Assembly (NCBI GenBank): GCA_007132225.1
Contig: SLPB01000060.1
Location: 1-44,738 of the forward strand
DNA: 44,738 nucleotides
Reading direction: 5' to 3'
Origin: Bacteroidales bacterium
Lineage (GTDB): Bacteria > Bacteroidota > Bacteroidia > Bacteroidales > PUMT01
Position numbers and translations under genes: made by a program. The notes under the pieces are model-generated. The model saw only the letters and a program-made list of their open reading frames with translations. It was not told the DNA's origin and searched no databases. The number at the start of each line of letters is the position of its first letter. Position 1 is the stretch's first letter. Below, in pieces: positions 1 through 44,738 of this stretch.

Positions 1-1097
1 CCCTGAACACACTTAACCGTACACGACAGGCAATTTTCACAGGCATCACCTTTAATATTTAGAGAGTCCATTGTATCGCGGGCAAGTGTAAGATCTTTAT
101 ATCCGTATGCATACATATAGGAACGCATGATGTCGGGAACAGGAACATTTTTTGGACATTGATCCAGGCATTGTTCGCATCCCAGACAAAACAATCCGGT
201 GTCGGCCTGATCAAACCTAAGATCACTTATCTCAGCGGGTGTAAGGTTAATATCCCTGTTAATCTCAAAATTATCTTCAAGCTCCTGGAACGATGCAACT
301 CCCGGTATTGTGGTGTGGATATTTGGATTCTGAAGGGCATACTTAAGTGCTGCCCTCAGGTTAATTGGATCCTGTCTCTCCTTGTCCCAGTAAACACCGG
401 CCATAGTTTTCATTGCCATTATACCGATATCTGCAGCGGCAGCTTCTGCAATGGCCTGTTTCATATCCTGCAAATTTTCCATTTTAAAGTTATATGATGT
501 ACATACAACATCATACACATTGCTTTCTGCCACTGCCCTGATTACTTCCGCTTCATTGGCATGGGTAGACACCCCCAGAAATTTGGCCCTGCCCTGCTCC
601 TTGATTTTTGAGAATGCGTCCAGGCGTGCTTTATCCAGTGCATGCTCGCGTGATCCGGATGAATGAAGCATGAGTATATCAACATATTCAAGTTGCAGTC
701 GTTTCAAACTGGTGTCAAACTGTTCGAAGATTTGACTTTCTGTATTTCCGCGGACCTTGGTTGCCAGATAAAAAGAGTCCCTTTGGCGGTTTTTTAGCAG
801 GTTTCCCAGCATCTCTTCGTTCCTGCCATTATTATATCCATGTGCAGTATCAATAAGGGTCATCCCCATATCAAGGGCCAGGTTAACAAACCGTGGATTG
901 TCAGAGCGAACAAAACCAAGGTTGACCAGTGGAACCTTCAGTCCGGTTCTTCCCAGTGTCCGGTGCATTATACCGCCCTTTCCGGCAGTTGCAAGGCTGG
1001 TGAGCGGAGCAGCCTGTAATGAACTGCCACCTGCAATGAAAGTGCCTGCCGCAGCTGACAACTTCAGAAAGTTTCTGCGGTTTAGTGATTTATGCAT
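1..1097 (-). CDS. Tat-signal aldo/keto reductase with C-terminal 4Fe-4S domain (partial, C-terminus off window)
   Basis: This gene is missing from the ORF track because it runs off the left edge. Reading the minus strand from the ATG at 1097 gives about 365 residues, starting MHKSLNRRNFLK, a twin-arginine signal followed by an Ala/Gly-rich hydrophobic stretch. The AKR barrel shows the tetrad residues in LIDTAHGY (Asp, Tyr), LATKV (Lys) and MLHSS (His). A ferredoxin-like CLGCEQCLDQCP follows, then a second Cys cluster (CENCLSC...KC) cut by the edge. It is a clear paralog of the gene at 2067-3254, and by comparison with that 395-aa protein roughly 30 residues are missing. The family is known as putative NAD(P)-dependent Fe-S oxidoreductases; the substrate is unknown. 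Export by Tat is inferred from the signal. Confidence 0.9.
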   Translation of the reverse strand, partial: MHKSLNRRNFLKLSAAAGTFIAGGSSLQAAPLTSLATAGKGGIMHRTLGRTGLKVPLVNLGFVRSDNPRFVNLALDMGMTLIDTAHGYNNGRNEEMLGNLLKNRQRDSFYLATKVRGNTESQIFEQFDTSLKRLQLEYVDILMLHSSGSREHALDKARLDAFSKIKEQGRAKFLGVSTHANEAEVIRAVAESNVYDVVCTSYNFKMENLQDMKQAIAEAAAADIGIMAMKTMAGVYWDKERQDPINLRAALKYALQNPNIHTTIPGVASFQELEDNFEINRDINLTPAEISDLRFDQADTGLFCLGCEQCLDQCPKNVPVPDIMRSYMYAYGYKDLTLARDTMDSLNIKGDACENCLSCTVKCVQ

Positions 1098-1156
1098 GGA
1101 ATTTGTTTATAAATTAAGGTTACGTTATTTAAAGGAAAAGAGGAGTAATTTTGATA

Positions 1157-2044
1157 TTACCTTCCTGAAAAAATATCCAGGTATTTCTCCTGCAACTCCT
1201 TGTCATCTAGGTTATAATATCCATAAAGTACATTGTCCTTCCATACAATACCCACTTCTCCGTTCCACCTGTCATCAATCCGGTGAATACCCTCCCGGAG
1301 AACTTCAGTATCCTGTCCGCTGAATTCGTAATAATCTTTCAGGATTTTTTCACTTTCCTTTCTTTTATCATTCTTTATAATAAAGAGATTAAACCTTTCC
1401 CCATCAATATCATAGGTGGAAACAAAGGCTCCTGAAAGAAAAGGGTGTCCAAGGAAATTGGTATTGATGAATTCCTCCGAATGCTCAACTTTCCCCTCTT
1501 CAGGCAGTGAATTAACTATAGCCGGAAATTCAGGGTTGGGGTCAAGGGTGTCTGAAATATGCCTTCCTATTTTTTTCATCGCTTCAGCAGTTTCTTCCGA
1601 CCTGTCATGACTCCTTATCTTGACATAGGAATCGGCAACAAAAAAGTTGAGCGCTCCCGGAACTGTATAACCCTGTACTCCGACATCGGCAAGCTGCGGG
1701 GTGCCCGGCCGTTCCTGGGAATATACCCCGAAGGCGCGAACAGGTCCGCCCTGCCTGTAGATCTCCACAACTAAGTAGATGTCATTATCCTCCGAGTTGA
1801 CGTATTCTCCCCAGTAAAGCTCGCGGAAATCATATGCATAAAACAGATCTGCTGCCCCGTTGATAATGTCCCAAAGAGTTTCGGGTGAATAAACATCTAT
1901 CTCTGCCGGTTTTTCCCAACCATCAATAACTGGAAAGAGATGATCATGGCTTGCAAAGATTTTACTGTTAACACCGCAGATTCCCGGCAGGATCAGTACC
2001 AGGAACATGAAAACCCTGTTTTTGATAACTAACTTCTTCATCAT
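1157..2044 (-). CDS. Secreted DUF6599-like protein
   Basis: This 295-aa protein has an N-terminal hydrophobic signal (about residues 9-30, no convincing lipobox) and a soluble body. The stretch SPETLWDIINGAADLFYAYD resembles the conserved INGAA-x-LY core I associate with DUF6599; that family name is from memory and should be checked. No catalytic motif is recognisable. It lies between two paralogous Tat-signal AKR-ferredoxin genes on the same strand, 22 bp after the first and about 60 bp before the second, so co-transcription is likely. A role as periplasmic partner of these redox proteins is inference. The start at MMKK is supported by the signal peptide beginning directly there. Confidence 0.75.
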   Translation of the reverse strand: MMKKLVIKNRVFMFLVLILPGICGVNSKIFASHDHLFPVIDGWEKPAEIDVYSPETLWDIINGAADLFYAYDFRELYWGEYVNSEDNDIYLVVEIYRQGGPVRAFGVYSQERPGTPQLADVGVQGYTVPGALNFFVADSYVKIRSHDRSEETAEAMKKIGRHISDTLDPNPEFPAIVNSLPEEGKVEHSEEFINTNFLGHPFLSGAFVSTYDIDGERFNLFIIKNDKRKESEKILKDYYEFSGQDTEVLREGIHRIDDRWNGEVGIVWKDNVLYGYYNLDDKELQEKYLDIFSGR

Positions 2045-2066
2045 TGCCCTGTTTATATTAATATAA

Positions 2067-3254
2067 TTATGTGAGAAAATCAGATGGCACGTGACGCAGC
2101 CTGTCTATGTTTTTTATCTTTTCAGCAACATTGAATCCTTTGACGCATTTCACCTGGCATGAGCCGCAGGTTTCACATGCATCTCCGCAAATACTGAGCG
2201 AATCCATGGTTTCGCGGGCCAGTGAAAGATCTTTGTATCCGTATGCATACATGTATGAACGCATCATATCGGGTACAGGCAGGTTATGGGGGCACTGATC
2301 AATACATTCCTTGCAACCAAAACAATACAGTCCTCCCATGCTTGCTTCTTCCAGTCTGAGATCCTTTATTTCACCAGGGGTCATACTGATGTCCCGGTTA
2401 ACATCAAAATTATCTTCCAGCTCATGGAAAGCTGTAACACCCGGAATGGAGGTGTGAATGTTTTCATCCTGGAGGACATATTTGAGTGCGGCCTTTGTGT
2501 TAATAGGATCCATCCTTTCCTGATCCCAGTAAGCGCCGGCCATCGTTTTCATTGCTATGACTCCAAGGCCGGCTTCAGCGGCTTCTGCAATTGCCTGTTT
2601 TATTTCCCTGTAATTATCCATTGTAAAATTATACGCAGGACAAACTACATCATATTCATTACTTTCAATAGCGGCCCGTATAACCTCGGGCTCATTTGAA
2701 TGAGTTGTAACCCCTATAAACCTGGTTCTTCCCTGTTCACGCAGTCTGGTAAGTGCTGTAAGATAGTTCTCGTTCAGGGTTCCTTCTCTTGATGATTGGG
2801 CATGGAGATAAAGAATATCAACATATTCCAGTTGCAGTCTTTCCATGCTGATGTCAAACTGCCCGATGAAATCATCAACCGACATTTGATCTCCGCGGGG
2901 ATTAACCTTTGTAGCCAGGTAAAAAGAATCCCTCGGCCGGTCCTTCAACAGCTTTCCAAGCATCTCTTCGTTCCTGCCATTCTGATAACCATGAGCTGTA
3001 TCGAGCAGGGTCATCCCGCCGTCAAGGGCCATGGTAACAATTCTTGGATTATCGACACGCATAACACCAAGATTTACAACGGGCACTTTCATGCCGGTCT
3101 TTCCGAGTGTGCGGTGTATTATGTCATTGCTGGCAGCAGCAGAAAGATTATTTGCTGAAGCGGCATTTACATTGCTGCCTCCGGCCAGGAATCCTCCGGC
3201 AGCACCGGCAGCTGATAATTTAATAAAGTTTCTGCGGTTTAATGATTTTTGCAT
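2067..3254 (-). CDS. Tat-signal aldo/keto reductase with C-terminal 4Fe-4S ferredoxin domain
   Basis: This 395-aa protein starts MQKSLNRRNFIKLSAAG, a twin-arginine signal with an Ala/Gly-rich h-region (about 1-32). The AKR barrel (about 45-300) carries the expected tetrad: Asp and Tyr in LLDTAHGY, Lys in LATKVN and His in LYLHAQ. The C-terminal part has CFGCKECIDQCP and a second cluster CGDACETCGSCQVKC, consistent with Fe-S binding. It is the first gene of a three-gene minus-strand group with the DUF6599-like gene and a second AKR paralog. The family normally reduces carbonyls with NAD(P)H; how an exported copy would obtain reductant is not shown by the sequence. Substrate unknown. Confidence 0.9.
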   Translation of the reverse strand: MQKSLNRRNFIKLSAAGAAGGFLAGGSNVNAASANNLSAAASNDIIHRTLGKTGMKVPVVNLGVMRVDNPRIVTMALDGGMTLLDTAHGYQNGRNEEMLGKLLKDRPRDSFYLATKVNPRGDQMSVDDFIGQFDISMERLQLEYVDILYLHAQSSREGTLNENYLTALTRLREQGRTRFIGVTTHSNEPEVIRAAIESNEYDVVCPAYNFTMDNYREIKQAIAEAAEAGLGVIAMKTMAGAYWDQERMDPINTKAALKYVLQDENIHTSIPGVTAFHELEDNFDVNRDISMTPGEIKDLRLEEASMGGLYCFGCKECIDQCPHNLPVPDMMRSYMYAYGYKDLSLARETMDSLSICGDACETCGSCQVKCVKGFNVAEKIKNIDRLRHVPSDFLT

Positions 3255-3515
3255 AGGTACCTGGTTATGTTTGTATTAATACTTGTTGTTATTAATATAT
3301 GAGCATTATAATTATCGATTTGAAATGCAGGGCGTTAAGAAGGTTAAATATATGAAAAAAGTATGATTGTTTTATATTTTTATATCAATATGAATTTGGA
3401 TTAATTATAATTTAGCCGGGTGCTGGTATATGTGAGGAATTAACTTTGACATGTTTACACCCAAAGTCATAGATATTAACAACCAGACTTATATACGTTA
3501 ATAAACAAAACAGCC

Positions 3516-3523
3516 TATATTTG
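3516..3523 (+). promoter_or_regulatory. Possible Bacteroidota -7 element (TATATTTG)
   Basis: TATATTTG matches the TAnnTTTG -7 consensus of Bacteroidota promoters. I see no good -33 TTTG at the usual spacing, so support is partial. The element overlaps the first copy of the 19-bp repeat by four bases, which would place that repeat at the transcription start and the second copy in the leader. Confidence 0.4.
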
Positions 3524-3560
3524 TCCTGTCGGGGACTTGGTTTTGTCCTGTCGGGGACTT
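3520..3560. repeat. Two-copy 19-bp tandem direct repeat
   Basis: TTTGTCCTGTCGGGGACTT occurs exactly at 3520-3538 and 3542-3560 with a 3-nt spacer (period 22). Each copy holds a small inverted repeat, GTCC-N6-GGAC. It is more GC-rich than its surroundings and lies 35-75 bp upstream of the aminotransferase start. I saw no third copy elsewhere in the window by eye. Confidence 0.9.
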
Positions 3561-3573
3561 ATTAATCTATTTC

Positions 3574-3597
3574 TATATTATATTATATTATATTATG
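3574..3597 (+). repeat. TATTA pentanucleotide microsatellite in the 5' leader
   Basis: Between four and five tandem copies of a TATTA-type 5-bp unit run directly into the ATG at 3595 of the aminotransferase. Such a tract could vary in length by slippage and change leader length; this is inference. Confidence 0.8.
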
Positions 3598-4920
3598 CAA
3601 AACACACCTGTAAACAGCGAGATTGTAAAGCAAAAGATAAGGGAAAGCAACCTTGCTTCACTGGGAGCTGCCAATATAAGAAACATCGTACGACTTGTAA
3701 ATGAATTAGAAGAGGCAACCGGCGAGAAATTTATCAGGATGGAAATGGGTGTGCCCGGCCTGGATACCTGTTCCGCAGGTATTGATGCAGAAACAGAAGC
3801 ATTAAACAGGGGGGTAGCTTCCACTTATCCCATGATTGAGGGGGTTGATATTCTTAAAAATGAAACAGCAAGATTTTTAAAATTATTCATGAACATAGAT
3901 GTTAGTCCGCATGGATGTATTCCCACCGTTGGATCCCTGCAGGCCAGCATTGCTGCATTTATGACTGCAGGCAGATCAGTAAGTAATAAGGACACAACAC
4001 TGCTGATTGATCCCGGATTTCCTGTACATAAACAACAACTGAATGTTCTTGGACTGAAATATGAATATTTTGATGTATATCAATTCAGGGGGGAAAAACT
4101 CCGGGATAAGCTTGAATCATATCTTGCTGCGGGTAATATAAGCTGCATATTATATTCCAATCCAAACAATCCTTCCTGGATTTGCTTTTCAGAGAAGGAG
4201 CTTCAGATAATTGGAGAATTAGCCGATAAACATGATGTAATAATACTGGAGGACCTGGCATATTTCTGTATGGATTTCAGGAAAGATCTCTCAGTACCGG
4301 GTGAGCCACCTTACCAGTCCACCGTGGCTAATTATACATCAAACTATATTATACTCTTTTCAAGTTCAAAGGTATTTAGTTATGCCGGCCAGAGAACGGG
4401 GATGCTTATCATATCAGATGCACTCTACAAAAGATCCTATCCTGATTTGAAACGCTTTTTTTCATCCGACCAGCTGGGATATGCTATCGTATACGGCTCT
4501 CTTTATTCATTATCGGCCGGTACAAATCACTCTTCACAATATGGACTTGCTGCCATGCTTAAGTCCGCAAGCGACGGTGAATTTAATTTTGTTAAAGAAG
4601 TAAGGGAATATGGTGAAAGGGCAGCCATAATGAAAAGAATGTTTCTGGAAAACGGATTCATCCTGGTTTATGATAAGGATGAGGATTTGCCTGTTGGTGA
4701 CGGGTTTTATTTTACAATTGCATACCCGGGTTTTTCAGGTGGAGAGCTGCTGGAGAGACTGCTTTATTTTGGAATAAGTGCTATTTCTCTTGAAGTAACA
4801 GGAAGTTCAAGGACGGAAGGATTACGTGCATGTGTTTCCCAGATTGACCGGGACCAGCTTCCTGTTCTTGAGAAACGACTTAAAGGCTTTCATAAGCGAT
4901 ATGCAGAAAATTTGCCTTAG
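3595..4920 (+). CDS. PLP-dependent aminotransferase, class I/II fold
   Basis: This is a 441-aa fold-type I aminotransferase. Visible motifs are SNPNNPSW near 188-195, the acidic LEDLAYF near 219-225 that contacts the pyridine nitrogen, and SSSKVFSYAGQRTG, where Lys259 should form the Schiff base and the Arg binds phosphate. No signal peptide is present, so it is cytoplasmic. Substrate specificity cannot be read from sequence. It lies 129 bp upstream of a 2-oxoacid:ferredoxin oxidoreductase operon on the same strand, which suggests it makes 2-oxoacids from amino acids for that enzyme (inference). Its leader carries a tandem repeat and a TATTA microsatellite. Confidence 0.88.
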   Translation: MQNTPVNSEIVKQKIRESNLASLGAANIRNIVRLVNELEEATGEKFIRMEMGVPGLDTCSAGIDAETEALNRGVASTYPMIEGVDILKNETARFLKLFMNIDVSPHGCIPTVGSLQASIAAFMTAGRSVSNKDTTLLIDPGFPVHKQQLNVLGLKYEYFDVYQFRGEKLRDKLESYLAAGNISCILYSNPNNPSWICFSEKELQIIGELADKHDVIILEDLAYFCMDFRKDLSVPGEPPYQSTVANYTSNYIILFSSSKVFSYAGQRTGMLIISDALYKRSYPDLKRFFSSDQLGYAIVYGSLYSLSAGTNHSSQYGLAAMLKSASDGEFNFVKEVREYGERAAIMKRMFLENGFILVYDKDEDLPVGDGFYFTIAYPGFSGGELLERLLYFGISAISLEVTGSSRTEGLRACVSQIDRDQLPVLEKRLKGFHKRYAENLP

Positions 4921-4950
4921 CTATTTCCCGGGGGCAAATACATTTTTTTT
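4921..4950 (+). terminator. Weak possible terminator after the aminotransferase
   Basis: ATTTCCCGGGGGCAAAT forms an imperfect short hairpin followed by a T8 run. The stem has a bulge and a small loop, so the call is tentative. Confidence 0.3.
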
Positions 4951-4991
4951 GGCACCTGATAATAATCATTAAAGCAATACTTTTGATTGAT

Positions 4992-4999
4992 TATTTTTG
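4992..4999 (+). promoter_or_regulatory. Possible -7 element of the oxidoreductase operon (TATTTTTG)
   Basis: TATTTTTG fits TAnnTTTG and lies about 50 nt upstream of the ferredoxin-subunit start. No matching -33 box is seen at the expected distance. Confidence 0.35.
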
Positions 5000-5049
5000 A
5001 GAATATATTTTAAAAATGAATAAAATATAAATTTAGATACCCCTTCAAT

Positions 5050-5307
5050 ATGGCCAAATTTAAAGGATCCATTGTGGTTGACAAGGAAAAGTGTAAAGGC
5101 TGCGAGGTATGTGTTGTTGCCTGTCCGACCAACGTTATCGGACTTTCCAGGGAGGTTAACGGAAAAGGATTTCATATTGCCTTCATGGAAAATCCCGATG
5201 CCTGCACAGGTTGCGCAAATTGTGCAATAGTTTGTCCTGATGGAGTCATTACCGTCTACAAAAAGGAACGATTGTCGTCAGAAAAAAAGATAAAGGAGCA
5301 AAAATAA
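5050..5307 (+). CDS. 2-oxoacid:ferredoxin oxidoreductase, ferredoxin-type (delta) subunit
   Basis: This 85-aa protein has two 4Fe-4S motifs: CKGCEVCVVACP near residues 15-26 and CTGCANCAIVCP near 57-68. It is the size of VorD/KorD-type delta subunits, which pass electrons from the thiamine enzyme to external ferredoxin. It is first in the order delta-alpha-beta-gamma, an arrangement known for these complexes, although 157 bp separate it from the alpha gene. Whether the complex prefers branched-chain 2-oxoacids (Vor) or 2-oxoglutarate (Kor) is not decided by the sequence. It is cytoplasmic. Confidence 0.9.
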   Translation: MAKFKGSIVVDKEKCKGCEVCVVACPTNVIGLSREVNGKGFHIAFMENPDACTGCANCAIVCPDGVITVYKKERLSSEKKIKEQK

Positions 5308-5318
5308 ATAACAATCAT

Positions 5319-5367
5319 TTCAGGACCTGTTATACCATATTTTGCAATTATTGTTTTTAGTCCTGAA
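5319..5367. repeat. 8-bp inverted repeat between delta and alpha genes
   Basis: TTCAGGAC (5319-5326) and GTCCTGAA (5360-5367) are exact reverse complements with a 33-nt spacer inside the 157-bp gap of the operon. It could be an attenuator, processing hairpin or operator; no T-run follows. Confidence 0.5.
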
Positions 5368-5464
5368 TTTAACACATCTGAAATCCGACAAGCTTTTTGC
5401 ACAGATGAACATGATTATTCACAGGGTTTCATCTGGCAAACAATCATAAATCTCAATAGCTGAA

Positions 5465-6544
5465 ATGAAGGAACTGAAACTAATGAAAGGAAATGAGGCA
5501 ATTGCCGAAGCTGCTATACGTGCAGGAGCTGATGGCTACTTTGGATATCCGATCACTCCCCAATCGGAGGTGCTGGAGTATCTGATGGCAGAAAAACCTC
5601 ATGAACGTACCGGTATGATTGTATTACAGGCTGAAAGTGAAATAGCTGCCATAAACATGGTATACGGTGGTGCAGCATGCGGCCGAAAGGTGTTCACCTC
5701 CTCCTCAAGCCCCGGCATCAGTCTTAAACAGGAAGGCCTTTCATATATAGCCGGTGCCGAGCTTCCCTGCCTTGTAGTTAATGTAGTCAGGGGGGGACCC
5801 GGACTGGGAACAATTCAACCCGCACAATCCGATTATTTTCAGGCAACAAAAGGAGGCGGACATGGAGATTATCGTCTCATTGTTCTTGCACCCGCTTCGG
5901 TACAGGAAATGGCCGATTTTGTCGAGCTTGGTTTTGACCTTGCTTTTAAATACAGGAACCCTGCAATGATCCTCACTGACGGTGCCCTGGGCCAGATGAT
6001 GGAGAAAGTGTGGCTGAGAGAACATAAGCCCAGGATGACCGAATTTCCCGCCTGGGCCACTACAGGCAAGACCCCTGATAGAGAAAGAAACATAATAACA
6101 TCCCTTGATCTTGATTCTGCCAGGCAGGAGGAATTCAATCTTAAGCTTCAGGCCAAATATAATAAGATGGGGGAGGAGGAAGTAAGGTATGAGATGACTG
6201 ATTGTGATGATGCTGAATTTTTGCTTGTTGCCTATGGTACAAGTGCCAGAATTTGTCAAAAAGCAGTTCAGCTGGCAAGGAAAAAGGGAATAAGGGCAGG
6301 ATTGCTCAGACCTATAACTCTTTTCCCTTTCCCAAAGAAACCTTTGAAAGAGATGGCATCCCGGCTTAAGGGCATTCTTTCAGTTGAGATGAGTACCGGA
6401 CAGATGGTAGAAGATGTTCTACTTGCTGTTAATGGTCAGGTCAGGGTTGAGCATTATGGAAGGATGGGCGGGATAATACCTTCTCCTGATGAGATAGCAG
6501 ATGTTTTGGAACATAAATTTACAGGAGGTAAAAATTATGAATGA
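5465..6544 (+). CDS. 2-oxoacid:ferredoxin oxidoreductase alpha subunit (VorB/KorA-like)
   Basis: This 359-aa protein begins MKELKLMKGNEAIAEAAIRA and carries the GYPITPQSEV motif of the pyrimidine-binding domain of pyruvate/2-oxoacid ferredoxin oxidoreductase alpha chains. The C-terminal transketolase-like domain contains LLRPITLFPFP and EMSTGQMVEDV. Length matches the family annotated as 3-methyl-2-oxobutanoate dehydrogenase subunit VorB. With beta and gamma it oxidatively decarboxylates 2-oxoacids to acyl-CoA while reducing ferredoxin. The gene overlaps the start of the beta gene by 8 nt, so translation is probably coupled. Annotations in this family often confuse Vor and Kor, so I leave the symbol empty. 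Confidence 0.92.
   Translation: MKELKLMKGNEAIAEAAIRAGADGYFGYPITPQSEVLEYLMAEKPHERTGMIVLQAESEIAAINMVYGGAACGRKVFTSSSSPGISLKQEGLSYIAGAELPCLVVNVVRGGPGLGTIQPAQSDYFQATKGGGHGDYRLIVLAPASVQEMADFVELGFDLAFKYRNPAMILTDGALGQMMEKVWLREHKPRMTEFPAWATTGKTPDRERNIITSLDLDSARQEEFNLKLQAKYNKMGEEEVRYEMTDCDDAEFLLVAYGTSARICQKAVQLARKKGIRAGLLRPITLFPFPKKPLKEMASRLKGILSVEMSTGQMVEDVLLAVNGQVRVEHYGRMGGIIPSPDEIADVLEHKFTGGKNYE
6522..6527 (+). promoter_or_regulatory. Shine-Dalgarno AGGAGG for the beta subunit
   Basis: A full AGGAGG lies 9 nt before the ATG at 6537, inside the end of the alpha gene. It decides the beta start; strong SD sites are unusual in this phylum. Confidence 0.65.
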
Positions 6545-7331
6545 TAATTTAAGTAATGCAGATATTGTTAAGTGCGAAAATCTGGTGTATAAGAGATCAC
6601 CGGTAATGACCGATAATGTTATGCATTATTGTCCGGGGTGCGGCCATGGGACTGCACACCAGATTATCGCTGAAGTTATTGAGGAAATGGATATTCAGGC
6701 CGAAACCATTGGTATTACTCCCGTGGGATGCGCAGTGCTCATGTACAATTACCTGGATATTGATATGCAGGAAGCTGCACATGGCAGGGCACCGGCACTT
6801 GCGACTGCAGTCAAGAGGCTGATGCCTGAAAAGTATGTCTTTACATACCAGGGAGACGGTGACCTTGCTGCCATAGGAACTGCCGAAACAATACATGCCT
6901 GTAACAGGGGAGAGAATATTGCCATATTCTTTATCAATAACGGGATATATGGAATGACCGGGGGACAGATGGCGCCTACCACCCTGCCCAATATGAGATC
7001 ATCGACATCCCCTTACGGGAGAGATGTGGAGATGATGGGAAATCCCCTTAGAATAACTGAACTGGTAGCTCAATTACCGGGCACGTATTATGTTACCCGT
7101 CAGGCTGTGCATACCCCGACTTACGTGAGAAAAACAAAAAAGGCGGTCCGCAGGGCTTTTGAGAATCAAAAACTCAAAAAAGGCCTTTCACTAGTGGAAA
7201 TAGTTTCCAACTGTAATTCAGGATGGAAAATGTCACCCGTCCAGGCCAACAAATGGATGGTTGATAATATGTTTCCCTTTTATCCTCCCGGCGATATTAA
7301 ACTGGAAGGTAAAATGCTATCCAAAGATTAA
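6537..7331 (+). CDS. 2-oxoacid:ferredoxin oxidoreductase beta subunit, thiamine pyrophosphate-binding
   Basis: I chose the ATG at 6537 (MNDNLSNADIV) over the ORF-track start at 6501. An AGGAGG lies about 10 nt upstream, and this start gives a short 8-nt overlap with alpha. The protein is about 264 aa. HYCPGCGHG supplies Cys residues for the cluster and GDGDLAAIGTAE...INNGIYGMTGG is the ThDP/Mg motif (GDG...NN). It works with the alpha chain to decarboxylate 2-oxoacids. NCNSGW near the C-terminus adds a further Cys typical of the family. It is cytoplasmic and sits between alpha and gamma. Confidence 0.92.
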   Translation: MNDNLSNADIVKCENLVYKRSPVMTDNVMHYCPGCGHGTAHQIIAEVIEEMDIQAETIGITPVGCAVLMYNYLDIDMQEAAHGRAPALATAVKRLMPEKYVFTYQGDGDLAAIGTAETIHACNRGENIAIFFINNGIYGMTGGQMAPTTLPNMRSSTSPYGRDVEMMGNPLRITELVAQLPGTYYVTRQAVHTPTYVRKTKKAVRRAFENQKLKKGLSLVEIVSNCNSGWKMSPVQANKWMVDNMFPFYPPGDIKLEGKMLSKD

Positions 7332-7342
7332 AACTTAATATT

Positions 7343-7894
7343 ATGACTGAAGAAATCATCATTGCTGGTTTTGGCGGACAAGGTGTTCTTTCCATGGGCA
7401 AGATACTTGCATATTCCGGAATAATGCAGGATCAGGAGGTGAGCTGGATGCCTTCATACGGACCGGAGATGAGGGGAGGGACAGCCAATGTTACCGTAAT
7501 TCTGAGTGATGGACCCATCAGCTCACCAATAATCAATAAGTTTGATACCGCAATAATTCTCAACCAACAATCTCTCGACAAGTTCGAGAGTTTCGTTAAA
7601 CCTGGCGGGGTGCTCATTTACGATGGCAATGGTATAACACGTCATCCCGAACGCACTGATATTTCTGTTTACAGGGTGGATGCTGCCGAGGAAGCTTCAA
7701 AAATGGAGTCAGCAAAAATATTTAACATGATAGTTCTGGGCGGGTATCTTAAGGTAAAACCCGTAGTCAAACTTGATAATGTTGTCAGGGGACTCGAGAA
7801 GTCTCTGCCCAGTAGGCATCATGCCCTTATACCCTTAAACGAAAAAGCAATAAAGAGGGGGATGGAAATTATAAGGCAGATGAACAGTATATGA
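7343..7894 (+). CDS. 2-oxoacid:acceptor oxidoreductase gamma subunit
   Basis: This 183-aa protein starts MTEEIIIAGFGGQGVLSMGK, the Gly-rich start typical of gamma subunits of pyruvate/2-oxoacid:ferredoxin oxidoreductases. It continues with SYGPEMRGGTANVTVILSD, another family hallmark. It follows the beta gene after 11 bp and completes the delta-alpha-beta-gamma set. The next gene, nadD, is convergent, so the operon ends here. The family role is assembly or CoA-side function in the complex. Confidence 0.92.
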   Translation: MTEEIIIAGFGGQGVLSMGKILAYSGIMQDQEVSWMPSYGPEMRGGTANVTVILSDGPISSPIINKFDTAIILNQQSLDKFESFVKPGGVLIYDGNGITRHPERTDISVYRVDAAEEASKMESAKIFNMIVLGGYLKVKPVVKLDNVVRGLEKSLPSRHHALIPLNEKAIKRGMEIIRQMNSI

Positions 7895-7906
7895 ATCGTT
7901 ATTCAT

Positions 7907-8494
7907 TTAGTTACCCCTAACTGTATAAAATCCGTTCTTTTTAATATAATTATATGCTCCCCGGGGAACGAATGCCCGCATATCTTTGCCCTGCAATATG
8001 GACTCCCTGATAAAAGTTGAGGATAATTCAATTAACGGAGCATTAACAAGCCTGGCATCACTGAACTGGTTCAGCCTGGAATTATCTGTATCCAGCCTTG
8101 GGTATATAAGGAATTTTTGTTCCTTAATAAGGGTTTCCCCTCCTTTCCAGTGACCTATGCTACTTATGTTATCGGTGCCAATTATCAGATAGAAATCCCT
8201 TTCGGGGTATTTTTGGGCAAGTTTATCCAGTGTATTTATTGTATAAGAGGGGCGGGGCATATTGAATTCAATATCAGAAACCATGAAAGCAGGATATTCT
8301 TCAATGGCCAGTCTGGTCATTTCCAGTCTTGCCGCTGGACTAATGAGTTTTTCAGGGTTCTTGAAAGGATTACGGGGACTTACTATGAACCATACCTGGT
8401 CCATGGATTCGAATTCTTTAATATATCCGGCAATGGCTAAATGTGCAATATGTATTGGATTGAAAGATCCAAAAAGCAAACCGGTTTTTATCAT
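7907..8494 (-). CDS. nadD: Nicotinate-nucleotide adenylyltransferase
   Basis: This 195-aa cytoplasmic enzyme adenylates nicotinate mononucleotide to deamido-NAD in NAD synthesis. The nucleotidyltransferase motif GSFNPIHIAHL is near residues 9-19, the middle region has PRPSYTINTL and IIGTDNISSIGHW, and the C-terminal motif is SSTFIRES. Length is normal for NadD. It is the last gene of a minus-strand group yicC-gmk-nadD, starting 9 bp after the gmk stop, an arrangement common in Bacteroidota. Confidence 0.95.
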   Translation of the reverse strand: MIKTGLLFGSFNPIHIAHLAIAGYIKEFESMDQVWFIVSPRNPFKNPEKLISPAARLEMTRLAIEEYPAFMVSDIEFNMPRPSYTINTLDKLAQKYPERDFYLIIGTDNISSIGHWKGGETLIKEQKFLIYPRLDTDNSRLNQFSDARLVNAPLIELSSTFIRESILQGKDMRAFVPRGAYNYIKKNGFYTVRGN

Positions 8495-8503
8495 AGGGTT
8501 GGT

Positions 8504-9076
8504 TTAAAGGGGTGATTTAAGAAATTCGCTAACAATACTCAAAGCTTCCCGTTTAGTTTTATTTAGATTGTCATTTACAATAATTATATCAAACTCAGGT
8601 GCATAATTTATTTCAGCTTTAGCTTTTGTTAGCCTTTTTTGTAAATTCTCCCTGTTTTCCGTTGAGCGATTACGAAGTCTTTTTTCAAGCTCCCTGAGTG
8701 ATGGTGGCATGATAAATACTGACAGTGCCCTGTTCCTGTACTGTTTTTTAATATTAACACCTCCAACAACATCAATATCAAATATTACATTTGATCCCAT
8801 GGCCCATATTCGTTCTATTTCAGTTTTTGGTGTTCCGTAAAATTGCCCGGGATAAACCTCCTCCCATTCAACGAATTCGCCTTTTCGGATCTTCTCTTTG
8901 AACTCTTTCACCGAAACAAAGTAATAATCTTCTCCATCAACCTCATGTGGCCTTTTATCGCGGCTGCATGCTGACACTGAAAAAGCCAGATTCAGATCCT
9001 GATCAATAAGATATTTCACCAATGTGGTTTTGCCAGCTCCTGAGGGGGCAGAGAATATAATGAGTTTACCGGCCAT
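8504..9076 (-). CDS. gmk: Guanylate kinase
   Basis: This 190-aa enzyme phosphorylates GMP to GDP with ATP. The P-loop FSAPSGAGKTTLV is at residues 8-20, and the GMP-binding region SACSRDKRPHEVDGEDYYFV follows at about 34-53. Size and motifs are standard. Its ATG shares one base with the stop of the upstream yicC (TAATG), so translation is likely coupled, and nadD follows after 9 bp. Confidence 0.96.
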   Translation of the reverse strand: MAGKLIIFSAPSGAGKTTLVKYLIDQDLNLAFSVSACSRDKRPHEVDGEDYYFVSVKEFKEKIRKGEFVEWEEVYPGQFYGTPKTEIERIWAMGSNVIFDIDVVGGVNIKKQYRNRALSVFIMPPSLRELEKRLRNRSTENRENLQKRLTKAKAEINYAPEFDIIIVNDNLNKTKREALSIVSEFLKSPL

Positions 9077-9957
9077 TATAAGATATTTAGGGCTTGTTCT
9101 TTAATTTTTTCCAGTTCATCTTTCATGTGTACTACAAGTTTCTGGATTTCAAAATCATTTGCTTTTGAGCCGATCGTATTAATTTCCCGTCCTATTTCCT
9201 GGCTGATAAATCCCAGTTTCTTTCCTGCAGGCTCCACACCAGTTAGTGTCTGCCGGAAATAGTCAATATGATTGCTGAGCCTGACCTTTTCTTCTGTGAT
9301 ATCGAGTTTTTCCAGGTAATATATAATTTCCTGTTCGAACCGGTTCCTGTCTATATTGTTGTTATTGAAAAACTCTTTAAGGTTTTGCTCCAGGCGTCCT
9401 CTTACGGTTTTAATTCTTTTTGATTCAAATTTATCTATATCATGAAGATGCTTTTCGATTGAGCTGATCCTTTTTTCCAGGTCGCCGGCAAGGGCCTTCC
9501 CTTCCTGCAGCCTGTAATCATCGAGTTGCCCGGCAGCAAGGTGAAAACTATTAAAAAGATTTTCCCATTCACTTTCTTCAGGTCCGGATTTATTGCTGCT
9601 GTAGATTTCCGGCATGCGCATGGCAATTTTCATTAGTTCAAATTTGTCTGTATTTTTTATACCAAGTTCAGTGCAGATACCTGTGAGCTGATCTGTGTAT
9701 TTTTTTATCACCTCCCTGTTTATTTCAGGTGCCTGATCAGCCTGGTGATGATCTGTGTGGATCATCAGATCAATTTTACCCCTTTTAAACCGTAAGGCTA
9801 TTTCATTGCGGAACACAGACTCTTTTTCCCTGTATGCTGAAGGTATTTTGAAGTTAACATCAAGCTGTTTGCTGTTAAGTGACCTTAGTTCAAGGGTTAC
9901 TGTTTTGCCCGGCAAGCTGCATTCCGCCTTACCGAAGCCAGTCATGGATTTTATCAT
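9076..9957 (-). CDS. yicC: YicC family endoribonuclease-like protein
   Basis: This 293-aa protein has the family's N-terminal signature MIKSMTGFGKAE and the conserved C-terminal domain with EIGREINTIGSKAND. The middle is helical and charged. YicC proteins are reported as endoribonucleases acting in RNA turnover and are often next to gmk, as here. The gene heads the yicC-gmk-nadD group and overlaps gmk by one base. It is cytoplasmic. Confidence 0.93.
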   Translation of the reverse strand: MIKSMTGFGKAECSLPGKTVTLELRSLNSKQLDVNFKIPSAYREKESVFRNEIALRFKRGKIDLMIHTDHHQADQAPEINREVIKKYTDQLTGICTELGIKNTDKFELMKIAMRMPEIYSSNKSGPEESEWENLFNSFHLAAGQLDDYRLQEGKALAGDLEKRISSIEKHLHDIDKFESKRIKTVRGRLEQNLKEFFNNNNIDRNRFEQEIIYYLEKLDITEEKVRLSNHIDYFRQTLTGVEPAGKKLGFISQEIGREINTIGSKANDFEIQKLVVHMKDELEKIKEQALNIL

Positions 9958-10063
9958 GCTATTGATTTATTATGCTTATGTTTTAAGATATCATAGTTAA
10001 TACTAAAATATCCATTTTTGTTTACAGGAAAAAGCTGAATAAAAATCTGTGCCCGGGTCATGA

Positions 10064-11410
10064 TCATTGATGCACCCTTTCTTTAATTACACGTTTTGAT
10101 TTCCATTTTCCAGTAAGATAGTAAAGGTATGACAGGATCATTCCCGTTAGCCAGCCAAGGGGAATGGCCCACCAGATTCCGGTTTCACCCATTGATGCTG
10201 ACAAAAGATATGCCAGGGGTATTCGAACCACCCACAGGGAGAACAGGGTGAGGAACATGGGAATAAGCGTATCTCCGGCTCCGCGCATTACACCCCCGAT
10301 GACAAACATTCCCGTAAAAGCGATGTAGAATGGACTGACAATATTAAGATATCTTGTGCCAATGCTTACAACCATCTCGTCGGGAGTAAACATTCCCATA
10401 ATCTGATTTCCAAATATAACAATTAGGGCAGTAACACTCAGAGATATAAGGCTTCCCATAAGAAGTGTTGACTTCAGGCCTTTTTTAACACGCTCAAAAT
10501 TACCAGCACCTATATTTTGTCCTGTGAAACTGGTAAGTGCCATACCAAAATTCATGGCAAACATTGCTGCCAGGGAATCTATACGCTGTGCAACAGAATA
10601 GGCTGCTATCACATTTGTGCCAAAAGTATTGACAATGCCCATTAATGCCATCATACCAAGTGCAACAAAGGTATGCTGAAATCCTGAAGGAAGTCCTATT
10701 TTAAGGCTCTTTATAAAGATGCCTTTGTCAAACACCCATTTGGTAAACGAAAAATGAATAATATCATGAGTACGGTTGAGATATATGATGGCAGTAACAA
10801 AGGCGCCCCCCTGCGCGATCACTGTTGCAAGTGCCACCCCGGCAACCCCCCATCCAAAAACAAGAATAAACAACAGATCAAGTCCGATATTAATAAGAGA
10901 TGATAAAATCAGAAAGTACAAAGGTGTTTTGGAATCCCCCAGTCCGCGCAAAATGGCACTGGTCCCGTTAAATCCAAAAAAGACTATCATACCACCAAGA
11001 TAAACGGTAAGGTAGCTTTTGGCTTCGGGCATTAATTCTTCAGGGAGTTGCAATAATCTGAAAATATCTTCTGTGAAATAGATCCCGGTTAATGAAACCA
11101 CTATAGAGGCGGCAAAGGTAAATATGTACATGGTGTCAATTGCACGCTTAACATTTTCAAACTCTCTTGCTCCAAAATATTGTGCAATTATAATAGTCGT
11201 GCCGGTTGCAATCCCGATAATCAGTGAAATAAGGGCGAAAATGACAGGGAACGAGGCCCCCACGGCAGCAAGAGCATCTTTTCCAAGAAAATTACCAACA
11301 ACCAGGCTGTCAACGATGTTGTAAAGTTGCTGAAAAACATTTCCTATCAGTAAAGGGGCAGCAAATTTTAATATTAACTTGCCTTCCTTTCCTTTTGTCA
11401 GATCCTGCAT
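10064..11410 (-). CDS. MATE family efflux transporter
   Basis: This 448-aa integral membrane protein has about 12 hydrophobic segments in two similar halves, as in the MATE (NorM/DinF-type) superfamily. The N-terminal LILKFAAPLLIGNVFQQLYN and VVGNFLGKDALAAVGAS are typical. MATE proteins export drugs or metabolites using Na+ or H+ gradients; the substrate is not predictable. The gene is alone on the minus strand, with about 100 bp before the M3 peptidase stop upstream. It acts in the inner membrane. Confidence 0.93.
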   Translation of the reverse strand: MQDLTKGKEGKLILKFAAPLLIGNVFQQLYNIVDSLVVGNFLGKDALAAVGASFPVIFALISLIIGIATGTTIIIAQYFGAREFENVKRAIDTMYIFTFAASIVVSLTGIYFTEDIFRLLQLPEELMPEAKSYLTVYLGGMIVFFGFNGTSAILRGLGDSKTPLYFLILSSLINIGLDLLFILVFGWGVAGVALATVIAQGGAFVTAIIYLNRTHDIIHFSFTKWVFDKGIFIKSLKIGLPSGFQHTFVALGMMALMGIVNTFGTNVIAAYSVAQRIDSLAAMFAMNFGMALTSFTGQNIGAGNFERVKKGLKSTLLMGSLISLSVTALIVIFGNQIMGMFTPDEMVVSIGTRYLNIVSPFYIAFTGMFVIGGVMRGAGDTLIPMFLTLFSLWVVRIPLAYLLSASMGETGIWWAIPLGWLTGMILSYLYYLTGKWKSKRVIKERVHQ

Positions 11411-11509
11411 GCAAATTTTGGTAATTCAATCACTATATGACCGGGGTAAAGAAACAGGTCCGGATATGCTTATCAGATTCCTGTGTTCCTGGCTTATTTA
11501 TCAAAATTC

Positions 11510-13630
11510 TCAATCCAGACCTCTTTGCCTCAGTAAAGGTCCGATTTCCGGCTCCCTGCCCCTAAAATCAACATACATCTCCATTGGGTCCCGGGTTCCT
11601 CCTTTTTCAAGTATATTTTTCCTGAAGCTTTGAGCTGTTTCCTCATCAAAAAGTCCGGTTTCAAGAAATGCCTCGAATGCATCGGCATCAAGAACTCCTG
11701 ACCAGATGTAGCTGTAATATCCGGCTGAGTAACCGCCGCTGAAGATATGACTCAGGTATGTGCTTCTCCAGCGGGGAACTATCTCGGGTATAAGTCCGAT
11801 ATCATTCATTGATTCATTCTCAAATTCCACAGGGTGTATATCTTTTTTTCCCTTAAGAGTATGATAGTCCATATCAAGGACCGCTGTAGCAAGGTACTCC
11901 ACGGTAGCAAACCCCTGGTTAAAATGGCCGGCCTCGGTAATTTTATCAATCAGCTCCCCGGGAATAGTCTCACCTGTCCTGTAATGCCTGGCAAACATTG
12001 TAATTACCTCGGGATGCCTGGCCCAGTTTTCCATGACCTGGGAGGGGAGCTCAACAAAGTCCCTCGGCACTGAAGTACCCGATAAGGTGCGGTAAGTAAC
12101 ATCAGACATTAATCCGTGCAAAGCATGCCCGAACTCATGAAAGAAGGTTGTATATTCATCAAAGGTCAGCAGTGACGGCTCATCATTGGTTGGCCGGCTG
12201 AAATTGCAGTTGATCGTGATAACCGGATGGATAAACTCACCATCACGGACGGACTGTTGCCTGAAGCTGCTCATCCACGCACCACCCCTTTTGCTTGGCC
12301 TGTTGTAATTATCCATGTATAAGATACCCATATGTGATCCGTCCTTGTCCAGCACCTGGTAAACCTCAACATCTTCATGATATTTGGGAATGTCATCAAT
12401 CTTTAGGAACTGGAGCCCCCATAACTTATTTACTACCAAAAATGTACCTTCTATAACATTTTCCATAGAAAAGTATGGCCGTGTCTCCTCTTCATCCAGA
12501 TCAAATCTTTCCTTTCTGAGCTTTTCGGTATAGTACCTCCAGTCCCATGGCATCAGCCGGAAATTATTTCCTTCATTGTATATCATAGCCTGCAGGTCAT
12601 AGGCCTCCTGTTTTGCAATGGGCAGTGCAGCATCCCATAATTCCTTAAGGAAATCATTGACCATTGCAGGGGTACTGGCCATATTTTCCTCGAGAACATA
12701 ATGAGCATGTGTGTCATAACCAAGAAGATTTGCCTTTTTAACTCTCAGGTTTACAATCTGCCTTATGTTATCCTTATTATCATATTCATTATCATTATTG
12801 CAGCGGTTAATGTAGGTTGTTTTCATTTTTTCCCGCAGTTCACGGTTATCTGCATAAGCCAGGAAAGGCATCACGCTGGGATTATGATGCGTAAAGACCC
12901 ATTTGTTTTCATACCCTTTTTCTTTTGCAATTTCAGCAGCCGTGTTAATAAGGTCATCAGGCAGCCCTGACAGGTCTTCCCTGTTATCAATAACCAGTTC
13001 GAACTTGTTTGTTTCATCCCTTATATTATTGCCAAATTCAAGAGTAAGGAGTGAAAGCTGTTCGTTGATCTCCCGCAGCTTTTCCTGTTTTCCGGGTTCA
13101 AGTGCAGCTCCTCCGCGCACAAACTGTTTATAAGTTTTTTCCAGCAATTTCTGCTGCTCAGGATCAAGATTAAAAATGTCTTTTTGTTCATATACCGCTT
13201 CCACACGTTCAAACAGATCCGTGTTCAGCATTATATTGGTGTAATGTGCCGACAGCTTTGGGGTAACCTCCCGGGCTATTTTCTGTAATTCTTCATTTGT
13301 ATGGGAAGAATTCAGGTTGCTGAATATACTGCTTATCTCTGAGAGCAGGTAGCCGCTATGATCCAAAGCTGCAATGGTGTTATCAAAAGTAGGAGCTTCC
13401 CTGCCGGCGGCAATAACATTAATTTTCTCATTATGTTTTTGCATGGCCTTTTCAAAAGCTGGCATGAAATGTTCACTTTTTATCCTGTGGAAAGGGGGGA
13501 CATTAAATGGCGTATTATATTGGTTAAGAAGTGGATTCTCCTCCATCATAGCACTGGAAAAAGTGACATTCAGCATAATTAACAGATATATTATTTTTCT
13601 CACTTTATAAGAAATTTGGTTAATACTCAT
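11510..13630 (-). CDS. M3 family zinc metallopeptidase (dipeptidyl carboxypeptidase/oligopeptidase type)
   Basis: About 706 aa from the start at 13630 (MSINQISYKVRK). The ORF track begins 7 codons earlier at 13651, but the later Met leads directly into a hydrophobic signal-like stretch (IIYLLIMLNVTFSSA). The zinc motif FHEFGHALHGLM lies near residue 498, followed by the distal Glu region (PRDFVELPSQVMENW). The end LLRQRGLD is typical of Dcp-type M3 peptidases, which remove dipeptides from C-termini or degrade short peptides. A signal suggests a periplasmic enzyme. It fits a peptide-using lifestyle. The symbol dcp is plausible but not certain. Confidence 0.93.
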   Translation of the reverse strand: MSINQISYKVRKIIYLLIMLNVTFSSAMMEENPLLNQYNTPFNVPPFHRIKSEHFMPAFEKAMQKHNEKINVIAAGREAPTFDNTIAALDHSGYLLSEISSIFSNLNSSHTNEELQKIAREVTPKLSAHYTNIMLNTDLFERVEAVYEQKDIFNLDPEQQKLLEKTYKQFVRGGAALEPGKQEKLREINEQLSLLTLEFGNNIRDETNKFELVIDNREDLSGLPDDLINTAAEIAKEKGYENKWVFTHHNPSVMPFLAYADNRELREKMKTTYINRCNNDNEYDNKDNIRQIVNLRVKKANLLGYDTHAHYVLEENMASTPAMVNDFLKELWDAALPIAKQEAYDLQAMIYNEGNNFRLMPWDWRYYTEKLRKERFDLDEEETRPYFSMENVIEGTFLVVNKLWGLQFLKIDDIPKYHEDVEVYQVLDKDGSHMGILYMDNYNRPSKRGGAWMSSFRQQSVRDGEFIHPVITINCNFSRPTNDEPSLLTFDEYTTFFHEFGHALHGLMSDVTYRTLSGTSVPRDFVELPSQVMENWARHPEVITMFARHYRTGETIPGELIDKITEAGHFNQGFATVEYLATAVLDMDYHTLKGKKDIHPVEFENESMNDIGLIPEIVPRWRSTYLSHIFSGGYSAGYYSYIWSGVLDADAFEAFLETGLFDEETAQSFRKNILEKGGTRDPMEMYVDFRGREPEIGPLLRQRGLD

Positions 13631-13651
13631 TGACACTGCTAAATTATACAT

Positions 13652-13933
13652 TCTTTAAGATTAAGTCAAATTAACGGGTTAATTAAATTATCAGATCAGC
13701 AGGCCACTACAGGCCGGTGATCTAACATATATTAAATTCACCTTAAATTCACGAGTGTTTTTGCAGAAGGCAGGATTGTTATTTTTTTATAAAATTCAAC
13801 CCGAATTTTTATTTATACTTTTTGACTGCTTTAAATTTATTCTTCTTATTTTTAATGTTATTAATGATCCGGAATTTCGCCGGCTGATTAACTGGTTAAT
13901 AATAAAATTAATAACTAACCATACTTTACACAT
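13652..13933. other. Divergent intergenic region, no gene seen
   Basis: This 282-bp AT-rich region lies between the M3 peptidase (minus) and the TIM-barrel protein (plus) and must hold both promoters. A 60-aa ORF at 13755-13937 looks spurious. I find no strong TAnnTTTG element. Confidence 0.5.
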
Positions 13934-14824
13934 ATGAACCGAAGACTTTTTACTAAAAATCTGTTATTATCAACAGCTGTTATTTCCTCATCTCCTGTGG
14001 CAGGATTTACAATCCGGTCCGGAACCAGCAAAATAAGAAAAGGTATAATGTGGGGGAGCATAGGTGTTGGAGAAACTATTCTGGAAAAATTCACATATGC
14101 AAAACAGGCAGGCTTTGAGGGTGTTGAGCCTATGAGCCATCTTGACCGGGAGCAGGTTCTTAAAGCCAGGGACGAGACCGGAATGAAAATACCCAGTGTA
14201 TGCGGATCACTTCATGGAAGATATCCTCTTTCTGATCCGGATCCTTTGGTAAGGGAGAAAGGAGTAGATGCATTGAAGCACTTAATCGAGGATGCCAGTG
14301 TTTACGGTGCCGATACAGTTCTCCTGGTTCCGGGCCGAGTTGATGAGAATGTAGCTTATGATGATTGCTGGAACCGGTCAGTGGCTGAGATCAGGAAAGC
14401 CATTCCCCTGGCAGCCAGGCTGAATGTAACTATTGCAATTGAAAATGTCTGGAATAATTTCCTGCTGAGCCCGCTGGAAGCCGCCAGGTATGTTGACCAG
14501 TTTCACAGTCCTTATGTTAAGTTTTATTTTGATTGCGGTAATTTTCTTATATATGGTTGGCCTGAGCAATGGATAAGAATTCTTGGAAACAGGATTGTAA
14601 AGATTCATATCAAGGAGTACAGCATGAAACTTGCCCATTCCGAGGGAAGGAGGGCCGGCTTCCGGGTTGATTTAATGGAGGGAGATGTCAACTGGCCGGC
14701 AGTTATGCAGGCACTTGCTGATACAGGATATAATGACTGGGCCATTGTAGAGCAGCGGGGAGGAGATACAGAAGAAGGTTTAGCGGATCTTGCAAAAAGG
14801 CTGGGGAAAATTCTGAAAAGCTGA
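13934..14824 (+). CDS. Secreted sugar phosphate isomerase/epimerase-like TIM-barrel protein
   Basis: This 296-aa protein of the xylose isomerase-like/AP endonuclease 2 fold begins MNRRLFTKNLLLSTAVISSS, an RR-containing export signal (Tat-like, weak consensus). Metal-binding candidates are Glu in AIENVWNN, Asp in FYFDCGN, His in KIHIKE and Glu in IVEQRGG, in the usual order. Proteins of this group isomerise or epimerise sugars or 3-keto-sugars. It converges with a Tat-signal Gfo/Idh/MocA oxidoreductase, and the pair is often seen together in Bacteroidota carbohydrate metabolism. The substrate is unknown. Confidence 0.88.
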   Translation: MNRRLFTKNLLLSTAVISSSPVAGFTIRSGTSKIRKGIMWGSIGVGETILEKFTYAKQAGFEGVEPMSHLDREQVLKARDETGMKIPSVCGSLHGRYPLSDPDPLVREKGVDALKHLIEDASVYGADTVLLVPGRVDENVAYDDCWNRSVAEIRKAIPLAARLNVTIAIENVWNNFLLSPLEAARYVDQFHSPYVKFYFDCGNFLIYGWPEQWIRILGNRIVKIHIKEYSMKLAHSEGRRAGFRVDLMEGDVNWPAVMQALADTGYNDWAIVEQRGGDTEEGLADLAKRLGKILKS

Positions 14825-14868
14825 TCCGGACGTTTATGTAAAATATTTTGTTAGTTTTAATTAACTAA

Positions 14869-14895
14869 AAAGGCACAGGAAAAACCTGTGCCTTT
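14869..14895. terminator. Bidirectional hairpin terminator
   Basis: AAAGGCACAGG-AAAAA-CCTGTGCCTTT is a perfect 11-bp stem with a 5-nt loop, flanked by A- and T-rich sequence. It lies between convergent genes (isomerase on plus, oxidoreductase on minus) and can serve both. Confidence 0.9.
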
Positions 14896-14920
14896 AATAT
14901 ATATTAGTATCCGTGCTTTA

Positions 14921-16264
14921 TCAGGCGGGAGCTGAACCAGGAACGGGTATTTTGGTATCAACATCCACAGGACCCATTTTGTATTCTTCAGGACCCAGCC
15001 TTAAATTTGAAGTCATCATCTCCTCCCAGGTGACTTCCTTGCCGGAGTAGGCTGATTCACTTCCCATTATTCCAGTTAGAGTTGAGGAAGCAAGATCATT
15101 AGCCTGATTGATAGGGTTGTTGGTTCGTATTGCATTTACCAGGTTGATCATTTCCTGGTCGAAAGATGATATCGGCAACCTTCCGGTCGGCTGTCCATGT
15201 TCATCCAGAGGATATTCGTACTCCCAGATAAGATTATCTTCATAGTCAAATATTTTATTCTGGCAGTTTGTATATCCCTTGGTTCCGTATATGATCTGCC
15301 CGGATTTGTTGTCGCAACCGTCAATATGGCGATTCATGCACTGGTAGTTCTTTCCGTCGTCAAAAGAATATTCCACACTGAAAAAATCATACATGTTGCC
15401 CGTATGAGTGCCGTGCCTGCCACCCATGCCAAGAGCTCTGGAAGGATATTTTTCAAAGAACCAGTTAATAATATCAAACTGATGAATTGCAACATCAAGG
15501 AGGTTGCTGCCGGCAATCCAGTTCCAGGCCATCCAGTTTCTCAACATAGCCTCCATATCACTCCATCCTTCCTGACGGTTGACGTGCCAGATTCTTCCTC
15601 CCATCCTGTAAGCATTTCCGGATACAAGATCTCCTATGGCGCCATTTTTAATCATACCAAAGGTTGTTATGTAATCGCGCTGATGTCTGTATATGGTGCC
15701 GGAGACTACTGACAGGCCGGCTGATTCGGCCATCCTTCCTGAAGCCATGACGGATCTGACACCTACGGGATCAACAGCAGCTGGCTTTTCAAGGAAAACA
15801 TGCTTTCTTGCCTGTACCGCTGCCTCGAAATGTGCAGGGCGAAAATGTTGCGGTGTTGCATGCAGAATTACATCCACATCTGAATCAATAACACGCTTGT
15901 ATGCATCAAATCCAGTAAAACAATTTTTATCAGGTATCTCAATTCCGTGACTGTCCATTAAGGATTTCCGGCAGCTATTAATTCTGTGCTCAAAAACATC
16001 TCCAAGTGCTGTTACCTGAAGGTTCGGGCCTGCATTTAGGAAATTGATGGCAGCTCCTGTTCCCCTGCCTCCGCACCCTATAAGTCCGGCTTTTAAAGGA
16101 GGTCCGTCCGGAGCAATATCGAGGAAAACCGGTGTTTCATGCTTAATTCTTCGTGAATCGCAGGAGGAAAGTGCATATCCTGCTCCTACTGCACCCAGTA
16201 ATCCAATAGCAGCCGCATCTCCTAAAAATTCACGTCTGCTTTTTAACTTTGCTTTTTTACTCAT
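14921..16264 (-). CDS. Tat-signal Gfo/Idh/MocA family oxidoreductase
   Basis: This 447-aa protein starts with a twin-arginine signal (KSRREFLGDAAAIGLLGAVG). The Rossmann region is AGLIGCGGRGTGAAINFL near residues 59-76, and the EKPAAVD motif typical of the family follows. The C-terminal domain is a Gfo-like beta sheet. These NAD(P)-dependent enzymes oxidise or reduce sugars; secreted members carry a bound cofactor. The sugar is unknown. It faces the secreted TIM-barrel isomerase across a shared terminator and is followed upstream by a 521-bp intergenic region. Confidence 0.92.
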   Translation of the reverse strand: MSKKAKLKSRREFLGDAAAIGLLGAVGAGYALSSCDSRRIKHETPVFLDIAPDGPPLKAGLIGCGGRGTGAAINFLNAGPNLQVTALGDVFEHRINSCRKSLMDSHGIEIPDKNCFTGFDAYKRVIDSDVDVILHATPQHFRPAHFEAAVQARKHVFLEKPAAVDPVGVRSVMASGRMAESAGLSVVSGTIYRHQRDYITTFGMIKNGAIGDLVSGNAYRMGGRIWHVNRQEGWSDMEAMLRNWMAWNWIAGSNLLDVAIHQFDIINWFFEKYPSRALGMGGRHGTHTGNMYDFFSVEYSFDDGKNYQCMNRHIDGCDNKSGQIIYGTKGYTNCQNKIFDYEDNLIWEYEYPLDEHGQPTGRLPISSFDQEMINLVNAIRTNNPINQANDLASSTLTGIMGSESAYSGKEVTWEEMMTSNLRLGPEEYKMGPVDVDTKIPVPGSAPA

Positions 16265-16785
16265 AATATATGTTATAATTTGATGAAATTAATATGGTAT
16301 TTGTTTTTCTTAACTTTTATTCACCAGTATTTCTTGTGATTGGTACCTGCAGCACCCATCTTGTTATGTTTCGGTTCGTATAGCCCCTTTGATTATACTT
16401 ATTCTTTTCGGAGATATTGAGGGAACCATTAATAATGCGCCGAATTTACCAAATAATTAATTTGTCTGCAAAAAAATATTGGAGTTATTATATTAGGGTT
16501 GCACTGTGTTCATATCTTTTAACAGGCTTTTTCTGTATATTGGGTTAAAATCAGCATTTTTTGAAATTTATTATATTTATGTATCGGACTATAACGTAAA
16601 TGCCTTTGCTTTTCATTGGTAATAGTCTTTTACAATCAATAAACGTTAATTTAATTGTTTTATTTTCTTAATTCAGATACCGGTTTTGAACAAAGATTGG
16701 GGCCTGCTGTTTGATTAATATTGTAGAATTTATGCCTGATAAAGGTTTTTAGGGGAAAATATCAAATATAAATACAATTTTTCTA
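16265..16785. other. 521-bp divergent intergenic region, no gene recognised
   Basis: It separates the Gfo/Idh/MocA gene (minus) and idi (plus). It is AT-rich with many stops in all frames. I found no exact TAnnTTTG element, tRNA, riboswitch or repeat. It must contain promoters for both genes, and its length leaves room for a small RNA that I cannot identify. Confidence 0.5.
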
Positions 16786-17334
16786 ATGACCCTTGATGAA
16801 GTAATTTTGGTCGATACCAACGACTGCCAAACCGGCACAATGGAAAAAATGGAAGCTCACGAAAAGGGACTTTTACACCGGGCGTTTTCTGTTTTTATAC
16901 TCAATAACTCAGGGAGGATTCTTTTGCAGAGGCGGGCTTCCGGAAAATATCATTCTCCCGGATTATGGACCAATACATGCTGCAGTCACCCGCGCCCGGG
17001 AGAACCTGTTGAAATTGCTGCTGTAAGGCGTTTACAGGAGGAGATGGGTATTAAATGTTCGCTGAAGAAGTTATTTACTTTTATTTACAGGGCTGAGTTT
17101 GACAATGGATTAACCGAACATGAACTTGATCATGTTTTTGCAGGGATATCTGACAGCATCCCCGTTCTCAACACCGAAGAGGCAGATGATTATGAGTATG
17201 TTGATCCCGATTACCTTTCAAAAGATATTGAAAAATTTCCCGGCAAATACACAATATGGTTCAGGATAGCATACCCCGGGGTAAAGCAAATACTCAGGGA
17301 GTATTCGGATAAGTCTCAGGGTGCCCCGAACTGA
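16786..17334 (+). CDS. idi: Isopentenyl-diphosphate delta-isomerase, type 1
   Basis: This 182-aa Nudix-fold enzyme interconverts IPP and DMAPP for isoprenoid synthesis. The catalytic Cys is in WTNTCCSHPRPGE near residues 64-76, the Nudix-like helix is AVRRLQEEMGI, and the catalytic Glu region is LTEHELDHVF. Length matches bacterial type 1 Idi. It is a lone plus-strand gene convergent with tilS, 28 bp apart, and cytoplasmic. Confidence 0.96.
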   Translation: MTLDEVILVDTNDCQTGTMEKMEAHEKGLLHRAFSVFILNNSGRILLQRRASGKYHSPGLWTNTCCSHPRPGEPVEIAAVRRLQEEMGIKCSLKKLFTFIYRAEFDNGLTEHELDHVFAGISDSIPVLNTEEADDYEYVDPDYLSKDIEKFPGKYTIWFRIAYPGVKQILREYSDKSQGAPN

Positions 17335-17362
17335 AATGACAAGCGTTCTCTTTTTTTAAATG

Positions 17363-18688
17363 TTAGTGAAATATCTCAACCATTAGAATATCTTTTGTTC
17401 TCTCAGTAATTTTGAAGCGATCGTCAATACGGTGGCCCGTTATCCAGACAATCTTGTTTCCTGATGTAAGCAGCCAGATTTTCTCCTTTTCTATAAGCGA
17501 AAATTTGTTGTCTATAAAAAAGTCACTTAGCTTTTTAAGTCCATTCATTCCCAGTGGTTGAAAATAATCTCCTTTTTGCCATTTTCTCAATAAAAGGGGG
17601 AAATGAAGCACATTGAGATCCAGGCATGCAATTTCAGGATCTGCAGGTATCCTGAAACCACTGAACATCTCCATTTTGGAGATTTTAAGTTTCAGGGGCT
17701 CATGCAGTTCAGTGGTCTCTTCTTCAATATAATACCGGCTCACGGCCTCATGCTGTAATGGTCTGATAATTAGGGACTCCCTGTCTTTAACAAGCTTATG
17801 GGTGGAAGAATAGAACTGCTTGCCGGAAGGGCCTTTTAAAGAAATAATTATATCAGGTATCATTTCCCTGGGGAAATTCCAGTTCTTCAGAAACTCATAA
17901 AGATAGGAGGGAAGGGGGTTCAGTGAAAGAAGTGATTTAATATTCAACCTGAATTCATTGTCGGTTTCAGTACATAATTCATTAAACTTATTCTTAACTG
18001 CTTCATTAAAAACAATTTCAACATCTTTCAATCTGCAAGCTGTACTGTACAGGTTTTTTACAAATGAATCTGATATTTTTTCAAATTCCGGGATGATCCT
18101 GTGTCTTATTCTGTTACGTTTATACTTTATGTCAATGTTGCTGGAATCTTCCCGGAAGGTCACCTTGTGTTTTATTGCATGCCTGGTGATATCAATTCTC
18201 TCTGCAAATAAAAGTGGGCGTATTATATTTCCTCTCTTTTCCTTTATACCTGTCAGTCCCCTGATACCAGTTCCCCTTATAATATTAATAAGCATAGTTT
18301 CGGCGAGATCATTTTTATTATGCGCTATTGCAACAGATAGATATCCGTTTTCACTTATCAGCTGGTTGAACCAGGTGTACCTCAATTCACGCGCTGCCAT
18401 TTGCAGGGATATTCCCCGTTCTTGTGAATAATTGACAGTATCAAACTTTTTGAAATGCAGATGAATGTTGTTTTTTATGCATTCCTGAGCAACAAAATAC
18501 TGGTCCTGATCCGATTCTTCTCCGCGAAGGTTAAAATTGCAATGGGCAGCTGCAAATGGATAATCTGTTTCAAGAAACAGATTAAACATTACCATTGAGT
18601 CCACTCCTCCGCTTATGCCAAGCAGAATCTTGCCGGGTCTGTCAATAAGGTCCCCGGCTTTAACGAAATCAGAAAAACGTTTATACAT
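17363..18688 (-). CDS. tilS: tRNA(Ile)-lysidine synthase
   Basis: This 441-aa enzyme adds lysine to C34 of the tRNA-Ile CAU anticodon, changing it to read AUA. The PP-loop LLGISGGVDSMVMF lies near residues 22-35. Further family motifs are HCNFNLRGEESD, IAHNKNDLAETMLIN and the FREDSSN region. The C-terminal third matches the TilS substrate-binding domains. The gene stands alone on the minus strand, with an 86-bp gap to the HD protein on its other side. Confidence 0.95.
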   Translation of the reverse strand: MYKRFSDFVKAGDLIDRPGKILLGISGGVDSMVMFNLFLETDYPFAAAHCNFNLRGEESDQDQYFVAQECIKNNIHLHFKKFDTVNYSQERGISLQMAARELRYTWFNQLISENGYLSVAIAHNKNDLAETMLINIIRGTGIRGLTGIKEKRGNIIRPLLFAERIDITRHAIKHKVTFREDSSNIDIKYKRNRIRHRIIPEFEKISDSFVKNLYSTACRLKDVEIVFNEAVKNKFNELCTETDNEFRLNIKSLLSLNPLPSYLYEFLKNWNFPREMIPDIIISLKGPSGKQFYSSTHKLVKDRESLIIRPLQHEAVSRYYIEEETTELHEPLKLKISKMEMFSGFRIPADPEIACLDLNVLHFPLLLRKWQKGDYFQPLGMNGLKKLSDFFIDNKFSLIEKEKIWLLTSGNKIVWITGHRIDDRFKITERTKDILMVEIFH

Positions 18689-18774
18689 ATTGCAGCTATT
18701 TTATTGCAAGTTAATTAAAAATGTCCAGGCAATACTTCCCGGACCTGCACTATTAACAAACCTTGTTTTGCGAG

Positions 18775-19635
18775 TTATCGGTTAAAATTAAAAACTTCTC
18801 CGCGGCCTGGTTTAAGGTCATTGAAAAGAACAGTTGCAAATTCTTTTTTAACAGGGTTGCCGTCATTTATGATCGAACCGGCAAAATCCGGTATTCCCAT
18901 TTTTCCGTAATAAACATCCGTCATATATGATTCAAGTATTTGGGAGTTAAACTGACTTTTGTCTCTTGCAATTTGTTGTTTTTGCATTACCTGGTAAAAC
19001 TTAATTGCGTAGTGATACCTTGATCTGTGTTTAGCCAGGAACATTTCCGGAATCCAGTCCTGTGAGGAAATATGATTAAACCTGGAAGATAAGTTTTTTA
19101 TTACCCTGCCAGGGAGACTGGCAATTGATATTCCTCTTAACAGGTATATTTCCGCATATCTCAAAACACCTATAGCTCCGTATGCATCAATATCATCACA
19201 AATTGAAAGTAATTTGAGTGTACTGGTTTCCGAACTGGTGAGTGATGACATTTCCGGTTCCTTTTGGTCATGAAATTCAATGGCACTTAAGGCCTGATTA
19301 ACATTGGGAAAAACCATTTCCGGATTTTCTGCCAGGAAGTTTTGACATATCTTACGGCTCTCAACACCATGTTTCTCACTTAAGGTTATTGTCAATCCCG
19401 TATCATGAAAAAAAGCAGAGAGCATGAGCGGCATAACTTCATTACTGGAAAGATGTTCAAATATATAAGGTTCTGACAGAAGTAGTTCCCTTGTATAATA
19501 CCATACACGGAGATGATGAAGGTGATCATGGGATGGCAGGTGGTGCCCTGCAAAGTGTGCCCTGCAATGATCAAAAAGAACCGGCATATGTTTTCTTTCC
19601 AGTTCCACGATAATTTTTTTGTTAGCTGGGGTCAT
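18775..19635 (-). CDS. HD domain phosphohydrolase-like protein
   Basis: This 286-aa soluble protein has HD-superfamily metal ligands: His residues in SHDHLHHLRVWYY near residues 34-46, the HD pair in SAFFHDTGLT, and Asp residues in SICDDIDAYG. HD proteins hydrolyse phosphate esters of nucleotides or cyclic dinucleotides; the substrate here is unknown. The region after about 170 does not match a family I recognise. Its start lies close behind the terminator of the upstream HTH gene, so it probably has its own promoter or relies on read-through. Confidence 0.8.
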   Translation of the reverse strand: MTPANKKIIVELERKHMPVLFDHCRAHFAGHHLPSHDHLHHLRVWYYTRELLLSEPYIFEHLSSNEVMPLMLSAFFHDTGLTITLSEKHGVESRKICQNFLAENPEMVFPNVNQALSAIEFHDQKEPEMSSLTSSETSTLKLLSICDDIDAYGAIGVLRYAEIYLLRGISIASLPGRVIKNLSSRFNHISSQDWIPEMFLAKHRSRYHYAIKFYQVMQKQQIARDKSQFNSQILESYMTDVYYGKMGIPDFAGSIINDGNPVKKEFATVLFNDLKPGRGEVFNFNR

Positions 19636-19644
19636 GACACAAAA

Positions 19645-19675
19645 TAAAAAAAGCAGAAAAGAATTCTTTTCTGCT
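19645..19675 (-). terminator. Terminator from a perfect 24-bp palindrome
   Basis: AGCAGAAAAGAATTCTTTTCTGCT (19652-19675) is a perfect palindrome. On the minus strand it is followed by a run of T (complement of AAAATAAAAAA), fitting a rho-independent terminator of the 83-aa HTH gene. It lies just upstream of the HD gene start at 19635. Confidence 0.85.
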
Positions 19676-19698
19676 GGTATAACATATAGTTGCCGGAT

Positions 19699-19950
19699 TT
19701 AGTTTACTCCCTCTTTTTCAAGAATTTTTTTTGCCATGTTCAATATTGTGGTATCATCCAGTACAACTATTCCTCCGTTAGGGCCTTTTTCCAGATGGAT
19801 GCCAACAGTCTCACCCTGATCATAATTGGCTCCGCCAAAATAATTCCTGACTGTTTCAACGTCCAGATTCAATTCATCCGCTATTTTGCTAATGCTTCCA
19901 TCTGGCAGACTGTCCTTGATTTTTCGAAGTTCATTGAATGTTATTGTCAT
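19699..19950 (-). CDS. Small HTH-type DNA-binding-like protein (83 aa)
   Basis: This 83-aa protein has a likely helix-turn-helix at about 18-39 (GSISKIADELNLDVETVRNYF) and a Gly-rich hairpin (HLEKGPNGGIVVLDD). I recognise it as a small protein found across Bacteroidota, without an established function. It lies 94 bp after the NfeD gene on the same strand and ends at a strong terminator. DNA binding is inferred from the HTH only. Confidence 0.75.
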   Translation of the reverse strand: MTITFNELRKIKDSLPDGSISKIADELNLDVETVRNYFGGANYDQGETVGIHLEKGPNGGIVVLDDTTILNMAKKILEKEGVN

Positions 19951-20044
19951 ATCATTATGTTATTTGGGTTAATAATTTGTGAAATCTGAATCATAAAAGT
20001 AATAATTTTGTTTATAGATTCATGTTTAACGAAGATATTAATAA

Positions 20045-21571
20045 TTATAATTCTTTTACCACATAAACCTGACCGGTTTCAAATTTAACAACCTTAACTT
20101 TTTCACCTTTATCGATAAATCCGGTAAGTGATTTAGCATCATATTGTTCAAAGTCTATTTCAACCCGGCCCGAAGGTCTGAGCGATGTTGCCGCTATGCC
20201 TGACTGGCCGGTAAGTTCATTAAATTTATAATCAAAACTGGTATAGCCTTCACTCTTATTCTGTGCTGAGCTCAGAACCAGGTGTGAGAACATGCTTGTA
20301 TCCAGCAGCCTTCTGCTGAGGGATATCGAGCCTGCGAGTGCTACAAAGGCACTGAATATCACAAGGAACAGGGATTTAATGAAAGGTTCCAGTCCGGCAC
20401 CCTCAAACTCCCATACTATATTATCTATCATGGCCAGGGTAAGCCCGGTTACCATAAGTGCAATGCCGGCGATGCCGGCAACGCCAAATCCGGGTATAGC
20501 AAATATTTCAACCATAAGCAGGATAATGCCAAGAATAAAGAGAACTATTTCCCAGTTTTGCGCAATACCTTCAAGATAGAGCGGCGCAAAATAAAGAACA
20601 GCTGCGAGAAATGCCGCAACGAGCGGAAAGCCTATTCCCGGAGTTTGAAGTTCAAAGTAGAGGCCTCCTATAATGATCATAATCAAGAGACTCTGGAATA
20701 CCGGATGGATAAGGAAACCTATGATCGCTTCCGTTGTGGTCAGGACATATTCTACAATACGGTAATCTTCTATTCCTGCATTTGCCAGCACTTCAGGAAT
20801 ACTTGTTGCAAACCCTTCGGAATAGCCTACCTTAATTGCTTCCTCACTGGTAAGAGTAAGTACTTTGCCTGAATCAATTATCCCGGGAATATATGTGGTG
20901 GGGTCGACCATTGCCTCGGCAATAAGGGGATCACGGTGCCACTTTACAATAGTATCATTTTCAATTACCAGGGTATCCCTGCCATGTGATTCTGCTGTTG
21001 CCCGCATGGCTGCCCTCATAAATGACTGGAACTTATCGGGCACCTCTGCTCCAGTGGCATCGACAACGGTGGCTGCTCCAATGCTTCCCCCGGGCCGCAT
21101 ATATATCTGCTGCGCTGCTATTGCTATGAGTGCCCCTGCCGAAATAGCATTATTATCAACATATACAATAACGGGAATTTCGGAGTTTAGTATTTTGGTG
21201 CGGATTGAATCGGCTACCTGTACCAATCCTCCATATGTGTTCATATGAATAAGTATATAGTCGGCATCCATTTCTGCTGCCTCCTGAAAACTTTGCCGGG
21301 TTTGGCGCCACAGAGCGGGGCCAACATCAGTTTTCATATCAAATTTGTAGACCAGGTTTTTATGTGGAGCTATGGTATCGGCTTCAACAGCGATGGTGTC
21401 GGAATTAACAGGGTTATTATTATAATCGGGAGATAAACTGTTACCTGAAACAGATGAGCTGCTTTTGTAAAGAGCATCGTTTATACTATTGGCTAAAACA
21501 GTATTGTAAGACACCATCAGGCAAATTAGCAATTTTAAAATGAACTTGCCAGAATATTTAGTTTTTATCAT
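20045..21571 (-). CDS. NfeD family membrane serine protease (long form)
   Basis: This 508-aa protein has a signal peptide, an N-terminal ClpP/SppA-like serine protease domain, a multi-spanning middle and a C-terminal OB-fold NfeD domain (about 430-508). The likely catalytic Ser144 is in NNAISAGALIAIAA; a candidate Lys lies in VPDKFQSFMRAAMRA. Family members cleave membrane proteins such as stomatin-type partners. No stomatin/SPFH gene is adjacent here, which is a common neighbour. The 83-aa HTH gene lies downstream on the same strand. It acts in the inner membrane and periplasm. Confidence 0.92.
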   Translation of the reverse strand: MIKTKYSGKFILKLLICLMVSYNTVLANSINDALYKSSSSVSGNSLSPDYNNNPVNSDTIAVEADTIAPHKNLVYKFDMKTDVGPALWRQTRQSFQEAAEMDADYILIHMNTYGGLVQVADSIRTKILNSEIPVIVYVDNNAISAGALIAIAAQQIYMRPGGSIGAATVVDATGAEVPDKFQSFMRAAMRATAESHGRDTLVIENDTIVKWHRDPLIAEAMVDPTTYIPGIIDSGKVLTLTSEEAIKVGYSEGFATSIPEVLANAGIEDYRIVEYVLTTTEAIIGFLIHPVFQSLLIMIIIGGLYFELQTPGIGFPLVAAFLAAVLYFAPLYLEGIAQNWEIVLFILGIILLMVEIFAIPGFGVAGIAGIALMVTGLTLAMIDNIVWEFEGAGLEPFIKSLFLVIFSAFVALAGSISLSRRLLDTSMFSHLVLSSAQNKSEGYTSFDYKFNELTGQSGIAATSLRPSGRVEIDFEQYDAKSLTGFIDKGEKVKVVKFETGQVYVVKEL

Positions 21572-21694
21572 TACTCTTTTAAACGAATTTTTTTTAAACG
21601 GATTGTTGCTGTCAGGTATGTTTTTTACAAAAATAACATAAATTATGATCGGTTCATAATTTAGTTTTAACTCATTTAAAGTCTTTATTTTTTT

Positions 21695-21702
21695 TACCTT
21701 TG
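21695..21702 (+). promoter_or_regulatory. Possible -7 element of purB (TACCTTTG)
   Basis: TACCTTTG matches TAnnTTTG and lies 27 nt upstream of the purB start. The -33 region (ATTTA near 21674) is weak. Confidence 0.5.
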
Positions 21703-21729
21703 CCCGTGTTAATTTAAATTATGTGAATA

Positions 21730-23079
21730 ATGGAGATTAGTATGCTTTCCGCAATATCACCTGTAGATGGAAGGTACCGGTTACAGGTTGACGAACTTGC
21801 CGTATTTTTTTCTGAATATGCATTAATAAGGTACCGTGTGTATATTGAGATAGAATACTTTATTGCCCTGTGTTCCATTCCCCTTCCGCAGCTGGAACAA
21901 ATAAGTAAGCAGCAGCAGGATGATATAAGAGAAATCTATGACCACTTTAAGCTTGAGGATGCTGAAAGAATAAAGGAAATAGAAAAAATAACCAATCACG
22001 ATGTTAAGGCTGTGGAATATTTTGTCAAAGAAGCCTTTGAGAAATATGGTCTTGATGATTATACTGAGTTTGTACATTTCGGTCTTACCAGTCAGGATAT
22101 AAACAACACAGCTGTTCCCCTTTCGTTGCGAAATGCAGTGCACCAGGTTTATTATCCTCTTATTGAACAATTAACTGATAAGCTGGGTGAGCTTCAGGAT
22201 GAATGGTCGGATATTGTCATGCTTGCACGGACCCATGGTCAGCCTGCATCTCCTACCAGGCTGGGCAAAGAAATAAAAGTGTTTCAGGAAAGAATAAATA
22301 TACAGTTAGGATTGCTTAAAGCGATTCCCTGTTCGGCAAAATTTGGAGGCGCAACAGGCAACTTCAATGCACATAATGCTGCATATCCCGCGATTGACTG
22401 GGCCGGGTTTGCCAATACTTTTGTGAATGAAACGCTCGGACTGGACCGCTCGCAGGTTACAACCCAAATAGAACATTATGATAATCTTGCCGCCAGCTTT
22501 GATAATCTTAAAAGGATAAACACAATACTTATTGATCTTTGCAGGGATATGTGGACCTATATTTCACTGGACTATTTTAAACAATCCATAAAGAAGGGAG
22601 AGGTTGGCTCATCGGCAATGCCGCATAAAGTGAATCCCATTGATTTTGAGAATGCCGAGGGCAATCTTGGCATAGCCAATGCCCTTTTTGAACATTTATC
22701 TTCCAAGTTGCCGGTTTCCAGGCTTCAGCGTGATCTGACCGATTCTACTACACTTCGTAATATTGGGGTTCCCCTGGCTCATACTGTTATTTCAGTAAAA
22801 TCAATTATCAGGGGCCTGGGCAAAATAAAGGTTAACAGAACAGTTATTGATTCTGATCTTGAGAATAACTGGATTGTTATATCTGAAGCCGTGCAAACCA
22901 TATTACGGAGAGAAGGGTACCCCGAACCTTATGAGGTGCTTAAAAATCTTACCAGGACAGGGAAAAAGATCAATCAGAAAGATTTTATTGAGTTTATTGA
23001 CTCTATCGATATTGACGACAAAGTCAGGGCTGAATTAAAATCCATTACTCCCTTCAATTACACTGGAATAGAATTATAA
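21730..23079 (+). CDS. purB: Adenylosuccinate lyase
   Basis: This 449-aa enzyme of purine synthesis releases fumarate from SAICAR and adenylosuccinate. The start MEISMLSAISPVDGRY aligns with the known N-terminus of the long PurB type (as in E. coli). The active-site signature SSAMPHKVNPIDFENAEGN is near residues 295-313, and FVHFGLTSQDINNTA precedes it. It is cytoplasmic. The ABC transporter gene follows 22 bp downstream and may be co-transcribed. Confidence 0.96.
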   Translation: MEISMLSAISPVDGRYRLQVDELAVFFSEYALIRYRVYIEIEYFIALCSIPLPQLEQISKQQQDDIREIYDHFKLEDAERIKEIEKITNHDVKAVEYFVKEAFEKYGLDDYTEFVHFGLTSQDINNTAVPLSLRNAVHQVYYPLIEQLTDKLGELQDEWSDIVMLARTHGQPASPTRLGKEIKVFQERINIQLGLLKAIPCSAKFGGATGNFNAHNAAYPAIDWAGFANTFVNETLGLDRSQVTTQIEHYDNLAASFDNLKRINTILIDLCRDMWTYISLDYFKQSIKKGEVGSSAMPHKVNPIDFENAEGNLGIANALFEHLSSKLPVSRLQRDLTDSTTLRNIGVPLAHTVISVKSIIRGLGKIKVNRTVIDSDLENNWIVISEAVQTILRREGYPEPYEVLKNLTRTGKKINQKDFIEFIDSIDIDDKVRAELKSITPFNYTGIEL

Positions 23080-23101
23080 GTATCAGCTATTAATCTAATT
23101 A

Positions 23102-24928
23102 ATGAAAAATATCGGGAAGATATTAAAATTTATTGTTCCTTACTGGAGAAAAGGATCACTGAATATACTGCTTAATCTTTTGTCTGCCGTTTTTGCTCTC
23201 TTCTCTGTCACAATGGCCATTCCCTTTTTGGGGATTTTGTTTCAAAACGAACCGGCAATAACCACTGTCGGGGAATTTGAGTATACTCTTGAATCTGCAC
23301 GAGAGCATTTTAATTACTTTATAAGTCAGATGATCCATACCCAGGGCCCCACCCGGGCGCTGATGTTCCTTAGCCTGCTTATTATAGGCATGTCTTTTTT
23401 AAAAAACCTTTCCCATTATCTTGCTATGTATTTCCTTGCACCTATAAGGAATGGTGTTGTAAAGGATATCCGTAATCAGGTTTATGATAAGATTATGGTA
23501 CTGCCTCTTTCTTACTTCTCCGAAACCAGGAAGGGAGATGTTATTGCAAGAATGACAGGTGATGTGCAGGAAATTGAAAATTCTATTGTAAGTTCTCTGG
23601 AAATGCTTTTCAGGGACCCGTTTCAGATTGTAATTTATCTTGGGGCTCTGTTTTATATGAGTACATCACTTACCCTGTTTGTCATGTTGCTGTTACCTAT
23701 AAGTGGATTTGTAATAGGCAGGCTGGGCAGAACCCTGAAGCATACTTCACTGAAAGGCCAGAAAAAAATGGGAGTCCTCCTCTCCATGATAGAGGAGACA
23801 CTGGGTGGATTAAGGATAATTAAGGCATTCAATGCAGAGAGTATGATGAGAAAGCGTTTTCAGAATTCTAATTCCCTGTATACCAACATAATGATCAGGA
23901 TGCAAAGAAGGCGTTCCCTTGCCAGTCCTGTCAGTGAATTCCTGGGCACCACGGTTATGATAATCATTATGGTTTACGGAGCGACCCTGGTGCTTGCTGA
24001 AGCAGGAGATCTGAACTCGCAGGAATTTATAGGTTATCTTATGCTTTTTTATCTTATTATTGCCCCTTCCAAATCCTTCTCCGGTGCAATGTATAATATT
24101 CAGAAAGGGCTTGCATCTGTAGAAAGGGTTCAGGATGTTTTGCATGCAACCAACAATATTACCGACAGGCCGGGAGCACTGCCAATAAAAGATTTTACCA
24201 AATCAATTGAATATCAGAATGTCTCTTTCAGCTATGATCATTTTGAGGTCCTTAAAGATATTAACCTGGTCATTCAGAAGGGAAAATCAATTGCACTTGT
24301 AGGGCAGTCCGGTTCAGGAAAATCGACACTTGCGGATCTTCTTCCCAGGTTCTATGATGTTTATAAGGGAGATATTCTTATTGACGGAGTATCAATTAAG
24401 GATTACAAGATAAAGGATGTCCGCGGACTTATGGGAAATGTTAACCAGGATCCTATCCTTTTCAATGATTCGTTTTATAATAATATAGCTTTTGGTGTTG
24501 AAAACACTTCTCACGAAGCTGTTGTTGCTGCAGCAAAGGTTGCAAACGCACATGAATTTATCAACGCTTCCCGGCACGGATATGATACGAAAATAGGGGA
24601 CAGGGGCAGTAAACTTTCAGGCGGACAAAGACAGAGGGTAAGTATCGCAAGGGCAGTGCTGAAAAACCCGCCGATACTGATTCTTGATGAGGCAACCTCA
24701 GCTTTGGATACCGAGTCTGAAAGGCTGGTGCAGGATGCATTATTCAAACTTATGAAGAACAGGACATCTTTGGTTATTGCCCACCGCCTCTCTACCATTC
24801 AGTTTGCCGATGAGATTTGTGTCCTTCATGAAGGAAGGATTGTTGAAAGAGGGAAACACAGCATGCTGTTAAAAAAGGACGGCTATTATCGTAAGTTGCA
24901 TGATATGCAACTTTTTGCATCCGGATAA
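23102..24928 (+). CDS. ABC exporter, fused permease and ATPase (MsbA-like)
   Basis: This 608-aa half-transporter has six N-terminal membrane segments (about 1-340) and a C-terminal ATPase. The Walker A is GQSGSGKST near residue 401, the signature LSGGQRQRVS near 504, and the Walker B with D-loop is ILILDEATSALD. The switch is IAHRLST. This layout fits MsbA-type lipid or drug exporters. The neighbouring glycosyltransferase makes a role in envelope lipid or polysaccharide export plausible, but this is inference. It acts in the inner membrane as a homodimer. Confidence 0.92.
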   Translation: MKNIGKILKFIVPYWRKGSLNILLNLLSAVFALFSVTMAIPFLGILFQNEPAITTVGEFEYTLESAREHFNYFISQMIHTQGPTRALMFLSLLIIGMSFLKNLSHYLAMYFLAPIRNGVVKDIRNQVYDKIMVLPLSYFSETRKGDVIARMTGDVQEIENSIVSSLEMLFRDPFQIVIYLGALFYMSTSLTLFVMLLLPISGFVIGRLGRTLKHTSLKGQKKMGVLLSMIEETLGGLRIIKAFNAESMMRKRFQNSNSLYTNIMIRMQRRRSLASPVSEFLGTTVMIIIMVYGATLVLAEAGDLNSQEFIGYLMLFYLIIAPSKSFSGAMYNIQKGLASVERVQDVLHATNNITDRPGALPIKDFTKSIEYQNVSFSYDHFEVLKDINLVIQKGKSIALVGQSGSGKSTLADLLPRFYDVYKGDILIDGVSIKDYKIKDVRGLMGNVNQDPILFNDSFYNNIAFGVENTSHEAVVAAAKVANAHEFINASRHGYDTKIGDRGSKLSGGQRQRVSIARAVLKNPPILILDEATSALDTESERLVQDALFKLMKNRTSLVIAHRLSTIQFADEICVLHEGRIVERGKHSMLLKKDGYYRKLHDMQLFASG

Positions 24929-24971
24929 TATATCATTCAAACTCAGTTTAAACGGATAAAAGAGCAGGTTT

Positions 24972-24998
24972 TTGCTAACTATACTTTATACGAATGAA
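24972..24998 (+). repeat. 27-bp repeat, copy 1 (leader and start codon of the glycosyltransferase)
   Basis: TTGCTAACTATACTTTATAC plus CGAATGAA is identical to the last 27 bases of the window. It spans 22 nt upstream of the ATG at 24994 and the first 5 coding nt. Confidence 0.95.
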
Positions 24999-25959
24999 AA
25001 TCAGTGGTTTTACAATGGGAAAGAATATAAGCAAGCTGTATTATCCCATGAAGGAATCTGTGTTGTCAATACTGCCTCTTGTTGATGAATTTATTGTTGT
25101 CCTGGGGGACAGTGATCCTGGTGATACCACCCGCGGAGAACTTGAAAGCATAGGCAGTGATAAAATAAAAATAATTGACTCCGTGTGGGATACCGGAAAA
25201 TATAGCTCCGGTACCATCTATGCCCAGCAGACGCATTTAGCCAAGAAGCATTGTTCGGGGGACTGGCTTTTTTACATTCAGGCGGATGAGGTTGTTCACG
25301 AAAAATTCCTCCCTGTAATAAAACAAAGATGTGAGGATTTGCTCCATGACAGGGAGGTTGACGGACTGCTTTTTAAATATCTTCATTTCTGGGGTGACTA
25401 TTGGCATTTCCATGAATCCCACGGATGGTACCGTAATGAAATTCGCATAATACGTAATGATCGCGATATAATTCCGTGGCGGGATGCCCAGTCTTTTCGG
25501 AAAATTCCGGATTTTGATGGTATAAGCTACAATCAGAAAGCCGGAACATTTAAACTGAAGGTCGCCGAAGTGGATGCATATATATATCATTACGGATGGG
25601 TTCGGCCCCCACGCTATATGAAAAGCAAATCGATTGTTTTTAATTCCCACTACAATAAAAAACAACAGTCCGGTATACCTTCAGAGCGCAAGTTAAAGAA
25701 AATGACATTTGACTATGGAGTGTTAAACAACCTCCCCGTTTTCCAGGGAAGTCATCCTTCGGTTATGAAAGATAAGATTGCTGAATTTGACTGGGGAGAC
25801 CAGCTTCAGTATAGCGGGAAAAGGAACCGCAACAGAGCCCCTCACAAACATGAAAAACTACGTTACCGGGTTTTGTCGTTTATTGAAAAGTATTTGTTAT
25901 TCGGTACTCCTGTAGGCGAATTCAAAAACTATAAGCTGATCAGGAAAGCACCGGCATAA
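24994..25959 (+). CDS. GT2-like glycosyltransferase
   Basis: This 321-aa cytoplasmic or membrane-associated protein resembles family 2 glycosyltransferases. The N-terminal half has PLVDEFIVVLGDSDPGDTTR near residues 29-48 and FYIQADEVVHE near 92-102, which is the DxD-like acceptor/metal region. The C-terminal half has several conserved aromatic and basic residues but no membrane helix. The sugar and acceptor are not predictable. It follows the ABC exporter by 65 bp on the same strand. Its leader and start codon are repeated at the window's right end. Confidence 0.82.
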   Translation: MKISGFTMGKNISKLYYPMKESVLSILPLVDEFIVVLGDSDPGDTTRGELESIGSDKIKIIDSVWDTGKYSSGTIYAQQTHLAKKHCSGDWLFYIQADEVVHEKFLPVIKQRCEDLLHDREVDGLLFKYLHFWGDYWHFHESHGWYRNEIRIIRNDRDIIPWRDAQSFRKIPDFDGISYNQKAGTFKLKVAEVDAYIYHYGWVRPPRYMKSKSIVFNSHYNKKQQSGIPSERKLKKMTFDYGVLNNLPVFQGSHPSVMKDKIAEFDWGDQLQYSGKRNRNRAPHKHEKLRYRVLSFIEKYLLFGTPVGEFKNYKLIRKAPA

Positions 25960-25992
25960 AGGTTTATTCACAAAACTGACATCTAATTAACC

Positions 25993-26898
25993 ATGGATCG
26001 TTCTACGGTTTTATTAGCTTTAGCATTTGTGCTACTCTGGAATTCCGGGTTCATAGGGGCAGAACTTGGGTTACCCTTTACCGGACCTTTTACCCTGCTT
26101 TTCTGGCGTTACCTGGCACTTTCCCTTATACTTGCGATATATCTGCTCATGCGCAAGCGTTTTCGTTGGGTGGGAGTGAGGACCGCTTCAAAAAATATGA
26201 CAGTTGGTATTTTGGCACACGGGGTATGGCTGATTTGTGTACTCCTGGCTTTGAACCAGAATGTGCCGGCAGGGATAGTGGCCCTGGTGGTAGCCTTGCA
26301 ACCCCTGGCAACCGGAGCTTTTTCCGGAATTGTAACCGGAGAACACACGCCTCTTCGCAGGTGGCTTGGACTGATAATCGGATTTACCGGAGTTGCCTTA
26401 ACAATACTCAGCAGGATTGATTTTTCAGATACCGGGTCTGTTTTTGGGTACTTAATTCCTTTAGGTTCTGTTATAGCCATAACGTTAGCCAGTTTGATCC
26501 AAAGAAGGACCGAGCTAAAAGAGGAACAGCAAAAAATTCCTGTTGACCTGACCTTGTTTTACCAGAGCCTGGGTACTGCGATAGTTTTAACCTTCCCGGC
26601 TATATTTATAGAAAACCTTGAGACTCAATGGCCGGTTGAATTTATTCTTACCATGCTATGGCTTATTTTCGCAGTTTCCGTGGGCGCTTATGCTTTCATG
26701 TGGATGCTGATCAAAAGGATTGATGCTACAAGGGTGGCCAGTTTATTTTATCTGGGTCCCCCGGTAACAATGATTATGGCCTGGATAGCATTTGGGGATA
26801 TACTCCAGCTGATGGATATTATAGGGCTCATCGTGGTGTTGGCAGGGGTGTTGATTACTCAACTCAATTTCAAAAAGCTTTTATTCAGCAGCACCTGA
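25993..26898 (+). CDS. EamA/DMT family transporter
   Basis: This 301-aa membrane protein has about ten hydrophobic segments in two EamA repeats, as in the drug/metabolite transporter superfamily. The N-terminal LLWNSGFIGAELGL and the second-half GPPVTMIMAWIAFGD are typical. DMT proteins export amino acids or other metabolites; the substrate is unknown. It begins 33 bp after the glycosyltransferase. The last codons form the left arm of a 16-bp inverted repeat that acts as a shared terminator with the tRNA genes. Confidence 0.9.
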   Translation: MDRSTVLLALAFVLLWNSGFIGAELGLPFTGPFTLLFWRYLALSLILAIYLLMRKRFRWVGVRTASKNMTVGILAHGVWLICVLLALNQNVPAGIVALVVALQPLATGAFSGIVTGEHTPLRRWLGLIIGFTGVALTILSRIDFSDTGSVFGYLIPLGSVIAITLASLIQRRTELKEEQQKIPVDLTLFYQSLGTAIVLTFPAIFIENLETQWPVEFILTMLWLIFAVSVGAYAFMWMLIKRIDATRVASLFYLGPPVTMIMAWIAFGDILQLMDIIGLIVVLAGVLITQLNFKKLLFSST

Positions 26899-26920
26899 TC
26901 GATCCTGCTGAATAAAAGCT
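26876..26920. terminator. Bidirectional terminator formed partly from coding sequence
   Basis: AGCTTTTATTCAGCAG (26876-26891) and CTGCTGAATAAAAGCT (26905-26920) are perfect 16-bp reverse complements with a 13-nt loop holding the stop codon of the DMT gene. T-rich sequence follows on both strands, so it probably ends both the transporter and the tRNA-Ser transcript. Confidence 0.85.
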
Positions 26921-26931
26921 AGTAATTTTTA

Positions 26932-27023
26932 TGGCGGAGAGAGAGGGATTCGAACCCCCGGTTCCGTGATAACGGAACAACGGTTTTCGAGACCGCCCCG
27001 TTCGACCACTCCGGCATCTCTCC
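26932..27023 (-). tRNA. tRNA-Ser (anticodon CGA), CCA encoded
   Basis: The acceptor stem GGAGAGA/TCTCTCC is perfect, with discriminator G and encoded CCA. The anticodon stem-loop is CGGTCTCGAAAACCG (anticodon CGA). A long variable arm (TTGTTCCGTTATCACGGAAC) marks a type II serine tRNA, and the T arm is GGGGG-TTCGAAT-CCCTC. It reads UCG codons. Confidence 0.95.
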
Positions 27024-27159
27024 TGAAACATTATAAACAAAGTGAATCTGTTGATTAACAACAGAGCAGAAGATTAAAGCATCTCCTGCTCTGTTTATTG
27101 TTTTGCATGCGTTTTTAATTGTGAAGTATAAATATTTTGCACATGCCTGAGCGATTAAG

Positions 27160-27248
27160 CGGAGAAAGAGGGATTCGAACCCCCGGTTCCGCGATAACGG
27201 AACAACGGTTTTCAAGACCGCCGCATTCGACCGCTCTGCCATTTCTCC
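27160..27248 (-). tRNA. tRNA-Ser (anticodon TGA), CCA not encoded
   Basis: The acceptor stem is GGAGAAA/TTTCTCC with discriminator G, followed by CTT, not CCA. The anticodon loop CTTGAAA gives anticodon TGA, reading UCA and related codons. The long variable arm and T arm are nearly identical to the CGA gene 137 bp downstream, so the two look like a tandem duplication. Confidence 0.95.
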
Positions 27249-27537
27249 GCCTGCAAAATTAGAATTTTTTTTTAAATTAGTTCTTAATACCAGAGATTTT
27301 TTTGAGAAATAATAATGACCTGTTATAACTGAGTTTTAAGGTAGAATTGCAGATGCCTAAAGGGCCTGAAATACTATTCAGACCGGATTTTACTGCTTTT
27401 ATTAACAAAAAGAGCCTATTTATCAATATTTCGTGATTTTTTAAGTGCTGGAATTTGCTAAACTCAATAAATGCAATATATTTGTCTAAAATCAGCAGTT
27501 TACAGATATTGTTTTATTAACCCTAAAATTAATTATT
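27249..27537. other. Divergent intergenic region upstream of HU
   Basis: This 289-bp region separates the tRNA-Ser genes (minus) from the HU gene (plus). Apart from the HU promoter at its right end I see only a small hairpin (CTGAA-ATACTA-TTCAG) and no gene. Confidence 0.5.
27454..27484 (+). promoter_or_regulatory. Bacteroidota-type promoter of HU gene
   Basis: TTTG (27454-27457), 19 nt, then TATATTTG (27477-27484) is an exact match to the -33 TTTG / -7 TAnnTTTG consensus. It lies 53 nt upstream of the HU start and is the best promoter in the window. Confidence 0.85.
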
Positions 27538-27810
27538 ATGAACAAGGCACAATTAATTGATGCAATTTCAGCGAGTGCTGGACTAACCAAGGCCGATGCG
27601 AAAAAGGCTTTAGATGCTTTTGTTGAAGCTACTACTGATGCTCTTAAAAAAGGTGATCGTGTTGCACTGGTAGGTTTTGGCTCATTCGCTATTTCAGAAC
27701 GCAATGCAAGGACTGGAAGAAATCCTCAAACTGGGCAGCCAATTACTATTGAAGCTAAAAAAGTTGTGAAATTTAAAGCCGGAAGTGAACTGAATGATGC
27801 TGTTCAATAA
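27538..27810 (+). CDS. HU family DNA-binding protein
   Basis: This 90-aa nucleoid protein has the HU fold. It begins [20 protein letters not shown], and the DNA-binding arm is [20 protein letters not shown] near residues 61-80. Length is standard. It has its own strong promoter (TTTG-N19-TATATTTG) and a rho-independent terminator just downstream, so it is a single-gene unit. Role: DNA bending and compaction. Confidence 0.97.
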
Positions 27811-27836
27811 GTAATAATTTTGCATTTTTATTTAAC

Positions 27837-27866
27837 AGGGAGTCTGAACAGGCTCCCTTTTTTTTA
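27837..27866 (+). terminator. Rho-independent terminator of HU gene
   Basis: AGGGAGTC-TGAACA-GGCTCCCT forms an 8-bp stem (one G-T pair) followed by T8, 27 bp after the HU stop. Confidence 0.9.
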
Positions 27867-27911
27867 TTTTTGCAATACACCATAGTAAGTAAATCAGTAA
27901 AGCAATAACCT

Positions 27912-28583
27912 ATGCTAACCGATATTATTAATCACCTCTCAAGTTTTGTTCAGCACCGAAGACTCGATAAATTTGACCGGGTGCTTGCAAACCGAACCAG
28001 GTACATAAAACTGATCTGCGAAGATATTTTTCAGGGTCATAATGCCAGCGCTTTGCTTCGCACCTGTGATTGCTTCGGAATACAGGATTTTCATGTCATA
28101 GAAAGAAAGAACCGCTTTGAAATCAACCCTGAAATTTCACTTGGTTCTTCCAGCTGGCTGAGCATTTACAGGCACTCTTTATTACAAAATGATCATGCCG
28201 GCGTTCTTGATGAACTCAAATCAAAAGGATACAGAATTGTCGCCACCATACCGGATGAAAACGGGGTTAAGCTATCAGAATTCAATCTTGAAAAAGGTCC
28301 GGTTGCACTACTTTTCGGAACTGAAAAAGAAGGATTGTCGACACCTCTTATAAATCAGGCTGATGAATTTCTAAACGTTGAGATGTACGGGTTTACCGAA
28401 AGTTTCAATGTTTCAGTATCGGCCGGGATTATCCTGCATCACTTACGGTTAAAATTGATGGACAGTACTATTCAATGGCAATTAACCGAGGAAGAGAAAT
28501 TATCTGTCAAGCTTGAATGGCTGAGAAAAACTGTTAAGCGATCCGACCTTATTGAAAAGGAATTTGGACATCATGATGAGTGA
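27912..28583 (+). CDS. TrmH family tRNA/rRNA 2'-O-methyltransferase (SpoU)
   Basis: This 223-aa SPOUT enzyme has all three family motifs: GHNASALLRTCDCFG near residues 43-57, ALLFGTEKEGLS near 133-144, and GFTESFNVSVSAGIIL near 160-175. Such enzymes transfer methyl from SAM to ribose O2', most likely at G18 of tRNA (TrmH) given the short length, though rRNA targets are possible. It is cytoplasmic. It stands between HU and a LytTR regulator with its own upstream gap of 100 bp. Confidence 0.9.
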   Translation: MLTDIINHLSSFVQHRRLDKFDRVLANRTRYIKLICEDIFQGHNASALLRTCDCFGIQDFHVIERKNRFEINPEISLGSSSWLSIYRHSLLQNDHAGVLDELKSKGYRIVATIPDENGVKLSEFNLEKGPVALLFGTEKEGLSTPLINQADEFLNVEMYGFTESFNVSVSAGIILHHLRLKLMDSTIQWQLTEEEKLSVKLEWLRKTVKRSDLIEKEFGHHDE

Positions 28584-28620
28584 CAGGTTGAATAATAAAA
28601 TCAAAATAATACTAATAATT

Positions 28621-28632
28621 TGACATTTGTCA
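28621..28632. promoter_or_regulatory. Short palindrome TGACATTTGTCA upstream of regulator gene
   Basis: Two TGACA half-sites in inverted orientation separated by TT lie about 45 bp upstream of the LytTR gene's -7 element. It could be an operator; no partner site is seen. Confidence 0.35.
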
Positions 28633-28653
28633 GAAAAAAACCTAATTTTATCA

Positions 28654-28683
28654 ATTGAAATATGATATTCGTCCATATATTTG
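28654..28683 (+). promoter_or_regulatory. Promoter of the LytTR response regulator
   Basis: ATTG (28654-28657), 18 nt, then TATATTTG (28676-28683) fits the Bacteroidota consensus. Transcription would begin only about 10 nt before the ATG at 28699. Confidence 0.6.
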
Positions 28684-28698
28684 GATTAATCTGCTAGT

Positions 28699-29406
28699 AT
28701 GAAAAGTATAGTAATTGACGATGACAAGCTATCAAGAAGAATCATTGAGGAGTTTACTAAAAGGACTGATTTTTTAACCCATGTTGACTCTTTTGATAAT
28801 CCTGTAGAAGCTATAAGATTGCTCAAGTCCGGGAGTGAAGTGAATCTGATATTCCTTGATATTGAAATGCCGGAGATGTCCGGGTTAGAGTTTATTAATA
28901 CCTTAAATAACCCCCCTCGTATAATAATAATTTCCTCGAAAGAGCAATATGCTCTTCAGGCTTTCGAATATGATGTAACCGACTACCTTTTAAAGCCGAT
29001 ATCATATGGAAGGTTTTTTAAAGCTGTTGATAAGGCCTACAGTCTTTATGTCAGGGACTCGGTTGTGCCAGAGGGGAAAAATGAGATATTTATTAAAAAG
29101 GATTCTTCACTAATTAAATTAAAGTATGAAGATATATTGTGGATCGAAGCAATGGAGAATTATGTTATAGTGAATACCTACGATGATAAGTATACAATCC
29201 ATTTTACAATGAAGTCCATTGAGAAAAAGCTGCCTGCTTCAAAATTCCTAAGGGTACACCGCTCATACATTATTAACAAGAGCAGCATAAATCTTATTGA
29301 GGACAATTCAATAATTATATCGGTGGAGTCCGGAAAGAAAACCATTCCCATTGGAAAATCATACAAAGAAAAACTCATGAATGATTTGAATCTGATGATC
29401 AAATAA
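28699..29406 (+). CDS. LytTR family response regulator
   Basis: This 235-aa protein has an N-terminal receiver (about 1-115) with acidic residues at 7-9, phospho-acceptor Asp54 in IFLDIEMPEMSG and Lys99 in DYLLKPIS. The C-terminal LytTR DNA-binding domain (about 130-232) includes IKLKYEDILWIEAMENYVIV and FLRVHRSYIIN. No sensor kinase gene is adjacent, so its input is unknown. A class III aminotransferase starts 14 bp downstream and is likely co-transcribed. A consensus promoter lies just upstream. Confidence 0.94.
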   Translation: MKSIVIDDDKLSRRIIEEFTKRTDFLTHVDSFDNPVEAIRLLKSGSEVNLIFLDIEMPEMSGLEFINTLNNPPRIIIISSKEQYALQAFEYDVTDYLLKPISYGRFFKAVDKAYSLYVRDSVVPEGKNEIFIKKDSSLIKLKYEDILWIEAMENYVIVNTYDDKYTIHFTMKSIEKKLPASKFLRVHRSYIINKSSINLIEDNSIIISVESGKKTIPIGKSYKEKLMNDLNLMIK

Positions 29407-29420
29407 AGTTTGAATTCCTG

Positions 29421-30605
29421 ATGTTATCCCCCAGACAACTATTTTTTGAAAATCTTGCCCAAACATCTTTCAGCCCTATAGCCATCGAAATTGAGAGTGC
29501 ATCCGGCTGCTGGCTGCATTCTCCTGATGGAAAGAGTTTTTTTGATCTTATTGCAGGGGTTTCGGTTAGTAATATCGGACATAATAATCCCCGGGTTGTC
29601 AAAGCAGTAAAAGATCAGATAAATAAGCATATGCATCTTATGGTGTACGGGGAGTTTATTCAAAAACCGCAGGTCAGGCTGGCTGAGTTGCTGACCAGGT
29701 ATCTGCCTGATAATCTAAATTCTGTTTTTTATACAAATAGCGGAAGTGAGTCTGTGGAAGGAGCTGTCAAGCTATCCCGCAGGTATACCGGCCGGCACGA
29801 AGTAATAAGCTTTAACAATGCTTATCATGGCAGCACTATTGGTGCTCTTAGCATAATGGGCAATGAAGAGATGAAAAGAGCCTTCAGGCCACTGATGCCA
29901 TCGGTCAGTTTTCTTGAATTCAACCGGGTCGATGATCTGGATGCAATAACATCTGCTACTGCATGTGTTATTATCGAACCCGTGCAGGGGGAGGCCGGAG
30001 TAATATTGCCGGAAGATGGATTTCTTCAGCAGTTAAGGGATAAATGCACACAAACCGGTACTCTTCTTATTTTTGATGAGATTCAGACTGGTTTTGGCCG
30101 TACCGGTAAAATGTTTGCCATGGATCTTTATGAGGTAGTGCCGGATGTAGCATTGTTTGCCAAGGGCTTTGGTGGCGGAATGCCTCTCGGTGCATTTGTA
30201 TCTTCAAGAGAAATAATGAGTTCCCTGTGTAATGACCCTGTACTGGGACATATTACCACCTTTGGCGGGCATCCTGTATCATGTACTGCCGGATTAGCTT
30301 CTTTGGAATTTATTATAGAAGAGAAATTGGAAAGAAACGCAATTAATAATGGCAGGAGATTTAAGCAACTGCTTGATCATAATTTAATAAAGGATGTGAG
30401 GGGAGAAGGTCTCTTAATGTCGGTAGAACTGGAAAGTGCAGAAATGGTTAAAAAGGTTATTTCAATTGCATTGAAAAAGGGAGTAGTAACTGACTGGTTT
30501 CTCTTTAATGAGAATTGCATAAGGATTTCCCCCCCGCTTATAATAACCGGGGAAGAAACGGAATTTGCCTGCCGTATATTGCAGGAGTCCATGGATGAGG
30601 TATGA
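29421..30605 (+). CDS. Class III PLP-dependent aminotransferase
   Basis: This 394-aa cytoplasmic aminotransferase belongs to the acetylornithine/ornithine/GABA type group. Motifs include YTNSGSESVEGAVKLSRRYT near residues 104-123, IIEPVQGEAGV, FDEIQTGFGRTG near 218-229 and the Schiff-base Lys248 in LFAKGFGGGMPLGA. The amino donor is not clear from sequence. No arginine-biosynthesis genes are nearby, so argD is not assigned. It starts 14 bp after a LytTR regulator gene, which suggests shared expression. The next gene is convergent. Confidence 0.92.
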   Translation: MLSPRQLFFENLAQTSFSPIAIEIESASGCWLHSPDGKSFFDLIAGVSVSNIGHNNPRVVKAVKDQINKHMHLMVYGEFIQKPQVRLAELLTRYLPDNLNSVFYTNSGSESVEGAVKLSRRYTGRHEVISFNNAYHGSTIGALSIMGNEEMKRAFRPLMPSVSFLEFNRVDDLDAITSATACVIIEPVQGEAGVILPEDGFLQQLRDKCTQTGTLLIFDEIQTGFGRTGKMFAMDLYEVVPDVALFAKGFGGGMPLGAFVSSREIMSSLCNDPVLGHITTFGGHPVSCTAGLASLEFIIEEKLERNAINNGRRFKQLLDHNLIKDVRGEGLLMSVELESAEMVKKVISIALKKGVVTDWFLFNENCIRISPPLIITGEETEFACRILQESMDEV

Positions 30606-30614
30606 ATTTATTAC

Positions 30615-30806
30615 CTACTTACTAAGCAGTAATCCGCCAAAAAGCATTCCGTAACCGGTCATCCTGTAGGGATTTGATGTTATGGCACAGCCGCCTGAAT
30701 TACAACCTATAAAATGGTAATAAGCAAATCCAAGTACTCCTCCAATAAGGAGCCCTGCCAAAAGGCGAAGGGTAAATATTTTTTTTATTCTGGATTTTAA
30801 GTTCAT
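30615..30806 (-). CDS. Small membrane protein, DUF6132-like
   Basis: This 63-aa protein has one hydrophobic segment (LLAGLLIGGVLGFAYYHF), the Cys-containing GCNSGGCAITSNPYR, and a second hydrophobic tail. This pattern matches what I recall of DUF6132, a small Bacteroidota family of unknown function. The two Cys could bind a metal or form a disulfide (inference). It is convergent with the aminotransferase, 9 bp away. Confidence 0.8.
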   Translation of the reverse strand: MNLKSRIKKIFTLRLLAGLLIGGVLGFAYYHFIGCNSGGCAITSNPYRMTGYGMLFGGLLLSK

Positions 30807-30886
30807 ATATTTACGTTTATTGAATTACAAAAGTAATAAATAATATTTACATATATATATTATATAATATATTATTTGGTTTTCCC

Positions 30887-31714
30887 ATGTCTGTAAAAAT
30901 ATTATTTTTTGTGTTTATGCTTCTTGTTCCGTCTCATGTAAAAGGGGGGGAGGCAGGAGATTACGAACCTTCAAAAGTTGAGGATTCCCTGAAAATTCTT
31001 TTTCAGACTCTTGCAGTTACCGATAAGCCTGGAGAAAGAGAAAGAATCAATAATAAAATTATAACTATCTTATCCAAAACCCTCCGGCTTGAAGAATCGT
31101 TTCATTACCCTTTTGACTCTCTTTCATCACTTGGAAAGATTACCGCATCAGATGATATGCTGCGGATATATACCTGGAATTTTCCGGTATCTCCAATCAA
31201 TTATAAGTATTATGGTTTTCTGCAATACAGGGGCAATGACAGTGGGGAAGTTTCACTTCATTTTTTAAATCCGGCTGAAACCAGCAGAGAAGATCTGGAG
31301 CAGGAACAATTTAGTGCCGAAAACTGGTATGGGGCTTTATATTATCAGGTGCATGCCGTGAATTATTTGGATGACACTATTTATACCCTTATGGGGTTTG
31401 ACTTTAACCATGTTTATACCAGTATAAAGATAATAGATGTATTGTCCTTCAATGACGGGTTACCGGTATTTGGTGCACCGATATTTCAGTTCGGCCGGGT
31501 AATTAAGAACAGGGTTGTTTTTGAATATTCTTCCCGGGCTGTTATGTTCATGCGCTACGTTCCGGAAAGAGATATGATAATTTATGACCACCTATCCCCC
31601 TCATCTCCCAGATTTGAAGGTCAATACCGTTATTACGGTCCTGATTTCTCATATGATGGATTCAGGTTTGATAACGGAAAATGGATACATGTTCCCGATA
31701 TCGAATGGAAGTAA
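30887..31714 (+). CDS. Secreted hypothetical protein (Bacteroidota-type)
   Basis: This 275-aa protein begins with a signal peptide (about residues 1-20, KILFFVFMLLVPSHVKG). The mature part has a helical N-terminus and a beta-rich, aromatic-rich body with YYGFLQYRG, YYQVHAVNY and FRFDNGKWIHVPDI. I do not recognise an enzymatic motif. It probably resides in the periplasm. Its gene is divergent from the DUF6132-like gene and lies 44 bp upstream of the pseudo-receiver gene, on the same strand. Confidence 0.8.
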   Translation: MSVKILFFVFMLLVPSHVKGGEAGDYEPSKVEDSLKILFQTLAVTDKPGERERINNKIITILSKTLRLEESFHYPFDSLSSLGKITASDDMLRIYTWNFPVSPINYKYYGFLQYRGNDSGEVSLHFLNPAETSREDLEQEQFSAENWYGALYYQVHAVNYLDDTIYTLMGFDFNHVYTSIKIIDVLSFNDGLPVFGAPIFQFGRVIKNRVVFEYSSRAVMFMRYVPERDMIIYDHLSPSSPRFEGQYRYYGPDFSYDGFRFDNGKWIHVPDIEWK

Positions 31715-31758
31715 GAAAGCAGTATTTTTGTGTTTAAGTAATTTAGTTAGCTATTATA

Positions 31759-32274
31759 ATGGAGCTTACTCCTGAAAAATTGATTTCCATTCATCTTATT
31801 GATGAAAACTTCCTTTTTATTAATGATATCAAGGATAAGTATGCATGGAGACCAAAATATAAGGTGAATTGTTACCCCTCGACAGACAAATTTATTGAAG
31901 AGATTAAAAGGGCCTCCCTATTGGTAAAATGCACCGATATTGTCATTCTGGCTGTTAATCTTTCAACTCCTGACAAACAGGGAACCACCCGGTTAATAGA
32001 CAAGTTAGAATCAATTATTTCCGGGATTAATATAATTAAAGTATGTCACTCAAAGGAACTGGATAAAGAAAGTTACGCTATTCGCAATGACAATGTCATT
32101 CATATTGTCAATAATGAAAACACTATGCTTCGCATTGACAATGCAATTAAATGGGTGCTGGCAAAAAGCAATCTCAATAACAAAAACCGGATTTATAAAT
32201 TCATTGTTGTTTTGTTTACTGCCTCTCTTATTATTACTGCCCTGGGATTTATATACCTCTTTTTTATTTACTGA
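31759..32274 (+). CDS. Membrane-anchored pseudo-receiver-like protein
   Basis: This 171-aa protein looks like a degenerate response-regulator receiver. SIHLIDENFLF near residues 10-20 matches the first strand and acidic pocket, and DIVILAVNLSTPDKQG at 60-75 matches the strand that normally carries the phospho-acceptor, but Ala65 replaces Asp. The switch Lys region is also lost. A single hydrophobic segment (about 147-170) at the C-terminus would anchor it in the membrane. Fold assignment is by eye. It lies between a secreted hypothetical protein and htpG. Function is unknown. Confidence 0.7.
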   Translation: MELTPEKLISIHLIDENFLFINDIKDKYAWRPKYKVNCYPSTDKFIEEIKRASLLVKCTDIVILAVNLSTPDKQGTTRLIDKLESIISGINIIKVCHSKELDKESYAIRNDNVIHIVNNENTMLRIDNAIKWVLAKSNLNNKNRIYKFIVVLFTASLIITALGFIYLFFIY

Positions 32275-32388
32275 TAAGTTTATTTTCCGGACATATTTGG
32301 TGACTATTTGTCAGGTTTAAGCTTTGGCACAGGCTTTGAAAAGTGGTAGTAAGTTTTCAAGCAGTGTTTAACCCTAATAATAATAGAA

Positions 32389-34434
32389 ATGCAAAAAGGA
32401 AAGATTAATGTAAAAACGGAGAATATTTTTCCAATCATTAAGAAATTTCTATACTCAGATCATGAAATATTTCTGAGAGAACTGATATCCAACTCTGTAG
32501 ATGCAACTCAAAAATTAAAAACCCTTGCATCGGTTGGTGAGTACAAAGGTGATCTCGGCGATTTAACCATACATGTCGGTTTGGATAAAGCCAGCAAAAC
32601 CCTGACTATCTCAGACCGGGGTATTGGTATGACTGGTGATGAAATAAAAAAATATATAAATCAGATTGCCTTTTCATCAGCCGAAGATTTTCTGGAACAG
32701 TATAAAGATAAAGTAGATGCAATAATAGGCCATTTCGGATTGGGATTTTATTCATCATTCATGGTAGCCAAAAAGGTTGAAATTATTACCCGGTCTTACC
32801 AGAAGGATTCACAACCAGTAAAATGGACCTGTGACGGCAGTCCCCGGTACACCATTGAAGAAACTGAAAAGGATGAAGCAGGTACTGACATTGTATTGCA
32901 TATATCTGATGATTCCCAGGAATTTCTCGAAGAAAACCGTATTCTGGAGCTGCTTAAAAAATATTGCAAATTCCTGCCCGTAAAGATTGCTTTTGGTAAG
33001 GAAAAAGATTGGAAAGATGGTAAAGAGGTTGAAACTGATAAATTAAGGATAATAAACAACACTGAACCTGCATGGACAAAAAAACCAAATGACCTGAAGC
33101 AGGAGGATTATGATAAATTCTATCAGGAACTTTATCCTATGAATGAAAATCCATTATTTCATATACATCTTAATGTAGATTATCCATTTAATTTAACCGG
33201 CATTTTATACTTTCCCAAGCTGAAAAGTAATTTTGAAATTCAAAAAAACAAAATACAGCTATATGCCAACCAGGTCTTTGTTACTGATTCAGTTGAAGGG
33301 ATTGTTCCTGAGTTCCTCACATTGCTACATGGGGTGATTGATTCGCCTGATATACCCCTTAATGTATCCAGGAGCTACCTTCAGAGTGATTCAAATGTCA
33401 AAAAGATATCATCACATATAACGAAAAAAGTTTCCGATCGCCTGATGGATATTTTTAAGAATAACAGGAAGGAGTTTGAAATAAAATGGGATGATCTGAA
33501 GATATTTATCGAGTATGGTATGGTGAGTGATGAGAAGTTCTATGAACGTGCCGAAAAATTCGCCCTGTTCAAGAATACTGAAAGCAACTATTTTACCTTT
33601 GATGAATACCAGAAGTTAATCAAGGAAAATCAAACCGACAAGCATAAAAATCTTGTTTACCTGTATTCAACTGATACAGAGAAGCAGTATACTTTTATTG
33701 AAGCTGCAAGATCAAAGGGATATGATGTTCTTGTAATGGACGGACAGCTGGATACACATTTTATTAATCACCTTGAATCAAAATTTAAAGATTCCCGCTT
33801 CGTTCGGGTTGATTCAGATGTGGTTGACAAATTGATATTAAAGGATGAAAATCTGGATTCAAGGTTAACCTCAGACCAGCAACAAGATCTTTCAGTTGTT
33901 TTTAAAAGTGTTCTTCCCGATAAGCCAGGATTTACCGTTTCATTCGAAAATATGAGTGAGCGTGATAATCCGGTGACCATAACACAATCTGAATTTATCA
34001 GAAGGATGAAAGATATGTCAAGCATGAGCGGTGGAATGGGTTTTTACGGTGAAATGCCGGACAGCTATAACCTTGTTGTTAATTCAAATCATCCTCTGGT
34101 CATTAAGGTAGCTGAGGAAAAGGATAAAGCTGCCGGTAAGGACCTGGAAAAGATAAGGGAGAAAATCAAGCCGTTAGAATCTGGCAAAGAAGAACTTGAA
34201 AAAGCAAATAAGGAGAAGAAGGAAGAGGAGGTCGGCCAGGAAGATAAGGAAAGGTTAAAGGAATTTGAGAAAAAAATTGATGAGCTAAATAATAAAAGGG
34301 AAGCACAGATAAAGAAATTTGCTTCCGGGAATAAACTGGTGAAACAACTTATCGATCTTGCTCTTCTATCAAACAATATGCTGAAGGGTGAGGAATTGTC
34401 AAAGTTTGTAAAACGAAGCATCGATCTGATGTAA
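32389..34434 (+). CDS. htpG: Chaperone HtpG (Hsp90)
   Basis: This 681-aa ATP-dependent chaperone has the GHKL ATPase motifs: IFLRELISNSVDATQKL near residues 28-44, SDRGIGMTGDEIKKYI, and IGHFGLGFYSSFMVA near 114-128. The middle and C-terminal domains follow; a highly charged Lys/Glu-rich segment lies near 570-640. The family assists client protein maturation and stress response. It has a 114-bp upstream gap and a strong terminator downstream, so it is monocistronic. Confidence 0.97.
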   Translation: MQKGKINVKTENIFPIIKKFLYSDHEIFLRELISNSVDATQKLKTLASVGEYKGDLGDLTIHVGLDKASKTLTISDRGIGMTGDEIKKYINQIAFSSAEDFLEQYKDKVDAIIGHFGLGFYSSFMVAKKVEIITRSYQKDSQPVKWTCDGSPRYTIEETEKDEAGTDIVLHISDDSQEFLEENRILELLKKYCKFLPVKIAFGKEKDWKDGKEVETDKLRIINNTEPAWTKKPNDLKQEDYDKFYQELYPMNENPLFHIHLNVDYPFNLTGILYFPKLKSNFEIQKNKIQLYANQVFVTDSVEGIVPEFLTLLHGVIDSPDIPLNVSRSYLQSDSNVKKISSHITKKVSDRLMDIFKNNRKEFEIKWDDLKIFIEYGMVSDEKFYERAEKFALFKNTESNYFTFDEYQKLIKENQTDKHKNLVYLYSTDTEKQYTFIEAARSKGYDVLVMDGQLDTHFINHLESKFKDSRFVRVDSDVVDKLILKDENLDSRLTSDQQQDLSVVFKSVLPDKPGFTVSFENMSERDNPVTITQSEFIRRMKDMSSMSGGMGFYGEMPDSYNLVVNSNHPLVIKVAEEKDKAAGKDLEKIREKIKPLESGKEELEKANKEKKEEEVGQEDKERLKEFEKKIDELNNKREAQIKKFASGNKLVKQLIDLALLSNNMLKGEELSKFVKRSIDLM

Positions 34435-34454
34435 TTCCGGTTACAATCTCTCAG

Positions 34455-34489
34455 ACAGTCCGTTATTTTTTAGCGGACTGTTTTTTTTT
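34455..34489 (+). terminator. Rho-independent terminator of htpG
   Basis: ACAGTCCG-N11-CGGACTGT is a perfect 8-bp stem followed by T8, 20 bp after the htpG stop. Confidence 0.92.
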
Positions 34490-34529
34490 ATTATATTTAA
34501 GTTATTTTTGGTAAGATTAATATTTAAAC

Positions 34530-35171
34530 ATGGGCTGGAAGCTTATCCCTGTTACATTGTTATTATATATGTTGCAACTCAATGTGGAAGCACAAAAGCA
34601 TCCACAGCTTCGTTATTTGGGGGTTGATGCCGGATTCAATATGGCAGGCATAAGATCAGCCTCGCAGTATGACAGGCATAAAAAAAACTTTGGTGCGAAT
34701 GTAAATTTTTCAGCTAATTATTCTTTCAGTGATTCTAAATCAGTAGGGGCTTCACTTTCACTTGAGCAGAAGGGCGCCACGGATCCGGTATATGATTTAA
34801 AAACAAATATGAATTATGCTTCTCTGCCTGTGTATCTGAAACTGGTTACCGGAAAAGAGCCCCGGTTTTTTTTTACAGGCGGACTTTATGCGGGCTGGTT
34901 GATAAACGCAAAAATTCGTGGAGAACAATTGCAGGACGGGAAATTAGTTGGAGTAAATGAAAATGTAAGCGGTGACTTCAGGTCTTTTGATTACGGATTA
35001 GTGGCCAGCACCGGAATGATGGTTAGATTATATGACGATTTTGATTTTATTTTCAGTATTCGCGGTTCAAGCGGACTTTTACGGATTACAGACCACCCCC
35101 CGGGTCCCCGGCCCCAAAACTACAGCATTAACGTCAGTATTGGCTATATTTATTATATTGGATTCAGGTAA
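34530..35171 (+). CDS. Outer membrane beta-barrel protein (PorT-like)
   Basis: This 213-aa protein has a signal peptide (about residues 1-21, ending VEAQ) and alternating hydrophobic strands typical of small Bacteroidota barrels. Examples are LRYLGVDAGFNMAGI, VGASLSLEQKGA and INVSIGYIYYIGFR, the last ending in an aromatic-Arg residue pair as barrel proteins often do. Function is unknown. A TATTTTTG element (34503-34510) just after the htpG terminator may be its -7 box. Confidence 0.82.
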   Translation: MGWKLIPVTLLLYMLQLNVEAQKHPQLRYLGVDAGFNMAGIRSASQYDRHKKNFGANVNFSANYSFSDSKSVGASLSLEQKGATDPVYDLKTNMNYASLPVYLKLVTGKEPRFFFTGGLYAGWLINAKIRGEQLQDGKLVGVNENVSGDFRSFDYGLVASTGMMVRLYDDFDFIFSIRGSSGLLRITDHPPGPRPQNYSINVSIGYIYYIGFR

Positions 35172-35223
35172 TTGTTTTTAACCTGAAAAGGATCGGGGAA
35201 ACATAAAAACCTTTACAGATAGT

Positions 35224-35745
35224 TTAGAAAAGCTCCTTTACCTCTTTTTTGATAAAATCAATGGCAACATCGGTAGGTGAGTCGTCTTTATCCATAATTG
35301 ATTCAAGTATAGTCTGACTAAGTTTTATTGAAGGAGAACCGGGTTCAATGCTTTTTGCCGCTTGATTTATAATATTTATAAGACTGGATTTTGCATTTTT
35401 TATGACCTCCCAGCTCTCTCTGCTAACATATATTTGTTGTGAAAGATTGTGTTCAAATTCTGAACGAATAACTGAAAGTAGCTCGGAATGAAGCTTCTGA
35501 CTTGTCATATCCCTCCGGTTTATCCTCATAAGAAGATTGTCGGGCGAAATCCTTTCAAGGAACAACACCAGCCGCTCATAAGCCTGCATCCTTACAGGAA
35601 GTATATATTGATCATTTTGGAGTATCAGGTCAGCTTTTTTTATTTTCAGGCTGGTATCAAGAAATTTTCGTATAAGCAGGTAGGCTGTAATAAAAACAAT
35701 AAGTGCCGGTAATGTGTATTTTAATATTTCAAAAAAGTCTGACAT
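35224..35745 (-). CDS. Conserved Bacteroidota membrane-anchored protein (DUF7935-like)
   Basis: I chose the Met at 35745 (MSDFFEILKYTLPALIVF) over the ORF-track start 18 codons upstream, because this puts the single N-terminal membrane segment at its usual place. The body (about 173 aa in total) holds MQAYERLVLFLERISP and HNLSQQIYVSRESWEVI, which I recall as hallmarks of a Bacteroidota family of unknown function (DUF7935; name from memory). Function is unknown. It is convergent with the beta-barrel gene. Confidence 0.75.
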   Translation of the reverse strand: MSDFFEILKYTLPALIVFITAYLLIRKFLDTSLKIKKADLILQNDQYILPVRMQAYERLVLFLERISPDNLLMRINRRDMTSQKLHSELLSVIRSEFEHNLSQQIYVSRESWEVIKNAKSSLINIINQAAKSIEPGSPSIKLSQTILESIMDKDDSPTDVAIDFIKKEVKELF

Positions 35746-35894
35746 TACTGTTTTGTAAACTTTAATAAATATTCGTTTCAGAATTGCTGCAAGATACAAT
35801 AATTTTCTAATTTTATGATTTCTACTATTTGGGTCTGCTTGCTGGCGGGTTTGTGTTTTTAGTATAAGCTTAATAGTTAATAATCAGGAATTTT

Positions 35895-37088
35895 ATGGAA
35901 AATTTATCGGGAAGGATCAGAAAACTTGCGGACTCGCAGACGATGGCTATGAGCCAGAAAAGTCGTGATTTGCAACGTCAGGGTGTGGATGTTATCAATC
36001 TTAGTGTTGGTGAACCTGACTTTCATACCCCACCACATGTTAAGGAAGCAGCAAAACGAGCTATTGATGATAATTTTTCCTTTTACTCCCCCCTGGCCGG
36101 GTATCCCGATCTGATAGAGGCAATAAGGAAAAAATTTCTCAATGAAAATGATCTTCAATACAATCCTGATAATATCATTGTTTCCAATGGTGCAAAACAT
36201 TCAATAGCCAATGCCCTGATGGTCCTTGTTGATCACGGGGATGAGGTAATTGTTCCTGCTCCTTATTGGGTGAGCTATGTAGAACTTGTGAAACTTGCCG
36301 GGGGCACAAATATAATTATCAATTCTGATATAGAAAATAATTTCAAGATTACTGCCAGCCAGATCGAGGAAGCCATAACCCCGAAAACCAAGTTGCTGCT
36401 TTTGTGTTCACCAAATAATCCTACAGGAACCGTTTACACAAAAGATGAGCTGCGTGAGATTGCAAATGTTATCACAAGATATCCAAACGTTTTTGTGATT
36501 TCAGACGAGATCTATGAACATATTAATTTTACGGGAAAACATGAATCGATTGCAAGTTTCAGTGAGATATTTGACCGGGTTGTTCTTGTAAATGGTGTTT
36601 CAAAGGCATATGCCATGACAGGTTGGCGAATAGGTTATGCTGCAGCTTCCGGATGGATTATAAAAGCTATTGCCAAATTACAGGGACAGTTTACTTCCGG
36701 GGCGTCATCAATTGCACAAAAAGCTGCAACTGCCGCCCTGTGTGGTGATAACTCCTATACTGACAAAATGAGGGAAGCCTTTTTGCGCCGTCGCAATCTT
36801 GTGATGGATCTTGCCGGGAAGATCGAGGGGATGAAAATTGCCAGGCCCGAAGGAGCTTTTTACCTGTTTCCTGATATCAGTGACTATTGTGGACGCAAAT
36901 ATGAAGGGCGATTGATCAGGGATGATAATGATTTTTGCCTTTTCCTGTTGGAAACTGCCCATGTTGCTGCTGTCCCGGGAGAAGCTTTTGGAGCTCCCAG
37001 GCATATACGGATATCTTATGCCGCAAGCGATGCAAGATTGACCGAAGCATTTGAACGCATGGGAAAAGCTTTGGGAAAACTCGAATAA
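35895..37088 (+). CDS. PLP-dependent aminotransferase, aspartate aminotransferase type
   Basis: This 397-aa fold-type I enzyme is of the prokaryotic aspartate aminotransferase I-gamma type. Motifs include NLSVGEPDFHTP near 35-46, CSPNNPTGTVY near 171-181, ISDEIYEHI near 202-210 and the Schiff-base Lys237 in VSKAYAMTGWRIGY. The C-terminal HIRISYAASD holds the carboxylate-binding Arg. It probably interconverts aspartate and glutamate with their oxoacids, though related members use other amino acids. It is cytoplasmic and monocistronic, facing a convergent receiver gene. Confidence 0.93.
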   Translation: MENLSGRIRKLADSQTMAMSQKSRDLQRQGVDVINLSVGEPDFHTPPHVKEAAKRAIDDNFSFYSPLAGYPDLIEAIRKKFLNENDLQYNPDNIIVSNGAKHSIANALMVLVDHGDEVIVPAPYWVSYVELVKLAGGTNIIINSDIENNFKITASQIEEAITPKTKLLLLCSPNNPTGTVYTKDELREIANVITRYPNVFVISDEIYEHINFTGKHESIASFSEIFDRVVLVNGVSKAYAMTGWRIGYAAASGWIIKAIAKLQGQFTSGASSIAQKAATAALCGDNSYTDKMREAFLRRRNLVMDLAGKIEGMKIARPEGAFYLFPDISDYCGRKYEGRLIRDDNDFCLFLLETAHVAAVPGEAFGAPRHIRISYAASDARLTEAFERMGKALGKLE

Positions 37089-37140
37089 TCAGGTTAGGAG
37101 TGCCGCCTCAAAAATTAAGGGTGATGATATAGATACAATA

Positions 37141-37515
37141 CTACTGAAGGATATTTTTAACCTTGGTTACTAGCTCATCGATAATTACCGGTTTATTTAT
37201 ATAATCTATTGCTCCAATTTCAAGTGAGCTCTTCCTGTCAGCGCTGTCTAATTTAGCTGTCAGCATTATTACGGGTATATCAACGGTTTTGTCACTGGAC
37301 TTGATCCTTTTCAGTACCTCAATACCATCCATTCTGGGCATCATAATATCAAGTAAAATAAGATCCGGTTTTTCTGATTCTGTCAGTTTAAGTCCCTCCC
37401 TGCCGCTAAAGGCAACTATAACTTTGTAGTTTTCTTCCTCAAGGATATTTTGAAGAAGCAGGTTATTAACAGATGAATCATCTATTACAAGTATTTTTTT
37501 CTCTTCTCTTGCCAT
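37141..37515 (-). CDS. Single-domain response regulator (CheY-like)
   Basis: This 124-aa protein is a lone receiver: acidic pair Asp12-Asp13 in LVIDDSSVN, phospho-acceptor Asp56 in LILLDIMMPRMDG, Thr in VIMLTAK and Lys108 in DYINKPVI. All catalytic residues are present, so it should be phosphorylatable. No output domain or kinase gene is adjacent; such proteins usually act by protein contact or phosphorelay. It is convergent with the aminotransferase and divergent from the BrkB-family gene. Confidence 0.93.
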   Translation of the reverse strand: MAREEKKILVIDDSSVNNLLLQNILEEENYKVIVAFSGREGLKLTESEKPDLILLDIMMPRMDGIEVLKRIKSSDKTVDIPVIMLTAKLDSADRKSSLEIGAIDYINKPVIIDELVTKVKNILQ

Positions 37516-37668
37516 TATAAAAAGTTTAAAAATAAACGGCTAAACTAATGCCGTGTTATAAGTATGTAAAAACAATTTAATGCACTGCTAACATGCAATA
37601 AACTCAAAATATTCTATAGCCGGAATCATATAATCATTGATTATCCAAACCTAATGATTTTTTACCAA

Positions 37669-37676
37669 TACCTTTG
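37669..37676 (+). promoter_or_regulatory. Possible -7 element of the BrkB-family gene (TACCTTTG)
   Basis: TACCTTTG fits TAnnTTTG and lies 83 nt before the start. No good -33 box is seen at 19 nt spacing. Confidence 0.35.
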
Positions 37677-37759
37677 TTATTTTCCATATAATATTTTCAG
37701 CAGTTATATTATGTTTACAATTCGTGTACATTTACTCAACTTTTCTATAATTAATTAAT

Positions 37760-39094
37760 ATGGTTGATAAAGATAAGATCAATAATGTGATCCGGTTTTT
37801 AAAAAGCGACATCTGGAGGGTGCCTCTGGACGAGCTTTCTCCGGTCAAAGCCTTTTTTATAAGGCAGTTGCAGATTCTTATAGTTGCTGTCAGGGGCCTC
37901 AGTGAAGATAAAATATATTTGCGTGCATCGGCACTGACGTTTTTTACTCTCCTCTCCATTGTTCCCATAATTGCCATGGCTTTTGGGATTGCAACCGGCT
38001 TCGGACTCGAACAATATCTGGAGGAACAACTTGCAAAAGCTTTTGTTGGCAGGGAAGAGGTACTGGAATGGATCATGGAGTTTTCTCATTCATTGCTTGA
38101 AGCAACCAAAGGCGGGTTAATGGCCGGGGTAGGTATCGTGATTCTCTTTTATACTGTGATGAAAGTATTAAATCACATTGAAGAATCGTTCAATGAAATC
38201 TGGCAGATAAGCAGGCATCGAAGCTTTTCCAGGAAATTTGCCGACTATTTTTCCATGATGCTGATTGCACCATTTTTTATAATCCTCTCCAATGTTACAA
38301 CCGTATTTTTATCCACACAAATAGAACAAATTGCAGCACACATGGCTCTCTGGGGCTTATTCAGCCCCGTTCTTTTGACAATTGCAAAATTTGTACCCTA
38401 TATTCTGGTCTGGATACTATTTACTATCCTCTATATGATTATGCCCAATACCAGGGTTAAATTCGGTTCAGCGCTGGTAGCTGGGATAATTGCTGGCACA
38501 ATTTTCCAGCTTGTACAATGGGGATACATTTATTTCCAGGTAGGGGTAGCACGTTATGGGGCTATTTACGGGAGTTTTGCAGCTTTGCCCCTTTTACTTT
38601 TCTGGATGCAAATCAGCTGGGTAGTCGTCTTATTCGGAGCCGAACTTTCATTTGCCAATCAGAATGTTGAACAATATGAGTATGAGACCGAATCCCTTAA
38701 TATGAGTATATATAACCGTCGCCTTATCACTCTTTATATTACTCATTTGCTTGTGAAAAATTTCGAATTCGGAAAACCTCCCTATACAGCGAGACAAATA
38801 AGCAATGAACTTGAAATTCCCATAAGGCTTGTAAGGGAGATTCTTGATGACCTGTCAGCGATCAATATAGTTACTGAAGCCAGAACTGCATATGCAAAGG
38901 AAACAGCTTATCAGCCTGCTATAGATATTAATAAAATAAGTGTAAAATACCTTACTGATAAACTGGACCATAATGGTATGGATGTGCTTGTTGCCAAAAA
39001 AACCGATGAAATCGCAAAGCTTCAGGATATTATGGGATCTTTTAGTAGGGCTGTTGAAAAATGTCCGGAAAATATGCTGATAAAGGACATCTGA
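37760..39094 (+). CDS. YihY/BrkB family membrane protein with C-terminal winged-helix-like region
   Basis: This 444-aa protein has about six membrane segments (roughly residues 50-310) with family motifs such as LRASALTFFTLLSIVPIIAM, YGSFAALPLLLFWMQISW and VVLFGAELSFANQ. After about 320 there is a soluble tail with YTARQISNELEIPIRLVREI, resembling a winged helix of the Rrf2/MarR kind. This long form is known in the family. The transported substrate is unknown and its old RNase BN label is not supported. It is convergent with the tolC-type gene, 8 bp apart. Confidence 0.9.
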   Translation: MVDKDKINNVIRFLKSDIWRVPLDELSPVKAFFIRQLQILIVAVRGLSEDKIYLRASALTFFTLLSIVPIIAMAFGIATGFGLEQYLEEQLAKAFVGREEVLEWIMEFSHSLLEATKGGLMAGVGIVILFYTVMKVLNHIEESFNEIWQISRHRSFSRKFADYFSMMLIAPFFIILSNVTTVFLSTQIEQIAAHMALWGLFSPVLLTIAKFVPYILVWILFTILYMIMPNTRVKFGSALVAGIIAGTIFQLVQWGYIYFQVGVARYGAIYGSFAALPLLLFWMQISWVVVLFGAELSFANQNVEQYEYETESLNMSIYNRRLITLYITHLLVKNFEFGKPPYTARQISNELEIPIRLVREILDDLSAINIVTEARTAYAKETAYQPAIDINKISVKYLTDKLDHNGMDVLVAKKTDEIAKLQDIMGSFSRAVEKCPENMLIKDI

Positions 39095-39102
39095 TTTCCG
39101 GA

Positions 39103-40380
39103 TCATATATATTCCATGATCCGGCCTGAGATCTGCAAAAGGGAAATCTCAGCCAGCTTGGTTTGATATTGTATAGATAAAAGTCTCTCCTCAGCTTCCA
39201 GCAGGCTTTGCTGTACCTCACGCAGTTCAATACCTGCCAATGCACCAAGTCTATATCGTTCAAATGCAATATCCATGTTTTCCCTGGCAGTTTCCAGGTT
39301 TTCATATTCCATTTTAAGCAATATGAGGTTGTTTTCATAGGATCTGAATATGGTAACCAGGTCGGCCTTTACTTCCTGCAATACCTGCTGGTAAGAAAGC
39401 TCCCTGCTTTCTATCTCTATTTCCGCATTGGCCAGTTCTCTTCGACGGTTAAAACCATCGAAAAGGTTGATGCCTAAAGTAAGACCATAATTACTTCCAA
39501 GGGTTTCCTGGCTGGGTACAGTTCCGGCCTGTGATGTATTGACCCTGTATCCATAACCGGCATTTAAATTAACATAGGGGTAAGTACGGGATTCGATAAT
39601 CTTCCTGTCGTATTCTGATATGGCCTGATTGCCCGAGGAAATAAGCAGGTTCGTATTTTGCTCCACTGTAAGAGTATAGAGTTCTTCATAGGTAAGATTA
39701 TTGTTCACTATTATTGAAGTATCCGCTGCACCTGTAAGCACCTCGAAGTCGTCAGCCCCGATAAGCTCGTTCAATCTTATCTTCGATGCCCGGAGGACTT
39801 CATGCTGTCTTGCAAGCCTTGAGCTGTCAGCATTAAGAAATACTCTTGACTGGAGCATCTGCAGTCGGGATCCCGAACCTATCTGGTATCTTTCCTCGTC
39901 AATCCTGTACCTTTCCCTTGACAGGGATACGGCGTACTCCAGGTTGTTCAGCTGCCGGCTCTGCTGGATGAGATTATAATATTCACTTGCCGTTTGTGCT
40001 ATGAAGCGTTCCAGGGCAAGCCTGGTACTTAATTCTCCCAGGTATTTCAGCTCTTCAAGTCTGCTATAGGTAGTCTTTACCCTGAACCCGCTAAACAGGT
40101 TCCAGTGCAAATCCAGTCCTGCATTTGTTGTGGCATTATATATACCGGTACTGCTTCTTGTATGCCTGGTGCTGAGATCAATCACCGGCAAAAACCCGGC
40201 ATTGCCGCGAGTAAAGTTATTTTCGGTAATCTCCTGACTGTTACGGGCAATTTGCAGGGAATAATTTCTTTCAAGGCCTTCTCTTAAAAATTCACTCAGT
40301 TCATATTTTTCCTGTCCACCGACATCTATTATATTAATCAGTATGACCAGGTTAAGCAGCAGCGGTTGAAGTAGCTTCAT
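39103..40380 (-). CDS. TolC family outer membrane efflux protein
   Basis: I chose the ATG at 40380 (MKLLQPLLLNLVILINII), which begins a signal peptide, instead of the ORF-track start at 40434. The protein is about 425 aa with two long alpha-helical coiled-coil repeats typical of TolC/OprM, including YRLGALAGIELREVQQSLLE near the end. It forms the outer membrane channel of the RND system. It overlaps the end of the pump gene by 29 bp, so it is the third gene of the operon. Confidence 0.92.
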   Translation of the reverse strand: MKLLQPLLLNLVILINIIDVGGQEKYELSEFLREGLERNYSLQIARNSQEITENNFTRGNAGFLPVIDLSTRHTRSSTGIYNATTNAGLDLHWNLFSGFRVKTTYSRLEELKYLGELSTRLALERFIAQTASEYYNLIQQSRQLNNLEYAVSLSRERYRIDEERYQIGSGSRLQMLQSRVFLNADSSRLARQHEVLRASKIRLNELIGADDFEVLTGAADTSIIVNNNLTYEELYTLTVEQNTNLLISSGNQAISEYDRKIIESRTYPYVNLNAGYGYRVNTSQAGTVPSQETLGSNYGLTLGINLFDGFNRRRELANAEIEIESRELSYQQVLQEVKADLVTIFRSYENNLILLKMEYENLETARENMDIAFERYRLGALAGIELREVQQSLLEAEERLLSIQYQTKLAEISLLQISGRIMEYI

Positions 40381-43300
40381 TTTCTTTTGACTTTGTTTCA
40401 CTTGATACGTATGTGTAAATTGCCGGCACCACATAAAGGGTAAGGAATGTTGAAACCAGGAGGCCCCCGATCACAGCTACACCCATTGCTATCCTGCTCT
40501 GGGCACCTTCACCCAGGCCCAGGGTAAGAGGAGCGATCCCAAGTATGGTGGATATACTTACCATCATGATGGGCCTGAATCTTGCAGCGGCAGCATACTT
40601 AATGGCCTCCATTTTTTTCATGCCCGCTCTCTTCCTCTGGTTGGCAAATTCTACCAAAAGAATGCCGTTTTTGGATACAAGCCCTATAAGCATAATTATA
40701 CCTATCTGACTGAATATATTCATGGTTATATTGAAATACCACATAAATATAAGGGCACCGGTAAGTGCCAGAGGCACCGTCATCATAACAATAAGGGGAT
40801 CCTTGAAACTCTCAAATTGTGCCGCAAGTACAAGGAAGATTAAAATCAGTGCAAGCACGAAAGCAAAAAGAAGGCTTGATGCGCTTTCGCGGAAATCTTT
40901 GGAGTCGCCGGCCAGGGCGGTCCGGAATGTGTCGTCAAGCACCTCGTCGGATATCCTGTCCATTTCATCCAGCGCCAGGCCTATGGTCCACCCGTCAGCC
41001 AGTCCCGCAGAAACTGTTGCAGAAACGAATCGGTTGTAACGGTACAGTTGGGGAGGTGCGGTTGCTTCTGTAAGGGTAACAAGATTGTCAAGCTGGATCA
41101 TTTCTCCGGAGTTGCTTCTTACATAAAGAGACTTAAGGTCCAGTGGTTTGTTCCTGTCTTCCCTCTGCATCTCACCAAGTATCTGGTATTGTTTTCCATT
41201 CATGAAAAAATACCCGAATCGTTGTCCGCTTAGAGCAAGTTGAAGTGTTTGACCTATATCCTGTGTGGAAACCCCCATGAGAACGGCTTTTTCCCTGTTC
41301 AGATGGATACGCAGCTCAGGTCTTGTAAATTTCAGGTTTACATCGGCCATCTGGAAAGCCGGACTTTCATTTACCTTATCCATAAACTCAGGAAGTACTT
41401 CCCTGAGCTTTTCAATGCTTGTGGCCTGGAGTACATACTGCACGGGCAGACCGGACCGGCGTCCGCCGAAAGTTGATTGCTGCATCACCCTGGCCATTCC
41501 CCTGGTTTTGTTGCGTGCTTCTGCCGACAGATCCCTGGCAATTTCCATCTGGCTCCTGTCCCGTTCACCGGGAGAGTTTAACAGGACGCGGACAAAGCTC
41601 CAGCTGCCCCGTGTTAGTGCCAGTATACCCCTGCGCTCACTCTCGGGAACGACTTCCCTGGCCATTTCTGCTATCTCTTCGTTGTAATCGAGGGACATTT
41701 CATAAGTGGCGCCTTCCGGCATGGATATATTGACAATTACCTGGGAACGGTCTTCCAGGGGTGCCATTTCGGAAGGTATAACAACCCAGAGCAGGGCTAT
41801 CAATACAACAGATCCTCCAATAATAAGGAAAGTAACACGGCGGTTTTCCAGAAACGTACCGAGTGAATTTTGATACTTGTCGTTAAGATTGTTGAAAAAC
41901 CTTTCGGTGGACTGGTAAAATTTTCCATGTTGTTTTTTTCGAGGCTTCAGTAATTTTGTTGCCAGCATAGGGGTGAAGGAGAGGGCTGCAAAAGATGATA
42001 TTGCAACTGCACCTGCTATTACTATACTGAATTCCCTGAACAGCCTTCCGGTCATTCCCTCCATAAAAACAATGGGAAAGAAAACGGCTATAAGTGTAAT
42101 GGTGGTTGCGATAATGGCAAAAAAGATCTCTTTTGAGCCCTCCAGTCCGGCCTGAACCGGTTGCATACCTTTCTCTATCTTGGTGTATATATTCTCCATC
42201 ATCACAATGGCATCATCAACCACCAGTCCGATTGCAAGGACAATAGCGAGCAAAGTGAGCACATTGATCGAAAAGTCAGCCAGGTACATAATAAAAAATG
42301 AACCTATCAGCGAAACCGGAATAACAAGGATTGGTATGAGTGTTGTCCGCCAGTCCCTTAAAAAGAAGAAAATAACCAGTACAACCAGGAAAAATGCTAT
42401 GAATATTGTATTACGCACTTCGGTTATGGATGAACGGATAAACTGGGTGTTGTCAAATCCGATATCGATAATGACATCATCAGGAAGATCTCTTTCCATC
42501 ATTGCGAGCCGCCTGTAAACTTCATCGGCAATTTCTATATGATTGGAGCCCGGCTGAGGCACGATTGCCGTTCCCACCATTGGAATGTCATCTCTTTTCA
42601 TCATTCCCCTTATGTCTTCCGGGCCAAGCTCCGCGCGTCCAACATCGGAAAACCTTACGACCTGGTCGCCAGACTGGTGTATGATCATGTCGTTGAATTC
42701 ACGGGGACTGGACATCAGTCCGAGTGTCCGAATAGTAAGTTCTGTTGTATTTCCCTCAATACTGCCTGCGGGCAGTTCCACATTTTCTCGCTGTATTGCA
42801 TTTCTTACATCCAGGGGAGTCAGACCATAACCTGCCAGTTTAACCGGATCAAGCCAGAGCCTCATTGCCCATCGTTTTTCACCCCATATCAGGACTGCAC
42901 TTACCCCGTCAATGGTCTGTAACTGCTCCTTGATAGTCAGATCTGCTATTTCTGAAAGTTCGAGCAATGATCGTTCTGCACTCTGAACATTAATGAACAT
43001 TATGGGACTTGCGTCAGCATCTGCCTTGGACACTACAGGCGGATCGGAGTCACGTGGTAATCTGCGCTGTGCCTGGGCAACCTTGTCCCGCACGTCGTTG
43101 GCAGCAGTTTCCATATCTACACTGAGCTCAAACTCCACGGTGATATTGCTTCTGCCCTGACTGCTGGTACTGGTTAAGGAGCGGATGCCGGGAACGGCGT
43201 TTATAGACTGCTCAAGAGGCTCGGTTATCTGTGTTTCTATAACATCAGAATTGGCACCGGGATATGTTGCCCTCACATTTATTATGGGCGGATCAACACT

Positions 43301-43414
43301 TGGAAACTCCCGCACACCTAAAAATGTCATGCCTATAACTCCGAAAATAATTATCAGTATTATAAATACTGAAGCAAGTACCGGTCTTTTTATGCTTAAA
43401 GATGACAGGCTCAT
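40352..43414 (-). CDS. RND efflux pump permease (AcrB/HAE1 type)
   Basis: This 1020-aa inner membrane pump begins SLSIKRPVLASVFIILIIIF and has the usual twelve-helix layout with two large periplasmic loops. The proton-relay Asp pair is in GLVVDDAIVMMENIY near residue 405. EFPSVDPPIINVRATYPGA near 33-51 is typical of this Bacteroidota subtype. It likely exports drugs or bile-like compounds with the adaptor and TolC partner in the same operon. The adaptor gene ends 12 bp upstream. Confidence 0.95.
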   Translation of the reverse strand: MSLSSLSIKRPVLASVFIILIIIFGVIGMTFLGVREFPSVDPPIINVRATYPGANSDVIETQITEPLEQSINAVPGIRSLTSTSSQGRSNITVEFELSVDMETAANDVRDKVAQAQRRLPRDSDPPVVSKADADASPIMFINVQSAERSLLELSEIADLTIKEQLQTIDGVSAVLIWGEKRWAMRLWLDPVKLAGYGLTPLDVRNAIQRENVELPAGSIEGNTTELTIRTLGLMSSPREFNDMIIHQSGDQVVRFSDVGRAELGPEDIRGMMKRDDIPMVGTAIVPQPGSNHIEIADEVYRRLAMMERDLPDDVIIDIGFDNTQFIRSSITEVRNTIFIAFFLVVLVIFFFLRDWRTTLIPILVIPVSLIGSFFIMYLADFSINVLTLLAIVLAIGLVVDDAIVMMENIYTKIEKGMQPVQAGLEGSKEIFFAIIATTITLIAVFFPIVFMEGMTGRLFREFSIVIAGAVAISSFAALSFTPMLATKLLKPRKKQHGKFYQSTERFFNNLNDKYQNSLGTFLENRRVTFLIIGGSVVLIALLWVVIPSEMAPLEDRSQVIVNISMPEGATYEMSLDYNEEIAEMAREVVPESERRGILALTRGSWSFVRVLLNSPGERDRSQMEIARDLSAEARNKTRGMARVMQQSTFGGRRSGLPVQYVLQATSIEKLREVLPEFMDKVNESPAFQMADVNLKFTRPELRIHLNREKAVLMGVSTQDIGQTLQLALSGQRFGYFFMNGKQYQILGEMQREDRNKPLDLKSLYVRSNSGEMIQLDNLVTLTEATAPPQLYRYNRFVSATVSAGLADGWTIGLALDEMDRISDEVLDDTFRTALAGDSKDFRESASSLLFAFVLALILIFLVLAAQFESFKDPLIVMMTVPLALTGALIFMWYFNITMNIFSQIGIIMLIGLVSKNGILLVEFANQRKRAGMKKMEAIKYAAAARFRPIMMVSISTILGIAPLTLGLGEGAQSRIAMGVAVIGGLLVSTFLTLYVVPAIYTYVSSETKSKENEATSTAAA

Positions 43415-43426
43415 TTTATTTTCTTT

Positions 43427-44530
43427 TTAGTGGCCGTTTTGGTTATACTGGTAAATTATAACGGGCATGTTTGGCCGGAGCTGCATTACCCCTGAGGTAA
43501 GAAGGGTATCACCAAACTCAAGTCCCCTGGTAATCTCAATAAGCGATTCGGTGCGAAGCCCGATTGTTACATATTGAGGTTGGGCATTTCCGGATCGGTA
43601 GACAAATACTTTCTCACCCTCCATTTCAGGAATAATAGCCTCTGTGGGAACAGCAATTGCATTATTTGTCTCCGATAACTGGAGGCTAATGCCGGCAAAA
43701 CGCCCGGGTTGCAATTCTTCATTAGTATTTGGATAGCGTGCTCTCACAATAACAGTGCGTGTTCCCACATCAATTTTAGGTTCAACTGCATAAACCCTGG
43801 CATTGAAAGTATCGGCAATACCATCAACCCTGAAATCAATGGGGAAGCCGGGCGCAATCTCACCGGAATAACGTTCGGGTACTGAGAACTCAATTTTCAG
43901 TGGCCTGTTTTTTACCAGCCGGGCGATTTTTGTATTAGGATTGACATAGCTACCCTCACTTAAGCGTCTTAGTCCGACAACGCCATCAAAAGGAGCTCTG
44001 AGCTCGGTTTCAGCTATCCTTGCTTCAATAAGGGCAATGTCAGCCTCGATTACCTGTAGTTCAGTAACTACCTGGTCATATGCTTCCTGGCTGATAGCAT
44101 CTCTTTCAAGAAGGCTTCGCTGCCTGAACTCTCTTTGCTCCACCATTCTTTTCTGAGCTTCCAGCTTTTGTAACTGAGCCTGGAGCGGACGGTCATTTAT
44201 CCTGGCCATGAGCTGACCTTTTTTTACATGGCTGCCTTCATCAAAGTGAATTTCTACAATTCTTCCCGATGTTTCAAAAGAAAGATCTGTTTCTTCATCC
44301 GCCATAAGTGTGCCGGTGCTGTTTATCATTTCACTCAGATGCTGGGGAGTAATGACCATACCCTGTACATTAAGGGCCCGCGGACCTTCTTGCCGGGCGG
44401 GGTTGCCCGCGAGGGATGAATTACCGCTGTTGCCAAAAAGAGGTTTTATCTTGGGATAAAGAATAACTCCCAGTATAGCTATAGAGATAAATATATAAAA
44501 AACTACTCTTGTCTTTTTTCTTGTTGTCAT
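43427..44530 (-). CDS. RND efflux periplasmic adaptor (membrane fusion protein)
   Basis: This 367-aa protein has an N-terminal membrane anchor (about residues 8-28), a lipoyl-type domain split around a coiled-coil hairpin (AQKRMVEQREFRQRSLLERD to ADIALIEARIAETE), and RAPFDGVVGLRRLSEGSYV after it. Beta-barrel and membrane-proximal domains follow. It links the RND pump to the TolC channel. It is the first gene of the minus-strand operon adaptor-pump-TolC. No TetR-type regulator is in the window; one might lie beyond the right edge. Confidence 0.94.
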   Translation of the reverse strand: MTTRKKTRVVFYIFISIAILGVILYPKIKPLFGNSGNSSLAGNPARQEGPRALNVQGMVITPQHLSEMINSTGTLMADEETDLSFETSGRIVEIHFDEGSHVKKGQLMARINDRPLQAQLQKLEAQKRMVEQREFRQRSLLERDAISQEAYDQVVTELQVIEADIALIEARIAETELRAPFDGVVGLRRLSEGSYVNPNTKIARLVKNRPLKIEFSVPERYSGEIAPGFPIDFRVDGIADTFNARVYAVEPKIDVGTRTVIVRARYPNTNEELQPGRFAGISLQLSETNNAIAVPTEAIIPEMEGEKVFVYRSGNAQPQYVTIGLRTESLIEITRGLEFGDTLLTSGVMQLRPNMPVIIYQYNQNGH

Positions 44531-44595
44531 TTAACCTGCAATAATGATTTGTAATATAACTGTTGCAATTTTAATATCATGTTTGAGCTATTATT

Positions 44596-44659
44596 CCATG
44601 AAACCCGCATCAGCCTTCGGCAGACAAAATAACATGAACAAACCATGCGGGTTCCATGG
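44596..44659. repeat. 15-bp imperfect inverted repeat upstream of the RND operon
   Basis: CCATGAAACCCGCAT (44596-44610) and ATGCGGGTTCCATGG (44645-44659) match at 14 of 15 positions as reverse complements, with a 34-nt spacer. It lies 66-129 bp upstream of the adaptor start. It could be an operator, an attenuator hairpin, a terminator of an unseen gene, or the end of a small repeat element. Confidence 0.8.
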
Positions 44660-44711
44660 ATTGAAAAGTAAAATATCCGAATCATGAATTGGTAACACAT
44701 TGTTAAACAAA

Positions 44712-44738
44712 TTGCTAACTATACTTTATACGAATGAA
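44712..44738 (+). repeat. 27-bp repeat, copy 2 at the right edge
   Basis: The final 27 bases are identical to 24972-24998, the leader and start codon of the glycosyltransferase. The copy ends with ATGAA, so another gene beginning at 44734 may run off the window. The base before the repeat differs (A here, T in copy 1). Confidence 0.95.

Follow-up and report, generated by a model that had tools for sequence, protein, structure and literature searches.

A Tat-type aldo/keto reductase–ferredoxin and DUF6599 as a conserved gene pair in Bacteroidales and other bacteria

A minus-strand locus of two AKR-ferredoxin genes and a DUF6599 gene

The window analyzed here, a 44,738-nucleotide stretch of Bacteroidales DNA, is the entire contig C167 (SLPB01000060.1) of a 3.3 Mb assembly (GCA_007132225.1) that is 96% complete. 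The closest public relatives of this genome are Bacteroidales metagenome-assembled genomes labelled CSSed, which we take to denote soda-lake sediment. At the left end of the window, open reading frame calls place three genes on the minus strand, separated by gaps of 22 and 59 bases: AKR1 (2067..3254, 395 residues), a DUF6599 protein (1157..2044, 295 residues) and AKR2 (3..1097, 365 residues so far, its final residues missing at the contig end). Both outer genes encode predicted Tat-exported aldo/keto reductases (AKRs) with a C-terminal 2x[4Fe-4S] ferredoxin-like domain. The first-pass annotation had described this arrangement, and we confirmed its open reading frames, domains, catalytic tetrad, cysteines and twin arginines. 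Promoter and terminator scans gave results at chance level.

Both AKRs match Aldo_ket_red (PF00248; Pfam E values of 7e-30 and 1e-32) and retain an intact Asp-Tyr-Lys-His tetrad together with eight cluster cysteines. The tetrad of AKR1 comprises D85, Y90, K116 and H151 (92-100% conserved). In an alignment of 40 diverse homologues, R7, R8, D85, Y90, H151 and H185 are invariant and K116 nearly so. The Fe-S segment of AKR1 (2145..2324, minus strand) contains two CxxCxxCxxxC motifs at residues 311-321 and 360-370, whose cysteines (311/314/317/321 and 360/363/366/370) are all invariant in the same alignment and are kept almost without exception in 83 Tat-type AKR sequences. Fer4-type Pfam matches fall mostly under their gathering cut-offs, with Fer4_20 above its cut-off in AKR1. 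The AlphaFold2 model of AKR1 (pLDDT 84.7) has AKRs as its nearest solved folds (E 6e-16 for the match to AKR structures), such as YghZ and L-galactose dehydrogenase, the latter of which also ranks first by sequence among solved structures, and a Foldseek search against viral proteins returned generic AKR/TIM-barrel matches only.

The putative twin-arginine signal peptide of AKR1 (MQKSLNRRNFIKLSAAGAAGGFLAGG..NVNA; 3162..3254, minus strand, its end being an estimate) scores above the cut-offs of TIGR01409 and PF10518 (TAT_signal, 23.1 bits versus a Pfam cut-off of 22.7). The AKR2 signal reaches 20.9 bits, slightly under the Pfam cut-off and over that of NCBIfam TIGR01409. The N-terminal RR-x-F/L motif and the hydrophobic segment that define Tat substrates at the sequence level are present, the twin arginines occur in 40/40 aligned rows, and the genome encodes TatC (E 5.8e-65). 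The invariance of the motif across the family and the presence of TatC speak against the concern, raised in the first-pass annotation, that it might not be a functional signal. The AKR very probably acts outside the cytoplasm.

The DUF6599 protein begins with a Sec-type N-terminal hydrophobic helix and is a clear member of PF20244 (residues 42-225, E 1.3e-38, 132.9 bits versus a cut-off of 27), a family without assigned function. Its AlphaFold2 model (pLDDT 92) consists of two similar halves, each with a bb-a-bbb-a topology. Solved relatives were not found by sequence, and Foldseek searches of the model against solved structures gave no match below E 1e-3. The weak matches are to sensor or lipid-binding extracytoplasmic proteins, namely the PknH sensor (prob 0.99, E 0.012), TP0453, RseB, TiME and TM1622, and the fold may be of the Mog1/PsbP-like type. 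The family has a single histidine that is 94% conserved (H200) and no conserved cysteine, so that DUF6599 is unlikely to be a redox carrier and is more plausibly a redox-inactive partner.

Linkage of DUF6599 to two partner families

Among 75 loci anchored on the AKR, 53 carry a DUF6599 gene on the AKR strand no more than 400 bases away; several of the remainder are contig ends or contain only distant AKRs. The AKR gene precedes DUF6599 in most Bacteroidales and follows it in some Tannerellaceae and in Acidobacteria, adjacency being retained. The pairing recurs in Bacteroidota, Acidobacteriota and, with either an AKR or a DUF362 partner, Aminicenantes. The bacteria concerned, from three or more phyla, include gut, soil and soda-lake organisms.

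To remove the bias of anchoring on the AKR, we surveyed 295 genomes of the order, counting full Tat-AKR-ferredoxins at E < 1e-120. DUF6599 was detected in 56 genomes, the Tat-AKR-ferredoxin in 23 and both in 21, so that DUF6599 accompanies 21/23 AKR genomes as against 35/272 others (Fisher p 4e-15, uncorrected for kinship). We also gathered 91 unanchored DUF6599 genes, 61 from the order and 30 from ten genomes of three phyla. Beside a Tat-AKR stand 14 and 7 of these, respectively, and beside a DUF362 gene (PF04015, likewise a family without assigned function) 36 and 17, plus one that falls under both headings; 11 and 6 adjoin neither. Four of the latter are AKR-type DUF6599 genes in genomes with the AKR elsewhere. 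With 74 of the 91 genes adjoining a Tat-AKR or DUF362, this survey rejects coincidental neighborhood, and since the linkage recurs in other genomes, the three-gene locus of the window is more than a chance arrangement. Other conserved neighbors (an aminotransferase, KorABCD, hydrolases) do not recur outside single clades.

DUF362 is therefore the second and more frequent partner of DUF6599, one that was invisible to the first-pass annotation. In a tree of 109 DUF6599 proteins the partner label switches only twice, which argues that DUF6599 has specialized with its partner, and both pairs (AKR-DUF6599 and DUF362-DUF6599) are present in Parabacteroides gordonii and in P. goldsteinii. The comparison of neighborhoods thus revealed a linkage conserved across phyla where its absence would have spoken against a module. 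Taken together, these gene arrangements identify the Tat-AKR-ferredoxin–DUF6599 pair as the predicted core unit, and the two proteins very probably function together.

The second AKR of the window is a local duplication under purifying selection. AKR1 and AKR2 are 66% identical and belong to separate clades inside one soda-lake Bacteroidales lineage (support 99/83 and 91/73), a topology that rejects a recent tandem duplication. AKR2 is not a decaying copy either: all eight cysteines are present before the contig ends after the eighth, the AKR2 copies from the same genus are full length (391 and 390 residues in L104 and L107), and comparison with AKR2 orthologues gives a dN of 0.21-0.23 and a saturated dS (>2). 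For both AKRs, protein-changing divergence is low (dN 0.12-0.23) and silent divergence saturated (dS mostly 1.8-4), which shows that both are maintained. Some relatives (three loci) carry a single AKR, and the triple is accordingly a local elaboration rather than the defining unit. The earlier proposal that retention of two paralogs around the middle gene marks a working unit holds locally, but most genomes have one AKR and one DUF6599, and the triple arose by duplication within one soda-lake lineage.

DUF362 and a NapGH-like polyferredoxin

In Acidobacteria, five loci share the operon order polyferredoxin, DUF362, DUF6599, AKR, and a sixth shows it with split genes. In the polyferredoxin a NapH-like membrane part (Fer4_5) leads into a ferredoxin part resembling NapG, and 4/9 of the polyferredoxins examined have an internal RR motif between the two parts, before the last transmembrane segment. 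Dual insertion of such NapH-NapG fusions by Sec and Tat has been demonstrated experimentally by Tooke et al. (PMC5449189), NapH and NapG form a quinol dehydrogenase (PMC5449189), and a NapGH-like pair has been proposed to link menaquinone to the PceA dehalogenase (PMC4585668).

DUF362 occurs in 23/23 AKR genomes of the order versus 133/272 others. In Bacteroidales the AKR is not adjacent to the polyferredoxin, which instead follows DUF362 as a pair at a separate site (8/9 sampled DUF362 loci of AKR-bearing genomes); the link between AKR and polyferredoxin in this order is drawn from the Acidobacterial operon and from co-occurrence. The genome of the window carries a DUF362-DUF6599 pair on contig C103 and a Tat-DUF362 gene that runs off the end of contig C177. 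Upstream of the latter are the same genes as at the DUF362-polyferredoxin locus in two genomes of the genus. The polyferredoxin itself was not found when the assembly was searched; its expected site coincides with the contig break, which can explain its absence.

A proposed periplasmic redox unit and its electron source

In classical AKRs the nicotinamide is held by an Asn, a Gln and a stacking Tyr. At these positions the Tat-AKR family has mostly Thr for the Asn, Leu or Cys for the Gln and Met for the Tyr, with the IPG motif and the AKR barrel conserved. We dropped these changes as proof of an electron source other than NAD(P): L-galactose dehydrogenase departs similarly from the classical pocket yet binds NAD, and cytoplasmic AKR-ferredoxins have the same Met, so the substitutions do not prove a loss of nucleotide binding.

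The notion of a periplasmic redox module, put forward in the first-pass annotation, is well supported by genomic evidence, as the linkage is conserved across phyla, the twin arginines are invariant and TatC is present. The unusual electron source that it also suggested gains indirect support from the NapH-NapG-like polyferredoxin of the Acidobacterial operon; the route, the substrate and the direction are what we infer. Our preferred reading, advanced tentatively, is a periplasmic Fe-S redox unit with NapGH-like exchange with menaquinone, the AKR as terminal oxidoreductase and DUF6599 as a redox-inactive partner. The AKR would fold and acquire its clusters in the cytoplasm before export by Tat, and would then work in the periplasm alongside the Sec-exported, two-domain DUF6599 protein, which, devoid of redox ligands, may serve it as a dedicated partner for docking, assembly or substrate presentation and may bind it physically. 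Through the NapH-NapG-like membrane polyferredoxin, with or via the Tat-exported DUF362 protein, electrons would pass between the two [4Fe-4S] clusters of the AKR and the menaquinone pool, making oxidoreduction at the barrel independent of the cytoplasmic NAD(P)H pool. Reduction of a carbonyl or sugar-like substrate would be the favored direction. In the soda-lake lineage, duplication of the AKR around DUF6599 may have yielded two enzyme variants with one common partner.

An electron exchange between the AKR and the quinone pool by way of the NapGH-like polyferredoxin is conceivable, if far from assured. More doubtful is the broader proposal of an AKR family that works outside the cytoplasm on menaquinol electrons, delivered by the polyferredoxin and the AKR's own two [4Fe-4S] clusters in place of NAD(P)H, with DUF6599 as a partner of two unrelated Tat-exported families, AKR-ferredoxin and DUF362. 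The main gap in the proposed mechanism is how hydride-type AKR chemistry would be coupled to [4Fe-4S] clusters, which carry electrons one at a time, in an enzyme that lacks a flavin domain.

Two rival explanations are serious. In the first, which we consider rather unlikely, the AKR is a redox-neutral or self-recycling periplasmic oxidoreductase exported with tightly bound NAD(P), like the glucose-fructose oxidoreductase of Zymomonas, oxidizing one substrate while reducing another, the clusters being structural or protective. Tat-exported nucleotide oxidoreductases are known, namely glucose-fructose oxidoreductase and the Caulobacter AAOR (PMC4628093). The barrel, the tetrad and the IPG motif are conserved, and the nearest solved AKR relatives bind NAD or NADP. 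The prevailing replacement of the classical nicotinamide Asn and Gln, positions mapped from established AKR knowledge, argues against this reading, and eight invariant cysteines for two clusters and an operon with a polyferredoxin would be unexpected if no electrons entered or left the enzyme.

In the second, unlikely in our judgement, the AKR is an oxidative periplasmic dehydrogenase of a sugar or alcohol whose clusters relay the electrons to the quinone pool of the membrane. Besides the match to L-galactose dehydrogenase as the best sequence hit among solved structures, four Bacteroidales loci have a secreted beta-lactamase-fold hydrolase (UlaG/lactonase type) upstream of the AKR that would suit a lactone product; however, this hydrolase is confined to one small clade and its fold is very broad, and the polyferredoxin resembles the quinol-oxidizing NapGH (PMC5449189), which runs in the reverse direction. 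Finally, inherited synteny without function, or a twin-arginine motif that is not a working signal, could explain adjacency within the lineage of the window alone and would fit the slightly sub-threshold Pfam score of AKR2, but is largely refuted and highly improbable given adjacency in three phyla with altered gene order, the motif in every aligned row and the TatC gene.

The periplasmic Fe-S unit that we favor can be set against several known systems, and its assignment to quinol-linked periplasmic Fe-S systems is tentative. As in NapGH and the dual Sec-Tat polyferredoxins, a putative quinone-side membrane polyferredoxin with a periplasmic Fe-S domain is encoded, in the Acidobacterial operons and the Bacteroidales DUF362 pairs, with Tat-exported Fe-S partners; in contrast to those systems, a molybdenum or corrinoid terminal reductase is lacking, and the proteins exported are DUF362, DUF6599 and an aldo/keto reductase. 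The TIM barrel and the tetrad are shared with the AKR superfamily (L-galactose dehydrogenase 7smi/7svq, IolS/AKR11A, YghZ/AKR14A1), from which the Tat-type family differs by its Tat signal, its C-terminal 2x[4Fe-4S] domain, its altered nicotinamide-site residues and its presumably periplasmic location. Cytoplasmic AKR-ferredoxins (COG1453-type) have the same barrel, eight-cysteine C-terminal domain and Met at the stacking-Tyr position, but lack a Tat signal, keep Gln at the carboxamide position in 5/9 cases and, in the loci read, show no DUF6599 linkage. Glucose-fructose oxidoreductase and AAOR (Gfo/Idh/MocA family) resemble the AKR as Tat-exported, nucleotide-dependent periplasmic oxidoreductases (PMC4628093), whereas their fold is unrelated and they have neither Fe-S clusters nor a DUF6599 partner.

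Our literature searches found no paper on exported AKRs or on DUF6599; the domains are individually known, and their combination and the partner rule of DUF6599 are, as far as we searched, undescribed. The linkage places DUF6599 in a functional context for the first time and joins it, DUF362 and the Tat-exported AKR-ferredoxin in one envelope redox system, present in cultured gut bacteria (P. gordonii and P. goldsteinii) and in soil Acidobacteria. The pairing points to an uncharacterized cell-envelope redox system, probably tied to the respiratory chain. If the electrons do derive from quinones, a branch of the AKR superfamily would use a different electron source, and a new branch of periplasmic respiration or biosynthesis could be tested directly in genetically tractable anaerobes.

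Divergent operon and hairpin repeat beside AKR1

The gene for the Tat-exported aldo/keto reductase AKR1 adjoins a divergent operon (window positions 3595-7894) encoding an aminotransferase, a small ferredoxin and subunits of a 2-oxoacid:ferredoxin oxidoreductase. Among the AKR loci compared, this adjacency is retained only in the soda-lake Bacteroidales lineage. The gap separating the divergent AKR1 and aminotransferase genes contains a 22-base unit, repeated in tandem and carrying a perfect hairpin (TTGTCCTGTCGGGGACTT in two copies, positions 3521-3560), of which a search of the genome returned no further exact copies.

Genomic contexts of DUF6599

The second DUF6599 gene of the genome lies on another contig, C103, directly 3' of the gene for a Tat-exported DUF362 protein (together spanning about 16210-18270, corresponding to L080:7214-9271). 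Our survey of DUF6599 loci indicates that such a DUF362-DUF6599 pair is the commonest context in the order. At locus L112, two tandem DUF6599 genes (5009-6727 and 6733-7638) lie downstream of a DUF362 gene, the first encoding a 572-residue and apparently internally extended version. The Acidobacterial relatives L180-L183, which feature an extra membrane segment at the C-terminus, adjoin neither an AKR nor a DUF362 gene and constitute a third, unexplained DUF6599 type.

Other AKR-ferredoxins and AKR-DUF6599 loci

L162 and L163 form a separate, distant AKR-ferredoxin group in which a lipobox-like Cys comes after the RR signal (MSEKNKLYRRDFLKVLGGAVAATSTLAGC, for example); the export of this group is apparently of independent origin. 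A soda-lake contig labelled Balneolales (L009) also harbors an AKR-DUF6599 pair, which groups within the Bacteroidales clade in our tree, reflecting either gene transfer or a mis-binned contig. In one Bacteroidales clade (L014, L015, L024 and L064), a gene for a Lactamase_B_3 protein, a secreted hydrolase with a beta-lactamase fold, is found immediately 5' of the AKR-DUF6599 pair and is a possible clue to the substrate.
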